A DNA stretch of 64,000 nt from Myxosarcina sp. GI1 (GTDB lineage: Bacteria; Cyanobacteriota; Cyanobacteriia; Cyanobacteriales; Xenococcaceae). The stretch lies in NCBI RefSeq assembly GCF_000756305.1, contig NZ_JRFE01000016.1, forward strand, positions 108,874 to 172,873. The letters run 5' to 3'. Numbering within the stretch: position 1 is the first letter of the stretch; each line of letters opens with the position of its first letter. Shown here piece by piece: positions 1 through 64,000 of this stretch. The notes beneath the pieces were generated by a model. The model saw nothing but the letters and a program-made list of their open reading frames with translations. It did no database searches and was not told where the DNA came from. The translations under genes and the position numbers were made by a program.

Positions 1-908
1 CCAGCCGTATTTTTAGCTTTATCAACTATCCAATGCATAAAATCATAGTTACCAATTTGTCGCGCCGCATCGTAGCGAATGCCATCTAGATGATATTCTC
101 CAACCCAATAGTCAACTGTAGCACCGACGAATTTCCAAGCTGGTTTGAGATCTAGGTTTTCGTCGTAGTGTTCGTAATTAAATTCAGGTCCCCAGCTATT
201 GTCGAGATCGGTTGGTTCGTGATGAAACCAATAGTCGTGGTCGATTTGAGTTAGAGGGCAATCGGTATTGGTGTGATTGTAAATACCGTCCATCAGTACG
301 CGAATGCCTTTACCATGACATTCATCAATAAGATGCTTTAGTTCGTAACTAGAGCCATAATTAGACTCGGCAGCAAAAAAGTGTTGGGGACTATAGCCCC
401 AAGTGTAGGTTCCTGGATTTTCTTTGACGGGCATCAGTTCGATCGCATTAATGCCTAAATCGACTAAGTAATCTAGCTTTTCAATAACGTGCTGATACTT
501 ACCTTTGGTTTGGTTGTCTCCCTCTCCTCCAGAAAAGTCGCCAATGTGCAGTTCGTAAATAACTAATTCGCGATCGCTCGGTAAGGATACATCGTCGTGT
601 TGCCAAACGTAAGTATCGACTATTTTAGCTCCGTCTTTGATTAGCACAGTACCATTTTGAGTTTCTTCGTCGATGTTTTTAGCATAGGGATCGACAACAT
701 CTACCCATTCATCTGGTTCTAAAAACCAGCTTTTAGAGCGAACTTTGTATTTATAGTGATATTCTCCATCTTCTAGTTCTACTTCTGTACGAAAATAGCC
801 ATCGTCGCCTTTTTTCATCTCGATGGGTTCCCAGTCAGAAAAAGAACCGATTAATGCTGCTTCTTTGTTATAAGGAGCGAATAATTCAAAATTTATTAAT
901 TTACCCAT
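1..908 (-). CDS. GH13 alpha-amylase family glycosidase, partial (C-terminus beyond left edge)
   Basis: Only the N-terminal 302 codons are inside the window. Residues 1-60 look like a CBM48-type beta-sandwich as in branching and debranching enzymes (GSFSDWEPIEM, YHYKYKV). A GH13 barrel follows: LGINAIELMPV at 152-161, region I as DGIYNH at 207-212 (usual form DVVYNH), and region II as DGIRYDAA at 275-282, where D280 should be the catalytic nucleophile. Regions III and IV lie off the edge, so the exact activity cannot be fixed; alpha-1,4-glucan hydrolysis, branching or trehalose-type activities all remain possible. The start is the ATG at 908, which begins directly with the CBM48-like strand. 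No co-directional gene lies close upstream. A link to glycogen turnover is inferred from the family. Confidence 0.85.
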   Translation of the reverse strand, partial: MGKLINFELFAPYNKEAALIGSFSDWEPIEMKKGDDGYFRTEVELEDGEYHYKYKVRSKSWFLEPDEWVDVVDPYAKNIDEETQNGTVLIKDGAKIVDTYVWQHDDVSLPSDRELVIYELHIGDFSGGEGDNQTKGKYQHVIEKLDYLVDLGINAIELMPVKENPGTYTWGYSPQHFFAAESNYGSSYELKHLIDECHGKGIRVLMDGIYNHTNTDCPLTQIDHDYWFHHEPTDLDNSWGPEFNYEHYDENLDLKPAWKFVGATVDYWVGEYHLDGIRYDAARQIGNYDFMHWIVDKAKNTA

Positions 909-1412
909 AATTACCTACAAATAGCAAATAAATTTTAATTTTTATGAAGTATATGGGTTTGCAACATATAAAACATCATTCTTTAGCTATATAGACCGAG
1001 CACTCTGCTCTACTACTGCTCTTTGAAAAAGGACGTGCCGTCTTCAACGGCTGTTCGGCAACGCTTCGACGCTTTGCGTCGTGCAGCTATAAGCTAAAAG
1101 CCGATTATTAAACTTAATTCGGTGTGGTCTACCTAATTGAACGCAGTAAATTATCGAACCTGGAAGAAGCCAAGAGGCTGTTATAGCGACGCTTGCGGCA
1201 ATAGCCACTGCATTCATACACTCCGTCTCTCTAACAGCTTCTAACTTTTGTTAGACGGATTAATAGGGTTTTTCTAGTTATTCTAGTTTAGTGTTTGAAC
1301 CTTATAGCTATTAATAGTTGAATTTTGCTCTGGTAACAATTGCAATTTCATCTAAATAAGCCACTAACTAGTAAAACTCTAAGACAAAAATTTAACTTCA
1401 AAAAAACTAATT
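909..1412. other. 504-bp intergenic region with dispersed repeat fragments
   Basis: No credible reading frame. It holds a small hairpin CGACGC-TTT-GCGTCG near 1067-1081. It also holds AGCTATAAGCTAAAAGC at 1085-1101, which reappears in inverted, interrupted form at about 14121-14163. Both look like pieces of short dispersed repeats common between cyanobacterial genes. It should contain the promoters for the divergent flanking genes, but I see no clear -35/-10 pair. Confidence 0.5.
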
Positions 1413-1766
1413 ATGATTGAATTACTTTCTCAAGCAATCGCTCAACTCGGTTCTTTGGTTAAAAAGATCGGAGTTACCAGCCTTTTAGCTGCTGGTTTAG
1501 TAGGATTGATACTATTGACTAGTAGTCCTAGTTACGCGGCTCAAGGAACTACCAAAAATGTCGATAGCGACGTTCTTGAAAGCAGCAACCCCGAACGTCC
1601 CACGAATAAGAGAGAGTGGGAACAGCAAGCTAGTCGCACAGAAGATGCTCCTTTAGAAAGACTAAAAGAAATTGGCAAAGAGTCAGTAGAAGCTGTAAAA
1701 GACATGGGTGGAATGTATAAGGATAATGCTAAAAGAACTGCTCCTGATGAGCTAGCAGATAGCTAA
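1413..1766 (+). CDS. Small exported or membrane-anchored cyanobacterial protein of unknown function
   Basis: 117 residues. A lysine pair (17-18) precedes a hydrophobic stretch at about 20-37 and then SPSYAAQG, which resembles a signal peptidase I site after Ala42 or Ala43. The mature part is short, charged and probably helical, with no cysteines. Overall this resembles small cyanobacterial secreted proteins of the DUF6658/low-temperature-induced type, but I cannot assign a family with certainty. It is monocistronic: a hairpin terminator follows at 1798-1844. Location in the periplasm or thylakoid lumen is inferred from the signal sequence. Confidence 0.7.
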   Translation: MIELLSQAIAQLGSLVKKIGVTSLLAAGLVGLILLTSSPSYAAQGTTKNVDSDVLESSNPERPTNKREWEQQASRTEDAPLERLKEIGKESVEAVKDMGGMYKDNAKRTAPDELADS

Positions 1767-1797
1767 AAGAAAAGAAGAAATATTAATAAGATAAATA

Positions 1798-1844
1798 CAG
1801 ACATCATTTAATTTTTTAATTTTTATCTGGTGTCTGATTTTTTT
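1798..1844 (+). terminator. Rho-independent-type terminator after the small exported protein
   Basis: Arms CAGACATCA (1798-1806) and TGGTGTCTG (1828-1836) pair with one G-T wobble around a long AT-rich loop, followed by ATTTTTTT. It lies about 30 bp after the stop codon at 1766. Confidence 0.7.
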
Positions 1845-1956
1845 ATCTGGCAATCAATTGATAGCAAGGACAACTTCAGAAATTCCGATTATTTCAAAAT
1901 ATCGTTGGTGGTTTAGAAGTGTTATGTATATTAAATTATTTTTACTTTGAGTATTG

Positions 1957-3015
1957 CTACTTGCCTTGTTCTGTTCTTATCTCCTCACGAAAACTTCGTA
2001 ACTGAGATAATTTATCAGCAATTTCTCCTTTTATCAGCATCTTTTCTGCGCAATCGCAACCTGCTGCGATAGTCTGACAAATTCCCAAACGCCAGAGATA
2101 AAAACCACCATTTAAAATTGCGGTAGACATCAACTCGCTTTTTTTTCCTTCAATTACTGCCCGAATTTCCTCAATTGCCAGTGGTTCTGATTCTAGCGTT
2201 AGATCTTTGCCTCCTAAATCATAATCTGACGGATGCAGCAACAGTCGTTCAAAGTCGGCGTGGGGCTTTTTGATGCCAATTATCGCGGTACGACTGCGAG
2301 CGAGATCGCAACTACCTTCTAAGCCTTTAACTGTAGTGTAGTCTTCAATTTTTCTGAGAATAAATGTCTTTTGAAAGCGTTCTTCTGTAGGAGGATGTAC
2401 GAATCCTGCCACTATACTTGTTTGTCCGACGACAGGACACCAAATTAATTCTAAAGTAGCTAAGGGAGGGCGTTTGCCAATTTGTTCTCGATAGGGTACG
2501 AGTTGATGTGCCAGAGGGAAGTATTGGGGTAAATAAACAAAGCCAATTTTGGTTTTGCTTAAAAATGCTTCAGACTGAACTAAAGAAAAACTGGCAAAGT
2601 CTACACCTAACTTTTGCCAAATCTCGATTGTAGGAATGCCGTATTTGGTAGGCATCCGTTCGCCGCCGTGCATAATAACTGAAAACCCTGCGGTAGCTAA
2701 AATTAGAGCGGTAATCGGAGTTACGGGAACGGTACGCGATCGCCCGTCGTAAGGATTGCCCAATACTATTGCTGGTTGGGAATTGCAGGTTAATTTTTTC
2801 CCCAGGCGATCGTAAGCATCAAGCATTCCTGCCAATTCTTCAGGAGTAGGACGTTTGATGCGATGAGCGATGGCAAATGCACCGATTTGAGCGGGTGTTG
2901 CTGTTTGCTGCAACATCATTATCGTGGCGGCTTCGGCTTCGCTGCGAGTTAAATTTTTTCCCGTATGTACTCCACTCCCAACTTTCTTTAATAATTCTCG
3001 AAACTCATCACTCAT
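1957..3015 (-). CDS. TrpD-like (anthranilate phosphoribosyltransferase family) glycosyltransferase
   Basis: 352 residues with the all-helical N-terminal domain of the TrpD/nucleoside phosphorylase superfamily (KVGSGVHTGKNLTRSEAEAA, then TPAQIGAFAIAHRIKRPTPEEL). The phosphoribosyl-pyrophosphate loop, normally GTGGDG, is GNPYDG at 86-91, and the following segment is RTVPVTPITALILATAG rather than the NIST motif of true TrpD. The helix entry MHGGERMPTKYG replaces the usual HGNRSVSS. This suggests a paralogue whose substrate is not anthranilate, comparable with YbiB-like proteins. It lies 11 bp downstream of a LysR gene on the same strand, so the two are probably co-transcribed. Calling it trpD would be an over-annotation. 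Confidence 0.8.
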   Translation of the reverse strand: MSDEFRELLKKVGSGVHTGKNLTRSEAEAATIMMLQQTATPAQIGAFAIAHRIKRPTPEELAGMLDAYDRLGKKLTCNSQPAIVLGNPYDGRSRTVPVTPITALILATAGFSVIMHGGERMPTKYGIPTIEIWQKLGVDFASFSLVQSEAFLSKTKIGFVYLPQYFPLAHQLVPYREQIGKRPPLATLELIWCPVVGQTSIVAGFVHPPTEERFQKTFILRKIEDYTTVKGLEGSCDLARSRTAIIGIKKPHADFERLLLHPSDYDLGGKDLTLESEPLAIEEIRAVIEGKKSELMSTAILNGGFYLWRLGICQTIAAGCDCAEKMLIKGEIADKLSQLRSFREEIRTEQGK

Positions 3016-3026
3016 AACTTATCTAA

Positions 3027-4004
3027 TCATACTGTTTGAAAATTATCTATTAAAGTTTGGGTACTAGAAGATTTAGCAATCTTTTTTACTAAATGGTAAA
3101 AATGAGCTATGGGAGGTATATCGAGGCGATCGCTGGTAGTTACCATCACTACTTGGCGAGTTAGAGTATTTTGCCAGAGGTTTCTAACTATAGTCGAGGA
3201 GTCGATTAACTTGGGCTTGGCAATCTTTCTTACTGCCAGAGTCGGATCTTTATTAGAGTCGATTAAAGCTTTGTGGGGTAACAAGGCTACTATTTCTCCC
3301 TGCCTAACGACACCGCGAAAAGCATCTAAAGTATTTAACTCCATAATTGGTTTGAGGGGTAAATTTTGACTGGAAAACCAGTCTCTAACCAATCTTTGCA
3401 TACCATAACCATCTTTAAAAACTGCTTGAGGATAGTCCGCCAAATCTTGAAGGGACACGCGTTCGCATTCGGCTAGTGGATGATTGGCAGACATCAATAC
3501 TTCAATTTCTTCTTCGTACAGCACCTCAATTTCTATTTCTGCCGAAGCGGTAAGAAAGCGATTATTCATTACGATTGCCACATCGATCAAACCATCGCGC
3601 AGCACTTTTAAAGCGCGATCGCTACCCAATGCAGTTACGCGCAACTGAATTTCGGGATAATCTCGGCAAAATTGGCGTAAAATTGGCGGCAAATAATAGG
3701 CACAAACCGAATGAATTGCCGCTACGCACAGTTCTGGTTGCTTGCCTGCTATTAAATCTTTACATTCTGCGATCGCTTTTTCCCATTCCTGACAAATTCT
3801 TTGGGCATGAGGCAGCAACTTTTCTCCACCAATAGTTAACTTAGCCTGAGCGGTACGGTGAAATAACGACAATCCCAAATCTTGTTCTAAAGATTGTATC
3901 TGACGGCTAATGGTCGATTGAGTTAAACCACACTGTTTGGCAGCCTGTCCGAAATTTCCCGTTTGCGTTATGGCTAAAAAAGTTTGTAGTTGCTCGATTC
4001 GCAT
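3027..4004 (-). CDS. LysR-family transcriptional regulator
   Basis: 325 residues. The N-terminal winged helix-turn-helix is clear (residues 1-60: LQTFLAITQTGNFGQAAKQC, TQSTISRQIQSLEQDLG). A LysR substrate-binding domain covers about 90-300 (LRDGLIDVAIVMNNR, VVRQGEIVALLPH). LysR proteins act as tetramers and sense a small co-inducer. Here the gene sits immediately upstream of the TrpD-like gene in the same direction, rather than divergently, so it may be part of that unit. The ligand is unknown. The start at 4004 gives the standard LysR N-terminus MRIEQLQTF. Confidence 0.88.
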   Translation of the reverse strand: MRIEQLQTFLAITQTGNFGQAAKQCGLTQSTISRQIQSLEQDLGLSLFHRTAQAKLTIGGEKLLPHAQRICQEWEKAIAECKDLIAGKQPELCVAAIHSVCAYYLPPILRQFCRDYPEIQLRVTALGSDRALKVLRDGLIDVAIVMNNRFLTASAEIEIEVLYEEEIEVLMSANHPLAECERVSLQDLADYPQAVFKDGYGMQRLVRDWFSSQNLPLKPIMELNTLDAFRGVVRQGEIVALLPHKALIDSNKDPTLAVRKIAKPKLIDSSTIVRNLWQNTLTRQVVMVTTSDRLDIPPIAHFYHLVKKIAKSSSTQTLIDNFQTV

Positions 4005-4109
4005 GATTGTTGCGCTGCCAGCCTCCTAACCCGATGCAGATTATCTTTTTGACAATAATCTATTTCATCTTGGGGTTCGGTATTAATAGCAACATTTGCC
4101 TGTAAGTAG

Positions 4110-4230
4110 GGAAGTATTCCAGGCAGGGGAGCGGGGGCAGGAGCAGGGAGAAATCTTTAGTTAAGAAATCCTTCTGCACCTCCGCATCTAGCGAAGTGAT
4201 GCCTCGAAGCGCGAAGCGATGCCCCTCTGC
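4110..4230. repeat. Purine-rich and GCGAAGC-type intergenic repeats
   Basis: Between the LysR gene and the coiled-coil gene. A G-rich segment at about 4123-4150 is built from variants of GCAGGGA/GCGGGGG. A patch of repeated GCGAAG/GATGCC units follows at 4185-4224 (TAGCGAAGTGATGCC then GCGCGAAGCGATGCC). Related GCTTCGC pieces occur at about 1052-1084, 14165-14175 and 39465-39505. Confidence 0.5.
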
Positions 4231-4247
4231 TTTTCTTCTTGCTCGAA

Positions 4248-5117
4248 CTAACTTTTACGAGGAAATTTGGGCAGTTTTACCGCTGCTAGAGATTCAATTT
4301 TGGTTTGTTCCGATTTAGCGATCGCTGGAGCGAGCCATTTATGAGTTTGTCTAGAAGCATTATTTGGTGTAGATTGAGAAGTTTCTGGTAAAGGCAGGTT
4401 TTGTTCTCGCATCGCCATCGACCATGCCTGAATTGGTTGATTTTTTATGCGAGTAATTTTAGCCGGTGTAGATTGAGAAGTTAGTAAAGTATGACGCTCG
4501 TGCATATTTAGTGTAGAGTCATCTTGTAGTGCTTTATCTTCTTGTCTTCTCAGACGGGCAGACAGTTTTTGTATTTGTTTGTCTTTGTCGAGCAACTGAT
4601 AAGTTTTTTCGTTATGATTTTCTTGCAATAAGGCGCATTCTCTTTCCAATCGAGCAGTATGTTGTTGCGATGATTCTAATTTCTGTGCTAAATGATTTAA
4701 GGTATCGCGATCGCTTCTAGCTTCTTGCCGAGAAATTTCTAGCTGTTCTGTTAGCAGAGAAATCTGTTCGAGGCTGTGTTCGATTTGCGCTGCTTGTTTG
4801 GCTATAGTAGCATCGCTGCTATAAGAGGTTTCTAGTTGTTTTTGTAGTCGGTTATCTAAATCGGCTTTTTCTTGCTCTAGTTGAAATACCTGTTTGAATA
4901 GTTTGCGGTTTTGTTCGCGCAACTTGTGAGCTATTTTATGCCAGTCGATCTTTTGCTTGGGGTTACAAGACTCTTTTGCGTCCTCAGAAAAGGTGCGATC
5001 GCTATGACTGACTACTTCATCTTTTACCACTTCATCAACGGTTATTTCTATAGTTTTTACGAGTTCGGAATCAGATTGGGCATTGAAAGAAGTGGAATTT
5101 TGATTGACTTCACTCAT
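4248..5117 (-). CDS. Coiled-coil protein of unknown function
   Basis: 289 residues, no recognised domain. Residues 55-200 are a long predicted coiled coil, with heptad-like leucines and many Q, E, K and R (HKLREQNRKLFKQVFQLEQE, LEQISLLTEQLEISRQEARS, QIQKLSARLRRQED). It is preceded by an acidic N-terminus and followed by a basic, proline-containing tail that ends LPKFPRKS. No signal peptide or membrane segment is visible, so a cytoplasmic scaffold or structural role is likely but unproven. It is monocistronic, with about 240 bp to the LysR gene and 200 bp to csaB. The basic tail could contact nucleic acid or membrane, which is speculation. Confidence 0.7.
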   Translation of the reverse strand: MSEVNQNSTSFNAQSDSELVKTIEITVDEVVKDEVVSHSDRTFSEDAKESCNPKQKIDWHKIAHKLREQNRKLFKQVFQLEQEKADLDNRLQKQLETSYSSDATIAKQAAQIEHSLEQISLLTEQLEISRQEARSDRDTLNHLAQKLESSQQHTARLERECALLQENHNEKTYQLLDKDKQIQKLSARLRRQEDKALQDDSTLNMHERHTLLTSQSTPAKITRIKNQPIQAWSMAMREQNLPLPETSQSTPNNASRQTHKWLAPAIAKSEQTKIESLAAVKLPKFPRKS

Positions 5118-5315
5118 AAGATTTCAATAGTGCTAAATAGTTCTAATTGGTTGTCCGATTGGCTGCTCCGTCAATATTAACGGAAACGATAAGAGATTTT
5201 GGCATAGCATTAAGTATAAATACTAATTACCAAGATAACTTTTTGCTTTGTAATAGCTTTATATTCAATTAGATAAAGCTTATACTCAGCTTTAGTAATT
5301 GCCAAGATCGCCGCC

Positions 5316-6362
5316 CTAATTAATAGAGTTTATTAACAGTTCTTGATGAAGCAAAGCTCGATCTATCAGCGATTCGATTCGGGTTTTGTCTAAAGCTTCT
5401 GCATTCGTGTAGTTTTCGAGCCAAGCCATGCTAATAGTGCTGGCAGCTTCTGGTAAATGTGCCAGTTCCCATCCAGGTAAATCTAGTTCTTCCATCAGTT
5501 GAGTGACTTTAGGATCGTAACTGAGAGCAAAACAGCGGCATTCTTCGGCGGCTGCCATGATTAAACTATGAAGCCGCATACCAATTGCCATTTCTACCCC
5601 TCTAAAAATACCTTTCAACTCTTTGGGGTTTTGCGTGGTGATAATTTGGCTGCAATTTTTTAGCTGCGCGGCAATCTGTTTGGCGATCGCTAGATCTTGA
5701 CTCTGTTGAAAGGGTACGAGCAAAATAAAACATTGAGTTGCAGCTTGAAATTCTATCAGTGCTTTAGTTAAAGTTTGCAGACGTTGGGGAGTTAGCAGGA
5801 GATGAGAACGTAGAGTTACTGCTACCCTGGGGGCTGGTAAATCCCACAAGCCACTAACCGCAGAACTCTCTAATGCCCAAACGGGATCGGGAGCTACCAA
5901 AGGCGTAAAGTTCCAGTTGGTTAATAACTCTGCTGAAGCTCTATCTCTAACGCTAATAGCAGTACAGCCTGATAATACCTGTCTTGTCAGCCAACGAGAA
6001 AAGGAGCGATTGAGCGGTCCTATTCCCTGCGCCCAGGCAATAGTTTTTAAACCGCGCTGTTGCGCTAACGCCATCAAGCCAGCGTAGTAAACTGGACTGG
6101 TAAAACTAGTAGCATCCTGCATCAAACTACCACCACCCCAAATAAAGATATCTGAAATTTTCAAAGCCTGGAGTAGGGAAAATGCCGAAGTACGATTGCA
6201 GCTAGCCACACCGTAAAATTTTTGCGTTGCTTTTGGGTTGGCAGAAAGCACGATTGGCTCTACTGTTTCTGGCAGCATCTGTAGCAAAGTCATCAATAAG
6301 GCTTCATCTCCACCATTACCTTTGCCATAATAGCCACACAACACTGCTTTAGTCTTACTCAT
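5316..6362 (-). CDS. csaB: Polysaccharide pyruvyl transferase CsaB
   Basis: 348 residues matching the CsaB type of the polysaccharide pyruvyl transferase family. The N-terminus has the glycine-rich segment CGYYGKGNGGDEALLMTLLQ, followed by FIWGGGSLMQDATS, WAQGIGPL, VRDRASAELL and near the C-terminus GMRLHSLIMAAA. These proteins transfer pyruvate from phosphoenolpyruvate to a cell-surface polysaccharide, creating anchoring sites for SLH-domain proteins. Cyanobacteria have many SLH-domain porins, so a role in outer-membrane to wall attachment is plausible. It starts at the ATG at 6362 and is transcribed divergently from the GTPase gene at 6492. Confidence 0.88.
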   Translation of the reverse strand: MSKTKAVLCGYYGKGNGGDEALLMTLLQMLPETVEPIVLSANPKATQKFYGVASCNRTSAFSLLQALKISDIFIWGGGSLMQDATSFTSPVYYAGLMALAQQRGLKTIAWAQGIGPLNRSFSRWLTRQVLSGCTAISVRDRASAELLTNWNFTPLVAPDPVWALESSAVSGLWDLPAPRVAVTLRSHLLLTPQRLQTLTKALIEFQAATQCFILLVPFQQSQDLAIAKQIAAQLKNCSQIITTQNPKELKGIFRGVEMAIGMRLHSLIMAAAEECRCFALSYDPKVTQLMEELDLPGWELAHLPEAASTISMAWLENYTNAEALDKTRIESLIDRALLHQELLINSIN

Positions 6363-6491
6363 CGTTTTTAAGCCAATCTTTCTTTCGCTCAGTATATATT
6401 GATGTGGGAAAATAGTAGAAAGAACCGATTCTCCTAAAGCCTAAAGCTTATATTTAAGTATTACCTTACCCGACGACTACGTTAACCAAAA

Positions 6492-8201
6492 ATGAGCGAT
6501 TTAATAGTCGATAAACAGCTAGTCCAGCAGAAATCTCGTCTAGGTAACTTGCTGCATCAGTTAAAAAACTTTGCCGCAGAGATTAAAAACCGACAATTAC
6601 AGACAACTATTGAAAACTTAAGAAAAAATCTAGACGAACCTTTTTTGTTTGTAGTTGTGGGTGAGGTAAAAGCAGGTAAAAGCAGTTTTATTAATGCTTT
6701 ACTACAAGAAAACATCTGTCCGACCGCTGCCGAACCCTGTACCGATCTAATTCAGCAAATTGTCTGGAGCGATCGCCCCTATGATAAATTTATCAGTCCC
6801 TATTTAAAAAAAGTTGGTTTGTCGGTTGAAATTTTGAAAACCGTATCGATTGTCGATACCCCTGGTACGAATACAGTTATTGACAATCATCAGGCAATTA
6901 CCAAACAGTTTATTCCCAACAGCGATTTAATCTTTTTTGTTTTTTTTGCTAAAAATCCCTATACACAAAGTGCTTGGGAGTTGTTAGACTACGTCAATCT
7001 TCAATGGCGTAAAAAAGTAGTTTTTATCTTACAGCAAGCCGATCTGACCAAGCCAGAAGAATTAGCCAAAAATCGAGCCAACCTGGAACAGTTGGCAAAA
7101 CAAAAAGAAATTAGTGCGCCGATTATTTTTGCTACTTCAGCCGAACTAGAATTTAATGGCGAAGCTAATAGCGGTTTTGCTGAGGTTAGAAACTACATTA
7201 ACAATACTCTGGGTGCTAATACTCAAAAACTCAAGCTCCAAGGTGTTGCCAATACTACCGCCGCAATTGTCAAACAGTTAGGACAAGAACTGGACAATTT
7301 ACAGCAACAGCTAGAAATCGATCGCGCCGTAGTTACCAACATTGAAACTAAGCTACAGCAAAACAAACAACAGTCTGGTTTTGAGTTAGATTCTCTAATA
7401 ATTAGATTGCTGGCTAAATATGACTCAATTACCAATCGCGTCAAGGTTGAATTTCGCGATAAGCTAACTTTGCCAAATTTAATCAAAGGTTCTTTTACAA
7501 CTCTATTTAGTGCTAACAAATCCGCTCCTCTGTGGATGGAAGAATTAAAGCAAAGTTGCGAAGCCGAACTCAAAACTTCGCTGCGAGACATATCTCAAGA
7601 TGGCATCGAGCATTTTATGAGCGGTATTCGTCAGCTATTGCGCGATTTGCTAGGAGACTTACAGCAAATGAAAATCGATCGCGTCGATAGTAGCAATATC
7701 ATTATCGAAACCATTGAAAACCGTCAAGAAGTTGTAGAAGTCGTACAGCGAAAAGTTGCTGGTTTGCTAGACGGTCGCGATTTCTTAAGATCGATCGAAT
7801 CGATTAGTGCGAGTGTCGCCCCCACTTTTTTGGGCGGTAGTGCGGCAACTGTGGCGGGAGGCGCGATCGCTGCCATTACCGAAATTTTAATTTTAGATAT
7901 TATTGGTACTGCGTTTGCTGGAGTTGGTATTTTATTTGCTGGCGGTGCTTTATTGCTCAAAAAACAACAAATGATCGCTCGCTTTGAAAATAAACTGGAG
8001 GGTGAAAAAGTACGCTTCGAGCGGGAACTAAAAGATAGATTGGGTTCCAAACTGGACATTATTTACGAAGAAATAGACCGTAATTTTGTCGAAATCTACA
8101 ATTATGTAAAGGATGAAGAAGAAAAAGTTTTGCCTTTAATTGACAAATTTCGACAAATAGAAATTGACAGTCAAAATAGCTTGCAAAACATTGAACATTG
8201 A
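6492..8201 (+). CDS. Dynamin-like GTPase (569 aa) with hydrophobic C-terminal hairpin
   Basis: G1 is GEVKAGKS at 57-64, G3 is DTPG at 122-125, and a G4-like QQAD sits at 181-184 where NKxD would be expected. Helical regions follow, then a hydrophobic glycine/alanine-rich stretch at about 440-489 that could insert into membrane as a hairpin, then a charged helix to the end. This matches the bacterial dynamin-like layout: GTPase, helical bundle, paddle or membrane segment, assembly helix. Such proteins remodel or repair membranes. The last codons and the stop fall inside a 7-bp repeat array (CATTGAA units), so the C-terminus may have been altered by repeat insertion. A second, larger dynamin-like gene lies at 20203. 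Confidence 0.85.
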   Translation: MSDLIVDKQLVQQKSRLGNLLHQLKNFAAEIKNRQLQTTIENLRKNLDEPFLFVVVGEVKAGKSSFINALLQENICPTAAEPCTDLIQQIVWSDRPYDKFISPYLKKVGLSVEILKTVSIVDTPGTNTVIDNHQAITKQFIPNSDLIFFVFFAKNPYTQSAWELLDYVNLQWRKKVVFILQQADLTKPEELAKNRANLEQLAKQKEISAPIIFATSAELEFNGEANSGFAEVRNYINNTLGANTQKLKLQGVANTTAAIVKQLGQELDNLQQQLEIDRAVVTNIETKLQQNKQQSGFELDSLIIRLLAKYDSITNRVKVEFRDKLTLPNLIKGSFTTLFSANKSAPLWMEELKQSCEAELKTSLRDISQDGIEHFMSGIRQLLRDLLGDLQQMKIDRVDSSNIIIETIENRQEVVEVVQRKVAGLLDGRDFLRSIESISASVAPTFLGGSAATVAGGAIAAITEILILDIIGTAFAGVGILFAGGALLLKKQQMIARFENKLEGEKVRFERELKDRLGSKLDIIYEEIDRNFVEIYNYVKDEEEKVLPLIDKFRQIEIDSQNSLQNIEH

Positions 8202-8240
8202 ACATTGAACAACAAGGGTCTAGCTGCTCATTGCTCATTG
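8187..8240. repeat. 7-bp tandem repeats (CATTGAA and TGCTCAT types) over a gene end
   Basis: About three copies of CATTGAA run across the stop codon of the GTPase gene (TGA at 8199-8201). A second short run of TGCTCAT units follows at about 8223-8240. The site lies between convergent genes. Confidence 0.75.
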
Positions 8241-8253
8241 TTTATTAATAGAT

Positions 8254-9480
8254 TTAAGCACCAAATTTTTCTAGTCGTCCTGCATGAGCTAAAGCTAGAC
8301 CCATTAAGTGAGTACCAGGGCGAGTTCCTAAAGACCCACGCATACAAGAATATTCATCAAAGCTGTCTACGGCATCTATTTTAGCAGTGGCAGCAGAAAG
8401 CATTACTGGGACGGGATGCCAGCTATGTTTTCCCATAGTGGAGGGTGTGGAGTGGTCGGCAGTTACAATTAACACATCTGGATTGAGAGCGGTTACTTGA
8501 GGTATGAGGTTATCTACCATCTCAATTGTCTTTACTTTATGATCGAAATCTGCATCTTCGCCATAGCTATCGGTTTTTTTAACGTGCAGAAAGTAAAAGT
8601 CAAAGTCATCACCATAGCAATCTGCCAGTGCTTGAAAACGCTCTTCTACCCCACCTGGATGTGGTAAAATCTTCATTCCCAATAAACGACTAACGCCACG
8701 ATACATTGGGTAGTCAGCAATACAAACTCCATCGAGCTTGAAGCGATCGCCCAAGCCAGGTAAGGGATGGTACTGCTCGAAACCTCTTAATAAGATGCCA
8801 TTGGCTGATTGTTCGTCGGCTAAAACTTCTCGAACTCGATCGATAAAGGTACTTACTAAATGTGCTGTCAGTCGCGCCGCTTCCGAATTTGGTTGAGGTT
8901 CGTGGGGTGCAATTCCAGTCTGTTGGGGATCGGTATCGGGTAAGTCGCCGCTCAATCCCGATCCTCTTAAAACTAGTACCGCTCGATGCTCGCTCACGGT
9001 TTTAAAGAAAAACTCGCCGTCAAAATCTAGCTCTACCTTATCGCGAATTTTTTGACAGAGGTGTTGATTTAGTTCGGTAGCAATTCTCCCAGCGCGGCGA
9101 TCGCTGACTTTTCCCGCCTCGTCGATAGTGGCAAAGTTAGCCCGTGCTGCTACGTCTCCTTCTTGCAGTTCGAGATCGATACCCATAGCCGACAGGACAC
9201 CCCTACCCAAACTGTATCTCAGGGGATGATAGCCAAAAAGAGTCAAATGTCCGGGACCGCTACCTGGAGTAATGCCTGGACCGACAATTTCTAATAAACC
9301 GCAACTGGATTGTTTGGCTAAGGCATCCAGATTGGGAGTCTGAGCTACTTGTAGTTCGGTTCCGCCACGGCTAATATCTGGCAGACCACCTACACCATCG
9401 AGAACGACATAAATAATTTTGCCTCCTCTAGGTATGGCTAATTTTTCCCAAATTTCGCTAATGTCTAATGGTATGGTCAT
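8254..9480 (-). CDS. apgM: 2,3-bisphosphoglycerate-independent phosphoglycerate mutase, archaeal (ApgM) type
   Basis: 408 residues, alkaline phosphatase superfamily. It interconverts 3- and 2-phosphoglycerate in glycolysis. Seen: VVLDGVGGLPD with metal ligand D28, the phospho-serine region ITPGSGPGHLTLFGY with S74 the likely nucleophile, and the C-terminal metal-binding segments HVKKTDSYGEDADFDHKV and TADHSTPSTMGKHSWHPVP. The length fits ApgM (about 400) and not the longer GpmI (about 510). It follows the large CheB/CheR hybrid gene on the same strand after 21 bp, so read-through is likely, but no functional link is obvious. Confidence 0.92.
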   Translation of the reverse strand: MTIPLDISEIWEKLAIPRGGKIIYVVLDGVGGLPDISRGGTELQVAQTPNLDALAKQSSCGLLEIVGPGITPGSGPGHLTLFGYHPLRYSLGRGVLSAMGIDLELQEGDVAARANFATIDEAGKVSDRRAGRIATELNQHLCQKIRDKVELDFDGEFFFKTVSEHRAVLVLRGSGLSGDLPDTDPQQTGIAPHEPQPNSEAARLTAHLVSTFIDRVREVLADEQSANGILLRGFEQYHPLPGLGDRFKLDGVCIADYPMYRGVSRLLGMKILPHPGGVEERFQALADCYGDDFDFYFLHVKKTDSYGEDADFDHKVKTIEMVDNLIPQVTALNPDVLIVTADHSTPSTMGKHSWHPVPVMLSAATAKIDAVDSFDEYSCMRGSLGTRPGTHLMGLALAHAGRLEKFGA

Positions 9481-9501
9481 AAAAATGAGCTACTAGAGTT
9501 T

Positions 9502-12500
9502 TTAAGTCCATTTTCGGACTATCTCAGCTAATTTTTCCATATCTATGGGTTTGCTTAAGTAGTCGTCCATACCTGCCGCCAAACATTTTTGGCGATCGCC
9601 TTCCATAGCATGGGCAGTCAAGCCAATTACTACAGTATGAGGGGTGTCAGAGTCTGAGTTATTACCGTCGGCTTCCCGTTGTCGTAGAGTTTTAGTAGCT
9701 TGATAGCCATCTAAGATTGGCATCTGACAGTCCATTAACACCAGATCGTATTTTTTTGCTGCCAACTTATTTAATGCTTCTTTCCCGTTAACCCCATAGT
9801 CGGTTTTGTAACCCATAGCTTCAAGCATAAAGATTAATAAATCGCGATTGTCGGGGTAATCTTCGACAACTAAAATCGAGGTTGACGCGGCTGCCTTGGT
9901 ATCGGTTTTTTGCGTAGTATCAAAAATTGAAGAATTGGCGAGCGCAGGTTGCGCTGCTATTCTCAAGGGAACGCTGAACCAAAATGTCGAACCTTCACCA
10001 ACGGTACTTTCCAAACCAATTTTACCGTTCATCAATTCCACGATCCGCCGACAAATAGTCAATCCCAAACCAGTGCCTCCATACTTGCGCGTGGTAGAAC
10101 TATCGGCTTGAGTAAATGGTTGAAACAGATTTTGGCGATCGCCTTCGGGAATACCAATGCCTGTATCTCTAACGCTAAAGCCAACGGTAATAGATGAAGT
10201 TTCTGCCTGAGAATGGTTTATCGGGTAAACTTCAATGGTAATGTTGCCTCGTTCTGTAAATTTTAGAGCATTGTTAACCAGATTACCCAAAACCTGCTGC
10301 AATCTAAATTCATCACCAATGAGATATTGAGGTAGCTCCGAAGCAGTATTAGCGTTTAACTCAATACCTTTAGCATCAGCTTGGGGGCTAAAAGAGTCGA
10401 GCAAATTTTGCATGACTGACTGAAGGGCAAATTCGCTCTCTTCCAGTTTTAGTTCCTTAGCCTCAATTTTAGACAAATCGAGAATGTCATCGATTAATGT
10501 CAACAGTCTTTTGCCGTTAGATTTGAGAGTCTTTAAAAACTCGCGCTGTTCGGAATTGAGTTCGGTAAGTTCTAGTAGCTGTCCGACGCTTAAAATAGCA
10601 TTCATGGGGGTGCGAATTTCATGACTCATATTGGCTAAAAAGTCGCTCTTTGCCTGATTGGCAGAGTCTGCTGCCTGGGCGACAGCGATCGCTTCTTCTA
10701 ATGCCCGATTTTGACGCACTAATTCGGCTTCGATCTGTTTGCGATCGCTAATATCAATTATCGTTCCATAAAGCTTTATCGGCTGAGAGCGAGATCTATC
10801 CTCACAAATAGCTCTGCCTATAGTGTTGAGATAGCGTACTTCTCCATCTGGGCGATCGCAACGAATATCTAAGTTATAGGGAGTACAGTTAGCTAGTAAC
10901 TGCTCGAATGCCTCGCGTATTGTCTGACGGTCTTCGGGTGGATGTAGCTCCAGCAATTCTCCAAAAGTTGGAACGGGTTGCTTGGGATCTAAACCATAAA
11001 TATCAAACAATTCTGCCGACCAAACAGCCCTGGCTAGAGCGAGATCGAACTGTTTGCCAACTTCCATTTCCCAACTGCCCATACGAGCTAGTTTTTGGGC
11101 TTCTAGTAGTTTGGTTTCACTATCTCTTAAAGCTTGTTCTGCCTGTTTGCGATCGGTAATTTCTACGATTACCGAGCCGACACCCCGTTTGCCATCGAGT
11201 AAATCGACGGGATAGTAACTGGCATTCCAGCAACGTTCTACTGTTGGCTCGGCAAGAGTACTACCGCAAATCTCGACATTACATCTCGGTTGAGCGGTTT
11301 CGATTACTCGGCGCAAAATTGGTTCTATAGTATCGGCTAGTTCGGGTAAAATTTCTCTAGTAGTTTTACCGATATGTTCTTCTACAGAAAAACCATTGAT
11401 ATTAGCTAATGCCTGATTGATGCGTACGTATTTTAATTCCGAGTCGTGGAGGCTCAAACCAGCAGGACTAGTAGCATACAAACTTTCTAACAGAGAATTT
11501 GTCTGATGGAGTCTTTCTTCTACCTGTTTTAGTTCGTCAATTTTGACAAAGGTAACTACTACACCGTCGCTCTGCCCATTTTCCTGCAAATAGACATTGA
11601 CCCGCATCAATAAATGCTCTTTTGTTTGGGAAATACTTACTTCTTGCTGGAATGACTTTTTTTTGTCTATAACCTGCTGCAAAGTTTCTGCAAGATTGGG
11701 GTAGTTTAAATTGTTAGTCAGATCTCTTATGGGACGACCAATATCTTTGGATCTAATATTGATTGCTTGAGTTGCCGCAGGAGTAAATTTACGAATATTA
11801 AGATGGCGGTCTAAAAATACCACACCGATATCGGTACTGCGAAGTAAGTTATCGATATCATTGTTGAGTTGGGTTAGTTCGTCAATTTTGTTTTGATGTT
11901 CGGCATTGACGGTATATAGTTCTTCATTGACCGACTGTAATTCCTCGTTGGTGCTTTGCAGTTCTTCGTTAGAAGCTAACAGTTCTTCATTAGTCGCCTG
12001 TTGTTCTTCATTGGTAGTTTCTAATTCTTCAATTGTTACCTGCAAGTTTTCGCGGGTTTGTTGCAGTTCGTATTCTAGTTCGGTAAGCTGTTGTGCTGCT
12101 TCTTCATCTACTTCAAATCTTCTAGTAGAAGACGAGGATGCAACTGGCTCTTCTATTTCTAAGACGACGATGAGATAATCTTCTAAAGCGGTATCGTCTG
12201 CCTTAAAACCTATACGCAAACTAACCGTAAGTTCTTCTTCATCTCGCCGAATTTTAATTCCCGTATAGAGAACAGAGGCGCGATCGCGTTTGGCACGATA
12301 GAGAGCAGTAGTAAGGGGCAGTCTGAGACTGGGATTGACGATTTCGGTAATGTCTAGCATCGCTTCGCCAATAGGAAATTCTAACAACCCCGCCGCATTA
12401 TGAAACACTCGCAACAGTTGGTTCTCTATATCGACTAAAACACAGGTAATTTTGCGGTCGCTCAAACAATACTTAAATACTTCTTTTAACAACCGCTCTA

Positions 12501-14022
12501 CGCGATCGTTTTTGGATTTGTTACGAGTTATAGATTGAATGGGAGTAACTACAGTGCGCCTAGCAATTTGTCCTAAAGAAAAAGTAACATCACGCCGCTT
12601 GCGGAATAGTTTCCACTTTGATTCTAAGCAGTTAAATTCATCATTCAAATCACCTAAAGTTTCCGAACTTCCTAAAAACAAGACACCTTGAGGAGCCAGA
12701 GCAAAATGGAGCAAGCGCAGTACCTGTTGCTGTAGCTGAGGCTGCATATAAATCAGCACGTTGCGACAGCTAACCAGGTTCATTTTAGAAAAACCCGCAT
12801 TTTTGGTAAGGTTGTGAGGTGCGACGATTAGCATCTCTCGCAAAAAACGCTTGACCTGAAAGCGATTACCGCTAAAGGTAAAGTATTTTTCCAGGCGTTC
12901 GGCAGAGACATCATTGCTGATGCTGTCGGGATAAACTCCTTTAGCGGTTGTTTCTAAAGCATTATTATCAATATCGGTAGCAAAAATTTTGACTTTGATT
13001 GGCTTATCGACTTTGGCAACTGCTTCATCAACCAACATCGCCATCGAATAAGCCTCTTCTCCACTCGCGCAAGCCGTAACCCAAATTCTTAACTGTTCTT
13101 GCGGTTCTAAGTTCTCAATTATCTTAGGCAGTACCCGATCTTCTAAAAATTTCCAAGCTGGTTTATCGCGAAAGAATTGAGTCGCGCCGATTAATAAGTC
13201 CTGGCGCAGTAGTTTTTGCTCTTCTTCTGAATCTTCAAGCAGGGCGATATATTCTTCTAGGTTTGAAATGCGGGTCAAGGCACAGCGATGGTGAATGCGA
13301 CGGGAAAGAGTACTAATTTTGTAGTGAGAAAAGTCAACTTCTTCCCGTTCGGCGAGGATATCTAAAATCTGTTGCAGACGTTCTGGATCGATTAAAACCG
13401 CTTCTTCTGGTGAAGCTTCGGGAAAGTTTTCCGAATAGCGGATCAGTTCGTATACGGTTTCGGCAAGCTCTTGAGGGGAGAGAATTTCATCTACCGAACC
13501 AGAAGGTATGGCGCTACTGGGCATACTGGTAAACTGCGCGGTTTCTGGAGACTGTACCAAACCGATACCGCCAATTTTACTAATTGCTTTTATTCCTTTA
13601 GTTCCATCGCTACCAGTTCCCGAAAGCACGATCGCAATTATTTTTTCTCCCCATCCTTCTACCAAAGATTGAAAAAATTTATCGATGGGATAATCAAAAG
13701 ATTCGGGAGATTTAATTAAGTGCAGGCGACGATTTCTTAAGACTAAATGTTTTTTGGGTGGCAAAACATAAACTCGTCCAGGTTCGATTGCCACTTCGTC
13801 TTGGATGGTACTAACGCGCATCGAGGTCTTACGCTGTAGTATGTCGCTCATCATACTCTCAAAGTCTGGCGAGAGATGCTGCACGACTACAAAAGCGGCA
13901 TTAGGATGGTCGGGTAAGTTACTAAAAAATGATTCTAATGCCTGTACTCCTCCAGCAGAAGCTCCAATTGCCACAATATAAAAGTTATTTTGCTGTTTTG
14001 GCTGGGAAGAGGATTCGCTCAT
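9502..14022 (-). CDS. CheB-CheR-PAS-histidine kinase-receiver hybrid sensor protein
   Basis: 1506 residues. Order of domains: CheB-type methylesterase at about 14-200 ([26 protein letters not shown], holding the Ser-His-Asp triad); CheR-type methyltransferase at about 215-475 ([25 protein letters not shown]); a divergent PAS region; a heptad-rich coiled coil near 640-725 built from repeats such as [18 protein letters not shown]; two or three PAS/PAC units; a HisKA domain with H1134 in [10 protein letters not shown]; HATPase ([24 protein letters not shown]); and a C-terminal receiver with phospho-acceptor D1431 in [12 protein letters not shown]. There is no receiver in front of CheB. Such fusions act in chemosensory-like signalling independent of classical Che operons; no MCP is nearby. 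The gene reads through without interruption. Confidence 0.93.
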
Positions 14023-14099
14023 TCTATATCTAGATTCAGATTAATTCGCGATCGCCTCGGTAAAATTAAACTCCTTAGCAGAGCCACGACTTGGATGCG

Positions 14100-14200
14100 A
14101 TTAAGGTAATACGCTTTAAAAAGCTTTTAGCCGTTAGCCATTAGCTAATAAGAGCTTATAGCTAGCGCGAAGCGGTTAAAAACTGATAAAAATTTACTTT
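14100..14200. repeat. Dispersed repeat between the CheB/CheR hybrid and dnaJ-like gene
   Basis: AAGCTTTTAGCC at 14121-14132 and AGCTTATAGCT at 14153-14163 flank a GTTAGCCATTAGCTAATAAG segment, followed by GCGCGAAGCGG. Together they are an interrupted inverted copy of the AGCTATAAGCTAAAAGC element at 1085-1101. The rest of the 262-bp gap shows nothing I can name. Confidence 0.5.
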
Positions 14201-14284
14201 TTTTAATACCAACATTGTATGGTTTGTAGTTTTCACTAAATTTTACTTATAAGTTGCGTTTAAAATCTATCCAAAGTATTAAAT

Positions 14285-15310
14285 TTATAAATCGATCTTT
14301 TGAAAACCGCTACGAGGTTCTTCACTGCGGAGAGCGCGAATTTTTTCGTAAAGTTCTCGTTCTGCCTTACTGACTTGTTTGGGAGTGGCAATGGTGATTT
14401 TAACTAACTGATCGCTTCTACCCCCTTTGGGTAAAGACCAACCCTTGCCTTTAAGCCGCAGGGTTTGACCGGGACGAATTCCGGCAGGTACTTTTACTGT
14501 TACCATACCGTCGGGAGTGGGTACGTCGATTGAAGCTCCTAGTACGGCTTCATCTGGAGCGATCGGCACTTCACAACTGAGATTATCCCCTTCAAACGTG
14601 TAGAAAGAATGGGATTGCAAGTCTACGTTGAGATATAGATCGCCTCTTTGTTTGGTATAAGCATTAGTCTGACCTTTGCCACGCAGGCGAATACGGCTAC
14701 CTGGTTTGACTCCCGCAGGGATACGCACTTCTACAGTTTCGCTACCCAGGTTAAGACGTTTTGTCGTTCCCCTAAAGGCTTCGGCAAAGCTAAGGGTAAT
14801 ATTAGCTTCGCTATTGGCAGGAGTACTACTGCGAGTGCGAGTGCTGCCAAAGTTGCCGAAATCGCCCATATTAACATTACTATAGGCATTTCGTGTGTTG
14901 CCAGTCCGACTGGAATAATTGTAGCTGCTGCTGCCAGAACCTTCTGGTGTTGAAAAACGACCTAATAACTCATTGATAAATTCTTCAAAGTTACCATACT
15001 TGCTAAAGTCGAAGCCGTTAACGTCAACGCCTACATTTCTAGCTCCCGACCAGCCTGCCGTTCCACCGCGTTCTGCCTGCTGCCAATACTGACCGAAACG
15101 ATCGTACTTGGTGCGTTTATCCTCATCGGAAAGTACTTCGTAAGCTTCGCTAATTTCTTTAAATTTATTTTCTGCTTGGCGATCGCCAGGGTTGCGATCG
15201 GGATGATATTTTAAAGCGAGTTGACGAAACTTTTTTTTAATTTCACTGCTACTAGCTGTTTTACTTACTCCCAAAACAGCGTAATAGTCTTTAAATTCGG
15301 CAGAAGGCAT
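14285..15310 (-). CDS. DnaJ-family co-chaperone, CbpA type (no zinc finger)
   Basis: 341 residues. A J domain covers 1-75 with HPD at 36-38 and the typical [13 protein letters not shown] start. A Gly/Ser/Asn-rich linker follows to about 160. The C-terminal substrate-binding beta domains come next ([20 protein letters not shown] and [20 protein letters not shown]). The cysteine-rich CxxCxGxG zinc-binding region of type I DnaJ is absent, making this a type II (CbpA-like) protein. It stimulates DnaK ATPase and delivers substrates. It lies downstream of glgC on the same strand, but a strong terminator at 15458-15493 separates them. Confidence 0.92.
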
Positions 15311-15457
15311 TCGCTTTAGTTTTCTCCTTAAAAGTTCTAGTTAATTTTGGAAGCGGTTGCAAGAAACCTTAGCTTGCAAAAGCAAAGTTTCTGTGACAAT
15401 TAATTTAACTTCAACCAAAAATTAAGCTTCTTCTTTAGAGTGTAACCCTTTCTTTTA

Positions 15458-15493
15458 GAAAGATAAAAGGTATGGCAACTGAGTTGCCATACC
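15458..15493 (-). terminator. Strong hairpin terminator of glgC
   Basis: GGTATGGCAA (15469-15478) and TTGCCATACC (15484-15493) form a perfect 10-bp stem with loop CTGAG. On the minus strand it is followed by TTTTATCTTTC. It starts 38 bp past the glgC stop codon. Confidence 0.8.
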
Positions 15494-15531
15494 ACAGAAA
15501 GAATATTTAGCGAACTATTAGCTGTTTGAGT

Positions 15532-16821
15532 TTAAATTACCGTACCGTCGGCTAGGGTAGCATTTTTCAAAACAACTACAATTCCACTACGAATATAAAA
15601 ACCTTCTTCTTCTCTTTGAGCATCTTCTACTCGATCTTTGTTAACAATTTGTACATTCTGCCCGATCCGAGCATTTTTATCGACAATTGCTTTGCGGATG
15701 GTCGAGCCTCCACCAATTCCAACAGGAATTTGTCCGTTCTCAACTGTTGTTTCGCGTTCTGGTAAAGACTCGTAAAAATCAGCACCCATAATTAAAGTAT
15801 CTTCAATAGTGCAGTTAGATTCTATCCGAGAGCGCAGACCGATTACTGAATGGTTGATGCGACAGTCTTTTATAATACAGCCTTCAGCAATCATCGATTC
15901 TGTAACGCTACTGTTGAGCAGTTTAGTAGGAGGTAGATAGCGAGAACGAGTGTAGATCGGGGCTTGCTCGTCAAAAAAGCTAAAGGGCGGTTTGGGCTGA
16001 ATAGTCAAAGCCAAATTAGCTTCATAAAAAGATTCAACAGTTCCAATATCTTCCCAATATCCATCAAATAAGAAAGCGTTGATTTGATGGTTTTTATTGG
16101 CGCTGGGAATAATTTCTTTACCAAAGTCTGTTTGCTCTGGGTTTTTTTCAAGTAGCTTAACTAAAACATCTTTTTTAAATACATAGATACCCATAGATGC
16201 AATATAGGGTTTCTCTTTAGCTTGTTCGGCATCTAAGCCTAAGACGGTGGTATCTACCTGCATCTGTTTCAAAGCTTCACCTTCTGGTTTTTCTGAAAAA
16301 TCGATAATTCTTCCGTTATTGTCAATTTTCATCAAACCAAAGCTAGAGGCTCTTTTTTCATCAATTGGCAATACAGATAGAGTGATATCGGCATCAGTTT
16401 CTCGGTGATGATCGATAAACTTGCTGTAGTCCATGCGATAGAGATGATCTCCTGAAAGAATAATACAGTCTTCTACATCCCAGTCTTGAAGTACATTGAG
16501 ATACTGACGAACCGCATCAGCCGTTCCCTGAAACCATCCAGAGTTATCTTTTGTTTGCTGTGCTGCTAATACTTCTACAAATCCTTCTCTAAATCCAGAA
16601 AAATTATAGCTGCGATTTAGATGTCGATTGAGAGAAGCAGAGTTGAACTGAGTTAAAACATAGATTTTGACAATTTCTGAATTAATACAGTTACTAATTG
16701 GTATGTCAATTAAACGATATTTACCGGCTAACGGTACTGCTGGTTTTGCCCTTAATTTGGTTAAAGGATACAAACGAGTACCCGCGCCGCCTCCGAGAAT
16801 AATGCCTAATACTTTTTTCAC
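15532..16821 (-). CDS. glgC: Glucose-1-phosphate adenylyltransferase (ADP-glucose pyrophosphorylase)
   Basis: 429 residues, the usual cyanobacterial length. It makes ADP-glucose from glucose-1-phosphate and ATP, the committed step of glycogen synthesis. Seen: nucleotide-binding loop [12 protein letters not shown] at the N-terminus, [16 protein letters not shown], the catalytic region GDHLYRMDY, substrate loop FSEKPEG, and [19 protein letters not shown], with a left-handed beta-helix C-terminal domain ending in ATLADGTVI. The family is activated by 3-phosphoglycerate and inhibited by phosphate. The start [14 protein letters not shown] is standard. It is monocistronic, with its own terminator. 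The ApgM and Gap2 genes elsewhere in the window handle related triose metabolites. Confidence 0.97.
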
Positions 16822-17023
16822 TAATAAAAACCTCGCAACTGGCTTTGCCTCTCAAAGTCAAGTTTATCTGACTGAGGGACAGATTCTTCAAACAGTTGTT
16901 ATCTAAATAACAAAATTTTTTTTTCAACCAAGTTTTGGCTTTTTTAAAGCCTCTAATTGTATACTTAGTTTTGATAGAGTGTAACTAGATGTTAATTTTT
17001 TTGCACCTAGTTATTTATAGCTT

Positions 17024-17464
17024 ATGCCATCCGACTCAAAATCTTTATCACCTAAGTTAGAAAAAATAGTCGCTCGCTTCAAACGCCGCTCCGATCCCAA
17101 ACAAAAATACGAGCAGCTACTTTGGTATGCTAAAAAACTTCCCCCAATGCCAGAGACGGAAAAAACCCCAGCCAACAAAGTAAAGGGGTGCGTTTCGCAA
17201 GTTTATATTACAGCTACCTTGCATGAGGGTAAGGTGAAATATCAGGGTGACTCGGACGCGCAGTTGGTAAAAGGATTAGTGGCATTATTAATTGAAGGCT
17301 TAAACGACTTACCACCAGAAGCCATAATCAAGATTCAGCCCAATTTTATTGAAGAGACGGGATTGAAAGTTAGCCTGACTCCCTCCCGCGCTAATGGTTT
17401 TTATAATATTTTTCAGATGATGCAGAAAAAAGCTTTAGAGTTCGAGTTAGAAACATCTGCCTAG
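17024..17464 (+). CDS. sufE: SufE family sulfur-acceptor protein
   Basis: 146 residues. SufE accepts persulfide sulfur from the cysteine desulfurase SufS and boosts its activity for Fe-S cluster assembly. The acceptor loop is visible as NKVKGCVSQVYITA with C56 the likely acceptor, preceded by QKYEQLLWYAKKLPPMPE. The C-terminus shows ARANGFYNIFQMMQ-like family sequence (SRANGFYNIFQMMQKKA). No suf genes adjoin it. It is convergent with fur, with tandem repeats between the two. The start at 17024 fits the family length. Confidence 0.92.
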   Translation: MPSDSKSLSPKLEKIVARFKRRSDPKQKYEQLLWYAKKLPPMPETEKTPANKVKGCVSQVYITATLHEGKVKYQGDSDAQLVKGLVALLIEGLNDLPPEAIIKIQPNFIEETGLKVSLTPSRANGFYNIFQMMQKKALEFELETSA

Positions 17465-17477
17465 TACTGCTACGCGG

Positions 17478-17525
17478 AAGTAGCGAGTAGCAAGTAGCAA
17501 GTAGCGAGTAGCAAGTAGCGAGTAG
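17478..17525. repeat. Heptanucleotide tandem repeat, RAGTAGC x6 plus a partial
   Basis: Units AAGTAGC, GAGTAGC, AAGTAGC, AAGTAGC, GAGTAGC, AAGTAGC and a truncated GAGTAG run without gaps immediately after sufE. This is a cyanobacterial STRR-type array. Confidence 0.9.
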
Positions 17526-17772
17526 ATTGCCTAGTGCTAGCGTATACTCTCTCCCAAATTGCAAATGCAGGAGAATTGATGTTACTTACTGACGATACGC
17601 AGAATAATGAAAGATCGGTAGTTTCAATAAGAAATGAAAAAAGAATAATCAATCCTTTTCCCTTTTCTCTTTTCCCCTTAACCTTCTTGCTTCGTCCTTA
17701 CGTCTGAGGAAACCTCAGACAGGGCGGTGCGCTTTTCCCTGCCCTCACAGATTAATGAGTACGTAACATCAG
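17526..17772. other. Remaining sufE-fur intergenic region with hairpin
   Basis: No gene. A perfect hairpin GTCTGAGG-AAA-CCTCAGAC sits at 17702-17720 inside a longer repeat-like stretch (TTGCTTCGTCCTT at about 17688, also found at about 39464). A pyrimidine run at about 17655-17690 (CCCTTTTCTCTTTTCCCC) follows a 7-bp rhythm. The hairpin lacks an adjacent T-run, so I do not call it a terminator. Confidence 0.5.
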
Positions 17773-18294
17773 TTATTGGGCATCTGCTGGTGCTTCGGTT
17801 TCGGAGATCGCTCGCGTACAAGCCCAATCACTAGGCAGTGCCGAGGGCCATCCTTTTCTAATAGCTTCGGGACAAATTGTCATTACCGTTAATTGGCAGT
17901 CAATCAGCTCGAATCCTTCTTTTTTACACTGTTTGAGACTGTGTTTTAAAATCGAATCATCTCGAAACTCGATGGTTTTATTACATTGAATGCAAACTAC
18001 GTGATGGTGATGGTGGGGATAGGGCTGGTTTAGTTCGTAATGCTTGTGTCCTTCGGCTAGTTCTAATTCTCTCAAAATTCCCATGCGCGTCATCAATTTA
18101 ACGCTGCGATAGATAGTAGATAGACTAATTGCCTCGCCACGTTTGTCTAATAAATTATGCAGCTCTTCTGCACTTAGGTGATCGCCTTTAGGTAAATTTT
18201 GAAATACGTGCAGAATTGTCTCTCTCTGAGGGGTCATGCGCCATCCTCTAGAGTTGAGTTCTGATTTTAATGAGGAGGCTGTATAGTGAGCCAT
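17773..18294 (-). CDS. fur: Fur-family ferric uptake regulator (FurA-like)
   Basis: 173 residues. A winged-helix DNA-binding domain covers 1-85 (GWRMTPQRETILHVFQ, LSTIYRSVKLMTRMGILREL). The metal-binding dimerisation domain carries HKHYELNQPYPHHHHHVVC. The first CxxC is C101-C104. At the second site only C141 is present (CPEA), with Ala at 144; C123, C133 and C159 are further cysteines. The longer tail GWPSALPSDWACTRAISE ends the protein. The family represses iron uptake genes when Fe(II) or heme status is adequate. It is transcribed divergently from the antiporter, and a sigma70-type promoter is visible upstream (18330-18359) with a repeated TTGACAATAA motif that could be an autoregulatory site. 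Confidence 0.9.
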   Translation of the reverse strand: MAHYTASSLKSELNSRGWRMTPQRETILHVFQNLPKGDHLSAEELHNLLDKRGEAISLSTIYRSVKLMTRMGILRELELAEGHKHYELNQPYPHHHHHVVCIQCNKTIEFRDDSILKHSLKQCKKEGFELIDCQLTVMTICPEAIRKGWPSALPSDWACTRAISETEAPADAQ

Positions 18295-18329
18295 AGCAAT
18301 TAACTTTCAATTAATTCTCTTTATTGACA

Positions 18330-18359
18330 ATAATAGAGGTTTTTGATGATTCTTGACAA
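18330..18359 (-). promoter_or_regulatory. Predicted fur promoter with overlapping direct repeats
   Basis: On the minus strand TTGTCA (18359-18354) is followed after 18 bp by TATTAT (18335-18330), about 36 bp before the fur ATG. The plus-strand decamer TTGACAATAA occurs twice, at 18324-18333 and 18353-18362, covering the -10 and -35. This is a plausible operator arrangement; that Fur itself binds there is inference. Confidence 0.5.
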
Positions 18360-18406
18360 TAAAGTTTATTAACTAAGAGCAGCTAAAAACACAAGATTGC
18401 TATTCA

Positions 18407-18497
18407 ACAATGAATAATGAACAGTGAACAGTGAACGCTTGGCAGTTAAATTCCTATTGCTCATTGATAATTGCTCATTGCTCATTGCTCATTGATA
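18407..18497. repeat. Paired heptamer arrays upstream of the antiporter gene
   Basis: GAACAGT-type units at about 18407-18436 and TTGCTCA-type units at about 18455-18497 (CATTGCTCATTGCTCATTG). The two arrays share complementary CAATGA/TCATTG words, so the transcript could fold. They end about 32 bp before the antiporter ATG. Confidence 0.7.
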
Positions 18498-18529
18498 ATT
18501 AGTTATCGATCGCCGTCCAATATCTATTT

Positions 18530-20131
18530 ATGTTATTCAGTATTGCTTTAATTTTGCTTTTGGGCTTCATTAGCGGTCAACTAATGCACAAACTTGGCGC
18601 ACCGCCTTTGATTGGTGCTATTTTGACGGGTATTATTATTGGTCCAGAACTCGGTAATTTTATTGCCCCAGTAGTATTAGATACGGCAGCAGATTGGCGA
18701 TCGCTGGCGGTCATGGTAATTTTAATGCGGGCGGGACTGGGTTTAGATCGAGACAAGCTAGTCAAACAGGGTTCGGTAGCAATTCGCCTGGGTTTTCTCC
18801 CCGCACTTACCGAAGGAATTATTATTGCTATTGCCGCAATGTTTTTATTTAACTTCGATCTGCTGACGGGTTTACTTTTGGGTAGTGTTGTCGGTGCCGA
18901 ATCTCCTGCGGTAATCGTACCTGGAATGTTGCGCCTCAAAAGTTTGGGTTGGGGTGTGGCTAAAGGCATTCCCGATGTAATTTTAACTGGAAGTGCCTTA
19001 TCTGACGTTCTAGTCTTACTGTTATTTAGCCTGTTGCTTAATTTTTTAACGGGAGGAACAGCCAGCAATAATAGCGTGTGGTTACTGCCGTTGCAGGTTA
19101 TCTTACAAATTATTCTGGGCATAGCTATTGGTTGGGCGATCGCGCTAATAATTATTTGGGTAACAACAAAAAAGAGATGGACGCAAAATGTAGTGCAAAA
19201 AACTTTAATTGTGGCTACTCTAGCCATACTGATTATCGTTTTGGCGCAAAAACTACCGTATTCTGGTTATTTAGCAACGATGGCAATGGGTTTTTTTATT
19301 ATCGAACTCGATCCGCCTCTAGCCAGACAGCTACGAACTGAATTCAATCATCTCTGGGTAGCTGCCGAAATTATTTTATTCGTTTTAATGGGGGCGAGTA
19401 TCGAACTAGAGGTTTTAGAAGCTACTTTAGTTAAAGGAATATTGTTATTGGCAATTGGTTTGTTTTGCGGACGCACCATTGGCTGGTATTTGTCTACTTT
19501 AGGCAGCAACTGGAACTGGCGAGAAAGATTATTCTTACTACCAGGGAACTCGGCTAAAGCAACGGTACAGGCGGCTATTGGCGCAATTCCCCTCAGTCAA
19601 GGTGTAGCAGGAGGAGAGATAATTCTGGCGATCGCCGCTTGGTCAATCTTGATTACTGCCCCTATCGGTGCCTGGGCTATCCCTACTTTTGCACCGCAGT
19701 TATTAACTAAAGATGCGGTAGATCCCACTAAAGTAAATGTAGCTTCGCGGGCAGTTTTTTTAGCGGCGATCGATGGTTCTGATACAACTAATAAAGTTTT
19801 AACTACTGCTGCCGACTTAGCCAGACGTAGTAACGGAGAAATAGTTGTTTTATTTATTAATAATGGCAATCACCCTTGGCGGTACGCGGAGCGTAATCGC
19901 GATTTGCCTCACCTAAAAAAACTTACAGCTAATTTATTGCTAGATATTCGCTATCAATTTATTACTGTTAGTAATGTTAATAACAAAACAATATTAGATT
20001 TAGCCTACAAGCACCAAGCTATCAATATTCTAGTTGGCAAACCACAACCAGAATCAAGTAGCTCTGTAGCAATACATAATTTATTACCAGATCTGGTTTT
20101 TTCTAGCTCAATTCCAATTACTTTTATCTAA
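18530..20131 (+). CDS. Cation/proton antiporter (CPA family) with UspA-like C-terminal domain
   Basis: 533 residues. The first about 395 residues are a polytopic membrane domain of the Na+/H+ exchanger fold with roughly 12 segments (LFSIALILLLGFISGQLMHK start, MRAGLGLDRDKLVKQG, VVGAESPAVIVPGML, GNSAKATVQAAIGAIPLSQG). The last about 130 residues resemble a universal-stress-type nucleotide-binding fold (VFLAAIDGSDTTNKVLTTAA), which probably senses a nucleotide or regulates transport. Likely role: Na+ or K+ extrusion against protons at the plasma or thylakoid membrane. It is divergent from fur, and 71 bp upstream of the large dynamin-like gene on the same strand. The transported ion cannot be determined from sequence. 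Confidence 0.88.
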   Translation: MLFSIALILLLGFISGQLMHKLGAPPLIGAILTGIIIGPELGNFIAPVVLDTAADWRSLAVMVILMRAGLGLDRDKLVKQGSVAIRLGFLPALTEGIIIAIAAMFLFNFDLLTGLLLGSVVGAESPAVIVPGMLRLKSLGWGVAKGIPDVILTGSALSDVLVLLLFSLLLNFLTGGTASNNSVWLLPLQVILQIILGIAIGWAIALIIIWVTTKKRWTQNVVQKTLIVATLAILIIVLAQKLPYSGYLATMAMGFFIIELDPPLARQLRTEFNHLWVAAEIILFVLMGASIELEVLEATLVKGILLLAIGLFCGRTIGWYLSTLGSNWNWRERLFLLPGNSAKATVQAAIGAIPLSQGVAGGEIILAIAAWSILITAPIGAWAIPTFAPQLLTKDAVDPTKVNVASRAVFLAAIDGSDTTNKVLTTAADLARRSNGEIVVLFINNGNHPWRYAERNRDLPHLKKLTANLLLDIRYQFITVSNVNNKTILDLAYKHQAINILVGKPQPESSSSVAIHNLLPDLVFSSSIPITFI

Positions 20132-20202
20132 ATTTTTCCTTAACTATTTAAAGCCTAAAGCCTGTAAATATGAGTTTTTACGGTGTTCGTTAACCGAAAC
20201 AT

Positions 20203-22662
20203 ATGCCAGACTCAGGTAAAAGTAACTTGGTCTGCCCAATGGTTGATACACGAGCGGATTGCCAAAACTCAAACGAATTAGTTGAGTTAGATAACTTACA
20301 ACGAGAAGTAATTAAAGTATTAACTGGCGTTAATACTTTAATTAAAGATACTCAAGCTAATTTAATTAATGATGCTGCCGAAGAAAAATACGAACTGTTC
20401 GAGCAGCAAATAAGTGATGCCAGCCAAAATGTAGCAGAACTACAGTTGAGAATGGCAATTGTAGCTCCGATGAAGGCAGGAAAATCAACCATTATTAATG
20501 CGATCGTCGGACAAGAATTATTGCCTAATTGCGCGGCGGCAATGACCACAATTCCTACAGAAATTTCCTTTAATTCGCAATTAACGCAACCTATCTTAAA
20601 CCTCAGTGACAATACCCTTGAGGTTTTTAACGCTCTTTTTCTAGCAATTAAGCAACAAATTGCCCAATTCGGAATTGAGACGCTTCAGCAAAAATTAGCT
20701 CGTTATCCCCATTTAATCGAACTGCTGACCAAAATTGAAGCTATAGAACAGTTATCTTTTGCCGAGCAAATTGTCGGGCGAGATGCAATCTCTAATACTC
20801 TGAACTATCTCAATCACGTTATTCGTTTGTATAGCGTCATCGATCCTTTAAGCGAACCACTCGCCAAACTTAAAGACGTTCCTCAAATTCAAACTCCTTT
20901 TCTAAGTTTGGAGAATAGCGAAACTAACAAAAACCTGGGTAATCTGACTATTATCGATACTCCAGGTCCTAATGAAGCGGGAGAAAATCTTAAGTTAACC
21001 GCAGTGGTGGAAGAACAACTGCACCGCAGTTCGATTGTTTTAATCGTACTCGACTTTACCCAGCTCAATAATCAAGCTGCCGAAGCAATTAAAAGGCAGG
21101 TAAAGCCAATAATAGAAACAATTGGCAAAAATAATCTTTATGTTTTGGTCAATAAAGTAGACTGCCGACGCAGGGGAGATATGACCACAGAACAAGTTAA
21201 AGATTTTGTTGTTGCCGATTTAGAATTAAGCTCAAATGACGATCGCGATCGCATTTTTGAAGTATCGGCACTTCGAGCCTTTGCCGCTACGGAGTTTTTA
21301 CAGGAACTCAAGCATCGTCCCGAAGCCAAACTACAAGACCTCAAGTCTGTAGAAACCCTGGCGCAAGAAATTTTTGGCATCGACTGGGAAGAAGAGCTAG
21401 AAGATATAGACATCCAAACTCTTTTTAAAAAAGCCAAAAAGCTGTGGCAAAAGTCTGGCTTTGCTCCTTTTCTTAATGGTGCGATCGCTGCTTTGATGAC
21501 TAATGCCGCGCCTAAATGTTTAATATCAGCTTTGAGTTTGAGTCGCTATCGTTTACTAGAAATCAGAGACGATCTCAAACTTCGTAGCAATGCTATTTCT
21601 CAGGATACAGAAAAGCTACAGACAGAAGTAAAGGCTTTAGAAAACGATCTTGCTTGTTTGGAGTCATGTCGCCAGCGTCTCGGAGAGATCGAACAGATAA
21701 AAAGCAAGCTACAGCAAAATTTAGCCGTAATGTTAGAGGAACTCAAAAAAGAAGCTGTGGTTAGTGTAGAAGACTATTTTACTCGCGAAGAATACGAACG
21801 TGCCGATTCTTTAGGTAAAGCCGACATTAAAGCCAGAGAATTGTTACTCAGTAACATTGGCAATTTTGAATTGTTTCCTAAATGGATATCCAGCAATTTA
21901 AAATCTAGTTTTGAATATAAAATTGCTGAGGTAATATCGTTTAAAACCGAAGCCGAAGCAGCAGAATTTGCTGAAAAAGCAGTTCTTTGGGCAAAACAAA
22001 GATTAGACATTTTGCTGTCTAAAGTTCGTCATAATACCGAACTGGAAATTGAAGCAGCGAGTTTGAGTTTGGCAGAATTTTTGACCGAAGAAACTCTACC
22101 AATTATCAATCGTGCTAAAAGCAGACTACAAACAAACTTTAATATCGATTTAGATTTACCTCCTCCAGTTCTGCAATCTGAAGAAGAAATCGCTATAGGA
22201 CAACAGTTGGTTAAAACCAAAACTCGTTTGGTCGATCGCGGTTATGAAGAAAAGCTAGTGCGAAAAAGAGCTTGGTACTATTGGTTGGGTATCGTTCCTT
22301 TTTATAGCCAAGAGCAAATTAGAAAACCTTATAAAAAAGAAAATTACTATACTGTTTCAATTCATGAGTTAGTATCGGAAATAAATAGCTCTAGCGAAAA
22401 GTTTATCGAGGCAATTAGTAACAAAATTGACGCTTATTTAGAACTAGACCTACAGCAGCAGGTAAATAACTTTTTTGCCAACCTGGATAATTATTTAGGT
22501 AGCTATCTCCAAAATCTACAGCAGGCACAGGTAGATCGTCAGCTATCTCTCGAACAAAGAGAACGTTTGGCCGATCTTTTAAATAATTTGGTTCCTCAAA
22601 CCGACAAATACCTCTCAATGACCGATGATTGTCTCCGAGCGGTAAAGTTACCGTTCGATTGA
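20203..22662 (+). CDS. Large bacterial dynamin-like GTPase (819 aa)
   Basis: G1 is APMKAGKS at 88-95, the switch I threonines are in MTTIPTE at 114-120, G3 is DTPG at 252-255 followed by PNEAGENL, and G4 is NKVD at 317-320, so the GTPase centre is complete. A long insertion between switch I and G3 (about 125-245) is helical. The C-terminal 400 residues are alpha-helical with coiled-coil character (SNAISQDTEKLQTEVKALEN). A tryptophan/tyrosine-rich basic loop, KRAWYYWLGIVPFYSQEQIR, at about 688-707 could serve as the membrane-binding paddle. No strong transmembrane segment is present, unlike the 569-aa paralogue at 6492. Expected role: membrane remodelling or fusion. It is probably expressed with the antiporter. 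Confidence 0.87.
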   Translation: MPDSGKSNLVCPMVDTRADCQNSNELVELDNLQREVIKVLTGVNTLIKDTQANLINDAAEEKYELFEQQISDASQNVAELQLRMAIVAPMKAGKSTIINAIVGQELLPNCAAAMTTIPTEISFNSQLTQPILNLSDNTLEVFNALFLAIKQQIAQFGIETLQQKLARYPHLIELLTKIEAIEQLSFAEQIVGRDAISNTLNYLNHVIRLYSVIDPLSEPLAKLKDVPQIQTPFLSLENSETNKNLGNLTIIDTPGPNEAGENLKLTAVVEEQLHRSSIVLIVLDFTQLNNQAAEAIKRQVKPIIETIGKNNLYVLVNKVDCRRRGDMTTEQVKDFVVADLELSSNDDRDRIFEVSALRAFAATEFLQELKHRPEAKLQDLKSVETLAQEIFGIDWEEELEDIDIQTLFKKAKKLWQKSGFAPFLNGAIAALMTNAAPKCLISALSLSRYRLLEIRDDLKLRSNAISQDTEKLQTEVKALENDLACLESCRQRLGEIEQIKSKLQQNLAVMLEELKKEAVVSVEDYFTREEYERADSLGKADIKARELLLSNIGNFELFPKWISSNLKSSFEYKIAEVISFKTEAEAAEFAEKAVLWAKQRLDILLSKVRHNTELEIEAASLSLAEFLTEETLPIINRAKSRLQTNFNIDLDLPPPVLQSEEEIAIGQQLVKTKTRLVDRGYEEKLVRKRAWYYWLGIVPFYSQEQIRKPYKKENYYTVSIHELVSEINSSSEKFIEAISNKIDAYLELDLQQQVNNFFANLDNYLGSYLQNLQQAQVDRQLSLEQRERLADLLNNLVPQTDKYLSMTDDCLRAVKLPFD

Positions 22663-22810
22663 CAAAGAGAGCAATTGCTTTGCTTGGGAGCAGGGACTAA
22701 GGAAGAGAGTTAAAATTAGACTACGATCTCTCCTGCACTGTTACATCTTGCTTCCCCTGCCTGAAAAAAAGCTCGACAATTAAATATCGACAGACCACCA
22801 AAGCCTAGAA

Positions 22811-23437
22811 CTAGACAATTTTATCAGTCCAAATACTTTTACCTTCATCTTCATAAAAACGATAGTATAATTCCTTATCTTCAAATTTTTCTTCATCTGT
22901 TATGTGATGAGCAATTTTTTTGTCGATTAGTTTTTGTCCTAACGAGACAGCATCAGCACGAGAAACATCGTACTTTTTAACGATCCAGTCTACTGCTTCA
23001 CTACCAACAAAACAACGCTGATATAGTTTTAATTTTTGTCGGCGAGTTTTAATCTCGACACCTTTTTCGGCTCGCATTTCGAGAGCTAACTGTCTGACGC
23101 TAATTTTGTCTAGTTTGGCAGCATTTTGAGGAGTCTCTTGAGCGGTAGCTACGTCTCCATTAGCTTCCTGACTGATGCGATAACGGTCATCTCGCATCCA
23201 AATACCGACACTATTTGTATCTTTAACTAATAAAGTAGGAATTAGCGTCCGCTCTTCGTGATCTAAGTATTCTTCTCGACATTCTTTAATTGCCTGCTGC
23301 AATTCGCTGCGATCGAAAGATTTTGCCAAAGTAAAAATATTCCCTTGATAAATCAATCCCGATGTAGTTTTTTCCCGATCATCTACATAACCCGTAACTT
23401 TACGATATTCAACTTGTTCGGAATCTAACATCAACAT
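22811..23437 (-). CDS. DEP-domain protein
   Basis: 208 residues. The C-terminal half (about 112-195) is a DEP domain: LALEMRAEKGVEIKTRRQKL, FVGSEAVDWIVKKYDVSRAD, AVSLGQKLIDKKIAHHITDE and LYYRFYEDE. DEP domains bind membranes or partner proteins in signalling. The N-terminal half is not recognised; it contains an EYRKVTGYV segment and a predicted helix SELQQAIKECREEYLD. It lies 82 bp downstream of the DndD-like ATPase on the same strand, so it may be the last gene of that cluster, though it could have its own promoter in the AT-rich gap. Confidence 0.8.
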   Translation of the reverse strand: MLMLDSEQVEYRKVTGYVDDREKTTSGLIYQGNIFTLAKSFDRSELQQAIKECREEYLDHEERTLIPTLLVKDTNSVGIWMRDDRYRISQEANGDVATAQETPQNAAKLDKISVRQLALEMRAEKGVEIKTRRQKLKLYQRCFVGSEAVDWIVKKYDVSRADAVSLGQKLIDKKIAHHITDEEKFEDKELYYRFYEDEGKSIWTDKIV

Positions 23438-23519
23438 CAGTATTTTCTCCTATTGTCGAGCAATGATTTTAATTAAAGTTTTTGGCTTGAAATTTTAAAT
23501 ACTACGCTGTTTTTAAACA

Positions 23520-25586
23520 CTATTTATATCGTTTTATCATAACAATTTCAGTATATTCAAAATTATTTTCACTGTGTTTTACTAAAGGATAGTTTGTATC
23601 TCCTAGCTGTAGATAATCTAATTCGCAGTCTGGTTTGGGAGAGTTATAAACTAAAACATATTCTCGTCCAACTCGTTGTTCGATCTCGGTTTCTACTTCT
23701 CCCTGCCATTGTGTTTTAGTTGCTAACACCACTAACTGGTTTGCTAATTGAGGAATAGCTCTAGCTACCTGTCGGCGATATATGCGATCTAGGCTGCCAA
23801 AGGGAGAATCCATAACTACAGGAAAAGTGCTACTATCAGGTCCCATTAGGGTATTGCGTTGGCTCCATTCTCTAACACGGTCGATAATCGCGCCAATAAA
23901 ACTAAGGCTCAGAATTTGATTTTCTCCTGTAGATGCGGCAACCGTAACCTCTACTCCAGAAGTATTTTCAATTAAAGTCAGCTGATAGTTATGGTCGAGG
24001 CGAGGAAGATAGGGGGTAAAAGAAATAAAGCTAAATATTTCTCTTAATTTTTGTTCTAAGGAAAACCGAAATTGAGTTTCCAAACGGTTTCTTATTTCAT
24101 TCAGTTTGACAATAGATTCAACTGTGACATCAACGCGCTTTTTGGCTACAGCTTGCTTATGTTCGGTAAGTTTTTGTCGCTCTATTTCGGTAACATTTTT
24201 GGCGATGCTGTAGCGAATATCCGCTAACTGCTGCCTTTGTTCTCCTTGCTCTAAAACCAAACTTTTGATTTTTTCTTCAATTCGTTCTAAGTCGGAATGT
24301 AAATTTTGAATATCTCGGTCGGGGAAATTTTTGAGTTTTTTGGTAGTTTTTTCCAGTTCGGTTTCTAATTCGTTGAGCTGCCGATATAAATCGTTTGTTT
24401 TTGCTTGATGCAAATCTACTTGTTGCCAAAACTCGACAGAGTTTGCTAGAGAACGTTCGACCTGCATTTCCAAACGCATCGCTGCTGCTTCTATTTCTTG
24501 AAGATCGACTTTATCGAGCCAAGAACTAACTTGCTGATAGGAAGTAGTCTGGGGTTCTAGTTTCTCACCGCAGATACAGCGTCCTTCGGTAAGTAAGCGA
24601 GCGACAAATTCTCGTTTGATGCCTGTAGATAGTAGTCTGCGATCGCGCAAATTGCCAACTAACTGCAAGAAATTAGCGTTGATAGTTTCTAGATAAACTG
24701 TATAGCCAGCTTGAGAGATAGTCTTTTTTAAATCTGATTTAGTTTTAACTAGACTATTTTTAACCGTTTGTTCTTGTTCGATTAACTTAGCTCTTAACTG
24801 CTGTAGTTTATCGGCACCACTCGACTCTAATAAACTGGCTGAAATTTGCTTTTTGCGCGATTCTAAACTGGTAATTTCTCTACTAATTTCTGCCTGTCGC
24901 TGCGTTAGACGATCGCTTTGAGTTTCTGCTTCCATTTGTGCCTGTAATAGCTGTTTGATAGCTGGATCGCCGAGAAGTTGCAGTTCTTCTTGTAAAGTTC
25001 GTTTGGCAGTTTTTAAATGCTCTATGGCTCGATCTAAAACTTTAACCCCTAGCAACTCTTTGGTATCATCGGCGATATTATTGTCTCTCTCGCCACGAAA
25101 AAAGCGGTCGATGCGCTCGCCATCAAAAAAGAAGTACTGATGCAAACTAGCAGGTAAAATACTTTCAATAATTTCTTCTGGTGCTTCTAATGGTGGATAC
25201 CAGCGTCCATCATCAGCTGCCACCAACATAAATAATTTTGTGGAACTATAGCGAACGCTATCTAATTCTTTAGTTGCGTAACACTTACGTTTGACTTGAT
25301 ACAGCTTGCGATCGCGCTCGAACTGAAGCTCTACCCAGCATTCAACTGCCGTACCGACTTTAGCTTCATTAATCGCACGCTGATTGATTAGTAGCTCAGG
25401 AGAAGCAAAAGCTGCCGTAAATCTTTCATATAGTATCCAGGTAAAAGCATTTAAAATACTAGTTTTTCCCGCACCGTTATTGCCATAGATTGCGGTAGTG
25501 TTCTGTTCTCCACTAGCAAATTTGATTACTGGTGTTCTACCATAAAATTGCCTGAAATTACATAGCTGTAAAGATTTTAGCTTCAT
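23520..25586 (-). CDS. DndD/SMC-like AAA ATPase with long coiled coil
   Basis: 688 residues. An RecF/SMC-type N-terminus starts MKLKSLQLCNFRQFYGRTP, with Walker A GNNGAGKT at 35-42 and the DndD-type motif QYFFFDGERIDRFFRGE at about 150-166. A coiled coil follows, interrupted by a zinc-hook-like turn GRCICGEKLEP near 335. The C-terminal ATPase half holds the signature region GENQILSLSFIGAI and Walker B VVMDSPFGSLD. The family includes DndD of phosphorothioate DNA modification and several phage-defence ATPases, but no dndB, dndC, dndE or sulfur-transfer gene is nearby. Its ATG overlaps the stop of the upstream 58-aa gene by 4 bp (ATGA), which indicates translational coupling. Function: DNA-linked ATPase, inferred. 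Confidence 0.85.
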   Translation of the reverse strand: MKLKSLQLCNFRQFYGRTPVIKFASGEQNTTAIYGNNGAGKTSILNAFTWILYERFTAAFASPELLINQRAINEAKVGTAVECWVELQFERDRKLYQVKRKCYATKELDSVRYSSTKLFMLVAADDGRWYPPLEAPEEIIESILPASLHQYFFFDGERIDRFFRGERDNNIADDTKELLGVKVLDRAIEHLKTAKRTLQEELQLLGDPAIKQLLQAQMEAETQSDRLTQRQAEISREITSLESRKKQISASLLESSGADKLQQLRAKLIEQEQTVKNSLVKTKSDLKKTISQAGYTVYLETINANFLQLVGNLRDRRLLSTGIKREFVARLLTEGRCICGEKLEPQTTSYQQVSSWLDKVDLQEIEAAAMRLEMQVERSLANSVEFWQQVDLHQAKTNDLYRQLNELETELEKTTKKLKNFPDRDIQNLHSDLERIEEKIKSLVLEQGEQRQQLADIRYSIAKNVTEIERQKLTEHKQAVAKKRVDVTVESIVKLNEIRNRLETQFRFSLEQKLREIFSFISFTPYLPRLDHNYQLTLIENTSGVEVTVAASTGENQILSLSFIGAIIDRVREWSQRNTLMGPDSSTFPVVMDSPFGSLDRIYRRQVARAIPQLANQLVVLATKTQWQGEVETEIEQRVGREYVLVYNSPKPDCELDYLQLGDTNYPLVKHSENNFEYTEIVMIKRYK

Positions 25587-25759
25587 CGAACTACTTGTTT
25601 GATAATTTTTAAAATATCTTCGTTTATATTTCTTGGTGTTTTTAAATATAGTTTATCTTTTTCTAGTTTTAGCACTCGCTCTATTATGGCTTTTGCTTCT
25701 GGAGATGCAGAATTTATCGGTTCTTGAATATTATTTAAATTAGCTTTAGGGTCAACCAT
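25583..25759 (-). CDS. 58-residue protein coupled to the DndD-like ATPase
   Basis: Starting at the ATG at 25759, 5 bp after the upstream stop, the product is 58 residues: MVDPKANLNNIQEPINSA then a basic helix-forming part (AKAIIERVLKLEKDKLYLK) ending IIKQVVR. A TTG at 25774 would lengthen it by five residues and overlap the previous gene, so the ATG is preferred. No known domain is recognised. The 4-bp overlap with the ATPase start and the tight spacing on both sides argue that it is a real gene and a likely small partner of the ATPase, in the way DndE partners DndD. No sequence similarity to DndE is claimed. Confidence 0.65.
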   Translation of the reverse strand: MVDPKANLNNIQEPINSASPEAKAIIERVLKLEKDKLYLKTPRNINEDILKIIKQVVR

Positions 25760-25763
25760 ACTG

Positions 25764-26567
25764 TTAGGTTTCAAACATCAATTTGTAAGTTAATAAATTG
25801 GATATATCTATCTCTGCTAAATCTGGAATTTCTTTAAATTTTAAGTAACCTTTAAAAAAGTATGGTATTAGTCCGCACGCTACATCTAGTAAACTTTTAT
25901 TCATTTTAAGTTCTAGATCGCGTATGGTATGTTTTCCGTTAAGCAGACGAGACATATTTTTAAAAATCATGTCTGGTAGTTTTTCCTCCAATTCTCTAGC
26001 ATTTGTTAGTAAAGGAGCTAAATTGGGCGAACAAGAAGCTAAACCTTTATATTTCCACGCCAACCACTGTTGCTGCGATTCAAACATTACGCGCTCTATA
26101 TCGATTCGCGCTAAAGATAAGTTAAAACCACTTTTAAGTATTTGATGCGCCGAGTAATTTTGCTTTTGGTACTGTAATTCTTGTTTGTGTTCTTGCTGAA
26201 TAATATCGAAAAAGCTGTCTTGAGTTCTAGTTGTTATTAAAGCTATGGCTTTTTCTGGTTTGATATGATTTTTTTGAACCAAAGAAACTAAAAAATTATA
26301 CTTTAGTTGTTCTAAATTATTTTTACTTTTTGACAACAGATCTAGATCTAAAACCATCAGTTTTAGATCTAGATCTGAAAAATGTTGGCTCATGTATTTT
26401 TGCCAGAAGCGATTAGGATGATATCCACCTTCTATCCAGAGAAATTTCCCTAAGTAAAAATACATTTTCCATTGTTTATCTTTTTGAGTCTCTACAGTTA
26501 CAACACCTGTAAACTTTTGTCGTGGCAGAGGAATCAAAAAATTTTCTAAATTATTGTTTGCACTCAT
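25764..26567 (-). CDS. PatA/PixG N-terminal (DUF4388-like) protein lacking a receiver domain
   Basis: 267 residues. The sequence follows the cyanobacterial PatA/PixG pattern: FTGVVTVETQKDKQWKMYFY, LGKFLWIEGGYHPNRFWQKY, an FLVSLVQKNHIKPEKAIALI helix, FFDIIQQEH, and HTIRDLELKMNKSLLDVACG. In PatA and PixG this region is followed by a C-terminal CheY-type receiver of about 120 residues. Here the protein stops at LLTYKLMFET and the next gene starts 5 bp later, so the receiver is absent rather than frameshifted. PatA-type proteins act in phototaxis and cell-polarity signalling. It heads the four-gene minus-strand cluster, and its promoter should lie in 26568-26702, shared with divergent rsmI. Confidence 0.75.
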   Translation of the reverse strand: MSANNNLENFLIPLPRQKFTGVVTVETQKDKQWKMYFYLGKFLWIEGGYHPNRFWQKYMSQHFSDLDLKLMVLDLDLLSKSKNNLEQLKYNFLVSLVQKNHIKPEKAIALITTRTQDSFFDIIQQEHKQELQYQKQNYSAHQILKSGFNLSLARIDIERVMFESQQQWLAWKYKGLASCSPNLAPLLTNARELEEKLPDMIFKNMSRLLNGKHTIRDLELKMNKSLLDVACGLIPYFFKGYLKFKEIPDLAEIDISNLLTYKLMFET

Positions 26568-26702
26568 CTGTATTAAAATAGAGTTTATCTAGTTACAATA
26601 AAGTAGTCATAAAGTCGTAGTTTTTTTACGAAAATATTTATTATTTTGGAGCTTGGCTCGATAAAACAAATGTGATGTCTACTTTATTAACTAATTGACA
26701 TA

Positions 26703-27551
26703 ATGGAAGATTTATCTTCGGGAATACTTTACTTAGTAGGAACTCCTATTGGAAATTTAGAAGATATTACTTTAAGAGCAATACGCATCTTACAACAGGT
26801 AGATACCATTGCTGCTGAAGATACCCGTAGAACTGGCAAATTATTGCAACATTTACAAATCGATACTCCTCAAATTAGCTATTACGAACACAATCATAGC
26901 TCCCGAATTGAGAATCTACTAGCTCGTCTTCGACAAGGTGCAAAAATAGCTTTAGTTACCGATGCTGGAATGCCCAGTATTTCCGATCCGGGTTACGAAC
27001 TTGTTAGAGAAGCGATCGCCAATTCAGTTACAGTAGTTCCCATTCCTGGAGTAACAGCAGCAGTTTGTGCTTTAGCCGCATCGGGTTTGCCTACTTATAG
27101 GTTTGTGTTTGAAGGCTTTTTGCCGCAAAAAAATAAGTTCAAAAAAGAGCGGTTGGACGCACTACAATCTGAAACCAGAACGACAATTTTTTACGAAGCA
27201 CCCCATCGTCTCCAACAAACCTTAAAGGATCTAGGCGCTAGTTTGGGAATTGAACGACAAATCGTTATTGCCAGAGAACTAACCAAAATTCACGAAGAAT
27301 TTTGGCGGGGAAGCATTAATGAAGCGATCGCACTTTATGAAACTAGTCGTCAGCCAAAAGGAGAATACACACTAGTGGTTGCAGGAGCGATACCAGAAGT
27401 TGCGATCGCTACTGAGGCAGAATTAATTACCGAATTAGAGCAGCTATTAAAACAGGGCATGACGCGATCGCAAGCTAGCAGCTATTTGGCTAAAATATCA
27501 AATTTTTCGCGCCGAAAAATCTATAAGCTTGCGGTAGAAATAGTATCGTAG
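26703..27551 (+). CDS. rsmI: 16S rRNA (cytidine(1402)-2'-O)-methyltransferase RsmI
   Basis: 282 residues, SAM-dependent tetrapyrrole-methylase-like fold. Diagnostic segments: LYLVGTPIGNLEDITLRAIR at the N-terminus, AAEDTRRTGKLLQHL, ALVTDAGMPSISDPGYELVR, VPIPGVTAAVCALAASGLPT and IFYEAPHRLQQTL. It 2'-O-methylates C1402 of 16S rRNA in the decoding centre. The length is typical. A palindromic repeat (27553-27573) follows directly after the stop. The downstream AGE-family gene starts 54 bp later. It is divergent from the PatA-like cluster. Confidence 0.95.
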   Translation: MEDLSSGILYLVGTPIGNLEDITLRAIRILQQVDTIAAEDTRRTGKLLQHLQIDTPQISYYEHNHSSRIENLLARLRQGAKIALVTDAGMPSISDPGYELVREAIANSVTVVPIPGVTAAVCALAASGLPTYRFVFEGFLPQKNKFKKERLDALQSETRTTIFYEAPHRLQQTLKDLGASLGIERQIVIARELTKIHEEFWRGSINEAIALYETSRQPKGEYTLVVAGAIPEVAIATEAELITELEQLLKQGMTRSQASSYLAKISNFSRRKIYKLAVEIVS

Positions 27552-27575
27552 GGGGCAAGGCAGTACCTTGCCCAT
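27551..27575. repeat. Palindromic GGGCAAGG-CAGTA-CCTTGCCC element
   Basis: Perfect 8-bp arms at 27553-27560 and 27566-27573. A near-identical copy, AGGCAAGG-CAGTG-CCTTGCCT, lies at 49120-49140. This type of palindrome is dispersed in cyanobacterial genomes. There is no T-run here. Confidence 0.75.
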
Positions 27576-27605
27576 ATTACAAAAATTAAATATTTATTTG
27601 TTTTA

Positions 27606-28790
27606 GTGATAATGAATAAAAATTTGCCTCAGCTAGCCGAACTATACCAAAACACCCTGCTGCAAAATGTAATTCCATTTTGGGAGCAGCATTCAGTAGA
27701 TTGGGATTATGGTGGTTATTTTAGCTGTTTAGATCGTCAAGGCAATGTCTACGATACGGATAAATTTATCTGGCTGCAAAATCGTCAGGTATGGATGTTT
27801 TCGGTATTTTACAACTGCTTGGAGCAAAAAGAAGATTGGCTTACAATTGCCCGTCATGGTGCTGAGTTTTTAGCCAAACATGGTAGAGATAGCGATGGTA
27901 ACTGGTACTTTGCTTTAAATCGCCAAGGAGAACCTTTGGTGCAACCCTACAATGTTTTTTCCGACTGCTTTGCGGCAATGGCTTTTAGTAAATATGCCCT
28001 AGCTTCGGGTGAAAGTTGGGCAAAAGAGGTGGCTTTACAGGCTTATCACAACGTTTTACGCCGTCAGGATAATCCCAAAGGAAAATACAACAAAGCCTAT
28101 CCTGGAACGCGATCGCTCAAAACTATGGCAGTGCCGATGATTTTAGCCAATTTAACTTTAGAAATGGATTGGTTGCTGTCGGGAGAAGAATTAGAAACCG
28201 TTCTCGATCGCACTGTAAATGAAGTAATGAATGATTTTCTCGATGCCGAAACGGGTTTATTGTATGAAAACGTAACTCCCGATGGTTCTCATCTCGACTG
28301 TTTTGACGGTAGATTAATCAATCCAGGACATGGCATCGAGGCGATGTGGTTTTTGATGGATATTGCCCATCGTCGTAACGATACTCAATTAATTAACCAA
28401 GCTGTAGATACGATCTTAAATATACTCGATTTTGGTTGGGATAAAGAATATGGTGGAATCTATTACTTTATGGATATTAAAGGACATCCTCCTCAACAGT
28501 TGGAGTGGAACCAAAAACTCTGGTGGGTGCATTTAGAGACTTTAGTAGCTTTATTAAAGGGTTATAACCTAACGCAAAGAAAAGAGTGCTGGCAGTGGTT
28601 CGAGCGAGTACATGACTATTCGTGGCAGCATTTTAGCGACAAAGAATATGGGGAGTGGTTTGGCTATTGCGATCGCCGAGGCGAAGTTATCTTAAATCTT
28701 AAAGGTGGAAAATGGAAGGGGTGTTTTCATGTACCCCGCGCTTTGTATCTGTGTTGGCAAGAATTAAAAAGAGGGCAAATGTTTACTTAA
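27606..28790 (+). CDS. N-acylglucosamine 2-epimerase (AGE) family protein
   Basis: 394 residues of the (alpha/alpha)6-barrel AGE family. Seen: [55 protein letters not shown] with the conserved histidine, [18 protein letters not shown], and [18 protein letters not shown]. Members epimerise N-acetylglucosamine to N-acetylmannosamine, or isomerise other sugars such as cellobiose and mannose, so the substrate is left open. It follows rsmI. The next gene starts 2 bp after its stop, indicating one transcript. Confidence 0.88.
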
Positions 28791-28792
28791 TA

Positions 28793-29494
28793 ATGGCTCG
28801 AAATAATTCAATTTTTACAACTAAAAAAATCTTATTTATTACCCTATTCATTGAAAGTCTAGTTGTTACTATAGCAATTGCAGGAGCAGTTATCTTAGAC
28901 AGATCGCCGACGACTTACTTTAGCGAAATCGATCGCCAAGGTTACGTTACCTATATTTCCTGTTTGCAGTTTGCGATCGCTGCTATTTTGGCTTGGCAGA
29001 TTTTCCGAATAGCTAAAACTCCACGAAAGTTGGCAAAAAGCAGGTTTTTCTGGTTAGTAAGCTCTATTGGATTATTATTTTTAGCATTAGACGATATATT
29101 TGAAATTCACGAACATATAGATTTATGGCTACATAATCTGTTGGCGATCGAAGAAACAAAGTTAACGGATTTGGCAGATGATTTTATTGTTGGAGGATAT
29201 TTAGTTTTCTTAACAATTTTTGTGGCTTTTCAATGGCGAAACCTTAAAATTTTTCAGCCATCATTTATTTTTTTCAAGCTGGGATTTGTTTTAACTCTAG
29301 CAATGGTAATGCTAGATATATTTAGTAACAACAACTTGTTTATCTCCATGATGACAGACGATCCTACTCTCGAACTATCGATACAACAATGGGTTGGCGC
29401 GATCGAAGATTCGATAAAAATCTTTGCAGAAGGAATGTTTATTGTCGGTATATACGGATGTTGGCAAATAGCAAACAGCTTAAGAAAACAATAA
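28793..29494 (+). CDS. Multi-pass membrane protein of unknown function
   Basis: From the ATG at 28793, 233 residues. An upstream ATG at 28712 would overlap the AGE gene by 79 bp and is less likely. About six hydrophobic segments: ILFITLFIESLVVTIAIAGA, YISCLQFAIAAILAWQIF, FWLVSSIGLLFLALDDIF, GGYLVFLTIFVAF, FFKLGFVLTLAMVMLDIF and SIKIFAEGMFIVGIYGCW. Conserved-looking acidic and histidine residues (ALDDIFEIHEHIDLWLHNLL) lie at the end of segment three, which could bind metal. No family recognised. It is coupled with the epimerase gene by 2-bp spacing. Confidence 0.75.
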   Translation: MARNNSIFTTKKILFITLFIESLVVTIAIAGAVILDRSPTTYFSEIDRQGYVTYISCLQFAIAAILAWQIFRIAKTPRKLAKSRFFWLVSSIGLLFLALDDIFEIHEHIDLWLHNLLAIEETKLTDLADDFIVGGYLVFLTIFVAFQWRNLKIFQPSFIFFKLGFVLTLAMVMLDIFSNNNLFISMMTDDPTLELSIQQWVGAIEDSIKIFAEGMFIVGIYGCWQIANSLRKQ

Positions 29495-29583
29495 TCGTTA
29501 GAAGCGATCTTTTTGTGTCTAGTTTAAGGTTTTAGAGTAATATCTATTCTTGACAAAATGACATAAGACAACAATTTCATAAC

Positions 29584-29603
29584 TTTGTCATCTCAATGAC
29601 AAA
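29584..29603. promoter_or_regulatory. Perfect inverted repeat upstream of the GSP17M-like gene
   Basis: TTTGTCAT-CTCA-ATGACAAA, 8-bp arms with a 4-bp spacer, 52 bp before the ATG at 29655. Two more TGACA words lie at 29551-29555 and 29559-29563. It could be an operator for the downstream stress-type gene. No regulator is assigned. Confidence 0.45.
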
Positions 29604-29654
29604 TTCTGTCGCTAGATTAAAACATAAGTTTAATAAATATAATATGCACAAACA

Positions 29655-30050
29655 ATGATAACTCCAGCTTTAGGAACAGAAAACCGAGTCAATCGTACAT
29701 TTGCTAATAACGTTATTGCCAAAAACAACAGTCGTACCGTAGGTGTGTTTCTTCACCATCGCGATGCTAAAGTGGCTTTGCAAGATTTGCAAGATGCGGG
29801 TTTTCCCTTAAAGTGGATTACGCTTATTTCTCAAAACTGTTGGCAATATAGTTGGCTAAAAGGTTTGCGTACTTGCGATCGCTTTAATAAGCATTTTTTT
29901 AACTCTTCAGACAAAAGCTGGCAGTTTTTTCAGCGGTTATTTCAGCGAGGTAAATATTTAATTGCGATCGAAGCACCAAGCAATTCTCTACGCTGCGCCG
30001 AAGCAATTTTGAGCCGTCGTCGCGGACATGGAGAAGTATGGCATCTTTAG
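29655..30050 (+). CDS. Small protein with general-stress-protein-17M-like domain
   Basis: 131 residues. The segment RTVGVFLHHRDAKVALQDLQ, then DAGFPLKWITLISQN, is the beta-alpha-beta start seen in GSP17M/YflT-like domains, and KYLIAIEAPSNSLRCAEAIL forms the matching second half. The C-terminus (AILSRRRGHGEVW) is basic. Function is unknown; related proteins are stress-induced. It is monocistronic, with a palindromic element upstream and cysS 83 bp downstream. Confidence 0.7.
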   Translation: MITPALGTENRVNRTFANNVIAKNNSRTVGVFLHHRDAKVALQDLQDAGFPLKWITLISQNCWQYSWLKGLRTCDRFNKHFFNSSDKSWQFFQRLFQRGKYLIAIEAPSNSLRCAEAILSRRRGHGEVWHL

Positions 30051-30133
30051 GAAAGTCGAAAGTAGCCAGACATCTAATTAAACCGTGAATTGCTATATAA
30101 TTTGCGTGTCTGCAATAACATCAATACATCCTC

Positions 30134-31585
30134 ATGTCTTTAACTGTTTACAATACCCTTACTCGTAACAAGGAAGCTTTTGAAACTATCGAACCCAATC
30201 GGGTACGGATGTATTGTTGTGGAATAACAGTCTATGACTACTGCCATTTAGGTCATGCACGCACTTGTTTGGTTTGGGATGTAGTGCGCCGCTATTTACA
30301 GTGGTGGGGCTACGAGGTGCAGTATATTCAAAATTTTACCGATATTGACGATAAGATTCTCAATCGCGCCAGACAGGAAGGTACTTCGATGGAAGCCGTT
30401 TCAGAACGCTTTATCGAGGCGTATTTTGAAGATATGGAACGGTTGGGAGTGGGTCAAGCCGATGCCTATCCCCGCGCCACTCATACCCTAGACGGCATCA
30501 AACGTTTGGTTTACGAACTGGAACAAAAAGGCTTTGCCTATCCAACGGCAGGAGATGTTTACTATGCGGTGCGTCAATTTCCTACCTACGGTAAGCTATC
30601 GGGACGCAAGCTGGAAGATCTTCAGGCTGGTGCTAGTGGCAGAGTGGCGGTAGAAGACACCGAAGCTGTCAAAAAACGCGATCCGTTTGATTTTGCGCTG
30701 TGGAAAGGGGCGAAAGAGGGAGAACCTTCCTGGGAATCTCCTTGGGGTAAAGGTCGCCCTGGTTGGCACATTGAATGTTCGGCAATGGTCAGAGAAAGGC
30801 TAGGAGAGACAATTGACCTACACGTTGGCGGTAGCGATTTAGTATTTCCCCATCACGAAAATGAAATTGCTCAATCTGAAGCGGTAACGGGCAAGCCATT
30901 AGCTAAATATTGGCTGCATAACGGCATGGTCAAGGTAGGCGGCGAAAAGATGTCTAAGTCGTTGGGTAATTTTACGACTATTCGAGATTTATTAGACCGT
31001 CCAGTAGAATCGATGGCGGTGCGGTTATTTATTTTACAGGCACAGCATCGCAAACCGATTGATTTTACAGATGAGGCATTAACGGCAGCTACTAACGGTT
31101 GGCACACTCTCAAAGAAGGATTGTTATTTGGCGATCGCTTTGGCAAACAATTGGGTTTTGCTACTTTACCAGAAAAAACCGACGAAACTCTGATAAATCG
31201 CTTTAGAGAAGCGGTAAATGACGATTTTAACTTTGCTGGTGGTTTGGCAGTTCTGTTTGAAATCGCTAAAAAATTGGCTAAAGAAGGTAATATTTTAGTT
31301 CATCAGGGAGAAATCTTAACTGCTGCTGAGGAATTAGCAACTCAGTGGCGCACTTTAGTAGAGCTTGCCGAGGTTTTGGGCTTTAAAGCCAAACTAGAAG
31401 CAGACAGTCAAGAGGTTACGGGCGGCATGAGCGATGCAGAAATTGAAGCGTTAATTCAACAGCGTCACGAAGCCAGAAAAGCCAAAAACTATGCCGAGAG
31501 CGATCGCCTTAGAGACGAACTACAGGCACAGGGAATTACGCTTATTGATAAACCAGGCGGCGTAACTACCTGGAATCGCAACTAA
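30134..31585 (+). CDS. cysS: Cysteinyl-tRNA synthetase
   Basis: 483 residues, class I aminoacyl-tRNA synthetase that charges tRNA-Cys. The HIGH-like motif is HLGHARTC and KMSKS is present in GGEKMSKSLGNF. Zinc ligands are expected at the early CCGITVYD cysteine, within GWHIECSAM, and in LHVGGSDLVFPHHENEIAQS. The C-terminal DALR-type region ends RNAESDRLRDEL-like sequence (KNYAESDRLRDELQAQGITL). Length is normal. It is convergent with the YbaB gene, with opposed 7-bp arrays between them. Confidence 0.97.
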   Translation: MSLTVYNTLTRNKEAFETIEPNRVRMYCCGITVYDYCHLGHARTCLVWDVVRRYLQWWGYEVQYIQNFTDIDDKILNRARQEGTSMEAVSERFIEAYFEDMERLGVGQADAYPRATHTLDGIKRLVYELEQKGFAYPTAGDVYYAVRQFPTYGKLSGRKLEDLQAGASGRVAVEDTEAVKKRDPFDFALWKGAKEGEPSWESPWGKGRPGWHIECSAMVRERLGETIDLHVGGSDLVFPHHENEIAQSEAVTGKPLAKYWLHNGMVKVGGEKMSKSLGNFTTIRDLLDRPVESMAVRLFILQAQHRKPIDFTDEALTAATNGWHTLKEGLLFGDRFGKQLGFATLPEKTDETLINRFREAVNDDFNFAGGLAVLFEIAKKLAKEGNILVHQGEILTAAEELATQWRTLVELAEVLGFKAKLEADSQEVTGGMSDAEIEALIQQRHEARKAKNYAESDRLRDELQAQGITLIDKPGGVTTWNRN

Positions 31586-31617
31586 TAAAAAGTGTAGTGA
31601 AGCAAAAAGGTTTTGAA

Positions 31618-31690
31618 GGGTAAAGGGTAAGGGATAAAGGATCAGAATTTTAAAATATTCTTTTTTACCTTTTACCTTTTACCTTTTACC
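31618..31690. repeat. Opposed heptamer arrays between cysS and ybaB
   Basis: GGGTAAA, GGGTAAG and GGATAAA (31618-31638) are followed after about 24 bp by four exact TTTTACC units (31663-31690). The two arrays are nearly reverse complements, so RNA from either side could form a long hairpin. They sit exactly between two convergent genes and could act as a bidirectional terminator. Confidence 0.8.
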
Positions 31691-31697
31691 TTTTGTT

Positions 31698-32036
31698 CTA
31701 CATTCCAGGAAGATTTAAACCGCTGGTAAGTTCTTCCATGCGCGATCGCATCATTTCTGTAGATTTGTCGTAAGCATCTTTCATTGCTGTGGAGACAGAT
31801 TCGGACAGAGTTTCCGCACCTTGACCCATAGCATCGGGAGAAATTTCTACGCGACGGGGTTCCTGGTTACCGCTCATTACTACCTTAACTAAGCCGTCTG
31901 CGCTAGTACCTTCAATTTCTAGCTGTTCTAACTCAGCTTGAAGTGCCTGCGCTCCCTTTTGAACTTCCTGCGCTTTTTGAAAAGCGTTGGCAAGTTCTTT
32001 CATTTTTCCGAGTGGACCAAATCCTTTTCCTACCAT
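31698..32036 (-). CDS. YbaB/EbfC family nucleoid-associated protein
   Basis: 112 residues, typical family length. The family forms a tweezer-like dimer that binds DNA. Seen: [20 protein letters not shown], then a coiled stretch to [20 protein letters not shown], the beta strand [15 protein letters not shown] and a C-terminal helix [20 protein letters not shown]. The N-terminal start is MVGKGFG. It is on the same strand downstream of murC-murB, with a 73-bp gap. In many bacteria ybaB lies with recR; recR is not visible here. Confidence 0.93.
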
Positions 32037-32109
32037 GTTGATTATTTATTCTATTGTGTTAACTACAAAATTAATTAGAGCGGACAATTTTACTATAAAA
32101 TAGACTCGC

Positions 32110-32997
32110 CTAAAATTCCCCTATTAGTCTAACTTCTGGCTCTAAAGTTACCGACCAATGAGCTTCTACTTTCTCTTGAGCGTAACGAATCAGGTTAAAT
32201 ACATCAACTGCTTTAGCCGCGCCGCAGTTAAGAATAAAGTTGGCGTGGCGCTGAGCGATTTGAGCATCGCCAATTTTATAGCCTTTTAAGCCAAGCTGCT
32301 CGATCAGCCAGCCAGCAGCGCGGGGCTGAGGGTTACGAAATACGCTACCACAGCTAGGAAGATGATAGGGCTGGGTGGTTTTACGCTGCGTCCAGTTTTG
32401 CTGAGATATCGCCGATATTTCTTGCTTGCTAAAGCCTGGCTCTAGCTGCATGGTGGCTTTAACTACCAGTCGGTTATCTCCTTGCAGGTTAGAAGTACGA
32501 TAGGCATAAGCCAAATCTTCAGGTTTTAATTCTTCTATAGTTCCGTCGGGAGATAACACAGTTGCACTGACCAAAATGTCTGCCATGCACTGTTGATGCG
32601 CCCCTGCATTCATCACTACTCCGCCGCCTACAGTACCTGGAATACCCACTGCCCACTCCAGCCCCTTTAAACCTCTTTTGGCAGCTTTCCAAGCCAGTTT
32701 GGCGATCGCCTCTCCCCCTTCTGCAGTTAGCAAACCCGTTTCGGGATCGAACTCATAGCCGCGCAGGTTGCGAGTAGAAATAGTCAACCCAGCAATGCCG
32801 CGATCGCTAATCAGTAAATTCGATCCCGCACCCAGTAGAGTTAGGGGTAAATCCTGCTTGAGATACCATTCAAAGCTAGCGGCAAGTTCGTCCCAGTTTC
32901 TCGGTGCTACATACCACTCGGCACTGCCACCAACTTTATAGGAAGTTTGGGGTGCTAGAGATACGCCAGCTTGTATTAGACATCTTTCATCGTTCAT
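32110..32997 (-). CDS. murB: UDP-N-acetylenolpyruvoylglucosamine reductase
   Basis: 295 residues, NADPH-dependent FAD enzyme that reduces enolpyruvyl-UDP-GlcNAc to UDP-MurNAc for peptidoglycan. Seen: TSYKVGGSAEWYVAP, FAD loop LTLLGAGSNLLISDRGI, WAVGIPGTVGGGVVMNAGAH, and the catalytic serine region LPSCGSVFRNPQ. The lack of an extra domain and the CGSVFRNP form point to a type II MurB. Its start overlaps the end of murC by 11 bp, so the two are translationally coupled. Confidence 0.96.
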   Translation of the reverse strand: MNDERCLIQAGVSLAPQTSYKVGGSAEWYVAPRNWDELAASFEWYLKQDLPLTLLGAGSNLLISDRGIAGLTISTRNLRGYEFDPETGLLTAEGGEAIAKLAWKAAKRGLKGLEWAVGIPGTVGGGVVMNAGAHQQCMADILVSATVLSPDGTIEELKPEDLAYAYRTSNLQGDNRLVVKATMQLEPGFSKQEISAISQQNWTQRKTTQPYHLPSCGSVFRNPQPRAAGWLIEQLGLKGYKIGDAQIAQRHANFILNCGAAKAVDVFNLIRYAQEKVEAHWSVTLEPEVRLIGEF

Positions 32998-34480
32998 CGT
33001 TTATTATCTCGATCGCTTTAGGTATGATTTGATTGAGATTTCCCGCTCCCAGAAACATTGCCAAATCTCCCGACCGTAAAATCTCGCTGTTGAGAAACTT
33101 ATCTAAAGTTGCCAGATCGTCGTGATAGTAAACTTGTTGATGATTTTTGGCAATCTCTGCTACTAAGTCTTTACCACTGATGCCGTTAACGTTAGTTTCT
33201 CCCGCACTATATATATCGGTAATTACTACTAGGTCGGCATCACTAAAAACAGTCGCAAATTCCTGAAGAAAAGTTTCCGTACGAGTATAGCGATGGGGCT
33301 GAAAAATCGCCACAACTCTTTTAAAATTATTGTCTCCTTCTACTCTCAAACGTGCTGCTGCTAGAGTAACTTCAATTTCACTTGGATGGTGAGCGTAGTC
33401 ATCGATAAAGGTGATGCCGCCAGCTTCCCCGCGATGCTCGAACCGTCGTTTAGTGCCGCCAAAACCAGCTAGAGCCTTAGCAATTGCACCAAATTCCAAA
33501 CCCAGCTTTCTGCCTACTGCTACTGCTGCTAGAGCGTTACTTAGATTGTGTTTGCCGAGTAGCTGTAGCTGCAATTCTCCCAGACAAACACCCCGTTCCC
33601 AAACTTTAGCTTTACTACCGCGATCGCCATAAGTTACTTCTGTCACCGTATAGTCGGCTCCTCGTTCTGGGTCGAGGCTGTAACTAATAGTGATGGCTAA
33701 TTCTTCGCGAATGAGGCGATCGTCGAGACAGCCAATTAAAGTATTACACTGTCCTGCAAAAATCTGAAAAATATCTACGACTTCTCTAATATCTTTATAG
33801 CGATCGGGATGATCTAACTCAATATTGGTAATTACTCCAATATTCGGAGAATGTTTGACTAAAGAGCCATCAGATTCGTCTGCTTCGGCTACCAAATAGT
33901 TGCTATTACCTACGCGAGCGTTACCCTGCCAGGCATCTACCTCGCCGCCAACAATAATTGTGGGGTCTAAATCTGTTTCCAATAGCATATAGCCAATCAT
34001 ACTGCTGGTGGTAGTTTTACCGTGCGTTCCCGAAACGGCAATACTTTCATATTCGTCGATCGATGCTGCCAATAAATCGGAGCGATGAAAAATCGGACAG
34101 CCTAATTCTACTGCTGCGCGATATTCGGGATTGGTTTTAGCGATCGCCGTAGAACAAATAACTTGTGGTAAAAAATCTGCTGCATCTTTAGCTGCAACAC
34201 TATACCTTGTGACTAATTCTTCGCCTGAGTTAGCTGCGTGTGTCGATATGGGCAGACGTTCCTTAAAGCGATCGCTAAAAAATTGTATATTTTTGGCTTC
34301 TTGACGATTAAAAATATTTACGCCCAAAGACTGAAGACGTTGGGTAATGTGGCTTTCTTTGAGGTCAGAACCCGATACTGGCAGCTTGCGTCGAGCAACA
34401 ACATAAGCCAATGCCGACATTCCTATGCCGCCAATTCCAATAAAATGAAACGGTCTGCCTGTCAGATCTACTTTTGACAC
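32987..34480 (-). CDS. murC: UDP-N-acetylmuramate-L-alanine ligase
   Basis: 497 residues. It adds L-Ala to UDP-MurNAc using ATP. Seen: the N-terminal Rossmann glycine loop FIGIGGIGMSALAYV, the P-loop GTHGKTTT at 151-158, EADESDGSLVKHSP, NIELDHPDRY, and FIDDYAHHPSEIEVTLAA. Between about residues 72 and 105 there is extra sequence (KERLPISTHAANSGEE and on) before the expected ICSTAIAKTNPEY, making the N-terminal domain longer than in E. coli MurC. The reading frame is intact. It is the first gene of murC-murB. Confidence 0.96.
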   Translation of the reverse strand: MSKVDLTGRPFHFIGIGGIGMSALAYVVARRKLPVSGSDLKESHITQRLQSLGVNIFNRQEAKNIQFFSDRFKERLPISTHAANSGEELVTRYSVAAKDAADFLPQVICSTAIAKTNPEYRAAVELGCPIFHRSDLLAASIDEYESIAVSGTHGKTTTSSMIGYMLLETDLDPTIIVGGEVDAWQGNARVGNSNYLVAEADESDGSLVKHSPNIGVITNIELDHPDRYKDIREVVDIFQIFAGQCNTLIGCLDDRLIREELAITISYSLDPERGADYTVTEVTYGDRGSKAKVWERGVCLGELQLQLLGKHNLSNALAAVAVGRKLGLEFGAIAKALAGFGGTKRRFEHRGEAGGITFIDDYAHHPSEIEVTLAAARLRVEGDNNFKRVVAIFQPHRYTRTETFLQEFATVFSDADLVVITDIYSAGETNVNGISGKDLVAEIAKNHQQVYYHDDLATLDKFLNSEILRSGDLAMFLGAGNLNQIIPKAIEIINDER

Positions 34481-34697
34481 TCTCTATTCTCCTTGCGTAA
34501 CACACACGATGTGAACTTATGGCTGCGGCATTGCTGCTCGACAATACGGGCTATGATAGCAATAATTTTTTAGAGTTAGTTAAAAACAAGCAGTTATAAA
34601 TACCCAAATTAATGATTTGAATTGATAAACAACTAAAATGTGGCGCGATCGCATCTCTAGCTTTTAAAAGATGCCATTTAGAGCTTAATTAACGTTT

Positions 34698-34728
34698 CTT
34701 AAAAAAATACGAGATATATTTTTTTAAG
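34698..34728. terminator. Perfect AT-rich inverted repeat, possible bidirectional terminator
   Basis: CTTAAAAAAATA (34698-34709) and TATTTTTTTAAG (34717-34728) are exact reverse complements with a 7-base loop. It lies 38 bp beyond the stop of the 60-residue minus-strand frame at 34766, which fits an intrinsic terminator for it. Confidence 0.5.
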
Positions 34729-34765
34729 GTTGAAGTTCGGTTACAAAGGCTAGCATCCGAGCTTT

Positions 34766-34948
34766 TTAAAACCTCACAGAATCTTTGATTCGGTAATAAG
34801 AGGAAACATACTCTTGCTGGTCGTTTCCGAAAATTCCTCTAGGTGCGAGATCGGTTTGAAATTCGACAGTTTTTTGGCTTTCTTCACTAACCTTAGTTTT
34901 ACTTCTCAAAAAAGTTTTATTCATCCAATCGGTTGCAATTAACCTCAT
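34766..34948 (-). CDS. Possible small protein divergent from gap2
   Basis: 60 residues (MRLIATDWMNKTFLRS start, PRGIFGNDQQEYVSSYYRIK near the end); an internal ATG would give 52. No domain recognised and no strong ribosome binding site. In favour: balanced amino-acid composition, a location in an otherwise empty 550-bp gap, divergent orientation to gap2, and a perfect inverted repeat just past its stop. Against: no recognised relatives. The rest of the murC-gap2 gap (34481-34697) shows nothing I can name. Treat this as a candidate only. Confidence 0.35.
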   Translation of the reverse strand: MRLIATDWMNKTFLRSKTKVSEESQKTVEFQTDLAPRGIFGNDQQEYVSSYYRIKDSVRF

Positions 34949-35031
34949 GAAATGTTCGTGCTTTACGATATTATTAGTCTTATTAAGTATGTATTAATCA
35001 ATTAACCTACAGAATTAGAGGGCAATAAGTA

Positions 35032-36045
35032 GTGGTTAGAGTAGCAATTAACGGTTTCGGACGTATTGGACGTAATTTTTTAAGATGCTGGTTGAGCAGA
35101 GACAGTAGTAACCTAGAGGTAATAGGAATTAACGATACTTCCGATCCCGATACTAATGCTCATCTATTGAAATACGATTCAATGTTGGGCATTTGCGATG
35201 CTGATATTGAAGCCGATGCAAATTCTTTAATTGTCAACGGCAAAACTATTAAATGTGTATCAGACCGCAATCCTTTAAATTTACCTTGGAAAGAATGGGA
35301 TATTGACATCGTCATCGAATCTACTGGCGTTTTTCGTGATGAAGCAGGTGCGGGCAAACATTTACAGGCTGGTGCCAAGAAAGTAATCATTACCGCTCCT
35401 GGAAAAGGAGGTAAAATTGGCACTTATGTTATGGGGGTCAATGACAAAGATTACAAACCTGGTGAATTTGATGTTCTCAGTAACGCTAGCTGTACGACTA
35501 ACTGTCTTGCCCCTGTAGCTAAAGTCATCCATGATAAATTTGGCATTATCAAAGGGTCGATGACTACTACGCACAGCTATACAGGCGACCAACGTATTCT
35601 CGATGCCAGCCATCGCGATATTCGTCGTGCTAGAGCTGCGGCAATTAATATCGTTCCCACCTCTACTGGTGCAGCTAAAGCAGTAGCATTAGTAATACCA
35701 GAACTCAAAGGTAAGTTAAATGGTATTGCTTTGCGCGTACCTACTCCTAACGTCTCGGTTGTCGATCTCGTCGCTCAAGTTGAGAAAAAGACTATTACCG
35801 AAGAAGTTAACGGTGCATTAAGAGCTGCTGCTGAAGGCGAAATGAAAGGTATTTTAGGTTTTACTGACAAAGAGTTGGTATCTAGCGATTTTCGTAAAAC
35901 TGATGTTTCTTCAACTGTCGATGGTTCGTTAACTATGGTTATGGACGGTGACATGGTTAAAGTTATTGCCTGGTATGACAATGAGTGGGGTTACTCGCAA
36001 CGAGTTGTCGATTTGGCAGAATTAGTCGCTGAAAAATGGCAGTAA
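35032..36045 (+). CDS. gap2: NAD(P)-dependent glyceraldehyde-3-phosphate dehydrogenase, Calvin-cycle type
   Basis: 337 residues starting at a GTG ([18 protein letters not shown]). The catalytic cysteine is C154 in [15 protein letters not shown]. Other family segments are [46 protein letters not shown] and [15 protein letters not shown]. The residues after the first strand of the Rossmann fold ([19 protein letters not shown]) are those of the plant GapA/B-like Gap2, which reduces 1,3-bisphosphoglycerate in the Calvin cycle with NADPH or NADH. Gap2 is the partner of CP12, encoded at 54320 in this window. A clean terminator follows at 36082. Confidence 0.96.
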
Positions 36046-36081
36046 TAGTTCGGGATAATAGTTAAATAGTTTCACTCTTGT

Positions 36082-36112
36082 GGGGGCATTTTAGTTATTG
36101 CCCCCAATTTTT
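36082..36112 (+). terminator. gap2 terminator
   Basis: GGGGGCA (36082-36088), loop TTTTAGTTAT, TGCCCCC (36099-36105), then AATTTTT. It starts 36 bp after the gap2 stop. Confidence 0.85.
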
Positions 36113-36122
36113 GTAGTTGTCG

Positions 36123-36156
36123 TTATGTAAATTTTTTGTTACACTAATTTACATAA
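36123..36156. repeat. Perfect 11-bp inverted repeat downstream of gap2
   Basis: TTATGTAAATT (36123-36133) and AATTTACATAA (36146-36156) with a 12-bp spacer. No T-run follows on either strand, so it looks more like an operator or recombination-type palindrome than a terminator. Confidence 0.7.
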
Positions 36157-36214
36157 GTTAAAAAACGCCAGCCAATCTAAATATATAGGCTTGCTAAATA
36201 TAGCGTAATTTTTA

Positions 36215-36310
36215 TCTCTGTCTGCAACAGTAAGTAGTTTTGCTGACAACTCATTTAACAATCGATTTCTCCTGAACTCTGCCTTCGGTTTGTCAACCGA
36301 AGCTTTTTTT
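36215..36310 (+). ncRNA. Candidate small RNA with its own terminator
   Basis: After the gap2 terminator, an isolated structured segment shows a hairpin GTCTGCAA (36220-36227) with TTGCTGAC (36240-36247), one mismatch. An unpaired pyrimidine-rich stretch follows (about 36248-36280, with TTTCTCCTGAACTC), then a strong terminator GCCTTCGGTT/AACCGAAGC plus eight Ts. No reading frame is visible. The layout (hairpin, single-stranded linker, terminator) resembles cyanobacterial sRNAs such as Yfr1, but the Yfr1 core ACUCCUCAC is absent. It could instead be the trailer of a longer transcript. Confidence 0.4.
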
Positions 36311-36311
36311 T
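36281..36311 (+). terminator. Hairpin terminator not attached to a protein gene
   Basis: GCCTTCGGTT (36281-36290), loop TGTC, AACCGAAGC (36295-36303), then TTTTTTTT. It is 236 bp after gap2 and 165 bp before the MFS gene. The rest of the gap (36311-36475) shows no further feature. Confidence 0.8.
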
Positions 36312-36475
36312 GTCAACTCAAACAGCATTTATCAGTCACATTAGGTAAACTTTGGATTGGTAAGGCACTAGCAACCGAGCACTAAGCTCTAGAAATTTTA
36401 ACGATTATTACTCGATCGAAATTTGTACTTATCTAATAAGAACCTCGCTGTAAAAGCTTCTGTTGCCGATGATTA

Positions 36476-37720
36476 ATGTTTAAATCTCAATTTCGTTTAC
36501 CTAATTTCGATCGCCAAGTTTGGATTTTAGCTACTGGGAGGTTGCTGCTAGAAATTGGCACTGGATTTACCCTGTTTTACGCACCAATATTTTTTGTCAA
36601 TCAAGTAGGAATTTCGGCAACTTTAGTCGGTGTTGCTATTGGTAGCGGTTCGGTTTCGGGAGTGGTAGGACGTTTTTTAGGCGGACAAGGTGCAGATTCA
36701 CCTCGATGGGGTCGTAGGGGGATTTTGTTGGCTGCTGCCGCTGTTTCGGCTTTAGCCGATGTCTTTTTGGCTGCTGCTGGCAATTTTCCCATGTTGGTTA
36801 TCGGCAATTTACTTATGGGTTTTGGAGTTGGGATGTACTGGCCTGCTACCGAAGCCGCAATTATCGATCTAACTACTAAAGAACAGCGCAATGAAGCCTT
36901 TGGTATTACCAGACTTGCCGATAGCTTGGGTTTGGGCTTAGGTGTGGTTTTAGGAGGAGCATTAATTGCTAATTCGGGTAGTTACCGCACTTTATTTATC
37001 ATTGACGGAATTTCTTTTGTGGTGTTTTTTGGCGTTATTTACTTTGCCATTGTCGAAACCTATAAATTTGACGAAAAACAACCTAAAACTAGCAGTGGTT
37101 GGGGAGCGGCATTAAGAGATCGCGCCTTAATGGTATATCTGCTCGTCAGTATTCTGTTTACGACCTATCTCTCTCAGGTTCAAAGCACCATTCCGCTTTA
37201 TTTCAAAAACTTTGTCCAAATGGGAGAAACTGTTGGCTTTTCCGAACAGGCTATTAGCGGTTTATTTACCTGGCATATTGTCTTTGCTGCTATTTGTCAG
37301 CTACCAATGGCAAGACTACTCAATCGACTGACTCGCATTCGCGGGTTGATGTTGTCTTTGGTATTCTGGGGCGTAGGATTTATTTTAGTCATGGTAACGG
37401 GAGTCGTAAAAGACTGGACTATAGTTTGGGCAGTTTTGACTTTGGGGGTGATGTCTTTAGGCATGACTAGCTATACGCCATCGGCTTCGGCTTTAGTTGC
37501 CGATTTAGCACCAGAATCTTTGCGAGGCGTTTATTTTTCTCTTAATTCTCAATGTTGGGCAATTGGTTATTTTATCGGACCTCCTCTCGGTGGTTGGGCT
37601 TTAGACCACGATCGATTTATCAACTATTTTTGGTTAATTTGTGCGATTTCGATTGTTTTTGGCTTTGGAATTTTACAATACCTAAAACGTCTACTGAGCG
37701 ATCGCCCAAATGCAGTCTAA
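36476..37720 (+). CDS. MFS transporter
   Basis: 414 residues with 11 to 12 hydrophobic segments. The signature-like loop between segments 2 and 3 reads GRFLGGQGADSPRWGRRGI, a variant of the GxxxDRxGRR motif. GFGVGMYWPATEAAIIDLTT and EAFGITRLADSLGLGLGVVL are typical of drug or sugar efflux-type MFS members. Substrate unknown. No signal peptide is needed. It is monocistronic, with the DUF389 gene 90 bp downstream on the same strand. Confidence 0.88.
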   Translation: MFKSQFRLPNFDRQVWILATGRLLLEIGTGFTLFYAPIFFVNQVGISATLVGVAIGSGSVSGVVGRFLGGQGADSPRWGRRGILLAAAAVSALADVFLAAAGNFPMLVIGNLLMGFGVGMYWPATEAAIIDLTTKEQRNEAFGITRLADSLGLGLGVVLGGALIANSGSYRTLFIIDGISFVVFFGVIYFAIVETYKFDEKQPKTSSGWGAALRDRALMVYLLVSILFTTYLSQVQSTIPLYFKNFVQMGETVGFSEQAISGLFTWHIVFAAICQLPMARLLNRLTRIRGLMLSLVFWGVGFILVMVTGVVKDWTIVWAVLTLGVMSLGMTSYTPSASALVADLAPESLRGVYFSLNSQCWAIGYFIGPPLGGWALDHDRFINYFWLICAISIVFGFGILQYLKRLLSDRPNAV

Positions 37721-37810
37721 AATTCAATTTAATATCTTTCAGGCTATGATTGAGTTGCGATCGCTGATGTTCGTACCAAATACATTTAATACAATTTGGT
37801 TAAAAAGTTA

Positions 37811-38815
37811 ATGGCTCTACGCTTAATTGAAGTTTTCTTACCTCTAACGGAAGAAAAAAATATTCGGCAACTGCTTTCGTCTGATTCTCACTGGACGAAG
37901 GAATCTATCTTTAAGTCACAAGAGCAACTTTTAGTTCAAATCTTACTCGAAGAAGAATGGCTTGAGAGTGTGGCAAGCAAACTAAAAGAAAAATTTGCTC
38001 ACCTGGAAGATTTTCAACTATTGCTGTTGCCAGTAGAAAGCTTGCCAATTCAAAATGATTCAGAGTCAGCTGAAAATTCCCTTTACCATAAAGACAAACG
38101 CAATCAAGAAATTTACGACCGAGTAGCGGAAAGTATTCATCTTTGCAGTACCGAAATTTCTTTAGTAATTCTCTCTACGGCGATCGCAGCTATTGGTCTG
38201 GTAGAAGGGAGTGAAGTCGTAATTATTGGGGCGATGGTAATTGCACCTCTGCTCAAACCCAATATGGCACTAGCCGTTGCTACTACTTTTGGAGATTTAT
38301 CTCTGGCAATTAAAACCGTTAAAGTAGGTCTGACAGAAATTTTTCTATCTTTATTACTTTCAATCTGTTTGGGCATCCTGGTGCCAGTCAATCTATGTAT
38401 GCAAGAAATTGCCATTAGAACTAGTGTAAACTTTTCCGATGTCGTATTAGCTTTTGCTTCGGGAGCGGCTGGTGCTATTTCGCTAACGGTGGGAGAACAA
38501 AGCGCGGTAGTAGGAGTAATGGTTTCGGTGGCATTATTACCTCCTTTGGTAGCTTTGGGGATGCTAATTGGTTCTCAACTGTGGCAACCTGCTGTAGAAA
38601 CTGCTGTTTTGGTACTAACTAATATTGCTTGTCTCAACTTAGCCGCGATCGCTACCTTTTGGCTGCGGGATATTCGTCCACAGAAGTGGTGGCAAAAATT
38701 TCAGGCAGGCAAAATAACTGGAATCGTAACTACTTTTTGGACAATTATTCTAATTCTACTGATTGTGGCTATTTTTATGTTTCAGTTTGATGTAGTTAAA
38801 GGCAACTTTCAGTAG
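37811..38815 (+). CDS. DUF389 (TIGR00341-type) membrane protein
   Basis: From the ATG at 37811, 334 residues; a TTG at 37796 would add five. The N-terminal about 100 residues are a soluble domain (MALRLIEVFLPLTEEKNIRQ) and the rest has about six membrane segments. The conserved DUF389 core is clear: ISLVILSTAIAAIGLVEGSE, VVIIGAMVIAPLLKPNMALA, and LTVGEQSAVVGVMVSVALLP. Biochemical function of the family is not established; transport or stress tolerance has been suggested. It is probably independent of the preceding MFS gene. Confidence 0.88.
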   Translation: MALRLIEVFLPLTEEKNIRQLLSSDSHWTKESIFKSQEQLLVQILLEEEWLESVASKLKEKFAHLEDFQLLLLPVESLPIQNDSESAENSLYHKDKRNQEIYDRVAESIHLCSTEISLVILSTAIAAIGLVEGSEVVIIGAMVIAPLLKPNMALAVATTFGDLSLAIKTVKVGLTEIFLSLLLSICLGILVPVNLCMQEIAIRTSVNFSDVVLAFASGAAGAISLTVGEQSAVVGVMVSVALLPPLVALGMLIGSQLWQPAVETAVLVLTNIACLNLAAIATFWLRDIRPQKWWQKFQAGKITGIVTTFWTIILILLIVAIFMFQFDVVKGNFQ

Positions 38816-39003
38816 ATTCTTAGCTGCTAGAGTTTTGTTTACGTTGCAGTTGGTTAAAACTAGTAGTATTCAAACTTCATAACTAGTAGTATCGAAGAAT
38901 AAAGTAAAACTAAGCATTATAGAAAAATTAAAACAGCTTACAATACGCTCGATACTTTTAAGTCAAGGCGCAAACAACTTGCTAATTATTGGAGTTAACC
39001 AAC

Positions 39004-39432
39004 ATGAAAGACTTTCGTTTTACTAATAAACAACGGACGAGCAGCTTTAGTGCTGTAAGCAGCGGACAGTACACTCGAAGTTCTAGCAGTTCGAGTTCGT
39101 CTAGCGGCACTGCTTCTCAGCAAGCTTTTGTTAATCTCGATGCAGCTAATATCAACTACCCTTATAATCTCAATGTAAATACTTCAGCCGCTAGTCTCAA
39201 CGGTACTGTTACAGTAAACGGTAAAGCAGTCGCTCAGTTAAACAGCAATCGTTCACATCTTAATCTCTCACCCTATTTATCAATTGGCACTAACGTTATT
39301 GAAATTTCAGCCCAGTATTCTCCTAATTCATCTGAAATTGAAGTCAGGCTTTCAGGTGTAGATACTAACGTGGTTCAACAGTCTAGAGGCAGTGGCGTAC
39401 TAAACTGCACTCTGACAATTTTGGTTGTGTAA
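39004..39432 (+). CDS. Serine-rich small protein of unknown function
   Basis: 142 residues from the ATG at 39004, chosen because GGAG at 38991-38994 is spaced correctly; a TTG at 38989 would add five residues. Residues about 25-42 are nearly all serine (YTRSSSSSSSSSG). A beta-rich domain follows: NGTVTVNGKAVAQLNSNRSH, LNLSPYLSIGTNVIEISAQY, SSEIEVRLSGVDTNV, resembling a PEGA or Ig-like fold. No signal peptide is seen. The serine tract looks like a linker or low-complexity tail. No family recognised. Confidence 0.65.
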   Translation: MKDFRFTNKQRTSSFSAVSSGQYTRSSSSSSSSSGTASQQAFVNLDAANINYPYNLNVNTSAASLNGTVTVNGKAVAQLNSNRSHLNLSPYLSIGTNVIEISAQYSPNSSEIEVRLSGVDTNVVQQSRGSGVLNCTLTILVV

Positions 39433-39748
39433 ACTAGCGATAATTTAGCAGAGAATTGGAACCTTGCTTCGTCCTTTAAGGAAATGAAGTATCGCTTCGC
39501 TTGAGAGCAGGGGTAAATTAGTCGGACAAAAATCCCCCTGCATCCTGCACCCTGCTCCCCTGCTTAAACAACCCCTGTCCCTCATACGATTGAGAACCAA
39601 TGTATTTTTTAAACATGGCTGTATGTACTTATCGTCTTACTAGAACCTATCAACAGGCAATGCACATGACAACTCAAGATAGATCTTCAAAGTTCCAAAA
39701 ACTGAAACAATAGACGGGGTATATTCGATAATTTACCTGGTTGTAACT
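39433..39748. other. Intergenic region with C-rich heptamer array
   Basis: No gene. It contains a TTGCTTCGTCCTT segment at about 39464, also found at about 17688; GCTTCGC repeats; and a 7-bp array CCCTGCA, TCCTGCA, CCCTGCT, CCCCTGC at 39536-39563. The promoter of the downstream protease gene should lie in the last 100 bp, but I see no clear one. Confidence 0.55.
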
Positions 39749-40632
39749 ATGAACTTTAACTTTTTCGATCTTTTCTGGGTTTTTCTGGCTATTTCTTCTT
39801 TGCAACCAGTTTGGCAACGTCGCCGCATCGAAGCTCAACGCATACAGGCAATTAGAGAATTAGAAAGACAGCGAAAAAGTCGAGTTATTTTATTGATTCA
39901 TCGTCAAGAGTCTATTAGTTTACTAGGTATTCCCCTCTCACGCTATATCTCCATTGAAGATTCAGAGCAAGTCTTGCGAGCCATAAGGCTTACTCCTCCA
40001 GATACTCCCATCGATTTAATCTTGCATACGCCTGGCGGTTTGGTTCTAGCAACCGAACAAATTGCCAGGGCTTTAATCCGCCATCGAGCTAAGGTAACGG
40101 TATTCGTACCCCACTATGCAATGAGTGGTGGAACAATGTTAGCTTTGGCAGCAGATGAAATTATCATGGACGAAAATGCCGTACTTGGTCCTGTAGATCC
40201 TCAACTGGGTAATAGGCAGCAGCAAGTATTTTGCAGGTGTTAAAGCAAAAACCGATTGAAAAAATCGATGACCAAACCTTGATTATGGCAGATCTTTCGC
40301 AAAAGGCGATCGCTCAAGTACAGCGTTTTGTACGTACCTTACTTAAAGATGAAATTCCCCAGCCAAAAATTGCTCCCGAAAACGTTGAAGGAATTATCGA
40401 GTTATTAACAACGGGAAAAATTACCCACGACTGCCCCATTCCAGCAGAAGAAGCTAGCGAAATTGGTTTGCCAATAACTGTAGGCTTGCCTAAATTTATC
40501 TACAGCCTGATGGAACTATATCCCCAACCTTCAGGTGGTAGACCTTCAGTACAGTATATCCCTATGCCCTATAAACCCAATCCGAGTTTGCCAGAAACCA
40601 AAGGAAGACCGATGCCCGATCGCAATAGCTAG
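39749..40632 (+). pseudogene. SDH-family Clp-fold serine protease, split by a frameshift near 40217
   Basis: Two overlapping frames add up to one SDH/SppA-like protease of about 294 residues. Part one (39749-40243) starts with a membrane segment (FFDLFWVFLAISSLQPVW) and holds IDLILHTPGGLVLATEQIAR and HYAMSGGTMLALAADEIIMD with the catalytic serine, then AVLGPVDPQLG. Part two (from about 40218) continues AASILQVLKQKPIEKIDDQT and ends in DRNS. The break falls in AATAGGCAGCAGCAAGT, where one extra base (CCA for CA) would restore a single frame. Either a real disruption or a one-base sequencing error. The catalytic lysine and the membrane segment are otherwise intact. Confidence 0.75.
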
Positions 40633-40659
40633 AAAGTAGTTATATAAATTCTCCCTACT

Positions 40660-41694
40660 TTAGGTTTTGCCACGTATTTCATCTACATTAAAAAGACTAA
40701 TTAAAATCCCTGCTAAAGGAATGGAAAGAAATACACCAATCAATCCAGCAACTCTAGCACCTACTAGCAATGCCAAAAACATTACTACTGGATTCATTTG
40801 AATGCAACCTTGCATAATTCTGGGCATGAGCAAATTTTCCTCTACTTGCTGTAGTAAGATGCAGCTAATTAATACTTTGAAACCGAGCAAAATTCCCTGG
40901 GGTAAGATAATCAGACAAATCAAGCCAATGCCCAATGTTGCTCCAATACCAGGAATTAGATCGAAGACTCCTGCGATCGCAGCTAATGCCACAGCATAGG
41001 GAATGCCTAGTAAAACAAATACCAAAAATGCAGACAGGGCGAAGAAAATTGACAGTAGCAATCTACCCCAGAAAAACCCCAGAAAGTTTTTAGAAATTGC
41101 CACTGTTAAATCTTCACGTAAATGGGCGGGAAAAAGGCTGAGGGCAAAGTTCCATAACGGCTTACCATCCAGCAGCATAAAAAAAGCAACCACAGCAATC
41201 AAAACCAAATCTAGCAGGCTAACCAGTACGTTTTGAATTCCAGCCAGTCCCTTACCAATCAAACCAAGTGCTTTTTCGCGTAACTGTGCCTCGAAAGCAT
41301 TAAGATCGATCTCATTATTTTGTAAAAAAGGTAGGTTATTGAGAAATTCGAGTGCATTAGACGAGAGTTCGGGAGCCTGTTCTAGTAGTTGCCGTATCTG
41401 AGAAACCATCGTCAATCCCAGAGTTGCCATTAAAGTGCCTAAAATGACCAGTGCCAGCAAAAAGACTAGAATAACTGCTAACCATCGGGGCATGAAGCGT
41501 GACACTCGGCTAACCGGGTAATCGAGCAAAAATGCCACAATTGTCGCAAAGATAAAAATTATTAATACAGTTTCAAAATAGGCTATTAGCTCGGCGATCG
41601 CCCAAGCCAACCCAAATAACAACAGATAGCGAACTAACTGACTATTGTTTAAGTGTTGCCAAAACTTATTACTGCTGGTCTTTGGCTTATTCAT
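40660..41694 (-). CDS. AI-2E family (YdiK/PerM-like) membrane permease
   Basis: 344 residues with about eight hydrophobic segments. Family landmarks: LLDYPVSRVSRFMPRWLAVI in the N-terminal part, the soluble-looking middle part with KALGLIGKG, and the C-terminal ALAAIAGVFDLIPGIGATLG and LVGARVAGLIGVFLSIPLAG. Members export autoinducer-2 or act as cation/proton antiporters, so the substrate is uncertain. It is on the same strand 64 bp downstream of the NupC-type gene and convergent with the frameshifted protease gene. Confidence 0.9.
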   Translation of the reverse strand: MNKPKTSSNKFWQHLNNSQLVRYLLLFGLAWAIAELIAYFETVLIIFIFATIVAFLLDYPVSRVSRFMPRWLAVILVFLLALVILGTLMATLGLTMVSQIRQLLEQAPELSSNALEFLNNLPFLQNNEIDLNAFEAQLREKALGLIGKGLAGIQNVLVSLLDLVLIAVVAFFMLLDGKPLWNFALSLFPAHLREDLTVAISKNFLGFFWGRLLLSIFFALSAFLVFVLLGIPYAVALAAIAGVFDLIPGIGATLGIGLICLIILPQGILLGFKVLISCILLQQVEENLLMPRIMQGCIQMNPVVMFLALLVGARVAGLIGVFLSIPLAGILISLFNVDEIRGKT

Positions 41695-41758
41695 CCACTA
41701 ATTGCTAATAACTTTCTTTTAATTATCCAATTGTCTAATAGAAACATCTACCGCTAGA

Positions 41759-42964
41759 TTACAATAGTATCCCCGTAACACAAGCTGTCATAAAACAGGC
41801 AAAAGAACCTGCAATCATTGCTCTCAATCCTAAAACTGCCAAATCCTGCTGTCGCCTGGGCGCGATCGCGCTAAGACCTCCAATTTGAATGCCAATCGAA
41901 CCGAGATTGGAAAAGCCACATAAAGCGTAGGTAGTAATAATCGTAGCTCTTGGAGAAATAGTCGGCATTAGCTCTTTTAAATCTAAATAAGCGATAAACT
42001 CATTGAGAATGACTTTTTTTCCCAACACGCTTCCTATTGACAGACAGTCAGCTATAGGTATGCCCATCAACCAAGCTACGGGAAACATCAAATAAGACAA
42101 AATCCATTCCAAAGATAACTGTGGCAATCCCAATTGCATTCCCAACCAGCCTAAAATCGCGTTAATCAAAGCTAGCAGTCCTAAAAAGGCGATTAACATT
42201 GCCCCGACATTAAAAGCTAGTTTTAAGCCATCTAGCGCGCCGATAGTAACTGCATCGATCGCATTAGTATAAGTTTGTTTGGTTTTGACTTTTATTTTGT
42301 CTGTAGTAAGAGGTTTATCTGTTTCTGGATAAAAGATTTTTGCCATAGCTAACGCTGCTGGTGCAGACATTACCGAAGCTGCAATTAAATGTTCGGCAGG
42401 TATGCCAAAAGAAATATATGCCGCCATTACCCCTCCTGCAATGGTGGCAAAACCGCCAGTCATCACTGCATGAAGTTCTGACATAGTTAGTGTGGGTAAG
42501 TAGGGCTTGACCATCAATGGTGCTTCTGTCTGTCCGACAAAAATATTAGCCGCACAGCTTAAAGACTCTGCGCCCGAAGTTTTCATGGTTCGCATCATCA
42601 CCCAGCCTAAAGCAGCGACGACTTTTGGTAATATTTGGTAGTGATAGAGCAAAGAAATAAAAGCCGAAAAAAAGATAATTGTCGGTAAAACCTTAAAAGC
42701 AATAAAGTGTTCCTCAAAACCATCGCCAAAGACGAATCTCGCGCCCGAATCGGAAAAATCGAGAAACTGTTGGGCGCGATCGCCTAAAAATTTAAAGATA
42801 GTTAGTCCGATCGCCGTTTTAAGAATAAAAACCGCTAAAATTAACTGCAAACCTATTCCCCAAAGTACTGTAGACCAGTTAATTGCTCGGCGATTGACAG
42901 AAAGCAAATAAGCGCATCCGACAAAAACTATTAATCCGAGTACAGAAATTATTCGCTCGTTCAT
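41759..42964 (-). CDS. Concentrative nucleoside transporter (NupC/CNT family)
   Basis: 401 residues, eight to ten membrane segments. CNT landmarks: FIAFKVLPTIIFFSAFISLL, CAANIFVGQTEAPLMVKPYL (substrate-site GQTEAP), MTGGFATIAGGVMAAYISFG, and CGFSNLGSIGIQIGGLSAIA. It takes up nucleosides with H+ or Na+. No nucleoside catabolism genes adjoin it. It is probably in one transcript with the AI-2E family gene. The start is the ATG at 42964. Confidence 0.93.
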   Translation of the reverse strand: MNERIISVLGLIVFVGCAYLLSVNRRAINWSTVLWGIGLQLILAVFILKTAIGLTIFKFLGDRAQQFLDFSDSGARFVFGDGFEEHFIAFKVLPTIIFFSAFISLLYHYQILPKVVAALGWVMMRTMKTSGAESLSCAANIFVGQTEAPLMVKPYLPTLTMSELHAVMTGGFATIAGGVMAAYISFGIPAEHLIAASVMSAPAALAMAKIFYPETDKPLTTDKIKVKTKQTYTNAIDAVTIGALDGLKLAFNVGAMLIAFLGLLALINAILGWLGMQLGLPQLSLEWILSYLMFPVAWLMGIPIADCLSIGSVLGKKVILNEFIAYLDLKELMPTISPRATIITTYALCGFSNLGSIGIQIGGLSAIAPRRQQDLAVLGLRAMIAGSFACFMTACVTGILL

Positions 42965-43113
42965 TTAGCTGGGTGACAAATCCAAATTTCAGTCGATCTT
43001 GCCAGAAGATAGCAAAAAAATCTTAATTAAATCGCTCGTTACCAACAAAACGCGCTAAATTTCTTACCTACTAAAATAATAATTAGAGAGTTTAAGGCAC
43101 TCAATTTAAAATC

Positions 43114-44250
43114 ATGGTCTTTCTTTATCCTCAAACCATACATCCTCTGATTCCTCAAGCTCATTCGCCCGAAGCAGATTTAGCTTTGGCTAGCGAAACT
43201 AAAAACTTTCGTCGAGATTTTTTTCTATTACTTAAAAATAAAATTGAAGAATTAGAGGCTAAATATTCCGAGTCTCAAAATTCCGAATCAGTTTATCGTC
43301 ATATTCGTAAAGAATTAGACGCAACTCCAGAAATCCAGGCAGCACACCAACGCCGTAGCGAGTTGCAAGATCGTCTTTGGCAACAAGCTACTAGCGAGCT
43401 TGAAAGCGATCGCCAGAGATTGGAAAAGGAATTTAAAAGCTATCAAAAGCTCGAAGAAAAGGGGAGAGTAGAATTAGATTCAAAATTTGTCTATCCCCGC
43501 TATCAATCAAAAGTCGATATTCATCGGATGCCTGGAGGCTATTTACAAAGCTTAGATGAAGCTGATTTTTGGACGGGAGCGATTTACGACCACGGCGTAT
43601 TTCTCTACGGACAGGGATGGTTTGGCGGTCTAAATGATGAATTGGGCTACACGTTAATAAACAATGTTCTGCGTAATTATTATCCCGAATTTACCCCACA
43701 AAAGATTTTAGATCTGGGTTGTTCGGTCGGTCATAGCACTCTGCCTTATGCTTCAGAATATCCCAATGCCGAGGTGTGGGGAATAGACTTAGGAGCATCT
43801 TTATTAAGATACGCTAGTGCCAGAGCCAAAGCTTTAAGTAAAAAAGTTTATTTTGCCCAACAAAATGCCGAAAAAACAGATTTTAAAGATAGTTCTTTCG
43901 ATCTAGTTGTCAGTCATATCTTGCTACACGAAATTCCTTGTGGTGCCAGGAAACAAGTGTTCGCTGAAAGCTATCGACTATTAAAACCAGGAGGCATCAT
44001 GGTTCATTTGGAAAGTCAGTTATTTTTATCGCCGCCCAACTTATTTTCTCGTTATTTTCGAGATACCGAAGTATGGGTTAATTCAGAACCTTATTTAGGT
44101 TCTTCCAAGCTACCAGACTTTCAAACCTATGCGATGTCTGCTGGATTTAAGCCAGAAGACTTTAAACTTCATCGCGTCCCTGGTTATTATGCTAATCAGC
44201 AAGGAAACAAAAATCCTGGATGGCTCGCACTTTGTGCCAGAAAGCGTTAA
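43114..44250 (+). CDS. Class I SAM-dependent methyltransferase
   Basis: 378 residues. The N-terminal about 170 residues are a charged, helical extension (LLLKNKIEELEAKYSES, SELESDRQRLEKEFKSYQKL). The SAM-binding core follows: motif I ILDLGCSVGHSTLPYA at about 197-212, EVWGIDLGASLLRYA as motif II, KTDFKDSSFDLVVSHILLHE, and RLLKPGGIMVHLES. Substrate unknown. The unusual length before the fold suggests a dedicated substrate-recognition domain. Monocistronic. Confidence 0.85.
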   Translation: MVFLYPQTIHPLIPQAHSPEADLALASETKNFRRDFFLLLKNKIEELEAKYSESQNSESVYRHIRKELDATPEIQAAHQRRSELQDRLWQQATSELESDRQRLEKEFKSYQKLEEKGRVELDSKFVYPRYQSKVDIHRMPGGYLQSLDEADFWTGAIYDHGVFLYGQGWFGGLNDELGYTLINNVLRNYYPEFTPQKILDLGCSVGHSTLPYASEYPNAEVWGIDLGASLLRYASARAKALSKKVYFAQQNAEKTDFKDSSFDLVVSHILLHEIPCGARKQVFAESYRLLKPGGIMVHLESQLFLSPPNLFSRYFRDTEVWVNSEPYLGSSKLPDFQTYAMSAGFKPEDFKLHRVPGYYANQQGNKNPGWLALCARKR

Positions 44251-44280
44251 ATAATCAAACAAAAATAGCTAGAATTTTTA

Positions 44281-44308
44281 TTGCCTCTTGCCTCTTGTTT
44301 CTCGCCTC
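44281..44308. repeat. Degenerate heptamer array (TTGCCTC units)
   Basis: TTGCCTC, TTGCCTC, TTGTTTC, TCGCCTC in series, between the methyltransferase and the binding-protein gene. Confidence 0.6.
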
Positions 44309-44432
44309 TCAAGAGCAAAGTGTACCTTATAAAGCCAGGAAATCATATATTAGTTGGTTGACAAGAGCGCAAAAGCATTATATTAAATTCCAATTGAGTA
44401 AAATAGCTCTAAATTGAATAGGAATTTGAAAT

Positions 44433-45770
44433 ATGAAAATTTTTAACGGCGATCGCTCCAACCACAAATTTGCTTTGTCTGTTTCGGCGATCGTTGCTAC
44501 CAGTTTCCTGACGGTTAGCTGCCAGAGTGGGGATTCGGGTAGTGGCGGTCAAACCGATGCAGGGGGCGAGAGTGGAGATGGTTTGAAGTTAGGAGTTTTA
44601 GCCCCTACAACTGGTGATTTGGCTTCTATTGGGCAAAATTGGCCTCTCGCCGTTCAGCTAGCGGTAGATACCATCAATGAGTGTGGTGGAGTAAATGAAA
44701 GTTCTGTCAGCCTAACTACTCAAGATAGTCAAACCGATCCTACGGCAGGTAGTACGGCGATGACCCAGTTAGCGGAAGTAGATAGAGTAGCTGGCGTAGT
44801 CGGAGCTTTTGCCAGTAGCGTTTCTAGTGCGGCTGTAGATATTGCCGTACGCAATAACGTGATGATGGTTTCGCCAGGTAGCACCAGCCCCGTATTTACC
44901 GAACGTGCCAGTAATGGCGACTTTAACGGCTACTGGGCGCGTACCGCTCCTCCAGATACCTATCAAGCCCAAGCTCTAGCCGCGTTAGCAGAAAAACAGG
45001 GCTTTACAAATGTTTCTACTGTGGTAATCAATAATGACTACGGTGTTGGTTTCGAGCAACAGTTCGTCAAAGCTTTTGAAGGTTTGGGCGGTAAAATTAC
45101 TGATAAAAGCCAACCAGTCCGCTACGATGCTAAAGCCGCTACCTTTGATACTGAAGCTAAAGCTGCTTTTAGTAATAATCCCGATGCTGTGGCTGCCATA
45201 CTTTATGCCGAAACTGGTAGCGTATTGCTTAAATCTGCTTACGAGCAAGGTTTGACTGATGGGGTAACGGTATTACTAACCGATGGCGTGTATTCCGAAG
45301 ATTTTATCAGGCAAGTAGGTGAAACCCAAGATGGCAAATCGATTATTAGTGGAGCTTTAGGAACGGTTCCTGGTGCTAACGGACAAGCACTAGAATCTTT
45401 TACCCAACTCTGGCAAGAAGAAACGGGTAAAGAATTAACGGCTTTTTTACCTCATAACTGGGATGCCGCAGTTTTAATGATGCTAGCTGCCGAAGCTGCC
45501 GATGAAAATACGGGTGAAGGAATTAAAAACAATATTCTTGAAGTAGCTAATGCTCCTGGTACGGAAGTCAGCGATGCTTGCGAAGCGATGGAGTTGGTTC
45601 GTAATGGTGAAGATATTAACTATCAGGGAGCGAGCGGTAATGTCGATATTGATAGTAATGGCGATGTTGTCGGTAGTTATGATGTCTGGCAAGTAAAAGA
45701 TGATGGCAGTCTAGAAGTAATAGATAATGTTACTCCCGCTACTTCTAATGCTAGTTCCAGTCAAGAATAG
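44433..45770 (+). CDS. ABC transporter substrate-binding lipoprotein (Leu/Ile/Val or amide type)
   Basis: 445 residues. Lipobox LTVSC with C30 the likely lipidated residue, then a Gly/Ser/Asp-rich linker to about residue 50. The type I periplasmic binding fold follows: LKLGVLAPTTGDLASIGQNW, AVQLAVDTINECGG, RVAGVVGAFASSVSSAAVDI, VSPGSTSPVF, and VVINNDYGVGFEQQFVKAFE. These bind branched-chain or other neutral amino acids, or urea. No permease or ATPase gene lies next to it, so the transporter partners must be elsewhere. The tail is rich in Asn and Ser. A short ATAAGCC/GGCTTAT hairpin (45786-45804) follows the stop. Confidence 0.9.
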   Translation: MKIFNGDRSNHKFALSVSAIVATSFLTVSCQSGDSGSGGQTDAGGESGDGLKLGVLAPTTGDLASIGQNWPLAVQLAVDTINECGGVNESSVSLTTQDSQTDPTAGSTAMTQLAEVDRVAGVVGAFASSVSSAAVDIAVRNNVMMVSPGSTSPVFTERASNGDFNGYWARTAPPDTYQAQALAALAEKQGFTNVSTVVINNDYGVGFEQQFVKAFEGLGGKITDKSQPVRYDAKAATFDTEAKAAFSNNPDAVAAILYAETGSVLLKSAYEQGLTDGVTVLLTDGVYSEDFIRQVGETQDGKSIISGALGTVPGANGQALESFTQLWQEETGKELTAFLPHNWDAAVLMMLAAEAADENTGEGIKNNILEVANAPGTEVSDACEAMELVRNGEDINYQGASGNVDIDSNGDVVGSYDVWQVKDDGSLEVIDNVTPATSNASSSQE

Positions 45771-45975
45771 ATGTGACTGCAAAGCATAAGCCTTCTGGGC
45801 TTATCGCCTTAAAAATGTATACTTCTTGCAAAGCAACACACGATCGCACTAAGCTCTAAATAGGAAAAGAAAACAAAGATATAAAAATACAATCTTTTCT
45901 TTTCCGATGCAAACATTTACGACCGAACGCGAGCGCGACTCGGTTCGAGCTTGCACACCCCATCAAAAATAAACT

Positions 45976-46449
45976 ATGTTGAAACAACTAATTACTACAT
46001 TTAAAAATTTCTTTCCCGCACCAGAAGTTAGCGCACACTGCGATGGTCCCTGTGGCGTTTACGACCCTGCATCGGCTCGTATTGCTGCCGAAGCAGTAGT
46101 TTCGATGACTAAAAAAATTCTTGAATTAGAGCATCCCGACATTGGTAACAAGTCAGCGATGATTGAATATCATAATACTTTGTCTCGCTTTGTTACCATT
46201 AAAGAAGAACAAGCTCAAATCACCAAAGACGAGCTTTTGATTTTGTGGACAGATTACTTTAAACCCAAACATTTAGAACAATACCCCGATTTACATGATA
46301 CTTTCTGGAAAGCAGCCAAACTTTGCTCTGCTTGTAAGGTAGAAGTAAGCTCCCAACACGCTAACGAACTAATGGATGCAGTTCATAAAATCCACGATAT
46401 GTTCTGGTCTAGCAAAGAAAAAGATGTTACCTGGTATAAAGCTAGCTAG
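45976..46449 (+). CDS. sodN: Nickel superoxide dismutase precursor
   Basis: 157 residues. The nickel hook sequence HCDGPCGVYD begins at H21, which becomes the N-terminus after removal of a 20-residue propeptide (MLKQLITTFKNFFPAPEVSA). His1, Cys2 and Cys6 of the mature protein bind nickel. The rest is the four-helix bundle (ARIAAEAVVSMTKKILELEH, CSACKVEVSS, IHDMFWSSKE). It dismutates superoxide in the cytoplasm. The maturation protease gene sodX is often adjacent but is not in this window. A good terminator follows at 46477. Confidence 0.96.
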   Translation: MLKQLITTFKNFFPAPEVSAHCDGPCGVYDPASARIAAEAVVSMTKKILELEHPDIGNKSAMIEYHNTLSRFVTIKEEQAQITKDELLILWTDYFKPKHLEQYPDLHDTFWKAAKLCSACKVEVSSQHANELMDAVHKIHDMFWSSKEKDVTWYKAS

Positions 46450-46476
46450 TTAGTCTTTTGAAATTAATTTTAAAAG

Positions 46477-46508
46477 AGGTGGGTTAATATTATTAACTCA
46501 CCTTTTTT
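46477..46508 (+). terminator. sodN terminator
   Basis: AGGTGGGTTAAT (46477-46488) and ATTAACTCACCT (46492-46503) pair over 12 bp with one G-T wobble, followed by T6. It lies 27 bp after the sodN stop. Confidence 0.8.
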
Positions 46509-46701
46509 ACTTTTGAGCGAGGATAGAAAAATAGCAAATGGTTTGAAAAATAAGATTTATAACCACCATATTTATATATTAATTATCGCCACTAGCCAGT
46601 TCTTATAAGAACTTATGCTTATGCAAAATCAATTACATAGCGATCGCTAAAAAAACGGAGAATATGTTCTGAGATTATGCCAAACTAAATTTTAAAACCC
46701 A

Positions 46702-47232
46702 ATGAGAATTTATGGCAATCGACAGCTAAAAACCATACCAGGACAAGCCACTCGCCCAACATCAGCCAAAGTCAGAGAAGCAATCTTTAATATTTGGCAG
46801 GGAGAAATTGCAGACTGTTGCTGGTTGGATTTGTGTGCTGGCAACGGCTCGATGGGTGCAGAGGCTTTATGCCGCGACGCTCAAAAAGTAGTTGGAATAG
46901 AAAAATATGGTAAAGCCTGTGGCGTAATTCGCGAAAACTGGCAACAGCTAGCCAAACCCGAACAGAACTGGCAAATTATTAAAGGAGATGTTTTATCTAA
47001 AATCAAGCGACTGGCAGGACAACAGTTCGATCGCATCTATTTCGATCCGCCTTATGACAGTTACTTATACCTACCAGTTCTCAAAGCAATTTCCTCTTTA
47101 AAATTACTGGCACCCGCAGGTGAAATTGCCGTCGAACACGATCCTCGACTGTGGCAACCCAAAAAGATACCAGGCTTAGAAATCTATCGCACTAAAACCT
47201 ACGGCAAAACAGCAATAACTTTTTATCAGTAG
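46702..47232 (+). CDS. rsmD: 16S rRNA (guanine(966)-N2)-methyltransferase RsmD
   Basis: 176 residues. It methylates N2 of G966 in 16S rRNA. Seen: MRIYGNRQLKTIPGQATRPT with the RPTSAKVREAIFN basic segment, SAM motif WLDLCAGNGSMGAEALCRDA, KVVGIEKYGKAC, and the catalytic FDPPYDSY. The length is typical. It is followed after 3 bp by the first DUF202 gene, so the three genes are likely one operon. Confidence 0.94.
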   Translation: MRIYGNRQLKTIPGQATRPTSAKVREAIFNIWQGEIADCCWLDLCAGNGSMGAEALCRDAQKVVGIEKYGKACGVIRENWQQLAKPEQNWQIIKGDVLSKIKRLAGQQFDRIYFDPPYDSYLYLPVLKAISSLKLLAPAGEIAVEHDPRLWQPKKIPGLEIYRTKTYGKTAITFYQ

Positions 47233-47235
47233 CTC

Positions 47236-47643
47236 ATGAGCCGAATACCTCCTGAAAATTCAAGAAATGTCGCTACCGAACTTGCCAAAGAACGCAATCG
47301 TGCTGCTGCCGAACGCACCTTGATGGCGTGGATTCGCACCTGTCTTTCGCTGATTAGCTTTGGTTTTGGAATCGATCGCGTCGTAGCGGCAATTGATGCT
47401 TCTCAAGCAAACGAACGTTTTAATTCTCTGCATCTATCTCGCCTTCTCGGACTGGCATTTATTGCCCTGGGTACTTACGCCATGCTAGCAGCAGCGATCG
47501 AACACCAACAAGAACTCACTCATATTCAAAAAGAGCAATATTTCTACAAACCCCGTCGCTCTTTAGGATTGACTGTAGCAATTGGATTGATTTTTATCGG
47601 TGCATTTGCCTTTGCTGGTATTGTAATTAACTCATTTAGGTAA
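47236..47643 (+). CDS. DUF202 (YidH-like) membrane protein, copy 1
   Basis: 135 residues with three hydrophobic segments: MAWIRTCLSLISFGFGI, LLGLAFIALGTYAMLAAA, and GLTVAIGLIFIGAFAFAGIV. The family motif ELAKERNRAAAERTLMAWIR is at about 16-35. Function of DUF202 proteins is unknown. It directly follows rsmD (3-bp gap) and precedes a second DUF202 gene (17-bp gap). Confidence 0.88.
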   Translation: MSRIPPENSRNVATELAKERNRAAAERTLMAWIRTCLSLISFGFGIDRVVAAIDASQANERFNSLHLSRLLGLAFIALGTYAMLAAAIEHQQELTHIQKEQYFYKPRRSLGLTVAIGLIFIGAFAFAGIVINSFR

Positions 47644-47660
47644 ATCTATTTTTCAGAACT

Positions 47661-48041
47661 ATGAGTTCGACTAATGAATTAGCCAAAGAACGCAACCGCG
47701 CTGCTGCCGAACGCACTCTGCTTGGCTGGATACAAAGAAGCGTAGCTTTAATTGGTTTTGGCGTAGCCTTCGAGCAAATATATATAGGTATTAAAGTTAT
47801 ATTTCCTCTAACCGATCTTACCTTCAAAATACAACTTGTTTATTTTTTAAGCTTGACCTTTGTTGGTGTGGGAATATTTTTATTAATTTTAGCAATTAGG
47901 CAGTATTCATTACAGGTTAGAGCGATCGAGCGTAATAATTATCTACTTTTTCCCAGTCGTCCTTTTAATTCGATCGCCACCTTAGCAATCATTTTGTTTG
48001 GAATTTTGTGCTTATTAGCTATTTCGATTAAGTTAAATTAG
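47661..48041 (+). CDS. DUF202 (YidH-like) membrane protein, copy 2
   Basis: 126 residues, three hydrophobic segments, starting MSSTNELAKERNRAAAERTL. The core ELAKERNRAAAERTLLGWIQ differs little from copy 1, and the coding DNA there is also nearly the same, so the pair looks like a tandem duplication. The remainder (FGVAFEQIYIGIKVIF and onward) has diverged. The two may form a heteromeric membrane complex; this is inference. Confidence 0.88.
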   Translation: MSSTNELAKERNRAAAERTLLGWIQRSVALIGFGVAFEQIYIGIKVIFPLTDLTFKIQLVYFLSLTFVGVGIFLLILAIRQYSLQVRAIERNNYLLFPSRPFNSIATLAIILFGILCLLAISIKLN

Positions 48042-48104
48042 CGATCGCCTCTACAAAGTTACTTGCACCATAATAAAAATAGAGGATAAAAAAAATTTTA
48101 CACA

Positions 48105-49109
48105 ATGTCTAAAAATAAATCTCTTCCTAGCAAATTTATTGTCAAACTTGGCAAGTTTGTCTGGACGACTATGTGGCAGATTATGATGTCGCAACTCGCG
48201 CCGCGCAGCGACTCTGGAGAATACATTCGTCCTGAAAGTCAGTTTAGAGACTTTATTAGCACCGAAGCTGATAACCCCTACCAACCAGAAGCTAATCGCT
48301 ATCGTCTGTATGTCGGTTTGGGCTGTCCCTGGGCGCATCGTACTTTGGTAACTAGAGCTTTAAAAGGTTTAGAAGATGCGATCGCTGTATCGTTGGTTTA
48401 CCCTTCTGTAGATTCAGGTATTTGGGTATTAGAAAAACCCGAATTGGGCTGTCAGACTTTACCCGATCTCTATCAGTTAGCGCAGCCTGGTTATAAAGGA
48501 CGCTGCACCGTTCCCGTATTGTGGGATAGCAAGAACCAGACAATTGTAAATAATGAAAGTGCCGAAATCATCGTGATGCTGAATAAGTTTGGCTGCGGCA
48601 CAAATTCGGATTTAGATCTCTATCCAGATAAGCTAAAAGAGCAGATCGATCGCTGGAACGACAAAATTTATCACACAGTTAATAATGGGGTATATCGCTG
48701 CGGTTTCGCTCAAACTCAGTCAGCTTACGATCGCGCTTGCGAAGAATTGTTTACTACTTTAGATGAAATCGATCGCGCTTTAAATACCAATCGCTATCTC
48801 TGCGGCGATACGGTTACTTTAGCTGATGTGCGGCTGTTTACAACTTTATTTCGCTTTGATATTGTCTATCACGGTTTATTTAAGTGCAACCGCCGCCGCA
48901 TTCGCGATTACGATAATTTAGGGGCTTATCTGCGAGATTTATATCAGTTACCAGGAGTCGCCGCCACCTGCGATTTAGAAAGCATCAAACGAGACTATTA
49001 CGGTAATTTATTCCCTCTCAACCCTGGAGGAATTATTCCCGCTGGACCCGATCTTACCAATCTCGACCAACCCCATCATAGAGAGAAGGTTGCGGCAAAC
49101 GTTAATTAA
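48105..49109 (+). CDS. Glutathionyl-hydroquinone reductase (Xi-class glutathione transferase)
   Basis: 334 residues. The Xi-class active site is YVGLGCPWAHRTLVTRA with catalytic C74, preceded by the N-terminal extension with FRDFISTEA. The C-terminal helical domain shows WNDKIYHTVNNGVYRCGFAQ and NRYLCGDTVTLADVRLFTTL, then FRFDIVYHGLFKCNRRRI. It reduces glutathionyl-hydroquinones to hydroquinones with glutathione. The start is the ATG at 48105. It is convergent with the pirin gene, with a dispersed palindrome between them. Confidence 0.93.
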   Translation: MSKNKSLPSKFIVKLGKFVWTTMWQIMMSQLAPRSDSGEYIRPESQFRDFISTEADNPYQPEANRYRLYVGLGCPWAHRTLVTRALKGLEDAIAVSLVYPSVDSGIWVLEKPELGCQTLPDLYQLAQPGYKGRCTVPVLWDSKNQTIVNNESAEIIVMLNKFGCGTNSDLDLYPDKLKEQIDRWNDKIYHTVNNGVYRCGFAQTQSAYDRACEELFTTLDEIDRALNTNRYLCGDTVTLADVRLFTTLFRFDIVYHGLFKCNRRRIRDYDNLGAYLRDLYQLPGVAATCDLESIKRDYYGNLFPLNPGGIIPAGPDLTNLDQPHHREKVAANVN

Positions 49110-49117
49110 ATAATTGT

Positions 49118-49142
49118 AGAGGCAAGGCAGTGCCTTGCCTTT
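49118..49142. repeat. Palindromic AGGCAAGG-CAGTG-CCTTGCCT element
   Basis: Perfect 8-bp arms at 49120-49127 and 49133-49140, between convergent genes, followed by TTATTAATTA. It is a second copy of the element at 27553-27573 and may terminate both transcripts. Confidence 0.75.
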
Positions 49143-49147
49143 ATTAA

Positions 49148-49849
49148 TTAAGCAAGATCGAACAACAGAATTTCGGTATCGTTGGTAGTAGCAGCGATCG
49201 CAATTTCGGATTTTTGGGTAATAGCAGCACCATCACCAGCCTGGAAAACTTTACCATCGATCTCTACCGCTCCTCTGGCTATTTGTAGCCACAATGAGCG
49301 GTTGTTGTCTGTAATGTAATCCAGGCGATCGCTTTCATTTAAACTAGCTACATAAAGATTGGCATCTTGATGAATTGTGACTGAATTATCTCTACCATCT
49401 GGAGATGCTACCAACCTTAATTTTCCCTGTCTTTCAGCTAAAGAAAAATGTTTTTGTTCGTAGCTGGGTTTGATTCCCGAACGATCTGGCAAAATCCAAA
49501 TTTGTAGCAAGTGAACTAAATCGGTGCTTGAGGCGTTAAATTCGCTATGAGCAATACCAGTACCCGCAGACATCCTTTGCACATCTCCAGGACGAATAAC
49601 AGAACCATTACCAATACTATCTTTATGAGCTAATTCTCCTGCCAACACGTAGGTAATAATTTCCATATCTCGGTGGCTATGTGTACCAAAACCCATACCT
49701 GGCTGGATTAAATCTTCATTAATTACCCGCAGACTGGCAAATCCCATGTGGTTGCGATCGTAATAGTTACCAAAAGAAAAGGTATGTCTGCTATCGAGCC
49801 AACCAAAATTAGCATTTCCTCTTTCTTGGGCTGGACGAACGGTAATCAT
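49148..49849 (-). CDS. Pirin family protein (YhhW-type, possible quercetin 2,3-dioxygenase)
   Basis: 233 residues, bicupin. The metal ligands are visible: H57 and H59 in [17 protein letters not shown], and H101 and E103 in [12 protein letters not shown]. The N-terminus [20 protein letters not shown] is typical. Family members act as dioxygenases or redox sensors. It is divergent from a LysR gene (start 49965), a common arrangement in which the regulator controls the pirin gene. Confidence 0.92.
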
Positions 49850-49964
49850 CTTTTTTACCTCTTGTTTGAGAATTATTTTGTTCTTAGTTATATTATGTAT
49901 TGTTTAACAAAAAAAGACAATATAGTATTTGATAGACACATTGTATTCAAAAAATCTACAATCT

Positions 49965-50849
49965 ATGGATAAATTTGAAAGTATGCGTGCCTTTACACGG
50001 GTAGTAGAAGAAGGCGGTTTTGCTGCTGCTGCGCGAAAGATGCAGCTATCCCGTTCGGCTGTTAACAAGCTAGTAATCAACCTCGAAGATAGCTTAGGCG
50101 TGCAGTTACTCTATCGCACGACTCGTCAGGTTACACCTACAGATACTGGTAAAGCCTTTTACGAACGGTGTATAGAAATTCTTGGCAGTGTAGAAGAAGC
50201 AGAAATTGCGGTTACACAACAGCATAGCGAACCCAAAGGCATACTTAAAATTAATGCGCCCATGTCTTTCGGTGTTTCGGTTTTGGGAACACAAATAGCG
50301 GAATTTATGGCTCGTTATCAAGATCTTAAAATTCAGTTGACTTTGGAAGATCGGTTTGTAGATCCAATCGCTGAAGGCTATGACTTAGTTATTCGTATTG
50401 GTACGCCATTAGAATCACCTAGTTTAGTAGCAAAAAATCTTACTACCCTACCTCGCGTTATTTGTGCAGCACCAAGTTATCTTAAAACAGCAGGAGTTCC
50501 TACTCAACCAAGTCAACTAAAAAACCATCGTTGTTTGCATTACGGTTACTTAGCAACGGGTTTTCAGTGGCATTTAATTAGTAAAGAAGCAGAAGAAAGA
50601 GTGGCAATTGAAGGAGTTTTTTGTTCTAATAACGGTGAAGTTTTAAGAGATGCTGCTGTTAGAGGTTTGGGAATTGCTATTCTGCCAGTTTTTATTGTCG
50701 AAAGAGAACTAGAGCGAGGAGAGCTACAAATTGTTCTGTCCGATTATCATCCACCAGAATTAAGCTTATGTGTTATCTATCCCGTAAATCGCCAGCTTGC
50801 TACTAAAGTAAAAGTATTTACTCAGTTTCTTCAAGAATGTTTTTTATAA
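49965..50849 (+). CDS. LysR-family regulator divergent from the pirin gene
   Basis: 294 residues from the ATG at 49965; a TTG at 49929 would add 12 residues without homology. Helix-turn-helix: [40 protein letters not shown]. The effector domain follows ([60 protein letters not shown]). This is the AaeR/YhaJ-like branch that often regulates adjacent oxidative or aromatic-stress genes. The 115-bp shared region with the pirin gene is the likely target. Confidence 0.9.
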
Positions 50850-50929
50850 ACTTTATTACCTCGTACGACCGAAAAATAATCTAAAAGCGATCGATAATAA
50901 AAATGTATTGTTAGATATAAAAATTATTT

Positions 50930-52588
50930 GTGAGTGTATTCCAACAAGAAAAACTGTTATTTACTCCCGTCTCAGGAGATAGCGACGCAGTCCCCGTTAT
51001 TTTTGCTTTTCCCAATGAATATAGCATTGGTATTACTAGTCTTGGTTATCAGATAGTCTGGGCGACTCTGGCACAGAGAAGCGATGTAAATGTCAGCCGT
51101 TTGTTTGTCGATCTTCACGAACCGCTACCCAGAAACCCCGAACTTTTGGGATTTTCTGTTTCCTGGGAACTAGACTATATTAATATTTTCAATCTATTAG
51201 AGTCTTTAGATATTTCGCTTCATAGTTGCGATCGCGATAACAATCATCCCTTAGTATTTGGCGGTGGTTCGGTTCTGACAGCCAACCCCGAACCCTTTGC
51301 CGATTTTTTTGACGTTATTTTACTAGGCGACGGAGAAGAATTATTAGATAATTTTATCGCTGCCTATCAGGAAGTTAGAAAATGCGATCGCGCTACTAAA
51401 TTACGTCATTTAGCAACCGTACCAGGAGTTTACGTTCCGAATTTGTATCGGGTAAGCTACTACAGTCCAGAAAGAGAAATTACCGAAATTGCGCCAACCA
51501 TCCCCGATATTCCCGACACGGTACAGAAACAAACTTACCGCGGTAACGTTCTATCGGCTTCTACTGTAGTTACCGAAAATGCTGCCTGGGAAAATATTTA
51601 TATGGTAGAAGTAGTCCGTAGCTGCCCCGAAATGTGCCGTTTTTGTTTGGCTAGCTATTTAACTTTACCGTTTCGTACTGCCTCTTTAGCTGGTTCTTTA
51701 ATACCTGCAATTGCAAGAGGTTTAGAAGTAACTAACCGCATTGGTTTACTTGGCGCGTCGGTAACTCAGCATCCCGAATTTGAAGCTTTACTGGACTATT
51801 TATCACAACCTCAGTATCGTGATGTTCGCCTCAGCATTGCTTCGGTACGCACCAATACCGTTACCAAAAAACTGGCAGCAACTCTAGCCGCCAGAGATAC
51901 CCGTTCGATTACTGTTGCCATTGAAAGCGGTTCGGCAAGACTGCGCCAAATCGTTAATAAAAAACTAAGTAATGAAGAAATTATTCAAGCGGCAGTCAAT
52001 GCTAAAGCAGGTGGTTTAAAAGCAATTAAGTTTTACGGCATGGTAGGAATACCAGGGGAAGAAGTTACCGATGTAGAACAAACGGTAGCCATGATGGAGG
52101 CAGTCAAACAAGCCGCACCTGGTTTGCGTTTGACTTTGGGGTGCAGTACTTTTGTGCCTAAAGCTCACACTCCTTTTCAATGGTTAGGAGTCAACCCAGA
52201 TGCAAAAAAAAGATTGAAGTATTTAGAAAAACAATTAGGCAAGCGCGGTATCGATTTTCGTCCCGAAAGCTATAATTGGTCGATAATTCAAGCCTTAATT
52301 TCTAGAGGCGATCGCCGCCTGGCAAAACTATTAAAGTTGACTAGAACCTACGGCGAGTCGGTTGGCAGTTACAAACGAGCTTTCAAACAGCTAAGAGGAC
52401 AAATCCCAGATTTAGACTACTACGTTCATCAAGATTGGCATCGCGATCGCATTTTACCCTGGCAGCATCTTCAGGGAGCATTACCTAAAACTACTCTAGT
52501 AAAACATCTCGATGATGCCTTAAGTTATTTTCCTCAGTCTCAACAGGATAATAGTGTGCTTGATAATACAACTTTAATCAAACGTTAG
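50930..52588 (+). CDS. B12-binding-type radical SAM protein of unknown substrate
   Basis: 552 residues starting at a GTG (MSVFQQEKLLF). The N-terminal about 190 residues show a cobalamin-binding-like Rossmann region (FAFPNEYSIGITSLGYQIVW, PLVFGGGSVLTANPEPFADF, VILLGDGEELLDNF). The radical SAM cluster CxxxCxxC is in VRSCPEMCRFCLASYL near 234-242, followed by KAIKFYGMVGIPGEEV and TLGCSTFVPKAHTPFQWLG. This is the uncharacterised YgiQ-like/TIGR-type family of cyanobacteria. The reaction is unknown. Monocistronic. Confidence 0.9.
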   Translation: MSVFQQEKLLFTPVSGDSDAVPVIFAFPNEYSIGITSLGYQIVWATLAQRSDVNVSRLFVDLHEPLPRNPELLGFSVSWELDYINIFNLLESLDISLHSCDRDNNHPLVFGGGSVLTANPEPFADFFDVILLGDGEELLDNFIAAYQEVRKCDRATKLRHLATVPGVYVPNLYRVSYYSPEREITEIAPTIPDIPDTVQKQTYRGNVLSASTVVTENAAWENIYMVEVVRSCPEMCRFCLASYLTLPFRTASLAGSLIPAIARGLEVTNRIGLLGASVTQHPEFEALLDYLSQPQYRDVRLSIASVRTNTVTKKLAATLAARDTRSITVAIESGSARLRQIVNKKLSNEEIIQAAVNAKAGGLKAIKFYGMVGIPGEEVTDVEQTVAMMEAVKQAAPGLRLTLGCSTFVPKAHTPFQWLGVNPDAKKRLKYLEKQLGKRGIDFRPESYNWSIIQALISRGDRRLAKLLKLTRTYGESVGSYKRAFKQLRGQIPDLDYYVHQDWHRDRILPWQHLQGALPKTTLVKHLDDALSYFPQSQQDNSVLDNTTLIKR

Positions 52589-52691
52589 TTCGATTAGAAA
52601 GTGAAGTTGAATTTGGCAACAAGCTAATCTTCTTCCTACTGCATAAACACATTGTTAGACTATTGAGCATAACTTATTGTCATTCTCAGAA

Positions 52692-53384
52692 ATGGTCTTA
52701 AATCGTCAAGCTCTCGAATCCAAACTATTACAAAAACTGTTAGCTCATCCCGAATTAAATTTAACTATCTTGAGTGATGAGGAGTTACTAACCTCAATTC
52801 GAGAAACCTTACAACAGAAGAATCTCTCACAACTTTGGATTTTTGCTTACGGTTCTCTAATTTGGAATCCTTTGTTTGAGTATCGAGAACGCCGCATCGT
52901 TAGTCTTGACGGTTGGCATCGTCAGTTTTGCCTTAAAGCTCCTTTAGGCAGAGGTACTTTAGATAATCCTGGATTGGTATTAGGTTTAGAAAAAGGTGGT
53001 AGCTGTTACGGTGTTGCTTATCGTTTGGAAATTGACAGCGATTTAGAGTCAGAACTACTATTACTCTGGCGTAGAGAAATGGTAGTTGGTTCTTACCTTC
53101 CTACCTGGGTTAAAGCTTTCGATGGTAGTCAAGAATTTGAGGCGATCGCCTTTACTATTAATTCTCAGCACCCAATGTATATTAACAATTTATCTACAGA
53201 ACAAATTATTAACTGTCTGGCTACAGCCAAAGGTGTTTTAGGCTCGTCCGCTGAATATTTAGAGCAAACGGTAAACGGTTTATTGACCGAAGAACTCGAT
53301 GACGAAGAATTGATTTATCTTTACGAACGAGTAAAAATCAGACAACAAGAACTACAGCAAAAGATTATTGATGTTGGCGAATAG
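52692..53384 (+). CDS. ChaC-like gamma-glutamylcyclotransferase
   Basis: From the ATG at 52692, 230 residues; a TTG at 52677 would add five. The family start of the core is LWIFAYGSLIWNPLFEYRER at about 57-76, with DGWHRQFCLKAPLGRGTLDN, then GLVLGLEKGGSCYGVAYRLE and the catalytic glutamate expected in the LLWRREMVVGSYLPTWV region. It cleaves glutathione to 5-oxoproline and Cys-Gly. The start is uncertain because no strong ribosome site is seen. It is convergent with the hypothetical gene at 53395 (10-bp gap). Confidence 0.9.
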   Translation: MVLNRQALESKLLQKLLAHPELNLTILSDEELLTSIRETLQQKNLSQLWIFAYGSLIWNPLFEYRERRIVSLDGWHRQFCLKAPLGRGTLDNPGLVLGLEKGGSCYGVAYRLEIDSDLESELLLLWRREMVVGSYLPTWVKAFDGSQEFEAIAFTINSQHPMYINNLSTEQIINCLATAKGVLGSSAEYLEQTVNGLLTEELDDEELIYLYERVKIRQQELQQKIIDVGE

Positions 53385-53394
53385 TAGAAATAGA

Positions 53395-53808
53395 TTAATA
53401 CTTAAATTTTGTTCGCCAAAGAGAGCTTATTTTAGTATTACCGTAGCATCTTTTGATTGTAGAAACTAAAAACGAAGGTATAAAAAATGCAGCAATTATA
53501 GCAGCAACAATTGTAAAAGATGCCAGTAAAAAATTATTAATAGCTATTTCTAGTCGATTAAAACTAGGTTTTTCCAGAGGATAGTCACTATAGTCTTTTG
53601 CGTCAATTAAAAATTTATTTTCATTGGTTAAAGAGCTTGTGTCTATAGTTCTCGATCGCTCTTCGAGACATAAAATATTTTCAACAGCTTCGCGATCGCC
53701 TAAAAAATGTTGTTCGAGCTTTGGTTTTGAACTACGAATAGTCTTTTTGTTTGCCAGTAATTTTACTGATATTAAATATCCCGATTTATGGGTAAATATG
53801 GTTGACAT
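53395..53808 (-). CDS. Hypothetical protein with one membrane segment
   Basis: 137 residues. Residues 1-85 are soluble and charged. One hydrophobic segment (NNFLLASFTIVAAIIAAFFI at about 91-110) is followed by a basic C-terminus (TIKRCYGNTKISSLWRTKFK). No family recognised. It ends 10 bp from the convergent cyclotransferase gene. A frame of this length with a clear membrane segment is probably real, but support is limited. Confidence 0.5.
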   Translation of the reverse strand: MSTIFTHKSGYLISVKLLANKKTIRSSKPKLEQHFLGDREAVENILCLEERSRTIDTSSLTNENKFLIDAKDYSDYPLEKPSFNRLEIAINNFLLASFTIVAAIIAAFFIPSFLVSTIKRCYGNTKISSLWRTKFKY

Positions 53809-54319
53809 TTTAATTTGTATAGTAATTTAATTTTTAATAATTAATTGGGTGACAATATAAATCGTTTGTTGTTTTATATTCTGTCTTGCCTAAAACTGTA
53901 ATGGCAATTACAAATTACATAAAGTTATAGAAACTTTATAATTTAGGTTTTTCGTACTGTGGATGAAATCGTTATTAGTAATAAAATTAAAATATATTAT
54001 AAATTACTTACATAATTCAAATATTGTAGCACAAACGCATATAAACATATTTTGAAAAAATATGTCGTTTGTTTTTTCAATCTGTATGTGAGACAAAAAC
54101 TTTAAAATGCCAAGATGTCAATTGAAGAGCAATGGCTTATCAAAAAAGCTATATGCTATATTTTGAGAAAACAGGCGATAACACCAAAACATAACTAATG
54201 GTGTTTTGATCGGGAACTATACTTACGACAATAGCCAATCGGCAAACCGAACCTAAAAAGTTTCATCTTAGCTAAACTCGGCATATTATAATTTAAAACA
54301 AGTTGCAATAAGAGGAATA
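53809..54319. other. AT-rich intergenic region upstream of cp12
   Basis: 511 bp without a credible gene. It contains an inverted repeat AACACCA (54180-54186) with TGGTGTT (54199-54205), about 115 bp before the cp12 start. It also contains TATAAT at 54287-54292, followed by AAGAGGA at 54310-54316. The remainder (53830-54110) is simple AT-rich sequence. Confidence 0.5.
54287..54316 (+). promoter_or_regulatory. cp12 -10 element and ribosome binding site
   Basis: TATAAT at 54287-54292 lies 28 bp before the ATG, with AAGAGGA at 54310-54316 as a good Shine-Dalgarno sequence. No convincing -35 is seen at the expected spacing, so an activator may be needed. Confidence 0.45.
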
Positions 54320-54544
54320 ATGAGCGATATACAAGAAAGAATCAACCAGGAGAGACAAAAAGCTAGAGAGGTATGCAGTACTGAAGGAGACTCTTCAGAA
54401 AACTGTGCTGTTGCCTGGGATACAGTAGAAGAACTGCAAGCAGAAGCATCTCATCAACGCACCAAAGCTCCTAAGAAAAACTCTTTAGAGCAATATTGTG
54501 AAGATAATCCCGATGCACCCGAATGTCGCGTATACGAAGACTAG
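54320..54544 (+). CDS. cp12: CP12, redox regulator of the Calvin cycle
   Basis: 74 residues. CP12 holds GAPDH and phosphoribulokinase together in an inactive complex in the dark. All diagnostic features are visible: N-terminal helix and cysteine pair C19/C29, the core CAVAWDTVEELQAEASHQR, and the C-terminal pair C60/C69 in EQYCEDNPDAPECRVYED, whose disulfide-dependent tail inserts into Gap2. It is monocistronic with a terminator after it. Its target Gap2 is at 35032; the prk gene is not in this window. Confidence 0.97.
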   Translation: MSDIQERINQERQKAREVCSTEGDSSENCAVAWDTVEELQAEASHQRTKAPKKNSLEQYCEDNPDAPECRVYED

Positions 54545-54660
54545 ACGTTAAAGAGGCAGGGATTGCTGAAGGTAGCTTGCCGTTGAATAAATGGCTTTGC
54601 TGTGACCTTTGGTCAATTATCTTTTAATTTACATTTACTAAATATTCTTTGGTCATCAAG

Positions 54661-54694
54661 GGTGGGAGTGCTGTGTGCAATTCCCACTTTTTTT
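54661..54694 (+). terminator. Hairpin terminator after cp12
   Basis: GGTGGGAGTGC (54661-54671) pairs imperfectly with GCAATTCCCAC (54677-54687), followed by T8. It is 117 bp after the cp12 stop, so the message has a long 3' tail. Confidence 0.7.
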
Positions 54695-54812
54695 TGAGAG
54701 CGACTATAAAATAACTTTTGCCGTAAAAATTTTTTAGAATTTTTTTGTCTTTTAGCAAGAGATAATTTAGAGTGGTTCGAGTATTGGCAGTAAAAACAGT
54801 TAAATTAAATCG

Positions 54813-55409
54813 ATGAACGAAGTTTGGTTTAGACCTTTAGTCTGGATGGACTATCGACTAGGAGTGTTAATCACCGTAATCATTCCTTTTGTATTACTAA
54901 TTTGGTCGTTATTTCAAAGACAAGAGGCAATGCAAAGATTGCTAATTATTTATTGGCGAGTTGCAAGCTTGTTGATGATTACCGTGTATTTACTAATTCC
55001 TGGCTGGAAAATTGGATTTTTTACTGCATTAGCCGCACGTATTTTAATTCCTTTTTCGCTCTGGTTTTGGGTAGATTTGAATGAAGAAATTCGCGACATC
55101 CCCAAAAGTACTTTAAAATTAATTTTTCGCTCCTGGCGTTGGGCGATAACCGCTTACTGTTTGTTAGGAGCGATCGCTAATGCTTTATTCCTGCCTTGCG
55201 GTTGGTCAGACCAAATTCTAAGTACCGCCTCTTGTCAAGTTTGGCTGGAAGCACCTCTACTCTATCGACAACTTTTCCACTCCGAACCTGGAAATGAGGG
55301 GGTTTTAGGGTTTTTTGCGGCAGTAGGATTGGTTATTTATTTAATTTATTTAGCTTATTTTATTTTGATTCGTCTTGGCAAACAAGGGCGATCGGCTATG
55401 GAACAATAA
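54813..55409 (+). CDS. DUF3177 family cyanobacterial membrane protein
   Basis: 198 residues with five or so hydrophobic segments (RLGVLITVIIPFVLLIWSLF, RVASLLMITVYLLIPGWKIG, ILIPFSLWFWVDLNEEIRDI, ITAYCLLGAIANALFLPCGW, GFFAAVGLVIYLIYLAYFIL). The start MNEVWFRPLVWMDYRLGVL is typical of this cyanobacteria-restricted family. Function unknown. It is 80 bp upstream of the next plus-strand gene. Confidence 0.85.
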   Translation: MNEVWFRPLVWMDYRLGVLITVIIPFVLLIWSLFQRQEAMQRLLIIYWRVASLLMITVYLLIPGWKIGFFTALAARILIPFSLWFWVDLNEEIRDIPKSTLKLIFRSWRWAITAYCLLGAIANALFLPCGWSDQILSTASCQVWLEAPLLYRQLFHSEPGNEGVLGFFAAVGLVIYLIYLAYFILIRLGKQGRSAMEQ

Positions 55410-55488
55410 ATATTCAGCTTGGTGCGATTTTAGATAGTTATAGCAATACCTGGAAGTGTTAGGACATTATTTTTTATACGACTATACA

Positions 55489-55788
55489 ATGTCTAAATTA
55501 ATTGGTTTACGCTTAGAACAATACACTATTCAACGCCAAGAAGTTTTAATGGTTGAGGTTAAAACTGCTAAAGGCGAGCTAGAGACAGTCGCAATTTACA
55601 ACGGCTTTTCTAGCTCCCTCACCAATCCCACACCTTACAATCCAGACATACCCGTAATTGCCTCAGATTCTAAAATTGTAGCGATCGACCGACTTGTAAG
55701 TCCTTATAACCCCAACGAACCACAATACATAGAAAGGGGTCTAAGTGTTGCTGAGATGGAACAACTATTAGAAACTATGAAGCTCTAG
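55489..55788 (+). CDS. Small conserved cyanobacterial protein (possibly DUF7734)
   Basis: From the ATG at 55489, 99 residues; a TTG at 55456 would add 11 with no obvious use. The sequence MSKLIGLRLEQYTIQRQEVL, VAIYNGFSSSLTNPTPYNPD, IVAIDRLVSPYNPNEPQYIE and GLSVAEMEQLLETM reads as a compact, conserved soluble protein found in cyanobacteria and plastids. The family name is tentative. Its stop overlaps that of the opposite-strand gene at 55785. Confidence 0.7.
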   Translation: MSKLIGLRLEQYTIQRQEVLMVEVKTAKGELETVAIYNGFSSSLTNPTPYNPDIPVIASDSKIVAIDRLVSPYNPNEPQYIERGLSVAEMEQLLETMKL

Positions 55789-56201
55789 CCTTCTTGTGTG
55801 TAGCTTTTGGTGGTTTTATCCCTATTATCTAAGTAGACAAACAACTTTGCTAAATATTTAGGACTTTTGAGAACCCTAATTGCCTCATCAATCATCTTGA
55901 TGATTTCTGGGATAAAAGAAATACCAAAACAAGGAGTTTCCAAGACGTTGGTAAAAGGATCGTAGTCTCTGATTAACAACCCTCCTGTAATTGATGGTGG
56001 TTTAGTGGGCATTAGTTTGAGACAGTTAGTTTCTACAACTATACTACGAACGTGCCGAACCTTTTGCAAGATTTTAGTGCGAAGCAGTTCGACATCCGAA
56101 GCACGATAATCTCTATTAGTCCAACGGCAAATATCTTCTTTGAACGAAGCAAGCATTTTGATTTTTTCTATAGCAATTTCTTGAGGTACTTGAGTATTCA
56201 T
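55785..56201 (-). CDS. Hypothetical protein
   Basis: 138 residues, soluble, no signal or membrane segment. The N-terminal half is helical and charged (IAIEKIKMLASFKEDICRWT, VELLRTKILQKVRHVRSIVV). The middle holds a proline/glycine-rich piece (LMPTKPPSITGGLLIRDYD). The C-terminus is again helical. No family recognised. It ends with a 4-bp overlap with the opposite-strand stop of the gene at 55489. Confidence 0.55.
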   Translation of the reverse strand: MNTQVPQEIAIEKIKMLASFKEDICRWTNRDYRASDVELLRTKILQKVRHVRSIVVETNCLKLMPTKPPSITGGLLIRDYDPFTNVLETPCFGISFIPEIIKMIDEAIRVLKSPKYLAKLFVYLDNRDKTTKSYTQEG

Positions 56202-56549
56202 TAACGGCTATTGTGTGAAATTGTTCGAGGGTAAGATAATAAATTTCGGACTTTGCCAGTTTTAATTGACTTGAATCGCGAAAGCCGCACCTATATAGTG
56301 CGGGCTTGTGCCAGACTGCTAGCCTGGTTTATTGCCTTTAAATCTGGAGCAATATTAGAACAAATTTTTGTCTGTTGTGTGTCTTTAATATGTCAATTTT
56401 GTAAGGCCTATAGCTCTGGCGATCGGCTATTATTGAGTTTATCTTTCTTCCAAAAGAAGACCCTCGTTTCCAACGCTGGCAGTTATGGTTAAAAATTGCT
56501 TCAAAAACGATTTAAAAGCAAATTTTAATTTGGTCAGCCATAAGTAGTT
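56202..56549. other. Intergenic region with decayed coding-like fragments
   Basis: 348 bp. A 79-residue plus-strand frame (56253-56492) has no recognisable features. In another frame at about 56418-56516 the short piece EDPRFQRWQLWLKIASKTI reads like the end of a longer protein, but it is preceded by a stop. I see no inverted ends or duplicated target sites, so this is at most a remnant. Confidence 0.4.
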
Positions 56550-58055
56550 GTGGTGTATTTTTTGAGTAAAAGAGTCTCGATTAAAAACTTGAAATCAAAG
56601 CATTACTTAGGTTTGCGTCTATGTTCGCTCTTTTTGTTAACTATTGCTATTGTTTCTTGTAATCCTTTTAGATCCTCGAACGTCGATCGCCTTCCTAATA
56701 TTTTATTTATCCTTACCGACGATTTAGATACTGCTTCTGTTGGCTATATGCCCCATCTAAAATCGCTGCTGATAGACAGAGGAGTAAGCTTTAGTAACTA
56801 TTTCGTCAATGTCTCTCTTTGCTGCCCCTCAAGAGCTACCATGCTCAGAGGACAATACGCACACAATACGGGGGTTTTTACCAATCACAAGCTCAACGGT
56901 AGCTTTATTTATTTCTATCGACGGGGCTTAGAACGCTCGACGATCGCAACTTGGTTACAGAAACAAGGCTATCGTACCGCCTATATGGGAAAATATCTTA
57001 ATGGCTATCCGCGCCGAGCCTCTAAAACTTATGTTCCTCCTGGTTGGGATGAATGGGATAGTCCAATTTATGACACTGGTTATTTGGAATATAACTATAC
57101 TCTTAACGAAAATGGCAATTTAGTTCGTTACAGAAACCGCCCTCAAGACTACAGTGCCGATGTGTATACCGATAAGGCAAGGAAGTTTATTACTCAATCA
57201 ATCAAAGATAAGCAACCTTTTTTTGTGTTTCTATCCTATTTTGCGCCGCATCAGCCTGCAATTCCAGCCCCCCGACATCGACATTTATTTTCTAAAGAGA
57301 GTGCGCCACGTATTCCCTCTTTTAATGAAACAGATGTAAGCGATAAACCCAAACATATTCGTAACTTACCGTTATTGAATCGGCAGCAACAAAACAAAAT
57401 CGACCGACTCTATCGTCAAAGACTGCGATCGCTCCAAGCAGTAGATGAAGGTTTAGTCAAACTCATCAATACGCTTAAAATCAATAAGCAGTTAGACAAC
57501 ACCTATATTATTTTCACCTCCGATAATGGGTTTCACCTCGGTCAACATCGTTTACCTCCCGAAAAAGAGACGGCGTACGAAGAAGATATTCATTTACCAC
57601 TTTATTTGAGAGGAGCGGGTATTCCTGCTGGTAAAATTATCGACGAGATTGTAGGAAATATTGACTTAGCACCAACTATTGCGAAACTTGCAGGGGCAAA
57701 TGTTCCTAATTTTGTCGATGGTCGTTCTTTGGTAGAATTATGGCGCGATAACTCGCGATCGCTTGCTTCGTGGCGACGAGTTTTTTTAGTCGAACATCGA
57801 CAAAACAAACAGATGATTCCGATGATTCCCGATTATATTGGTCTGCGGACATCCAACTGTACTTACATTGAATACGATAATGGCGATCGAGAACTGTACG
57901 ACCTTACCAGAGATCCCTATCAATTGCAAAATATAGCTAAAACAACTAAGCCTGAAGTGATTAAAGAGTATGCTCGTCGCTCGCTTGGTTTGCGCAACTG
58001 TCGGGGAAAAATTTGTCGAGAGTTAGATCGCAAACCGATATCCGATTGTGTTTGA
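56550..58055 (+). CDS. Sulfatase lipoprotein (Cys-type, arylsulfatase family)
   Basis: 501 residues starting at a GTG. A hydrophobic segment (LCSLFLLTIAIVSC) ends in a lipobox-like cysteine at 37, so the protein is probably a membrane-anchored lipoprotein. The sulfatase core follows: metal ligands DD at ILTDDLD (56-60), the formylglycine motif CCPSR at 91-95 with C91 the residue to be oxidised, MGKYLNGYP, FLSYFAPHQPAIPAP, and TSDNGFHLGQHRLPPEK. It resembles N-acetylglucosamine-6-sulfatase-like enzymes. It needs a formylglycine-generating enzyme, not encoded here. Substrate is probably a sulfated polysaccharide (inference). Confidence 0.92.
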   Translation: MVYFLSKRVSIKNLKSKHYLGLRLCSLFLLTIAIVSCNPFRSSNVDRLPNILFILTDDLDTASVGYMPHLKSLLIDRGVSFSNYFVNVSLCCPSRATMLRGQYAHNTGVFTNHKLNGSFIYFYRRGLERSTIATWLQKQGYRTAYMGKYLNGYPRRASKTYVPPGWDEWDSPIYDTGYLEYNYTLNENGNLVRYRNRPQDYSADVYTDKARKFITQSIKDKQPFFVFLSYFAPHQPAIPAPRHRHLFSKESAPRIPSFNETDVSDKPKHIRNLPLLNRQQQNKIDRLYRQRLRSLQAVDEGLVKLINTLKINKQLDNTYIIFTSDNGFHLGQHRLPPEKETAYEEDIHLPLYLRGAGIPAGKIIDEIVGNIDLAPTIAKLAGANVPNFVDGRSLVELWRDNSRSLASWRRVFLVEHRQNKQMIPMIPDYIGLRTSNCTYIEYDNGDRELYDLTRDPYQLQNIAKTTKPEVIKEYARRSLGLRNCRGKICRELDRKPISDCV

Positions 58056-58187
58056 TATTAGAGTTGTTGCGCAATAGACTCTAAATAGTTTAAGCTGTGG
58101 CTCAAATACTATATTTAAACAGACCTTCTTTATCGCTTCTCTAAAATTGCTATCGTTTAATCTAGGTCAAAAATTCTCAATTAAACT

Positions 58188-59627
58188 ATGGCGGTAGATT
58201 ACGATCTGGTAGTAGTTGGTAGCAGCCCCGAAGGAATTTATGCTGCCGCTTCTGCTACCTATCTTCAAGCTCGCGTTGCTTTAGTAACACAAAGCGAGTG
58301 TGACTATTTGGACAATAATTTAGTTATCGAACATAGTATTAGTGAAGTAGGGCGTTGGCTCTATTGGCAGCAAAAAAAACCTTTAGCGATCGCTTTTGAT
58401 GCTGCACCACCTGCTTCTTTAACTGAGGCTATAGATTTGGGACAAATCGTTAATTCAAATGTACGCGCTGAAGATTCTTTAGAAAGTTTGGCAGCTTTAG
58501 GTGTAGATGTAATTTTTGGTAAAGGGGAATTTTGTCGGCTACCTAAGTTGGGTTTTAATGTTGGTAAACGACACTTGCGATCGCGCAAATATTTATTAGC
58601 TACTGGTTCGAGATTGGCGCTCTCGCCAGCTTACGACATTGCTCAAACTAACTATTTAACTCTTGACGCTCTTTGGCAAAGAGCATTAACAACTTTACCC
58701 CAAAGTATAGCTATTGTCGGTGGTTCGCTTCGCAGTTTGGAAATCGCCCAAATTCTAGCAAGATTTGGTAAAAGTATTACTTTAATACTCGAACATCGGC
58801 TTTTACCTCGAGAAGAACCAGAAACCTCTCGGCTAATTCAAGCGCAATTAGAGGCTGAAGGAATCGAAATTATAATTGCTCCAGTTACTCAAATCAAATT
58901 GATCGCAGGAACTCAATGGTTACAGGTAGGCAATAAAGCCGTTGAAACCGATGCTATTTTTTTTGGCGATCGCTTTACTCCTAATATTGAGGGTTTAAAT
59001 TTAGCAGGAGTTGAAGTCAAATACGAACGCGATCGCTTAATCGTAAATAGTAAATTACAAACTACCAATCCTCATATATATGCCTGCGGCGATCTTCTTG
59101 GCGGTTATTCTCTGCCAAATATTGCTCGGTATGAAGTAAACATAGCGTTAAAAAATGCTTTATTTCTGCCTCGATTTCATGCAGATTATCGTTGTATTCC
59201 CTGGGCAATATTTACCCAACCTAATGTTGCTAGAGTAGGTATGACTGAAGCCCAGGCAAAAAAAGAGCATAAAAATGTATATGTAGTCAAGCTAGATTTA
59301 AAAGGACTTGTCCAAGCGCAAATTTTAGGTGAAACTACAGGATTGTGTAAGTTATTAGTGAGTAAAAATGGCGAAATTCTTGGCTGTACTTTAATTGGCG
59401 ATCGCGCTGCCGAATTAATTGGTGCGATCGCTTTAGCAATGCAGCAAAAAATAAAACTCAATCGTTTTGCGATAACGGGATTTTTGCAGGTAAGTTTTCC
59501 AGCCGTTTATCTCAGCTTCGCTCAAATTTGGCAACAGGCAGCAAGAGCATATTACCTACAAAAAATGTCAAAAAACCGAATGTTGCTAAACTTACTAGAA
59601 ACTTGGTTCGATTTTAGAAAAAAATAG
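58188..59627 (+). CDS. FAD-dependent pyridine nucleotide-disulfide reductase homologue lacking the redox disulfide
   Basis: 479 residues. The domain order matches dihydrolipoamide dehydrogenase and mercuric reductase: N-terminal FAD fold (VDYDLVVVGSSPEGIYAA), NAD fold (SIAIVGGSLRSLEIAQILAR), second FAD motif (PHIYACGDLLGGYSLPNIAR) and dimerisation domain (AIFTQPNVARVGMTEAQA). The N-terminal loop is GSSPEG instead of GxGxxG, and the CxxxxC redox pair expected near residues 40-45 is missing, with the acidic-aromatic stretch SECDYLDNN there instead. The C-terminal HPT motif with its catalytic histidine is also absent. It cannot be a normal disulfide reductase; a quinone or NAD(P)H oxidase role is possible. 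Confidence 0.85.
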   Translation: MAVDYDLVVVGSSPEGIYAAASATYLQARVALVTQSECDYLDNNLVIEHSISEVGRWLYWQQKKPLAIAFDAAPPASLTEAIDLGQIVNSNVRAEDSLESLAALGVDVIFGKGEFCRLPKLGFNVGKRHLRSRKYLLATGSRLALSPAYDIAQTNYLTLDALWQRALTTLPQSIAIVGGSLRSLEIAQILARFGKSITLILEHRLLPREEPETSRLIQAQLEAEGIEIIIAPVTQIKLIAGTQWLQVGNKAVETDAIFFGDRFTPNIEGLNLAGVEVKYERDRLIVNSKLQTTNPHIYACGDLLGGYSLPNIARYEVNIALKNALFLPRFHADYRCIPWAIFTQPNVARVGMTEAQAKKEHKNVYVVKLDLKGLVQAQILGETTGLCKLLVSKNGEILGCTLIGDRAAELIGAIALAMQQKIKLNRFAITGFLQVSFPAVYLSFAQIWQQAARAYYLQKMSKNRMLLNLLETWFDFRKK

Positions 59628-59720
59628 CATGCTTCGTGACAGTTTTTAGTTAGCAAACACTTCAGCATTATTTATAAAAACTAGCAATAGACAATAACCA
59701 AGTAAGTACACAAACAACTA

Positions 59721-60371
59721 ATGATTAACCGCCAATCGCAATCGACAAACAAAAAACTTTTTATTGTCTTTGAAGGAATTGATAGTTCGGGGAAATCAAC
59801 CCAAGCAGAGTTATTATTAAACTACTTTATAAATAAGGAAGAAAAAGTAATAATTAGTTCCGAACCCTCTAACGGTATTGTCGGTAATATAATTAGACAG
59901 GCATTGAAACAAAAAATCGTTTTTAGTCGCAATCGCGCCTCATTTGACGAACAAATGGCTTATTTGTTTGCCGCAGATCGCCACGATCATTTATACAATG
60001 ACTTTGATGGAGTTTTTAAGTTAATTGCCGACGGGTATCATGTTATCAGCACTAGATATTATTTTTCTTCTTTAGTCTACAATTGCGACACTAAAGAACA
60101 GTTTGAATTTGTTAGCAGCTTAAATGCACGATTTCCCAATCCCGATCTTACTATTTATCTCGATCTTTCGGTAAAAGAATCTTTGAATAGATTAGACAAA
60201 CGTTCTTCAAAAGAGATTTATGAGACCAAAGAAAAGCTAATTAAAGTGCGTCAGAGTTATCAGCAAATATTTAGTAATTATAAGGGAAAATTTTTAAGCA
60301 TTGATGCTACTAAAACCCCACAAAATATTCATCAAAGAGTTATTAAATATATTGAAAACAAACGGTGGTAG
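59721..60371 (+). CDS. tmk: dTMP kinase-like (thymidylate kinase family) protein
   Basis: 216 residues. P-loop GIDSSGKST at 19-27 (the usual bacterial form is GxDGAGKTT), LID-like region, and the nucleoside-binding segments FAADRHDHLYNDF and HVISTRYYFSSLVY. The DRY triad normally found before the Ser/Thr cluster reads TRY here. DLTIYLDLSVKESLNRLDKR matches the family's second half. It phosphorylates dTMP to dTDP if canonical; the changes mean it could be a divergent paralogue. It is 93 bp after the flavoprotein gene. Confidence 0.85.
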   Translation: MINRQSQSTNKKLFIVFEGIDSSGKSTQAELLLNYFINKEEKVIISSEPSNGIVGNIIRQALKQKIVFSRNRASFDEQMAYLFAADRHDHLYNDFDGVFKLIADGYHVISTRYYFSSLVYNCDTKEQFEFVSSLNARFPNPDLTIYLDLSVKESLNRLDKRSSKEIYETKEKLIKVRQSYQQIFSNYKGKFLSIDATKTPQNIHQRVIKYIENKRW

Positions 60372-60802
60372 TTTTAATTTTACTATTAGATTATTATCGT
60401 CTACGGTTTCTATTTTTTGCTGTTTGCTATTGAGCTTGACTTTTACCTTAATTTTCATTTTTACGAGATTTAATAAATTTAAGTATATTTAATTAAATAA
60501 AATAACTAACAACAAGGCTATAATCTAGCTGTTTAAATAGAGCTTCAAGATATAGCGATCGCCCAATCGGTCAATTGCTCGCCAAGCTCGGACATTTGCT
60601 TGCTGTTAAAAAAGTGAAGAAATGACAAACAAAACCAGTTAAATTTAATAATTAAGACTGTTAGCAACAGTTGATATTAACCATACTTAATTTTTATCGC
60701 AAAATTAAAACAATTGGAAACCAAATAGTAAGTTAAGAATCTTATATATATACGATTAGCGAAATAGCGACGATCGCCTTTTTCAGTATAAACCGACCCA
60801 AG
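60372..60802. other. Intergenic region between tmk-like and TamB-like genes
   Basis: 431 bp. No gene, hairpin terminator or repeat array can be supported. There is one HIP1-like GCGATCGCCC at about 60556, and the rest is AT-rich. Confidence 0.5.
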
Positions 60803-63800
60803 ATGAAAAAAAAATTCGATCGCAACCTAGAAAAACACCATACTTCTGGCGATCGCCAAACTTCTCCTCAGTGGCGCAAAATACTAATAACAATAGCAAT
60901 CTTGCTTCTCGGTGGTACCGTTAGTGGCTTAGTTTATGGTTGGTATTTAATTCAAAACAAACTAATTCCTGTAATTGAAACCGAAACTAGCAAATATCTC
61001 AATCGTCCTTTAGAATTGGGCGACCTGCAAACAATATCTCCCTGGGGAGCGCGTTTTGGTAATAGCGCGTTGCCCGCTACTGCCAATAATCCCGATGCGA
61101 TCGCAGTTGAAGCAGTCAGAGTAAAACTCGATCCTTTATATTTCTTGCGTCGGCGCATTTTACAGCTAGACATTATTTTAGTACGTCCCGATATTTATCT
61201 CGAACAAGGCGAAGATCGAATTTGGACTCCTACTAATTTTGGTAGCGAGTCAACGGAAGATGGTGGTATTAAAGTCGATGTCGAAACTATTCAGCTACAG
61301 AAAGGCAAACTAACTTTAGCCGCACGGCAGCTAGAAACGGGAAATTTAAACCCCCCTGTGGAGCTAGAACTCGATCGCACTATTGTCAATCTGCTTGATG
61401 ACGGAGAACAGATAAAGTTTGCAACCACAGGAGAGGCAGCAGCGGGAGGCAACTTTACCGTCAACGGAGAAAGCTTTAGCAAAACTAAAGTTATCGATCT
61501 AACTTTAGAAGCCGAACGGTTAGACGCAACCGAAGTTAGTAATTTGCTAGCTTTACCCATCGAGTTACAGCAAGGAGATATTTCGGGAACCATTGGCGTT
61601 ACGATAAGCGATCTTCCCATTCCTCTATTAGAAGGGAAAGCAACCCTAAACGATGTCAGCTTGCAAATACCAGAACTAGTCAAACCTTTTAGCAATAGCA
61701 ACGGCGAACTAGTCTTTGACGGTACGGAAATAGAGTTAAATAATGTCGCTACTAACTTTGGAGAAGTATCGGGAGTTGCTAGCGGTACTATCGATTTGGC
61801 TGAAGAAGGAGATTATCAAGTCGATACTAAAATCGCTCCAGTAGCGGTTAATAAAGTGGTAGAAGCCCTGGAAATAGAACCCCCTGCTGTACCCATACAA
61901 GGCAAAATAGCGGGAAACGTGCGAGTTAGAGGGGATATATTAACTCCCGTCGTGAGTTTTGATGTAAATACCGTCACCCCTAGCCGTATCGATAAAATCG
62001 ATTTTAAGCAGATTACCGCAAACTTGGATTTAATTGGTACGACTTTATTCGTGCGAGAGTTTCAAAGCTTGCCTCTATCTGGAGGACAAATAAGGGGAAC
62101 TGGAACTTTAGAATTAGACGATAGCCAAGATCTGGCGTTTGGCATTTTTGCCCAAGATGTTGCGGCAAAAAAGATCGCTGATAGCTATAATAATCCCCTA
62201 CCGATTGATATTGGCGTAGTATCTGGTCAAACTCAATTATTCGCCCAGGCTGGTAATCTCGAAACATTGCGGTTCGATAATGGTTCGGCAAATTTTGCTT
62301 TGGGTAATGGTACGGTTAGGCTGCAAAACCTCAATTCCAGTCAAGGCAACTGGCAACTACAGGTAGAAACTCAAGATGTAGAATTTGGTAGTTTACCTTT
62401 TGGTAAGGGCAGCGCGCCGACAATAGCTAAAGGTTTGGTCGATGGCGTATTTAATGTATCTGGTAAAACCGACGGCGATATCGATCGGGTTCGCGCTACG
62501 GGTAAAGCCAATCTCGATACGGTAGGGGGACAAATAGCTTTACCACAGGTAAGAATAGCTAACGGCACTTGGCAAGCCGACGCTAATACTGATGATTTAC
62601 AACTACGGCGGTTATTTCCCGAAGTTCCTCCAGAATTTAATGACGATCTTAGCGGCGAGTTTTATCTTACGGGCAATATTCCTACCAAACCAGAAGACAC
62701 GGCAATTATCAACGGTTTTGGCGATCTCGATCTGGCAAAAGGACGAGTTGAAGTTAGAGACTTAAATATAGTAGATGAAAATTGGAAGGCGATCGCCACA
62801 GGAAGTAATTTACAGCTAAAAGAGTTGAGTTCCAGTACACCCGAACAGTTTGCGGGTTTAATCGACGGTACTGTGGAACTGTCGGGAACTACAGATAATA
62901 TTACTCCCGAAGCAATTACTGCCAGAGGTAACGGTAGTTTAACCCTGCCCGAAGGCGTATTTGAGGCACAAAATCTGGCAATCGCCAACGGTAAGTTTAA
63001 AACTACGGTTATTCCTCAGAATGTCGATTTGAGTTTGTTTGCCGATCCTAATTCCGACGATATCGAACTTAATGGACAGTTAGGAGGACAGTTAGAAGTA
63101 ACGGGCAATGTCAATAATTTAGATCCTACAGCGATCGCGGCAACGGGGAATGTTACCTTTAGCCAGGGGATCGATCTTTTAGAACAACCTTTTTCTGCCG
63201 CAGTACGTTGGAACGGTAGCCGCCTAGATGTCTTACAGGCAAAGGGAGAAGGACTAGCAGCGACGGGATATATAGATTTAGACGAATCATTTTTTAGCGA
63301 TATTCCCGATAAATTAGCGGCAGTAAACTATTTTGAATTTGATGTCGATCGAGCTGACTGGATCGATATTAGAAAATTACGAGTAACCCTACCGAGTTGG
63401 GCGACTAATTTAGATTATGCAGGCAGAGGCGACTTTTCAGGCAGCATTAGCGGTGTTCCTGCGGCGATAGATATCGACGGTGGCATTAATTTACGTAACT
63501 TTCGAGTTGAAGATATTGCTTTTGCTTCCCTGTTAACTGGCAGCATTCAAACTTCTGTAGATAGCGGTGTCAACTTAGAGTTATCTCAAACCGATGCTGG
63601 CGATCCTCAACCAGATAAGATCGAACTGGTACTAGATCGCGACTTTTTACCCGTCCGACTGGCGATCGTCCGCAACAATATTGCTATTACAGGAACGGGC
63701 GAAGCAGAAATTTTAGAATTAACTACCAATAATGTTCCTTTAGAGTTTCTCAAAACCGTAGCGATAAAAAGCGAAGATATTGAAGTGCCAGAAAATTTTG

Positions 63801-64000
63801 CCGTACAGCCAATTGGGGGCAAATTATCGGGCAAGTTTGTTTTTAACCTTAATACCCTGGCAACTTCGGGTGAAAATGTCGTTATCGATTCGCCATCATG
63901 GGCTAGTATCAAAGGCGAGCGACTGACTGGTGACTTTCAATATGGCGATAATTATTTTGCCTTGCAAAACGGGAAGTTTCAGCAGCGCGACAGCGTCTAT
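60803..64000 (+). CDS. TamB/Tic236-like translocation and assembly protein, partial (cut by right edge)
   Basis: 1066 codons are inside the window, and the frame from the ATG at 60803 fits the edge exactly. One membrane anchor at about 27-48 (ILITIAILLLGGTVSGLVYG) follows a basic N-terminus. After it come the AsmA/TamB-like start (ETETSKYLNRPLELGDLQTI, WGARFGNSALPATANNPDAI, VRVKLDPLYFLRRRILQLDI) and a long series of beta-strand repeats that scaffold the periplasm, as in the DUF490/TamB family. The C-terminal DUF490 domain is expected beyond the edge. Role: inserting outer-membrane proteins or lipid transfer between membranes; the plastid homologue is Tic236. Confidence 0.88.
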   Translation, partial: MKKKFDRNLEKHHTSGDRQTSPQWRKILITIAILLLGGTVSGLVYGWYLIQNKLIPVIETETSKYLNRPLELGDLQTISPWGARFGNSALPATANNPDAIAVEAVRVKLDPLYFLRRRILQLDIILVRPDIYLEQGEDRIWTPTNFGSESTEDGGIKVDVETIQLQKGKLTLAARQLETGNLNPPVELELDRTIVNLLDDGEQIKFATTGEAAAGGNFTVNGESFSKTKVIDLTLEAERLDATEVSNLLALPIELQQGDISGTIGVTISDLPIPLLEGKATLNDVSLQIPELVKPFSNSNGELVFDGTEIELNNVATNFGEVSGVASGTIDLAEEGDYQVDTKIAPVAVNKVVEALEIEPPAVPIQGKIAGNVRVRGDILTPVVSFDVNTVTPSRIDKIDFKQITANLDLIGTTLFVREFQSLPLSGGQIRGTGTLELDDSQDLAFGIFAQDVAAKKIADSYNNPLPIDIGVVSGQTQLFAQAGNLETLRFDNGSANFALGNGTVRLQNLNSSQGNWQLQVETQDVEFGSLPFGKGSAPTIAKGLVDGVFNVSGKTDGDIDRVRATGKANLDTVGGQIALPQVRIANGTWQADANTDDLQLRRLFPEVPPEFNDDLSGEFYLTGNIPTKPEDTAIINGFGDLDLAKGRVEVRDLNIVDENWKAIATGSNLQLKELSSSTPEQFAGLIDGTVELSGTTDNITPEAITARGNGSLTLPEGVFEAQNLAIANGKFKTTVIPQNVDLSLFADPNSDDIELNGQLGGQLEVTGNVNNLDPTAIAATGNVTFSQGIDLLEQPFSAAVRWNGSRLDVLQAKGEGLAATGYIDLDESFFSDIPDKLAAVNYFEFDVDRADWIDIRKLRVTLPSWATNLDYAGRGDFSGSISGVPAAIDIDGGINLRNFRVEDIAFASLLTGSIQTSVDSGVNLELSQTDAGDPQPDKIELVLDRDFLPVRLAIVRNNIAITGTGEAEILELTTNNVPLEFLKTVAIKSEDIEVPENFAVQPIGGKLSGKFVFNLNTLATSGENVVIDSPSWASIKGERLTGDFQYGDNYFALQNGKFQQRDSVY

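What the first reader, a model, noticed from the sequence alone, without database searches (positions are those of the whole stretch)
22811..26567. Receiver-less PatA-like protein, 58-aa protein, DndD-like ATPase and DEP protein in one minus-strand cluster
The gene order is PatA/PixG-type N-terminal domain, a 58-residue basic protein, an SMC/DndD-like ATPase with QYFFFDGERI and a CxCG hook, then a DEP-domain protein. Spacing is 5 bp, a 4-bp overlap and 82 bp. A signalling module with its receiver removed, joined to a DNA-type ATPase and a membrane/signalling domain, is not a combination I know. No dnd or other defence gene flanks it. It could be a defence system, a DNA-repair or segregation unit, or a polarity module.
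Basis: partly seen in the sequence, partly recalled or inferred. Interest (0 to 1): 0.65.

Follow-up and report, generated by a model that had tools for sequence, protein, structure and literature searches.

The report
Split, nuclease-less Pbe system in cyanobacteria
Two of the four flagged genes, the small protein and the ATPase, belong to a known DNA-sulphur-linked antiviral system that, in this order of cyanobacteria, is widespread, often scattered around the chromosome and apparently missing its nuclease; the other two genes look like chance or lineage-specific neighbours.

Summary
The four ORFs are real, but the four-gene module is not. The 58-aa protein and the ATPase are PbeB and PbeC of the PbeABCD (CxC ABC-ATPase/DndE) system, known from haloarchaea as a phosphorothioate(PT)-dependent virus block. 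Partners lie on another contig (C7) of the same genome: pbeA, pbeD, dndC, dndD. Of 83 sampled genomes of the same order, 70 carry pbeA, pbeC and pbeD, 68 of these also dndC; in 24 of the 70 no two of pbeA, pbeC, pbeD lie within 15 kb. PbeB: 67 of 67 tested PbeC genomes, 0 of 12 without PbeC. PbeA, PbeC and PbeD divergence follows RpoB, as in vertical descent. The best PbeA frame in 72 order genomes is at most 550 aa, too short for the N-terminal PLD/HKD nuclease of relatives; helicase motifs remain. The PatA-like gene is beside pbeB in 0 of the 80 closest loci, DEP beside pbeC in 19 of 80. Verdict: a new variant of a known kind, a widespread, dispersed, nuclease-less Pbe system. Best guess: a non-cutting, PT-gated block on foreign DNA; PT-linked genome maintenance is the main rival. 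In passing: in one genome a 45-kb serine-integrase prophage splits pbeC just after the P-loop codons.

The parts
25583..25759 (-). pbeB: 58-aa protein, predicted two-helix hairpin; overlaps pbeC by 4 bp
   Evidence: hhalign of the family with the small protein upstream of a haloarchaeal PbeC: prob 97%, E 8e-11, 50% identity over 36 columns; model helices 20-37 and 46-57, mean pLDDT 80
23520..25586 (-). pbeC: 688-aa CxC-type ABC ATPase with hook (Rad50/SMC-like fold)
   Evidence: PADLOC PbeC PDLC02753 E 2.4e-273; outside the DndD clade; PDB fold hits to Rad50, JetABC and Lamassu LmuACB complexes, low overall TM
25458..25484 (-). Walker A of PbeC, residues 35-43 GNNGAGKTS
   Evidence: 7 of 9 positions invariant in 38 rows
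24570..24578 (-). CxC hook of PbeC, Cys337-Ile-Cys339
   Evidence: both Cys invariant in 38 rows; absent from 5 of 5 DndD, but also from 2 of 7 non-cyanobacterial PbeC rows
23916..23933 (-). ABC-signature region of PbeC, residues 552-557 STGENQ (label by recall)
   Evidence: all six invariant in 38 rows
23787..23819 (-). Walker B and D-loop of PbeC, residues 590-600 VVMDSPFGSLD (label by recall)
   Evidence: M592 to D600 invariant in 38 rows
22811..23437 (-). DEP-domain protein, 208 aa: lineage-specific neighbour, probably not part of the system
   Evidence: downstream of pbeC in 19 of 80 best loci; 3 of 70 in the order sample
25764..26567 (-). PatA-N-like protein without receiver, 267 aa: neighbour seen here only, not part of the system
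   Evidence: 0 of 80 loci; the 11 best homologous loci in the family have no pbeB or pbeC within their flanks, 8 of 11 have a second PatA-like match

Best explanation
The 58-aa gene and the ATPase are pbeB and pbeC of a PbeABCD-type (CxC ABC-ATPase/DndE) system whose other genes work in trans from elsewhere in the genome. SHOWN by sequence: PbeC is a Rad50-like ABC ATPase with a CxC hook; PbeB is its small partner; PbeD (dnd_assoc_4), a helicase-only PbeA, and DndC, DndD and DndE are encoded on other contigs; PbeB and PbeC are single-copy and the set is inherited together across the order. INFERRED: the PbeC dimer with PbeB and the DNA reader PbeD scans DNA for its PT state set by Dnd; on unmodified incoming DNA it recruits the SF2 motor PbeA, which blocks replication or establishment of that DNA without cutting it, since the nuclease domain is gone. 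Likelihoods: identity of the two genes about 0.95; dispersed nuclease-less system about 0.9; the non-cutting exclusion function about 0.55.
For: PbeC model match over its full length, CxC hook, position outside a DndD group with 100/100 support. PbeB homologous to the haloarchaeal protein in the same place. Own genome: PbeA at C7:101130-102650, PbeD C7:107941-108408, DndC C7:93854-95524, DndD C7:96582-98561, two DndE-family hits on C14 and C58. Of 83 genomes of the order: PbeA+PbeC+PbeD 70, 68 of them with DndC; one or two of the three in 3; none of the three in 10. PbeB 67 of 67 with PbeC, 0 of 12 without. In 24 of the 70 no two of pbeA, pbeC, pbeD lie within 15 kb, 11 of these with all three on one contig, so loss of all three need not be one deletion. 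Distances against RpoB in 27 genomes: PbeC r 0.87, PbeA 0.82, PbeD 0.68; given RpoB, partial r PbeC-PbeA 0.67, PbeA-PbeD 0.46, PbeC-PbeD 0.31. Best PbeA frame 383-550 aa in 72 order genomes; loose patterns for Walker A, DEAH and QxxGRxxR found in 41 of 41 rows; no HKD hit in 29 of 29 order PbeA loci with flanks. In the Haloterrigena system, tested in Natrinema, virus replication was stopped while viral DNA stayed intact, and PT was needed (PMC6459918, sections 8-9 read).
Against: No activity is shown in any cyanobacterium. Widespread, vertical, dispersed genes are unusual for a restriction system and fit a housekeeping role as well. Two of 70 genomes (G070, G159) have the Pbe genes without a DndC hit at E 1e-40. 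Separate HKD-bearing PbeA-like copies exist in 5 of 79 order genomes, the window's own among them, so a nuclease in trans is possible there. HNH genes lie beside pbeD in some genomes. Four of the 70 PbeC matches are flagged with one in-frame stop whose place I did not check, one is split by a prophage, one is cut at a contig end (G151). The Fisher p values ignore shared ancestry. HKD-less PbeA also occurs outside cyanobacteria. A published comparative study argues that Pbe systems do cut DNA (PMC10853773, passages).
Confidence: 0.6

Rival explanations
1. Same proteins, different job: the dispersed nuclease-less Pbe complex is chromosome maintenance machinery, for example PT-dependent repair or replication-fork handling in oxygen-producing cells, and no longer a defence system.
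For: Widespread, single-copy PbeB and PbeC, RpoB-like descent and dispersal; nuclease lost; Rad50-like fold. A published proposal holds that Dnd first served against oxidative stress in cyanobacteria (PMC8569181, passages).
Against: 10 of 83 genomes, in four genera of two families, have none of pbeA, pbeC, pbeD, so the set is dispensable; the only tested relative is antiviral; a prophage sits inside pbeC in one genome, which is compatible with conflict but proves none.
Confidence: 0.27
2. The four neighbouring genes form one signalling-plus-DNA module.
For: Same strand and short spacing; DEP stays downstream of pbeC in 19 of 80 best loci, so it may be co-transcribed in this lineage.
Against: PatA-like gene beside pbeB in 0 of 80; DEP next to pbeC in 3 of 70 in the order sample.
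Confidence: 0.03
3. PbeB and PbeC are a degenerate remnant of a defence cassette.
For: The locus lacks pbeA and pbeD; the nuclease domain is lost; a few relatives have broken copies.
Against: ATPase motifs and hook cysteines are invariant in 38 rows; pbeB and pbeC have the same mean pairwise identity, 58% in 23 genomes; partners retained.
Confidence: 0.03

Closest known systems
PbeABCD of Haloterrigena jeotgali (PMC6459918); [quoted passage not shown]
   Same: PbeB-PbeC gene pair, PbeC with CxC hook, PbeD-type partner, SF2 helicase PbeA, company of dndC and dndD
   Different: Genes dispersed in many genomes; best PbeA frame lacks room for the PLD/HKD nuclease in 72 of 72 order genomes; widespread and vertical; PbeB well conserved where the review calls it rapidly evolving and mostly disordered (passages)
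DndD
   Same: Rad50-like ABC ATPase, paired with a DndE-type protein in PT systems
   Different: Window protein scores 130 bits against a cut-off of 245.85, has a CxC hook, lies outside the DndD clade; a true DndD is elsewhere in the genome (641 bits)
Rad50/SbcC
   Same: Best PDB fold hits are Rad50; hook-bearing coiled-coil ATPase
   Different: 42.8 bits against the SbcC cut-off of 478.5; a separate SbcC exists at C7:109243-112266
Lamassu LmuACB, Wadjet JetABC
   Same: Rad50/SMC-type ATPases of defence systems, PDB fold hits
   Different: None among the 25 of 73 PADLOC rows shown, all PbeC or DndD; their partner genes were not searched for

Membership tests
PbeABCD (CxC ABC-ATPase/DndE) | PbeC: CxC-hook ABC ATPase distinct from DndD | tested here: met
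PbeABCD (CxC ABC-ATPase/DndE) | PbeB small protein encoded just upstream of pbeC | tested here: met
PbeABCD (CxC ABC-ATPase/DndE) | PbeD (DndE-like, TIGR04062) in the genome | tested here: met
   E 3.0e-59 at C7:107944-108396; not at the window locus
PbeABCD (CxC ABC-ATPase/DndE) | PbeA with SF2 helicase module | tested here: met
   TIGR04095 637.5 bits, cut-off 600; motif patterns present
PbeABCD (CxC ABC-ATPase/DndE) | PbeA with N-terminal PLD/HKD nuclease domain | tested here: not met
   best PbeA frame at most 550 aa in 72 of 72 order genomes; separate HKD-bearing second copies in 5 of 79
PbeABCD (CxC ABC-ATPase/DndE) | contiguous four-gene operon | tested here: not met
   own genome split over C16 and C7; 24 of 70 genomes with no two of A, C, D within 15 kb
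PbeABCD (CxC ABC-ATPase/DndE) | PT modification genes (dndC) in the genome | tested here: met
   own genome yes; 68 of 70
PbeABCD (CxC ABC-ATPase/DndE) | PT-dependent antiviral activity | not testable with these tools
   needs experiment
DndD | TIGR03185 above its cut-off and inside the DndD clade | tested here: not met
   130 vs 245.85 bits; outside clade
SbcC/Rad50 | SbcC or Rad50 model above cut-off | tested here: not met
Septu/PtuA | PtuA model above cut-off | tested here: not met
   25.7 vs 500 bits
Lamassu | LmuB sequence family and LmuA/LmuC neighbours | tested here: inconclusive
   only 25 of 73 PADLOC rows were shown; fold similarity only; Gabija was not tested apart

The most novel reading that the evidence does not exclude
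In this order (by recall GTDB's Cyanobacteriales) the Pbe system lost its nuclease and became core chromosomal machinery: a non-cutting, PT-reading SMC-like/helicase complex, its genes free to scatter, that stalls unmodified DNA; and temperate phages may switch it off reversibly by integrating into pbeC at the P-loop codons.
Probability: 0.3. Interest if true: 0.78.

Novelty: new variant of a known kind. Interest (0 to 1): 0.58.

Why it matters
Two published statements look incomplete. One paper says PT restriction systems are absent from cyanobacteria and infers an antioxidant origin of Dnd (PMC8569181, passages; those passages speak of dndFGH, and 'pbe' has 0 hits in its main text); here a Pbe-type set is in 70 of 83 genomes of the order. 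A review argues that Pbe systems cut because the vast majority have an HKD nuclease (PMC10853773, passages), against the experiment that saw no cutting (PMC6459918). The nuclease-less set in this order is a natural test of that dispute in organisms with genetics.

Tried and rejected
Four-gene module: rejected by context counts. DndD, SbcC, PtuA membership: rejected by cut-offs. 'Nuclease-less PbeA in Pseudanabaena too': first read so from the annotated 476-aa start; translation of the open frame showed the HKD region in frame upstream, so that row in the tree is mislabelled, as is cy_L171, which is the same gene as full_L210 (G193, outside the order). HKD-less PbeA is not confined to cyanobacteria: no HKD hit in plasmid loci of Natrinema, Halorhabdus and two Lactiplantibacillus records (in L241 under 1 kb lies upstream); in that tree the HKD label needs 4 changes, and the split of the order's PbeA from the G193/Pseudanabaena pair is weakly supported (83/45), so a single loss is likely, not shown. 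An HNH nuclease next to pbeD as the missing nuclease: rejected as a general part, matches in 34 of 80 genomes at E 1e-15, several weak, none in the window's genome. A small gene also precedes a dndD-labelled ATPase on a Nonomuraea plasmid, so a small upstream gene alone is not diagnostic. Promoter and terminator scan of 22400-27000: no more sites than in shuffles. A PbeB-PbeC complex could not be modelled with these tools. PbeC model pTM 0.55, so its overall shape is not trusted. Viral contigs: one hit, a contig with the same phage-pbeC junction as G145. [quoted passage not shown] Searches for earlier reports of Pbe in cyanobacteria; none seen, but most listed papers I saw as listing only and the library lacks many journals.
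Full report
OBSERVATION. The window lies on contig C16 of a 7.07-Mb, 76-contig genome; the closest hits are Pleurocapsa-like cyanobacteria.

WHAT THE TWO CENTRAL GENES ARE. The ATPase matches PADLOC PbeC model PDLC02753 over nearly its full length (E 2.4e-273); the 25 rows shown of 73 are all PbeC or DndD. It falls short of the DndD cut-off (130 vs 245.85 bits), bears a CxC hook that 5 of 5 DndD proteins lack, and lies outside a DndD group with 100/100 support (long branches, and two Lactiplantibacillus PbeC without the hook, are caveats). I viewed 9 of the 26 plasmid records with hits as PbeC-type loci and two dndD-labelled ones: in 9 of 9 a small gene lies just upstream of the ATPase, and in 6 of 9 the order helicase - small gene - ATPase - about 150-aa gene is unbroken, the published PbeA-B-C-D order (PMC6459918; sections 8, 9, 10 read). 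The 58-aa family aligns with the small protein of a Natrinema plasmid (hhalign prob 97%, 50% identity over 36 columns) and with a five-protein set of such neighbours (prob 95.7%). So these are PbeB and PbeC. PbeB is predicted as a two-helix hairpin.

WHERE THE REST IS. In the same genome, contig C7 holds DndC (93854-95524), DndD (96582-98561), PbeA (101130-102650) and PbeD (107941-108408); DndE-family hits are on C14 and C58. The window locus is therefore the detached B-C part of a system.

HOW FIRMLY THE PARTS BELONG TOGETHER. I searched 292 genomes of the phylum for PbeC, PbeD, PbeA and DndC; 83 are of the window's order. There, A+C+D+DndC occur in 68, A+C+D without DndC in 2, DndC alone in 3, none of the four in 7, and other partial sets in 3 (G051: A only; G097: A, D, DndC, a draft genome; G268: a PbeD remnant with stops). 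Fisher p for C-D is 5e-12, but genomes are related; the ten genomes without A, C and D fall in four genera of two families. PbeB, searched as a profile in 79 of these 83 plus G193, has one match in 67 of 67 with PbeC and none in 12 of 12 without; it is within 200 bp of pbeC in 56 of 67, 200-1000 bp in 5, further or on another contig in 6; in G002, G066 and G207 it lies beside pbeA instead, with weaker scores. In the 70 genomes A and C are within 15 kb in 31, C and D in 36, A and D in 23, no pair in 24; 11 of these 24 have all three on a single contig (drafts may hide linkage in the others). Outside the order A+C+D occur in 2 genomes (G170, G193), close together in both. For 27 genomes with all four proteins at usable length (of 30 taken; G070, G116 and G131 dropped out), distances follow RpoB: PbeC 0.87, PbeA 0.82, PbeD 0.68; Mantel p 0.0005 each. 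This fits vertical co-inheritance, also where the genes are unlinked.

THE MISSING NUCLEASE. In the studied archaeal system PbeA is a PLD domain plus helicase. The best-matching stop-to-stop PbeA frames in the order are 383-550 aa in 72 of 72 genomes; the two shortest are interrupted by a group II intron (G054) and a frameshift (G159). Three order genomes (G070, G116, G253) show second, weaker, long frames of 688-698 aa. Four genomes outside the order have best frames of 714-745 aa; the HKD region was verified in G193 and in the Pseudanabaena plasmid only. In 29 of 29 order PbeA loci with flanks no HKD hit appears. Motif patterns of the helicase are present in 41 of 41 rows. Searching 80 genomes with an HKD domain gave matches in 29; those over 50% identity are in 5 of 79 order genomes, all in separate 668-698-aa second copies, plus G193; the rest are weaker and mostly in long other proteins.

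NEIGHBOURS. The 11 best PatA-like loci of the family have no pbeB or pbeC in their flanks. DEP follows pbeC in 19 of the 80 best loci, mostly Pleurocapsa-, Xenococcus- and Prochloron-like, and in 3 of 70 PbeC genomes of the order sample (G000, G070, G131). These are neighbours, not parts.

MECHANISM. The tested archaeal system needs PT, needs pbeB, C and D absolutely and pbeA mostly, and stops virus replication with viral DNA intact. With the nuclease gone and the motor kept, I read the cyanobacterial set as a non-cutting block; PT-linked maintenance is the chief rival. Neither is shown.

A PROPHAGE IN pbeC. In G145 the stretches coding residues 1-44 of pbeC, next to pbeB, and residues 45-684 are 45,102 bp apart; the joined flanks read 687 codons without a stop. 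Near the left end is a large serine recombinase gene; major head protein, head protease, tail sheath and tape-measure genes follow. The longest sequence shared by the two junctions is 8 bases, out of register, so no att core is identified. IMG/VR contig L238 shows the same phage-pbeC junction. A survey of DNA elements in genes of heterocyst-formers has no hit for dnd (PMC4874684, passages). One case proves no rule, but it joins a phage to this gene.

KNOWN AND NEW. Components and antiviral activity are known; the dispersed, nuclease-less, vertically kept form across an order, and the prophage in pbeC, I did not find in the searches (open-access library only; listings, abstracts and passages).

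Noticed in passing
G145 C1:2624636-2672098 (L244-L246); L238: A 45.1-kb prophage with a large serine integrase, head and tail genes splits pbeC between the codons for residues 44 and 45, just after the Walker A codons; removing it leaves an open pbeC frame.
   Followed up: partly
L247:1889-4491 (G054): A group II intron (Rfam RF00029 match, 609-aa ORF that looks like a reverse transcriptase by recall) interrupts pbeA; the exons join to an open frame.
   Followed up: partly
L193:3176-7821 (own genome C7:89175-93820): A second, HKD-bearing PbeA-like gene, a diverged ATPase gene with a CxC motif and a 159-aa gene lie just upstream of dndC, a separate cassette.
   Followed up: partly
L194:1942-6267: pbeD lies near sbcC, on the opposite strand, in the window's genome; a functional link was not tested.
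   Followed up: no
L209:12596-13573 and L210:9121-10092: An HNH endonuclease gene (HNH_2), perhaps of the PT-binding kind by recall of its start, follows pbeD in part of the genomes (34 of 80 matched, several weakly).
   Followed up: partly
L081 (Crocosphaera watsonii WH 8501), upstream of pbeC: The pbeB frame has an early stop in this locus.
   Followed up: no
window 20203-22662 (+): An 819-aa dynamin-family GTPase (Dynamin_N, E 3e-15) lies beside the cluster.
   Followed up: no
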